From Candidatus Aerophobota bacterium (GTDB lineage: Bacteria; Aerophobota; Aerophobia; Aerophobales; B3-G15), in contig JACUUP010000027.1 of assembly GCA_014859225.1 (NCBI GenBank), positions 1-14,599 of the forward strand: DNA of 14,599 bases. The letters run 5' to 3'. Numbering within the stretch: position 1 is the first letter of the stretch; each line of letters starts with the position of its first letter. Below are positions 1-14,599 of this stretch, piece by piece. The position numbers and the translations under genes were made by a program. The notes below the pieces were generated by a model that was given only the letters and a program-made list of their open reading frames with translations, made no database searches and was not told the origin of the DNA.

Positions 1-8
1 GTAGCCAT

Positions 9-23
9 ATCAGTGTATACATT
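9..23 (-). promoter_or_regulatory. Proximal operator candidate (copy 1 of a 15-bp repeat)
   Basis: The 15-bp plus-strand sequence ATCAGTGTATACATT contains the perfect 8-bp palindrome TGTATACA (14-21). It overlaps the last base of the -10 box at 21-26 and covers the expected transcription start of the leftward promoter. An identical 15-mer lies at 122-136. A palindrome over the start site, repeated upstream, is the usual layout of a repressor operator. The yGT-A-TACr core resembles operators of GntR-family regulators, but that family assignment is inference. Confidence 0.55.
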
Positions 24-48
24 ATAGCACATTTTCCCAATATGTCAA
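21..48 (-). promoter_or_regulatory. Sigma-70 type promoter reading leftward out of the window
   Basis: On the minus strand a perfect -35 TTGACA (plus 43-48) is followed by a 16-nt spacer and a perfect -10 TATAAT (plus 21-26), preceded by TGC, an extended -10 signature. The region upstream of the -35 (about 50-100) is strongly AT-rich and could act as an UP element. The start would fall near positions 12-16, inside the proximal operator copy. The controlled gene lies left of position 1 and is not visible. Confidence 0.8.
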
Positions 49-121
49 GGAGCTTCACATAATTTTCTATTTAAATATAGATAATTAGGTAACTTTATGA
101 GAATCTCGCAAATTACACTAA

Positions 122-136
122 ATCAGTGTATACATT
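122..136 (-). promoter_or_regulatory. Distal operator candidate (copy 2 of the 15-bp repeat)
   Basis: An exact second copy of ATCAGTGTATACATT, 113 bp from the first when measured start to start, with the same TGTATACA palindrome (127-134). It also forms a 6-bp inverted repeat with flanking sequence: TACACT at 114-119 and AGTGTA at 125-130. Lying about 75 bp upstream of the -35 box, it could support DNA looping or cooperative binding. The spacing is close to 11 helical turns, which would put both copies on nearly the same face. Confidence 0.5.
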
Positions 137-202
137 CTTTACACCTCTTTTTGTCTACGCAATCCATCATCAATACTACATTAGCGCATTTTTACATTAA
201 AG

Positions 203-211
203 TTATCCACA
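203..211 (+). promoter_or_regulatory. DnaA-box-like 9-mer
   Basis: The sequence TTATCCACA is a perfect match to the classical DnaA box, in an AT-rich intergenic stretch. I saw no second perfect copy nearby. The genes on this side do not diverge as they usually would at an origin, and dnaA, dnaN and gidA are not visible. It could be a DnaA-responsive site of the leftward promoter or a chance match. Confidence 0.25.
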
Positions 212-268
212 AGTATTTAATAAACTCACGCTAGACCCGGATTAACTTTTTTAGCGTATAGTCCCTTG

Positions 269-295
269 TTCCAAAATACCACTCCTTTTTTGGAA
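269..295. repeat. Inverted repeat, 8-bp arms
   Basis: TTCCAAAA (269-276) and TTTTGGAA (288-295) are perfect inverted copies around an 11-nt centre. On the minus strand the loop contains AAGGAG, followed at 7 nt by TTG and a frame of only seven codons. The structure could be a hairpin in the leader of an RNA reading left, or a protein-binding dyad. No function is assigned. Confidence 0.35.
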
Positions 296-333
296 TATTA
301 GAGAAAATCCTTCTATCCCGTAACTGGTTTGAC

Positions 334-352
334 AAAAATCTCTTGATAGAGA
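334..352 (-). terminator. Weak intrinsic terminator after the lysine-rich ORF
   Basis: On the minus strand TCTCT-atca-AGAGA forms a 5-bp hairpin followed directly by five T residues. It begins about 13 nt after the stop codon of the small lysine-rich ORF. The stem has only two G:C pairs, so efficiency would be low. Its position supports the small ORF ending a transcript. Confidence 0.3.
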
Positions 353-365
353 AGTTTTAATTTAC

Positions 366-467
366 TTATTTCTTCTTTCCTTTTTCCTTCTGCTTTTTCT
401 CTTCTTTTTTAAACCACCCTTTCTTCTTTTCTTTTCCGCCCTCTTTTTTCTCTTCTTTTTTGTCCAC
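366..467 (-). CDS. Possible 33-residue lysine-rich microprotein
   Basis: A short minus-strand frame starts at GTG (465-467) and ends at TAA (366-368). It is preceded by an excellent Shine-Dalgarno: GGAGGTGA lies at 474-481 inside a GGGAGGTGAG run, with about 9 nt between GGAGG and the start codon. An in-frame TGA just upstream (474-476) means the frame cannot extend. About half of the predicted residues are lysine; most others are Glu or Gly, with one central Gly-Trp-Phe. It begins MDKKEEKKEGGKEKKKGWF. No signal peptide or membrane segment is visible. It could be a highly charged nucleic-acid or ribosome-associated peptide, or a chance frame in a purine-rich tract. I do not recognise a family. 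The ribosome-binding site and trailing hairpin favour a real gene; the biased composition argues for caution. Confidence 0.4.
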   Translation of the reverse strand: MDKKEEKKEGGKEKKKGWFKKEEKKQKEKGKKK

Positions 468-472
468 CTTGT

Positions 473-482
473 CTCACCTCCC
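473..482 (-). promoter_or_regulatory. Strong Shine-Dalgarno for the lysine-rich ORF
   Basis: The minus-strand sequence GGGAGGTGAG is complementary to the 16S rRNA 3' end over about eight bases and is well spaced from the GTG at 465-467. It is one of the best ribosome-binding sites in the window, although no long ORF follows it. Confidence 0.45.
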
Positions 483-852
483 TTTATTTTTCTTACTGTA
501 TCATATTTCCCGGCTCAATTACAAACTTCTTTTGTGTTATTTTGCTACGCTCCCGGATAAGATACAACTTATCTGCAGGATACGCTCATAAATACCTGCT
601 TTATGCTCATATTCCGGCTGTATGTGCCTATCTGCTGTCAAATAAAGGTCAAGGTATATGTAAACCCTTGCCGGCTGTGTTTTGTCTGTTAAATCACCTG
701 TTTTGGTGTGTTTCAGGATATAAAAACCCGGTCCTTTTTATACACTAACAGTTTCCCTTAGCTCTCTACATCTACTATTGTGGAGAATATATCTCACTGT
801 CCCGGCATACCAGGTACCCCCCCTCTTTTACTGGGAATACCTTTCTCATTAT
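483..852. other. Non-coding stretch with small inverted repeats
   Basis: About 370 bases with no credible coding frame; the plus-strand frames here start at TTG or GTG, lack ribosome-binding sites and resemble no family. It holds several dyads: GATAAG/CTTATC around 556-571, GCAGG/CCTGC around 575-599 and TATAAAAA/TTTTTATA at 719-742, and a repeated CCGGCTGT (614-621 and 671-678). A TATGAT about 35 nt upstream of the lysine-rich ORF on the minus strand is a possible -10, without a good -35. No tRNA, SRP RNA, tmRNA or riboswitch consensus was recognised. Confidence 0.4.
719..742. repeat. AT-rich inverted repeat, 8-bp arms
   Basis: TATAAAAA (719-726) and TTTTTATA (735-742) are perfect inverted copies around the 8-nt centre CCCGGTCC. 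The stem has no G:C pairs, so it is unlikely to be an intrinsic terminator. It may be a protein-binding dyad or part of a structured RNA. Confidence 0.3.
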
Positions 853-878
853 GGGAAGAAACCGTTCGGTTACTTCCC
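853..878 (-). terminator. Hairpin after the HU gene, end of the gene block
   Basis: GGGAAG and CTTCCC (853-858 and 873-878) plus inner AACC and GGTT (860-863 and 868-871) form a near-perfect 26-nt stem-loop with one symmetric mismatch and a 4-nt loop. It starts 20 nt beyond the stop codon of the HU gene, where the block should end. No T run follows on the minus strand, so it may stabilise the mRNA 3' end or act in factor-assisted termination rather than be a classical intrinsic terminator. Confidence 0.5.
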
Positions 879-898
879 ACTACTTACCTAAATTATTT

Positions 899-1171
899 TT
901 ATTTTACTGCATCCTTTAAACTCTTCCCCGAAACAAATTTAGGCGCTTTCTTAGCTGGAATTTGAATCTCCTTTCCTGTTTGAGGATTAACCCCTCTTCT
1001 TGCCTTCCTCTCCATCACCTGAAAAGTGCCAAAGCCAACTAAGGTAACCTTTTGACCTTTGGAGAGGCTGTTACTTACCGTCTTAATAAAAGCATCAACA
1101 ACATTGTCAACCTCTTTCTTAGTAATATCTACCTTACCTGCTACTTTCTCTATTAACTGTGCCTTGTTCAT
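899..1171 (-). CDS. hup: HU-family nucleoid DNA-binding protein
   Basis: A 90-residue histone-like protein that binds and bends DNA as a dimer and compacts the nucleoid. The sequence shows the whole fold: the N-terminal MNKAQLIEKVA helix, GFGTF near residues 47-51, and the DNA-binding arm RRGVNPQTGKEIQIPAKKAP at about 59-78, with the conserved intercalating proline in NPQTG. It ends FVSGKSLKDAVK, as HU proteins do, and length is typical. The ATG follows AAGGAGGAG; this site overlaps the rnfA stop codon 10 bases upstream, so translation is probably coupled. It is the last clear gene of the block and is followed by a hairpin. IHF is less likely because a lone HU-type sequence without IHF-specific features is seen. 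Confidence 0.95.
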   Translation of the reverse strand: MNKAQLIEKVAGKVDITKKEVDNVVDAFIKTVSNSLSKGQKVTLVGFGTFQVMERKARRGVNPQTGKEIQIPAKKAPKFVSGKSLKDAVK

Positions 1172-1181
1172 TTACTCCTCC

Positions 1182-1760
1182 TTAAATAAGTCCTGTAAAT
1201 CCCATAAAGGCAAGCGCAAGAAGACCAGCTGTAATTAAGGTCACAGGCGCACCCCTTAATGACCTTGGCACCTCAGCAAAATCAAGCTCCTCTCTTATCG
1301 CAGACATTAAAAGTAAAACAAAAGTAAAGCCCATCCCCGCACCAAAACCAAATATTATACTATCAATAAAAGTATATTCTCTGAGGGGGATGAAGAGAGC
1401 TAAAAACAAAATTGAACAGTTAGTTGTGATTAAAGGAAGATAAATCCCTAAACTTCTATATAAAGCGGGGTTTGTTTTTTTAATAAACATCTCTATCAGT
1501 TGAACAAGAGAGGCGATGATTAAAATGTCAGAGACATATTCAAGGAAGGGAAGATTTAACCCCTGGATAATATACATATTAACTGGCCAGACAACAGCCG
1601 CGGTGATGGTCATGACAAAAGTTGTAGCAAATCCCATTGCTACCCCGGATTCAACTTTACCTGTCACTCCTAAGAAAGGACAGATACCTAAAAAATAACG
1701 AAGGACAAAGTTATTTACAAGAACTGCTCCCAGGAAAATTAAAATCAATCTTCCAGCCAT
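1182..1760 (-). CDS. rnfA: RnfA/RsxA subunit of the Rnf electron transport complex
   Basis: A 192-residue integral membrane protein with six hydrophobic segments, matching RnfA of the Rnf (ferredoxin:NAD+ oxidoreductase) complex, which couples electron transfer to ion pumping; the homologous Rsx complex resets SoxR. Signatures include NNFVLRYFLGICPFLGV at residues 16-32, MGFATTFVMT at 42-51 and LPLITTNC at 108-115. Cys27 and Cys115 match the cysteines that, with RnfE, are known to hold an intramembrane iron cluster. The C-terminal LITAGLLALAFMGFTGL is also typical. NqrE is related, but the FLGICPF and LITTNC contexts favour RnfA. The ATG has AAGGAG 8 nt upstream. The other rnf genes normally next to it (rnfC, D, G, E, B) are absent: pyrG lies upstream and HU downstream, which is unusual. 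Confidence 0.9.
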   Translation of the reverse strand: MAGRLILIFLGAVLVNNFVLRYFLGICPFLGVTGKVESGVAMGFATTFVMTITAAVVWPVNMYIIQGLNLPFLEYVSDILIIASLVQLIEMFIKKTNPALYRSLGIYLPLITTNCSILFLALFIPLREYTFIDSIIFGFGAGMGFTFVLLLMSAIREELDFAEVPRSLRGAPVTLITAGLLALAFMGFTGLI

Positions 1761-1784
1761 ATTTTCAACTCCTTATGAGGCCCC

Positions 1785-3404
1785 CTAAATACTTACTCTC
1801 TCACGGGGCAAAGTTTTTTGCATAGCAGCTTTAACAAAATCTCTAAAGAGTGGATGAGGGCTCTGTGGTTTAGAATTATACTCGGGATGAAATTGAGTAG
1901 CCACAAACCAGGGATGGTTAGTTAGCTCAATTATCTCCACCAGGTTTTTTTCAGGATACATTCCAGCTATTCTCAAACCAGCTTTTTTTAGTATATCTTT
2001 GTATTTGTTATTAAACTCATAGCGGTGTCTATGTCTTTCATATACCAAACTTCTTTGATAAGCGCTCCAGCTCAAACTACCCTCTTCCAACCTGCACTCA
2101 TACTCACCCAGTCTCATTGTTCCTCCTCTGTCTTTAATTTTGCGTTGCTCGGGTAGAAGGTCAATTACTGGATACGGCGTGTTAGAATCAAACTCGGTTG
2201 AATTTGCACCTTTAAGGTTAGCAACATTTCGGGCAAATTCAATCACCGCACATTGCATTCCCAGACATAGCCCCAGGAAAGGCAGGTTATGTTCTCTTGC
2301 AAATTGTATGGCCTTTATTTTCCCCTCTATACCTCTTAAGCCAAACCCTCCGGGGACAAGGATTGCCTGAAAAGACGATAATATGTCTTCATTTTCATTA
2401 TTTATACTTTCTGATTCTATCCATTCTAAGGATACCTTTGCATGATTAGATGCCCCGGCATGAGTAAAGGCCTCAATAACACTTTTGTAGGCATCTTTCA
2501 TTTGAACATATTTTCCCACTACAGCAACTCTCACCAGCTTATTGGCACTATTAATTTTTTCTACCAATCCGTTCCATTCTGTAAGGTCTTTTTTTTTATT
2601 CTTTAAACCAAGCTGTTTCATTATCTTATCCGTTAAACCTTCTTTTTCGAAACGCAAAGGTACTTCATATATATTATCAACATCAATAGCCTGGATTACA
2701 TTTTTCTTCTCTACATTACAAAATAAAGATATCTTGTTTCTTGCTTTTTCAGTAAGAGGAAGCTGAGTGCGGCATAAAACAAAATCAGGTTGAATACCTA
2801 TCTCTCTGAGTCTACCTACACTGTGCTGGGTGGGCTTAGTTTTAAGTTCTCCCGCTGAGGGAACATAGGGAAGAAGAGTAAGATGGATAAATAAGGTATT
2901 ATCTTTACCTTCTTCTAACCTGAACTGTCTTACAGCTTCCAGAAAAGGTAAAGATTCAATATCCCCAACTGTCCCCCCAATTTCTACAATAACTATATAA
3001 GCCTTATCAAGTTTTGCTACCTTTCTTATTCTATCCTGAATCTCATCAGTTATATGGGGAATCACCTGGATGGTTTTACCCAGATATTTTCCTTTTCTTT
3101 CCTTTCCAATTATGCAGCTATAAATTTGTCCTGCTGTAACATTATTATAACGGGAAAGATTTACACCCACGAACCTCTCATAATGTCCAAGGTCAAGGTC
3201 GGTCTCTGCCCCATCTTTTGTCACAAAAACCTCCCCATGTTGATAAGGATTCATAGTTCCCGGGTCAACATTTATATAAGGGTCAAATTTTAACATGCTT
3301 ACTTTTAATCCCCTGCTCTTAAGTAATGTTCCAATGGAGGCTGATGCTATTCCCTTGCCAAGAGAAGAAAGAACTCCTCCTGTGACAAAAATGTACTTAA
3401 CCAC
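1785..3404 (-). CDS. pyrG: CTP synthase
   Basis: Converts UTP to CTP using ATP and glutamine, the last step of pyrimidine nucleotide synthesis, in the cytosol. The 539-residue length is normal. The N-terminal synthetase domain starts MVKYIFVTGGVLSSLGKGIA, with the nucleotide-binding loop at about 12-18 and the FDPYINVDPGTMNPYQHGEVFV block at 40-61. The C-terminal class I glutaminase domain shows PGGFG at 351-355, the nucleophile Cys380 in GLCLGMQ, and His506 and Glu508 in QFHPEY. All catalytic residues are present. The start is GTG, 4 nt after the ispG stop, with GGGGAG as ribosome-binding site inside the end of ispG, so the two genes are probably translationally coupled. rnfA follows after 24 bases. 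Confidence 0.98.
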   Translation of the reverse strand: MVKYIFVTGGVLSSLGKGIASASIGTLLKSRGLKVSMLKFDPYINVDPGTMNPYQHGEVFVTKDGAETDLDLGHYERFVGVNLSRYNNVTAGQIYSCIIGKERKGKYLGKTIQVIPHITDEIQDRIRKVAKLDKAYIVIVEIGGTVGDIESLPFLEAVRQFRLEEGKDNTLFIHLTLLPYVPSAGELKTKPTQHSVGRLREIGIQPDFVLCRTQLPLTEKARNKISLFCNVEKKNVIQAIDVDNIYEVPLRFEKEGLTDKIMKQLGLKNKKKDLTEWNGLVEKINSANKLVRVAVVGKYVQMKDAYKSVIEAFTHAGASNHAKVSLEWIESESINNENEDILSSFQAILVPGGFGLRGIEGKIKAIQFAREHNLPFLGLCLGMQCAVIEFARNVANLKGANSTEFDSNTPYPVIDLLPEQRKIKDRGGTMRLGEYECRLEEGSLSWSAYQRSLVYERHRHRYEFNNKYKDILKKAGLRIAGMYPEKNLVEIIELTNHPWFVATQFHPEYNSKPQSPHPLFRDFVKAAMQKTLPRERVSI

Positions 3405-3408
3405 TTCG

Positions 3409-4500
3409 CTAGCTCCCCAAACTTTGTTCCATAGAACGAAGTTCCTTTACTAAAGTAGGGATAATCTCATTCTTCTTTACCTTGTTTAGAAGATGCCCAT
3501 TTTTAAATAAAACTCCTCCCTGTCTGGTGCAGGCTATACCAATATCGGCTTCCTGAGCTTCTCCCGGTCCATTTACTTCACAGCCCATAACTGCCACCTT
3601 AATGGGTGAGTGCATCTTATCTATCACCTTAAGTATTTCTGCGGCAATAGAGAGAACATCTCCCCTGCTCCGCCCACAGGTAGGACAACTTATGAGAGTA
3701 GGTTTTTGCCGGATAAGGTCAAGATACTCCAGTATCTGATAAGCCACTTTAACTTCCTCTACTGAACTTGCAGTAAGAGAAACACGAATAGTATCTCCTA
3801 TACCCTCACTTAACAACGCACCAATTCCTATGACTGATTTAATAATTCCTGCAGGAGGAGGACCTGTGGCGGTAACCCCTAAATGCAGGGGATAAGAAAT
3901 TTTACCCGCAATTATTTTATTGGATAAAATAGTTACCGGCACCTCGGATGATTTAAGAGAAACTACTATATCCTCAAACCCATTCTCTTCCAGTAAACTT
4001 ACACAGCCAAGCGCCACATCAATCATTGCCTTACATACAAGATGTATCTTTTCCTCTTTATCAGCTTTGACTTTTAATATTCTTTCTAAAGTGCTCTTAG
4101 GCAAAGAACCCGAATTGACTCCTACTCTAAGAGGGATTTTTTTTTCTTTTGCCTTGCTTGCTACCAGCAATATTTCCCGGGGACTTAAATTGCCAGGATT
4201 AACCCTTACCTTATCTATACCTCTATCTATAGCCTCAAAAGCCAGGCGATAGTTAAAATGAATATCAGCAGCGAGAGGAATATCAACTTTTTCTTTTATC
4301 AGGGAAATGTTTTTTGCTGCTTTAAGGTTGGGAACGGCAACTCTAACAATCTTTGCTCCTGCTTCTTTAAGGGAGTATATTTCTTTAACTGTAGCATCCA
4401 CATCCAGAGGGTCGGATTTAACCATACCCTGAACAACGGGAGGTAAGCCACCTCCTATAGGTACCCCGCCAATTTTAATTAACCTGCTTTTTCTTACCAT
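3409..4500 (-). CDS. ispG: 4-hydroxy-3-methylbut-2-en-1-yl diphosphate synthase
   Basis: IspG (GcpE) is the penultimate enzyme of the MEP isoprenoid pathway: it reductively opens MEcPP to HMBPP using a [4Fe-4S] cluster. The 363-residue length fits the short bacterial form. The TIM-barrel half carries VRVAVPN (52-58), ADIHFNYRLA (78-87), KVRVNPGNL (97-105) and GIGDTIRVSLTA (233-244). The cluster half has Cys272 and Cys275 in SCPTCGRSRGD, then Cys307 and Glu314 in MGCEVNGPGEA, so all three cluster cysteines remain. Two motifs depart from the consensus as I know it: VQSMTNT reads VQGMVKS, and TEAG near residues 210-213 reads TATG. No good Shine-Dalgarno precedes the ATG; a palindromic repeat ends about 12 nt upstream of it. 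MEP reduction by IspG needs ferredoxin or flavodoxin in many bacteria. Confidence 0.95.
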   Translation of the reverse strand: MVRKSRLIKIGGVPIGGGLPPVVQGMVKSDPLDVDATVKEIYSLKEAGAKIVRVAVPNLKAAKNISLIKEKVDIPLAADIHFNYRLAFEAIDRGIDKVRVNPGNLSPREILLVASKAKEKKIPLRVGVNSGSLPKSTLERILKVKADKEEKIHLVCKAMIDVALGCVSLLEENGFEDIVVSLKSSEVPVTILSNKIIAGKISYPLHLGVTATGPPPAGIIKSVIGIGALLSEGIGDTIRVSLTASSVEEVKVAYQILEYLDLIRQKPTLISCPTCGRSRGDVLSIAAEILKVIDKMHSPIKVAVMGCEVNGPGEAQEADIGIACTRQGGVLFKNGHLLNKVKKNEIIPTLVKELRSMEQSLGS

Positions 4501-4510
4501 TCTTACACAA

Positions 4511-4529
4511 AAAGGGGACAGACCCCTTT
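4511..4529 (-). terminator. Terminator-like hairpin within the accD-ispG spacer
   Basis: On the minus strand AAAGGGG-tctgt-CCCCTTT is a perfect 7-bp stem with a 5-nt loop, running into TTTTT. It has the form of a short intrinsic terminator, but sits directly upstream of ispG (start at 4500) and is part of a larger repeat. It could attenuate read-through from rpsI-accD into ispG-pyrG-rnfA-hup. Confidence 0.4.
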
Positions 4530-4581
4530 CTTTAGCTCTGGTAGCTTTTACCTATGGTAGGATGGGCGTCTCGCCTGTCCC
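4514..4581. repeat. Palindromic REP/MITE-like element between accD and ispG
   Basis: The 80-base spacer is almost filled by an element bounded by inverted ends GGGACAG (4515-4521) and CTGTCCC (4575-4581). It has inner dyads: AAAGGGG/CCCCTTT (4511-4517/4523-4529), GGTA/TACC (4540-4543/4549-4552), TACC/GGTA (4549-4552/4556-4559) and GGCG/CGCC (4565-4568/4572-4575). GGGGACAG-type termini are common in dispersed palindromic repeats mobilised by REP-associated Y1 transposases in environmental bacteria. That link is inference; no transposase is visible. The right end abuts the accD stop codon. Confidence 0.55.
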
Positions 4582-5417
4582 TATTTTTTTAAAAAATCCA
4601 GTATTTTAATAAGAGTGGAACGGATATTGTTTCTATCTACCACAAGGTCAATCATTCCATGCTTAAGGAGGGATTCGGAGCGTTGAAACCCCTTAGGTAT
4701 CTGCTGTTTGATAGTCTGCTTTATCACTCTGGGACCAGCAAAGCCCAGAAGCGCCCCTGGCTCAGCTATAATAATATCTCCTCTGCTGGCGAAACTTGCC
4801 ATTGCCCCTCCCATTGTAGGATGGGTGAGAACAGAGATGTATAAACCGCCTTTAGTTTTAAACTCAGCAAGAGAGGCGCTTACTTTCGCCATCTGCATTA
4901 AAGAAAGAACACCTTCTTGCATTCTGGCTCCTCCACCTGAGCCAGAAATAATTATAAGAGGCAGATGTTTCTCCAAAGCTTTATCTACAACAGTAGCTAT
5001 TCTCTCTCCAACCACCAGACCCATACTACCTCCCATGAATCCAAAATCAGTTACCGTTATTGCAACCTCTCTACCTCCTATCTTGCCCTCACCTATTAGC
5101 GCAGCTTCATCCAGATTTGTACTTTTTTCTGCTTTTTTTAGCTTTTCCTCATATTCTGGAAAATTAAGCGGGTTGCTCGAGTTAAAGGTAGAATTATACT
5201 GAAAGAAACTATCTTTATCTAAAGTAATATCAATCCTGTAGCAAGCACCAATGTAAAAGTGATAATTACACTTAGGGCAAACACGAAGATTCTCATCCAG
5301 TGTTTTGTTATATACTATCTCCGAGCAATTTGCACATTTAGTCCATAAACCATCGGGAACATCTATTTTTTTCTTAACCTTTTTTATACGATTATATGTT
5401 TTTTCAAGCCACCCCAT
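4581..5417 (-). CDS. accD: Acetyl-CoA carboxylase carboxyltransferase subunit beta
   Basis: AccD forms, with AccA, the carboxyltransferase that moves the carboxyl group from biotin-BCCP to acetyl-CoA to make malonyl-CoA for fatty acid synthesis. The 278 residues begin with the typical zinc ribbon, CANC at Cys28/Cys31 and CPKC at Cys47/Cys50. The crotonase-fold core has IISGSGGGARMQEGVLSLMQ at about 156-175 and HPTMGGAMASFA at 199-210, which build the acyl-CoA site. Length is near the usual 280-300. The GTG/ATG ambiguity does not arise: the ATG at 5415-5417 fits the family start MGWLEK. Its ribosome-binding site is only a partial AGGTAGG, and it follows rpsI after 14 bases. accA is not next to it and must be elsewhere. 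A repeat element begins at its stop codon. Confidence 0.97.
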   Translation of the reverse strand: MGWLEKTYNRIKKVKKKIDVPDGLWTKCANCSEIVYNKTLDENLRVCPKCNYHFYIGACYRIDITLDKDSFFQYNSTFNSSNPLNFPEYEEKLKKAEKSTNLDEAALIGEGKIGGREVAITVTDFGFMGGSMGLVVGERIATVVDKALEKHLPLIIISGSGGGARMQEGVLSLMQMAKVSASLAEFKTKGGLYISVLTHPTMGGAMASFASRGDIIIAEPGALLGFAGPRVIKQTIKQQIPKGFQRSESLLKHGMIDLVVDRNNIRSTLIKILDFLKK

Positions 5418-5431
5418 AGATTAAAACCTAC

Positions 5432-5824
5432 CTATCTCTTGGAAGTTTGGGGCCTAGCTCGGGCACCCCTTAATCCTGGTTTTTTCCTTTCCTTCATCCT
5501 TGCATCCCGGCTCAGGAAATTAGCTTTTTTTAAGGTCTTTCTTAGCTCAGGATTAATCTCAGAAATTACCTTTGCTATTCCCAGTCTGAGCGCCTCAGCC
5601 TGTCCGCTTAAGCCTCCTCCTTCAACGTGAGCCGCAACATCAAATCTTCCCAGAAAATCAACCAGTTCCAGAGGTTCCCTTACTGTCTTTCTGTAAATTT
5701 CCCGAGGAAAGTAATCCTCAAAGCTGCGTTCATTAACCAGTATTTTTCCTTCTCCTGTTTTCATCCACACTTTAGCGACAGCTTCTTTTCTTTTGCCCGT
5801 AGCGTAAAAACTATTCATTGCCAT
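5432..5824 (-). CDS. rpsI: 30S ribosomal protein S9
   Basis: S9 binds the 3' major domain of 16S rRNA, and its C-terminal tail contacts P-site tRNA. The signatures FYATGKRKEAVAKVW near the N-terminus, GGGLSGQAEALRLGI in the middle, and the basic tail RDARMKERKKPGLRGARARP ending TSKR are diagnostic. The ATG at 5822-5824 was chosen, giving 130 residues like the Escherichia coli protein. GAGGAG lies about 11 nt upstream. A GTG four codons earlier overlaps that ribosome-binding site and is unlikely. In most bacteria rpsI follows rplM (L13); here the upstream gene is an unrelated sugar-nucleotide enzyme, and accD follows. A candidate promoter lies in the 5825-5894 spacer. Confidence 0.96.
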   Translation of the reverse strand: MAMNSFYATGKRKEAVAKVWMKTGEGKILVNERSFEDYFPREIYRKTVREPLELVDFLGRFDVAAHVEGGGLSGQAEALRLGIAKVISEINPELRKTLKKANFLSRDARMKERKKPGLRGARARPQTSKR

Positions 5825-5858
5825 TTTTTCCCACACTCCTCAAGATAACTTTTCTATT

Positions 5859-5886
5859 ACAATAGCAAAAATTCCAAAACAGTCAA
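5859..5886 (-). promoter_or_regulatory. Candidate promoter for rpsI-accD and downstream genes
   Basis: On the minus strand TTGACT (plus 5881-5886) is followed by 16 nt and TATTGT (plus 5859-5864), which is preceded by TGC as in extended -10 promoters. The match is 5 of 6 for the -35 and 4 of 6 for the -10. It lies in the only sizeable spacer in the middle of the block, about 35 nt upstream of the rpsI start. A separate promoter for a ribosomal protein gene would make sense here. Confidence 0.45.
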
Positions 5887-5894
5887 ATTATAAC

Positions 5895-7121
5895 TTAAAA
5901 AGAGAGGTTATCTGTAGACATAATTCTCTCATCACGCGTCATCTGATAGATATCCTCCAGAAGTTTAACGTGAATGCGAGTCTGATTAACATTACGCCGG
6001 GCAAACATTCTTTCCTGAGTTTTAACCACAGCAGGAAGATAATGTTCGGTTACCTGACCGAAGCCTCTAGCATAATTACAAAAACTGGGAACATTCGTAG
6101 TTACAAATCCGTACGCATAACTTGCCGCGCCTATAATCTTTCCAGTAAAAATACTCGTATTGATAGCCGTCTTAGAATAGTCACCAATTATACATCCCAA
6201 AAACTGCATACCCGTTGGAATTTTTTTTCCCTGATAGTTTATAGTTATCTCTCCATAAGTATTCTTTAAATCAGAGGATGAGGTTCCAGCTCCCATATTC
6301 ACCCAACTTCCCACCCAGCTGTGTCCCAAAAAACCGTGATGCTGTTTATTGGAAAAAACCTCCATAATTGAACACTCTACTTCCCCACCCACTTTGCAGT
6401 GAGCAGCAATATGGCACATATCTTTTATGCTTGCCCTTTCTGTAATTTTGCAGTTTTTACCAATATAAACCGGACCTTTTATGTAAACAAAGGGAGAAAT
6501 TGTTGTATCGTCATCAACTACAATGGTTCCTCCCTCTGTATCCATACAAGCTGTGGGATGAATCTGGACATTTTTTCCCACGAATACATCAGCTTCCCTC
6601 TCTTTAAAACCCTTTATAAGCTCTTGAAGATTCTCCTGGAAGTAGTACTTGTTATATCGAATGATGTCAAATGGATAGTTAATAAGAGGGAATCTTTCCT
6701 CAAGGAACTCGTATTCCTGCTCGCGCAGGAAATTAGTTAAAGAGCGCTCATCAAACTTGTTTAAATCAAAACTGATCTCAGGAAAAAATGCACAGACCAC
6801 TCTTGAATCACTCTCAGCAAGAAAAGGTTTTTTTTTGGCGGTTAAATCAATAATCTGCTGAATAATCCTATTTACAGGAGGAAAAGAAGCATTTATAAAA
6901 AGTAGACCCATTTTATCTTTGCTATTTAAAAGATGATTAGGGAAATCTTCAGCACAAAAGTCTCTCAAATATTGGCGCACAATGTAGGATATTTTAAATC
7001 CTTTGAATTTTAAAAGATTATACAGGTTTGTTCCACACATGCTTACCCCAAGAGCAGGTCTTGTTAGAGTTACAGGTTTTAGCTCCGCCGCCAGATAATC
7101 CTCAAAAATAATAACCTGCAT
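5895..7121 (-). CDS. Alternative GlmU: UDP-GlcNAc pyrophosphorylase / GlcN-1-P acetyltransferase-like protein
   Basis: A 408-residue protein resembling the alternative GlmU family best known from Bacteroidota, not classical GlmU. The N-terminus reads IIFEDYLAAELKPVTLTRPA (4-23), where the family has a degenerate nucleotidyltransferase signature (LxPxTxTRP) in place of the LAAGxGTRM loop. Residues about 180-345 are a left-handed beta-helix with hexapeptide turns such as VYIGKNCKI (218-226). The strongest signature is GFLGHSWVGSWVNMGAGT followed by SSDLKNTYG (263-289). Expected role: acetylate glucosamine-1-phosphate and couple it to UTP, giving UDP-GlcNAc for peptidoglycan or lipopolysaccharide. 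It begins directly after the glmS stop codon, with the ribosome-binding site GGTGGAG inside glmS, so the two are co-translated. GlmS makes the upstream precursor, which supports the role; glmM is not in the window. Uridylyltransferase activity is inferred. Confidence 0.82.
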   Translation of the reverse strand: MQVIIFEDYLAAELKPVTLTRPALGVSMCGTNLYNLLKFKGFKISYIVRQYLRDFCAEDFPNHLLNSKDKMGLLFINASFPPVNRIIQQIIDLTAKKKPFLAESDSRVVCAFFPEISFDLNKFDERSLTNFLREQEYEFLEERFPLINYPFDIIRYNKYYFQENLQELIKGFKEREADVFVGKNVQIHPTACMDTEGGTIVVDDDTTISPFVYIKGPVYIGKNCKITERASIKDMCHIAAHCKVGGEVECSIMEVFSNKQHHGFLGHSWVGSWVNMGAGTSSSDLKNTYGEITINYQGKKIPTGMQFLGCIIGDYSKTAINTSIFTGKIIGAASYAYGFVTTNVPSFCNYARGFGQVTEHYLPAVVKTQERMFARRNVNQTRIHVKLLEDIYQMTRDERIMSTDNLSF

Positions 7122-8951
7122 TTACTCCACCGTTACGCTTTTAGCAAGATTTCTTGGTTTATCCACATCGCATCCCAGACACGTGGCAATGTAGTAGGCA
7201 AGAAGCTGAAGTGGAATAACCGATAAAATGGGTGCAAGAAAATGAGGTGTGGGAGGAACGCTACATTTAAAATCACTTAAATCATCCATCTCCCGACTGG
7301 CCTCGGTAACTATTGAAATTATCTTCCCTTTTCTCGCCTTTATCTCAGCTACATTGGATTTAACCTTATCTAAAATATTGCTCTCTGTAGCTAAAACAAC
7401 TGTGGGCATGTTCTCATCTATAAGGGCTATTGGACCGTGTTTTAGTTCTGCAGCGGGAATACCTTCGGCATGCACATAAGATATTTCCTTGAGCTTCAAG
7501 GCTCCCTCAAGTGCTATGGGAAACTGATATCCCCTCCCTACGTAGAGAAAATTAGGGTATCTATAGAAAAGGTCAGCTATTTTTTCAACCTTTTCAGCCT
7601 TTTTTAAAACTCTCTTAGCAAGACAGGGAAGAGCCTCAATGGCATTTAAAGCAATAAGCCCTTCTCTTCTTGCCATAACCCCTTTCATCCTGGCAAAAAG
7701 AAGCGCAAGAAGTGTCAAAACCACAAGTTGAGAGGTAAAAGCCTTGGTTGATGCAACTCCTATCTCAGGACCTGCATGTAAATATACTCCTCTTCCACAC
7801 TCTCTTGCTATTGAGCTTCCCACTACATTACATATTCCCAGAACTTTAGCACCTTTTCTTTTAGCTTCCTTCATTGCAGCAAGGGTATCTGCCGTCTCTC
7901 CGGACTGGGATATTGCTATAACCAGCGTATCAGGAAGAAGAATCGGGTCTCTATACCTGAACTCGGAGGAATAATCTACTTCTGCAGGGATACGGGCAAG
8001 TTCCTCAAAAAGGTATTTACCAATAAGCGCCGCATGCCAGGATGTTCCACAACCAAGAAGTTTTATTCCCCTGACGGAAAGCATTTCAGATTGCGTAAGC
8101 TCAAGCCCACCCAGCTTAGAGATTGCTCTTCCATAATCAAGACGCCCTCTGAAGGCGTTATGTAAGGACTCGGGCTGCTCAAATATCTCCTTTAACATAA
8201 AATGAGGAAGACCACCTTTTCCAAGGGAAACAGCATCTAAAGAAATGGTATGAATTTCCTTTTGCATTTTTTCCTCTTTTAGAGTGGAAATCTCAAAAGA
8301 TGTGGGAGTAAGCTTGACCACCTCATCCTCATCAAGGTAAATCACCTTTCGGGTATGGGTAACAAGAGCATTTATATCCGAAGAAAGAAACATCTCTTTA
8401 TCACCTACACCTACAATGAGAGGTGAGCCTCTGCGAGCACCGTATAAGATATTCGGCTCATCAGTTGAGATTATGGCAAGACCAAATGCCCCCACCAATC
8501 TTAACATCGCCTTTCTTATAGCAGATAATATATCTTCTTGGTAATACTTTTCTATAAGATGTGGAATCACCTCTGTATCTGTTTCACTCCTGAAGATATG
8601 TCCTTCCTTTTGAAGTTCCTTTTTTAACTCAAGGTAATTCTCAATTATCCCATTGTGGACAACAGCTATCTTCATCCTGCAATCAAAATGAGGATGGGCA
8701 TTGATATCGGTGGGAAAACCATGGGTAGCCCAGCGAGTATGGGCAATGCCGGTAAAGCTTTTGCGGGGGAAATCATTCACAATCTCCTCAGCTTCTGATA
8801 TTTTACCTGCTTTTTTTATAGTAACCAAATTTTCATCTTTCAGAAAACTGAAACCCCAGCTATCATAACCCCTGTACTCAAGACACTTTAACCCCTTTAA
8901 AAGAATACTGGCACAATCCTTAAAACCCGTATAGCCAACAATTCCACACAT
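7122..8951 (-). CDS. glmS: Glutamine--fructose-6-phosphate aminotransferase (isomerizing)
   Basis: Makes glucosamine-6-phosphate from fructose-6-phosphate and glutamine, the first committed step to UDP-GlcNAc. The 609 residues equal the Escherichia coli enzyme in length. The N-terminal class II glutaminase has the nucleophile Cys2 in MCGIVGYTG, HTRWATHG at 71-78 and the NGIIENY loop at 100-106. Two SIS domains follow: GCGTSWHAA (300-308) and ISQSGETADTLAAM (347-360) in the first, then GRGYQFPIALEGALKLKE (472-489) in the second. His505 in ELKHGPIAL and Lys604 in the C-tail PRNLAKSVTVE match the isomerase catalytic residues. The ATG has GAGGAGAGG just upstream. The 15-base gap to the pilin gene leaves no room for a glmS ribozyme. 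Confidence 0.98.
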   Translation of the reverse strand: MCGIVGYTGFKDCASILLKGLKCLEYRGYDSWGFSFLKDENLVTIKKAGKISEAEEIVNDFPRKSFTGIAHTRWATHGFPTDINAHPHFDCRMKIAVVHNGIIENYLELKKELQKEGHIFRSETDTEVIPHLIEKYYQEDILSAIRKAMLRLVGAFGLAIISTDEPNILYGARRGSPLIVGVGDKEMFLSSDINALVTHTRKVIYLDEDEVVKLTPTSFEISTLKEEKMQKEIHTISLDAVSLGKGGLPHFMLKEIFEQPESLHNAFRGRLDYGRAISKLGGLELTQSEMLSVRGIKLLGCGTSWHAALIGKYLFEELARIPAEVDYSSEFRYRDPILLPDTLVIAISQSGETADTLAAMKEAKRKGAKVLGICNVVGSSIARECGRGVYLHAGPEIGVASTKAFTSQLVVLTLLALLFARMKGVMARREGLIALNAIEALPCLAKRVLKKAEKVEKIADLFYRYPNFLYVGRGYQFPIALEGALKLKEISYVHAEGIPAAELKHGPIALIDENMPTVVLATESNILDKVKSNVAEIKARKGKIISIVTEASREMDDLSDFKCSVPPTPHFLAPILSVIPLQLLAYYIATCLGCDVDKPRNLAKSVTVE

Positions 8952-8966
8952 TTTCCTCTCCTCTAT

Positions 8967-9506
8967 TTATGGACCCGAGATTCCGAGATCGCCACTACTA
9001 CTCAGTCCATCTCCCGGGTCATACCAGTTGTACCCATAACCAGTTTTTGAGCCTTCCCATCCACCTAACTGACCCACTGTGCGAGCGGACCAGTCAATAT
9101 CATCCGCAGATACATCGGGATTTTTATCCGGTCCATTGGAAACAATCAGCCAGGCAGTATCGCCCGTTGTATAATAACCGTAACTTTTATCTGTCAGTGC
9201 CCCATCCTTCACACCCCGGGCAGCATTTTCATTAAAATGGTCAGAGGGAATTGAAGTTATATATACTAAACCCGGCCCCGTAAGGTCAGTGCTCGTGCCT
9301 AGAAAAATATTATGGTCAATCCAGTACATCTGCACCGCATTTCCAAGACTTCTCATCTCGGCAAACGCCCTGGCAACCCGTGCTCTTGTTACCGCTCCCA
9401 TAAAGTTTGGAACAGCAATACCTACGAGAATAGCAACAATTGTAACTACTACCAGAAGCTCAACCAGAGTGAATCCCCTGGCTGTATCTTTTATCTTTCT
9501 TGCCAT
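8967..9506 (-). CDS. Type II secretion/type IV pilus-like pseudopilin (GspG/PilE type)
   Basis: A 179-residue pilin-like protein. The leader MARKIKDTARG ends at a Gly-Phe prepilin peptidase site, followed by FTLVELLVVVTIVAILVGIAVPNF, with the conserved Glu at +5 of the mature protein and a hydrophobic helix that serves as membrane anchor and assembly stalk. The C-terminal region is a small globular domain with YITSIPSDHFNE, GYYTT and WLIVSNGPDKNPD, features seen in GspG-like pseudopilins of several candidate phyla and consistent with the calcium-binding loop region. The start ATG at 9504-9506 was chosen because GGGAG lies 10 nt upstream and it gives a normal short leader; a TTG further up is weaker. 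No gspE, gspF or other pilus genes are nearby, so it may be a minor or orphan pseudopilin, acting with machinery encoded elsewhere. Confidence 0.9.
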   Translation of the reverse strand: MARKIKDTARGFTLVELLVVVTIVAILVGIAVPNFMGAVTRARVARAFAEMRSLGNAVQMYWIDHNIFLGTSTDLTGPGLVYITSIPSDHFNENAARGVKDGALTDKSYGYYTTGDTAWLIVSNGPDKNPDVSADDIDWSARTVGQLGGWEGSKTGYGYNWYDPGDGLSSSGDLGISGP

Positions 9507-9558
9507 CTTTATTCTACTCCCTTTTTTATTGAAAAGCAAGTTTTTAACAGAATAAAAG

Positions 9559-10911
9559 TTAAAGAATGTAGCGGGATAAACTCTCTTTTTGCACTATCTC
9601 ACCCAACTTTTCCCGCACATACTCATCAGTAATGGTGAAGGTTTTACCCTTTAGTTGAGGTGCCTGAAAAGATATTTCTTCAAGAAGCTTTTCCATAACC
9701 GTATAAAGCCTGCGAGCACCGATATCCTCTGTCTGTTCATTGACAAGGTATGCTAAAGAGGCAATCTCTTTAATAGCCTCTGACGTAAAGATAAGATTAA
9801 CACCCTCTGTTTTCAGAAGAGCCTGGTACTGTTTTATGAGCGCATTCCTGGGTTCGGTTAGTATCCGCTCAAAATCCTTTTCTGTCAGACGGTCAAGTCC
9901 CACTCTTATGGGAAATCTTCCCTGAAGCTCTGGAATTAAATCAGAGGGAGATGAACCGTGGAAGGCTCCTGCAGCAATAAACAAAATGTGGTCAGTTTTT
10001 ACCGCTCCATATCTGGTAGTCACAGTTGTACCCTCAACTATAGGAAGAAGGTCTCTCTGGACACCTTCTCTTGAAACATCGGCTCCTCTATTAGCTGCTC
10101 CATCTGCAATTTTGTCAATTTCGTCTACAAAAATAATCCCCGAGTTTTCCACTCTCCAGATAGCCTCCTGTATCATTTTATCTCTATCAATTAATTTCTG
10201 GGATTCCTCCTCCAGAACTATCCTCCTCGCTTCCTTAATGGGTACTTTCCTGGACCTTGACTTTGCCGGCATCATGTCCCCAAGAAAATCCTGGAAATTC
10301 ATTCCCATCTGTTCAACACCCACAGGAGTAAATATCTCTATCAGGGGCGCAAATTTATCTTTTGCTTTAATTTCAATCAGCCGGTCCTCAATTTCCCCCC
10401 TTCTTAACTTTTCCCTGAGCATCTCTCTGGTAGCCTCCGCTCTTTTAACTCTCTCATCTTCTACCCCTTCAGGCGTTGTGACCTTTTGGGGGAGGGGAAG
10501 AAGAATATCCAGGATTTTTTCTTCCACGAGCTGCTCTGCCTTTAACCTCACCTTTTGTATCATCTCCGTCTTCACCATATGCAGGGAAATATTAACTAAA
10601 TCCCTGACCATTGACTCTACATCCCGTCCCACATACCCAACTTCAGTATATTTGCTGGCTTCAACTTTGATAAGCGGAGCCTCAGCCATTTGAGCTAATC
10701 TTCGTGCAATCTCAGTTTTACCTACACCCGTTGGGCCTATCATAATTATGTTCTTAGGAGCAACTTCATCTTTCATCTTTTCGGGTAACTTCTGTCTTCG
10801 CCAGCGATTGCGAAGGGCTATAGCTACTGACTTCTTGGCTTTTTCCTGACCAATAATATATCTATCCAGCTCCTTAACAATGGTGGAAGGAGTTAAATGT
10901 TTTTCTCTCAT
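9559..10911 (-). CDS. hslU: HslU ATPase of the HslUV (ClpYQ) protease
   Basis: AAA+ unfoldase that feeds substrates to the HslV peptidase in the cytoplasm. The 450-residue protein shows the HslU start [21 protein letters not shown], Walker A GPTGVGKT at 59-66, the pore motif GYVGRDVES at 92-100, a charged intermediate I-domain at about 110-240, Walker [12 protein letters not shown] at 259-269, an arginine-finger region [10 protein letters not shown] near 328-337, and sensor-2 [10 protein letters not shown] at 398-407. The final residues SRYIL are the C-terminal tail that docks into HslV. ATG is preceded by AAAGGGGAC. The stop-to-start gap from hslV is 13 bases, the usual hslVU pairing. Length and motifs are complete. 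Confidence 0.98.
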
Positions 10912-10924
10912 GAGAGGTCCCCTT

Positions 10925-11455
10925 TCAAGTCAACTCCTCTATCATAATCTGGTTATTTGTATAAATGCAAATGGATGCAGTAATGCGTATGGAAAGGTCA
11001 ACAATTTTTGCCGGCTCATAATTGGTATGTTCCCACAATGCGGTGGCGGCAGCTTGAGCGTATCCTGCGCCTGAACCAATAGCAATAACATTCTCATCCG
11101 GCTCAATCACATCCCCACTTCCCGAGATGACAAGAGTTTTTTCTTTATCTGCAACAATCATCAAGGCTTCCAGCTTCCTTAAAACTTTATCCTGTCGCCA
11201 TTCCTTAGCAAGTTCCAGCGCTGCTCGCGGGAGATTGCCCTGATACTGCTCTATCTTTTTCTCAAACTTCTCAAATAAGGTGAGAGCATCTGCTACTGCT
11301 CCGGCAAAACCAGCCAGAATTTTTCCTTTGTAAAGCGTTCTAACTTTATTGGCCCTTTGTTTCATAACTATATTTTGAAAGGTAATTTGTCCATCCCCTC
11401 CTAAGGCCACTTTGCCATTCCTTCTTACTGCAAGGATAGTTGTTCCTCTAAACAA
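10925..11455 (-). CDS. hslV: HslV peptidase subunit of the HslUV protease
   Basis: The threonine peptidase that forms a double hexamer and degrades proteins unfolded by HslU. The chain has 176 residues, the usual size. It begins [20 protein letters not shown], so the catalytic Thr is residue 5, exposed only after removal of the short MFRG propeptide, as in many HslV proteins. The [27 protein letters not shown] and [14 protein letters not shown] blocks match the family. The start codon is TTG, supported by AGGAGGG about 5 nt upstream and by the family N-terminus. Upstream is xerC, with a 28-base gap; downstream is hslU. CodW/ClpQ-type variants with an Ser nucleophile are ruled out by the TT pair. 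Confidence 0.97.
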
Positions 11456-11483
11456 ATTTTCCCTCCTGTACTTTAGAAGTTAT

Positions 11484-12371
11484 TCAGGTGGCACGGGGAT
11501 GAGACTTTATGTAAACCTTTTTTAAATAAGAAGGTGCGATATGTGTATAAATCTGTGTGGTAGATACACTTTCGTGCCCCAGGAGTTCTTGAACTGAACG
11601 CAGGTCCGCTCCTCTATTAATTAAATGAGTAGCAAACGAATGTCTTAAGGTATGGGGGCTAACATGTTTTTCAATCCCCACTTTTTCAATATACATTCTC
11701 AGGCGCTCTCTGACAGCTCTATCGGAGAGTCTTTTTCCAGATTTATTCAGAAATAATGCCCCAACCTCAAAGGATAGCCTGGATATCCGTTCCTCTCTCC
11801 ACTTGAGATATTCTTTTAAAGCACAAAGAGCAAAGCTTCCCACGGGAATTAATCTTTCTTTACCCCTTTTTCCCTTTACCCGGACAAGCTCTGCATCAAA
11901 ATCAACATCGCCTGCGTTTAAATTAACCAGCTCAGCGAGTCTCATCCCTGTTGCATAAAGAAGCTCTACAATTGCTTTATCTCTCTGGAAAGAAAACCCT
12001 TCCCCCTGCATTCTGTCCAGAAGTTTTTCCGCCTCCTCTTCTTCCAAAAAAGAAGGTATTTTTCTTTTAATCTTTGGACCTCTCATCGCCTGATAGGGAA
12101 AATTCTTTATCAGGTTTTTTCTATCCAGAAACTGAAAAAAACAGCGAAGAGAAGAGGTTTTTCTGGCAATAGTTGAGTGCTCTTTCCCTTCATCTAACAA
12201 TGTTTTAAGGTATTTGCGGAGGAGAGGATAATCCATCTCCTCAATTTGCCTTTTCTCTTTATCTAAAAAATCTACAAAATGTTTTATATCCGAAGTATAT
12301 GCTTTAACCGTCAAAAATGATAGGTTTTTCTCCTGGCTTAGATGTGCTAAAAAATCAAGCATTATTTGCAC
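11484..12371 (-). CDS. xerC: Tyrosine recombinase XerC
   Basis: Site-specific recombinase that, usually with XerD and FtsK at dif, resolves chromosome dimers. The 295-residue protein has an N-terminal SAM-like core-binding domain (about 1-90) and a C-terminal catalytic domain. All active-site residues are visible: Arg144 in ATGMR, Lys168 in VKGKRGKER, His240 and Arg243 in HTLRHSFATH, His266 in LLGHES and nucleophile Tyr275 in IYTH. Assignment as XerC over XerD rests on the position between topA and hslVU, where XerC/CodV is found in many bacteria, so it is context-based. The GTG start at 12369-12371 overlaps the topA end by 17 bases and has GAGGAAG 7 nt upstream; an ATG three codons later is spaced too far. 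The overlap suggests translational coupling. Confidence 0.93.
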   Translation of the reverse strand: MQIMLDFLAHLSQEKNLSFLTVKAYTSDIKHFVDFLDKEKRQIEEMDYPLLRKYLKTLLDEGKEHSTIARKTSSLRCFFQFLDRKNLIKNFPYQAMRGPKIKRKIPSFLEEEEAEKLLDRMQGEGFSFQRDKAIVELLYATGMRLAELVNLNAGDVDFDAELVRVKGKRGKERLIPVGSFALCALKEYLKWREERISRLSFEVGALFLNKSGKRLSDRAVRERLRMYIEKVGIEKHVSPHTLRHSFATHLINRGADLRSVQELLGHESVSTTQIYTHIAPSYLKKVYIKSHPRAT

Positions 12372-14574
12372 GGGAAAACTTCCTCAATGTAATTATCTGG
12401 TGAATGATTCCGTTAAGATTAATCTCTTCAACTTTAGTGTTTTTCACATTTTCTCCACATTGAGGACATTTCAACCCACCTTTATCTTTTTTTACAAGAT
12501 AAAGATTGCCACAATGATGGCACACATCGTTTACCGGCTCATCCCAGAGGACAAACTTACAATCTGGATAATTTGTGCAGGCATAAAAACTTTTGCCTCT
12601 TTTCGTTATCTTCTCCACCAGCTCCCCCTCACATCCGGAAGAAGGACATTTTACGCCCACCTTTTGGTCAAGAGGTTTCGTATTTTTACACGCAGGATAA
12701 GCTGAACAGGCAAGGAACTCTCCAAAGCGTCCCACCTTAACCACCAAGTTCTGTCCACATTTCTCGCACTTTAAAGAACTTTTCTCAAGACCTTCTTTCT
12801 TGATATTCCTCATCTCGGTTTCTGCCCGCTTGAGGTCTTCTGCAAATCTCTGGTAAAAATCTTCCACCAGGTGGACCCACTTCTTTTTTCCCTGCTCAAC
12901 GTCATCAAGCCCTTCCTCCATTTTAACAGTAAAATCAACATCTATGATGGTAGGGAAGCTGTCTGTTAAAAGAGTATTTACAACTTTTGCCAGCGAAGTG
13001 GGTATTAATTTCCCCTTGTGCCACCTGACATAACCTCTTCGCTGAATCGTTGAGATAATGGGAGCATACGTGCTTGGTCTTCCAATTCCTTTTTCTTCTA
13101 AAGTTTTAACCAACGTTGCTTCAGTGTAGTGAAAGGGAGACTGGGTAAAGTTTTGCCTGGAAATAATCTTTTCTATTGTTAAAACCTCTCCCTCATCAGG
13201 AACAAAGATAAGCTTATCTTTTTCCTTTTTTTCCTCATAGACCTTTAAAAGCCTGTTCCTGACCAGGCTCAGGAATCCGGGAAAAAGGATTTGTCTTCCT
13301 TCAGCTTTAAATATGTAACTTTTTCCTCCTGAGCCTGTACAGGAGCAGGCTTTAACCCTAAAAGGAGTATCTCTTATACCAAGACTCACTTTTTCAATAA
13401 TAGCTTTTGCCATTTGAGAGGCTGTGAACCTTCGCCAGATAAGGTCGTAAAGTTTGTAGTGGTCAGATGAAAGATAATTTTTAACTATCTCTGGAGTTAA
13501 ATCAACCCGCGTAGGTCTTATTGCCTCATGAGCATCCTGGGACGTTTTCTTATTCTTATACTGGAAGATTTTGGGAGGTATAAAATCTTTCCCCAAATTT
13601 TCTTTTATCCACCTGCGGGTCATCTCTTGAGCTTCTTTTGCTACACGGGTTGAGTCTGTGCGCATATAAGTTATAAGTCCTGCCCTCTCATCGCTCCCGA
13701 TGTCCTGTCCCTCATAAAGACCCTGGGCAATTTTCATAGTTTTAGCCGGGGAAAATCTTAAATAATAATTTGCCATCTGCTGAAGAGTGCTCGTGGTAAA
13801 AGGTGGAGCGGGGGATTTTTTAATTTGTGTCCTTTTTACCTCATAAACTTTGTAACTTCGCTCTCCTATCTCTTCAGCTATTCTTTTTGCTGCTTTCTCG
13901 TCCTTAATTTTTGCCTTTTTACTATCAATATGGTAAAGAGAAGCTTCTGTTTTTTTTCCCTGGTGGTTCTGGAAAATGACCGAAATACCCCAATATTCCT
14001 CAGAGACAAAGTTTTCAATCTCCTGCTCTCTTTCACATAAAAGTCTAACCGTAACCGACTGAACTCTTCCGGCTGATAAGCCTCTTCTAACTTTGCTCCA
14101 CAAAAGGGGAGAGAGCTTGTATCCTACCAGCCTGTCAAGCACACGTCTTCCCTGTTGAGCATCTACTTTATTTGTATCTATTTTACCCGGGGTTTTTATA
14201 GCATTTTGCAGAGCTTCTCTTGTAACCTGATTAAATAAAATGCGGAACGTGTTCTTAGCTTGAAGCTCCTGGGAAAGATGCCAGGAAATAGCCTCTCCCT
14301 CCCTGTCCATATCCGTTGCCAGAAAAACCTTTTCAGCTTTAGCACTTAATTTTTTTAAATTAGCTACTATCTTTTTCTTTCCGGAAATTAAAACATAGGT
14401 TGGCTCAAATTCATTATTAATATCCACCCCTAACTTATTTTTTGGCAGGTCCCTGATATGACCAAGACAGGATACCACTTCATAGCCTGAACCAAGAAAT
14501 TTATTTATCGTCTTAGCCTTAGCCGGCGATTCCACAATAACAAGGTCTTTTTCTTTGGACATCTTCTTTCCCAA
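12355..14574 (-). CDS. topA: DNA topoisomerase I (type IA)
   Basis: Relaxes negative supercoils by cutting one DNA strand. The Toprim domain carries LVIVESPAKAKTI (Glu15) and ATDMDREGEA (Asp88, Asp90, Glu92). The cleavage domain carries the nucleophile Tyr303 in LITYMRTDSTR, with LSAGRVQSV at 166-174 and EKGIGRPSTYAPII at 494-507. The C-terminus holds three zinc-binding modules: CEKC...C...C (603-629), CPSSGC...C...C (643-672) and CHHC...CPQC (685-706). The 739-residue length is normal. The TTG at 14574 has AAGGTG just upstream; an ATG four codons later is equally plausible but has a weak site, and the frame has no stop before the window edge. An unusual Cys-Gly-rich segment, ACSCTGSGGKSY at about 409-420, is coded by a palindromic stretch. 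It overlaps xerC by 17 bases. Confidence 0.97.
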   Translation of the reverse strand: MGKKMSKEKDLVIVESPAKAKTINKFLGSGYEVVSCLGHIRDLPKNKLGVDINNEFEPTYVLISGKKKIVANLKKLSAKAEKVFLATDMDREGEAISWHLSQELQAKNTFRILFNQVTREALQNAIKTPGKIDTNKVDAQQGRRVLDRLVGYKLSPLLWSKVRRGLSAGRVQSVTVRLLCEREQEIENFVSEEYWGISVIFQNHQGKKTEASLYHIDSKKAKIKDEKAAKRIAEEIGERSYKVYEVKRTQIKKSPAPPFTTSTLQQMANYYLRFSPAKTMKIAQGLYEGQDIGSDERAGLITYMRTDSTRVAKEAQEMTRRWIKENLGKDFIPPKIFQYKNKKTSQDAHEAIRPTRVDLTPEIVKNYLSSDHYKLYDLIWRRFTASQMAKAIIEKVSLGIRDTPFRVKACSCTGSGGKSYIFKAEGRQILFPGFLSLVRNRLLKVYEEKKEKDKLIFVPDEGEVLTIEKIISRQNFTQSPFHYTEATLVKTLEEKGIGRPSTYAPIISTIQRRGYVRWHKGKLIPTSLAKVVNTLLTDSFPTIIDVDFTVKMEEGLDDVEQGKKKWVHLVEDFYQRFAEDLKRAETEMRNIKKEGLEKSSLKCEKCGQNLVVKVGRFGEFLACSAYPACKNTKPLDQKVGVKCPSSGCEGELVEKITKRGKSFYACTNYPDCKFVLWDEPVNDVCHHCGNLYLVKKDKGGLKCPQCGENVKNTKVEEINLNGIIHQIITLRKFSRANNA
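13326..13345. repeat. Nested palindrome inside topA
   Basis: CTCCTG (13326-13331) and CAGGAG (13340-13345) are inverted copies, and within the same stretch CCTGTACAGG (13334-13343) is a perfect 10-bp palindrome. It codes the Cys-rich segment near residues 409-420 of TopA. Whether it is an inserted element or simply sequence-driven cannot be told here. Confidence 0.25.
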
Positions 14575-14599
14575 TGTACACCTTTTTTCCTTTTCCTGA

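Follow-up and report, generated by a model that had tools for sequence, protein, structure and literature searches.

The window is the 14,599-nt stretch of DNA analysed here; it comprises a whole contig (C80), and its bases 1-55 equal the last 55 bases of a second contig of the same genome (C121). We assigned its left end to the 5′ end of an insertion sequence of the IS1634 family (Table 1), an assignment that rests on this overlap, on a whole-genome DNA search and on a similar leader and end in a relative from Aerophobetes (L041). The transposase gene begins on the minus strand and runs off the window into C121. It had been predicted that a strong promoter at this position serves an unseen gene to the left, starting within about 200 bases, and the transposase gene does start at once, immediately left of the promoter. 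Adjoining the element, ordinary chromosomal genes occupy 899-14574 on the minus strand; matches were obtained to HU (PF00216), an Rnf/Nqr membrane subunit (PF02508), a sugar nucleotidyltransferase and a pilin-like protein, and CTP synthase, IspG, AccD, RpsI, GlmS, HslU, HslV, XerC and TopA were recognized by eye. A long pyrimidine-rich (T/C), non-coding stretch lies at 350-480, between the element and the HU gene.

Table 1. Features at the left end of the window (positions are those of the window unless C121 is named)
Feature	Position	Strand	Basis
Assigned 5′ end of IS1634-family insertion sequence (non-coding leader and first transposase codons); remainder C121:9208-11045	1..230	-	55-bp overlap, whole-genome DNA search, similar leader in L041
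Transposase gene start (ATG at 8-6), running off the window	1..8	-	NF033559 profile match, C121 ORF
Operator-like copy of end motif (AATGTATACACTGAT on transposase strand), from -10 through predicted start to the base before ATG	9..23	-	exact repeat; motif common to the element's own ends
-10 hexamer TATAAT with TG extension	21..26	-	sequence match
-35 hexamer TTGACA	43..48	-	sequence match
5′ subterminal copy of 15-mer motif, presumed transposase-binding site at element end	122..136	-	exact repeat; inverted partner C121:9282-9293
Terminal inverted repeat (CGTGAGTTTATTAAAT read inward)	215..230	-	partner C121:9208-9223; same end in relatives
CTAG, presumed 4-bp target-site duplication	231..234	.	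empty site of Rhodococcus relative L087

C121 carries an intact transposase ORF of 574 codons on its minus strand (C121:9274-10998, stop codon included). Against the profile of IS1634 family transposases (NF033559), for which the cut-off is 100 bits, the product scored 240.1 bits (E 5e-71). Candidate DDE residues D178, D266 and E455 were invariant in an alignment of relatives and were found by eye in the C121 ORF, so that the conserved acidic catalytic residues of such an enzyme are predicted to be present. Since the structure model of the transposase was poor (mean pLDDT 57.7), no DNA-binding domain could be named from it.

When C121 and the window were joined over the 55-bp overlap, a perfect inverted repeat of 21 bp (TCTAGCGTGAGTTTATTAAAT, flanking CTAG included) was found at window 215-235 and C121:9203-9223. 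The boundary of the element was taken from relative L087, whose empty site is present on plasmid NZ_CP113952.1 (Rhodococcus sp. JS3073) with flanks identical at 504 of 504 bases. The empty site has one CTAG and the filled site two; CTAG is therefore a 4-bp target duplication in L087, and given this boundary the element proper starts CGTGAGTT there. We assumed the same boundary, CGTGAGTT at both ends, for the Aerophobota element, for which no empty site was found in the same genome, where the C121 flank occurs nowhere else. A second inverted pair, TGTATACACTGA, lies inward of the terminal repeats. Its 5′ copy falls within 122-136, and its 3′ copy (C121:9282-9293) consists of 12 exact bases, inverted, which overlap the final codons of the transposase gene.

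The IS1634 family, formerly the IS1549 family, is poorly characterized. The element agrees with it in transposase model match, terminal sequence and length of ~2.0 kb. In PMC2266710 the family is given an end consensus of C-----YT, with which both ends agree, and a length of 1500-2000 bp, which the ~2013 bp of the joined element exceed marginally and with which we counted it as agreeing; relatives measure 1881-2047 bp including CTAG. The 4-bp CTAG duplication of L087 differs from the target duplications reported for the family, which are 5-6 bp and AT-rich, or long variable repeats.

The two contigs may flank one insertion, which the assembly does not prove, and their outer flanks do not resemble two halves of one gene. 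Beyond the 3′ end of the element, C121:9060-9202 (L004:61-203) encodes, by eye, the C-terminal zinc-finger part of a TnpB-like protein (KGEIFKCRNCGYTQDADYNASLNI). Because the matching upstream half is absent from the window, the two outer flanks may not be one locus.

The promoter was found as originally described, a perfect TTGACA/TATAAT pair with an extended -10, pointing out of the window. The hexamers are separated by a 16-nt spacer, TG precedes the -10 hexamer and all 12 hexamer positions match the consensus; within window 1-1300 this pair (48-21, minus strand) is the sole perfect match. Transcription is predicted to start ~6-7 bases past the -10 hexamer. The resulting leader of only ~5-7 nt leaves no room for a ribosome-binding site, and for this reason the transposase mRNA looks leaderless.

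The 15-mer ATCAGTGTATACATT occurs exactly at 9-23 and 122-136, 113 bp apart. The copy at 9-23 spans the end of the -10 hexamer and the predicted start site and reaches up to the start codon. Such an identity had been judged unlikely to arise by chance, and in simulations it was rare: any repeated 15-mer appeared in just 6 of 20,000 Markov-simulated 240-bp sequences of similar composition. In a scan of the window that allowed up to three mismatches, 0.36 matches were expected and two were present, both perfect. The exact 15-mer was found at three places in the 1.8-Mb genome, the third being C121:10999-11013, 32 bases from the contig end. As this copy falls inside the 55-bp contig overlap, it is the same site as window 9-23. 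The whole-genome search thus restricted the exact 15-mer to one insertion sequence, with no exact copy elsewhere in the 1.8 Mb, and the scattering of exact copies that would have spoken against the original prediction was not seen. No Rfam match was obtained.

We also compared related elements, which were drawn from species genomes and plasmids; none was found among viral contigs. The expectation that the sites would be conserved was borne out, since the layout recurs in related elements (~30-70% transposase identity) from genomes of Deltaproteobacteria, Aerophobetes and Bacillota. In close relatives (60-70% identical transposase; Deltaproteobacteria and Aerophobetes) the three sites are nearly unchanged, and in distant ones (~30-43%) the letters of the motif differ between elements and agree within each. 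Variants include GTATACACTGA, GTATAAACTAAA (L042, L073), GTATTACCCTAC (L071, L079), GTATTACCTA (L086-L088) and the wholly different TGTAGGACCCTAC (L084), and within one sub-group a single motif is found in elements from different phyla. For a test of co-variation, each promoter region was paired with the 3′ regions of all elements and the matches were scored, terminal repeats having been removed. Across 14 divergent representatives, the scores of promoters with their own 3′ regions summed to 142; permuted pairings averaged 103 (sd 7.5), and 142 was attained in 0 of 20,000 of them. Against the element's own 5′ region (11 elements) the sum was 132 versus 87, again reached by 0 of 20,000 permutations. 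The sites are conserved, and they co-vary with the element that carries them.

Tested singly by Markov shuffle (pass threshold 5/300 or fewer), 14 of 23 elements passed; among these 23, no significant promoter-to-3′ match was found for L045, L081, L082, L083 and L085, and the most distant members (L089-L092) had none either. Because of these failures we regard the three-site layout as typical within a large sub-group but not across the IS1634 transposases as a whole, as judged from the sequences compared. Of 26 elements checked, 14 have a perfect TTGACA starting 35-40 nt ahead of the ATG, several of them with a differing motif; the start codons of some distant relatives were assigned by alignment alone. 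This spacing places the motif site on the core promoter. The motif covers the -10 region, and in L084 the promoter copy sits in the spacer just behind the -35 hexamer.

As the motif tracks the element rather than its host, its likeliest reader is the transposase, the only protein of the element, and the position on the core promoter is where a repressor would act. We infer both binding by the transposase and the repression that would follow from it. The best explanation, and in our judgement a likely one, is autorepression by the transposase, through a copy of its end-binding site that overlies the core promoter. The promoter driving the transposase gene lies within the element's 5′ end and is strong and apparently leaderless. 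A motif of 12-15 bp, separate from the terminal inverted repeat, sits subterminally at both ends, and the transposase would probably bind these copies so that the two ends are assembled for transposition. Accumulating transposase would then occupy the promoter copy, from the -10 hexamer to the start codon, block RNA polymerase and keep its own level low. Tight repression, possibly by looping, was originally proposed. Both copies are real and probably bind a protein; one of them lies on the core promoter, and a repressor site is the likeliest reading. The comparison lends no support to looping by helical phase, because the distance between the two 5′ copies, 113 bp here, is ~56 to 186 bp in relatives, and the spacings compared (113, 134, 132, 121, 108, 56, 186 bp and others) have no phase in common.

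It is also conceivable, if rather unlikely, that the motif serves only as a subterminal end-recognition site for the transposition complex, the promoter copy being a third docking site whose effect on transcription is incidental. Such a role is suggested by L086-L088, in which no 5′ copy other than that on the promoter was found. The promoter copy and the 3′ copy are about equally far from the terminal repeat, and in these elements end recognition may be the primary role of the promoter copy. Most elements, however, have a separate 5′ copy and yet keep another exactly on the core promoter. Control of transposase expression by a host regulator, GntR-like or other, appears very improbable. The palindromic core TGTATACA does fit the loose yGT...ACr pattern on which a GntR-type binder had been proposed, but the motif varies with the element: it is wholly different between some elements and consistent within each, and one motif is common to sub-group elements across phyla. 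The accompanying idea of a regulon fared no better, as a site common to several host genes was not found and every exact copy lies in the one insertion sequence. A genome scan with up to three mismatches gave 55 scattered matches versus 37 for a reversed-pattern control, a modest excess. Positive autoregulation through the promoter copy, for which the presence of a binding site at the promoter could speak, the sign of the effect being beyond computation alone, deserves scarcely any credence, as the promoter is already at consensus and a site covering the -10 hexamer, start site and start codon is in the classical position of a repressor.

Beyond autorepression itself, a tentative possibility is that many IS1634 transposases read two signals, a slow-changing terminal repeat beside CTAG, which would mark the cut site, and a fast-changing subterminal identity tag, whose copy on the promoter would give each element private feedback that does not cross-react with the cell's other elements.

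Self-repression of a transposase through end-like sites is a known principle. In IS1 (InsA) and similar self-repressors, a protein encoded by the element binds ends overlapping its own promoter and reduces the synthesis of transposase. Here, in contrast, it is a separate copy of the subterminal motif, not the terminal repeat, that lies on the promoter, and the element encodes no candidate binder other than the full-length transposase. The Drosophila P element has internal transposase-binding sites near its promoter, and its transposase can repress transcription; enzyme and host are unrelated to those considered here, and no kinship is implied. PMC2266710 and PMC4549789 mention terminal repeats in their descriptions of the family, and no subterminal motif or promoter copy was found in the passages searched. 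A literature search likewise returned no report of IS1634 elements whose two ends and promoter carry a separate, co-varying tag; as many journals lie outside its coverage, the evidence for novelty is weak. If the proposed autorepression is correct, each element carries a ready-made circuit in which operator and end-recognition site change together. The tag would also help in locating the ends of elements, and the way in which a mobile element with a single gene limits itself and distinguishes its own DNA from that of relatives could be tested directly.

Two further observations concern the motif copies themselves. In the sub-group of L036, L037, L039, L040 and the present element (C121:9277-9295), the 3′ copy is part of the coding sequence and specifies the last residues of the transposase (FSVY), and the DNA site appears to dictate this conserved peptide end. 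In-frame stops interrupt the transposase of the closest relative (L041, L046; Candidatus Aerophobetes AUK192), whose three motif copies and leader are intact despite this.
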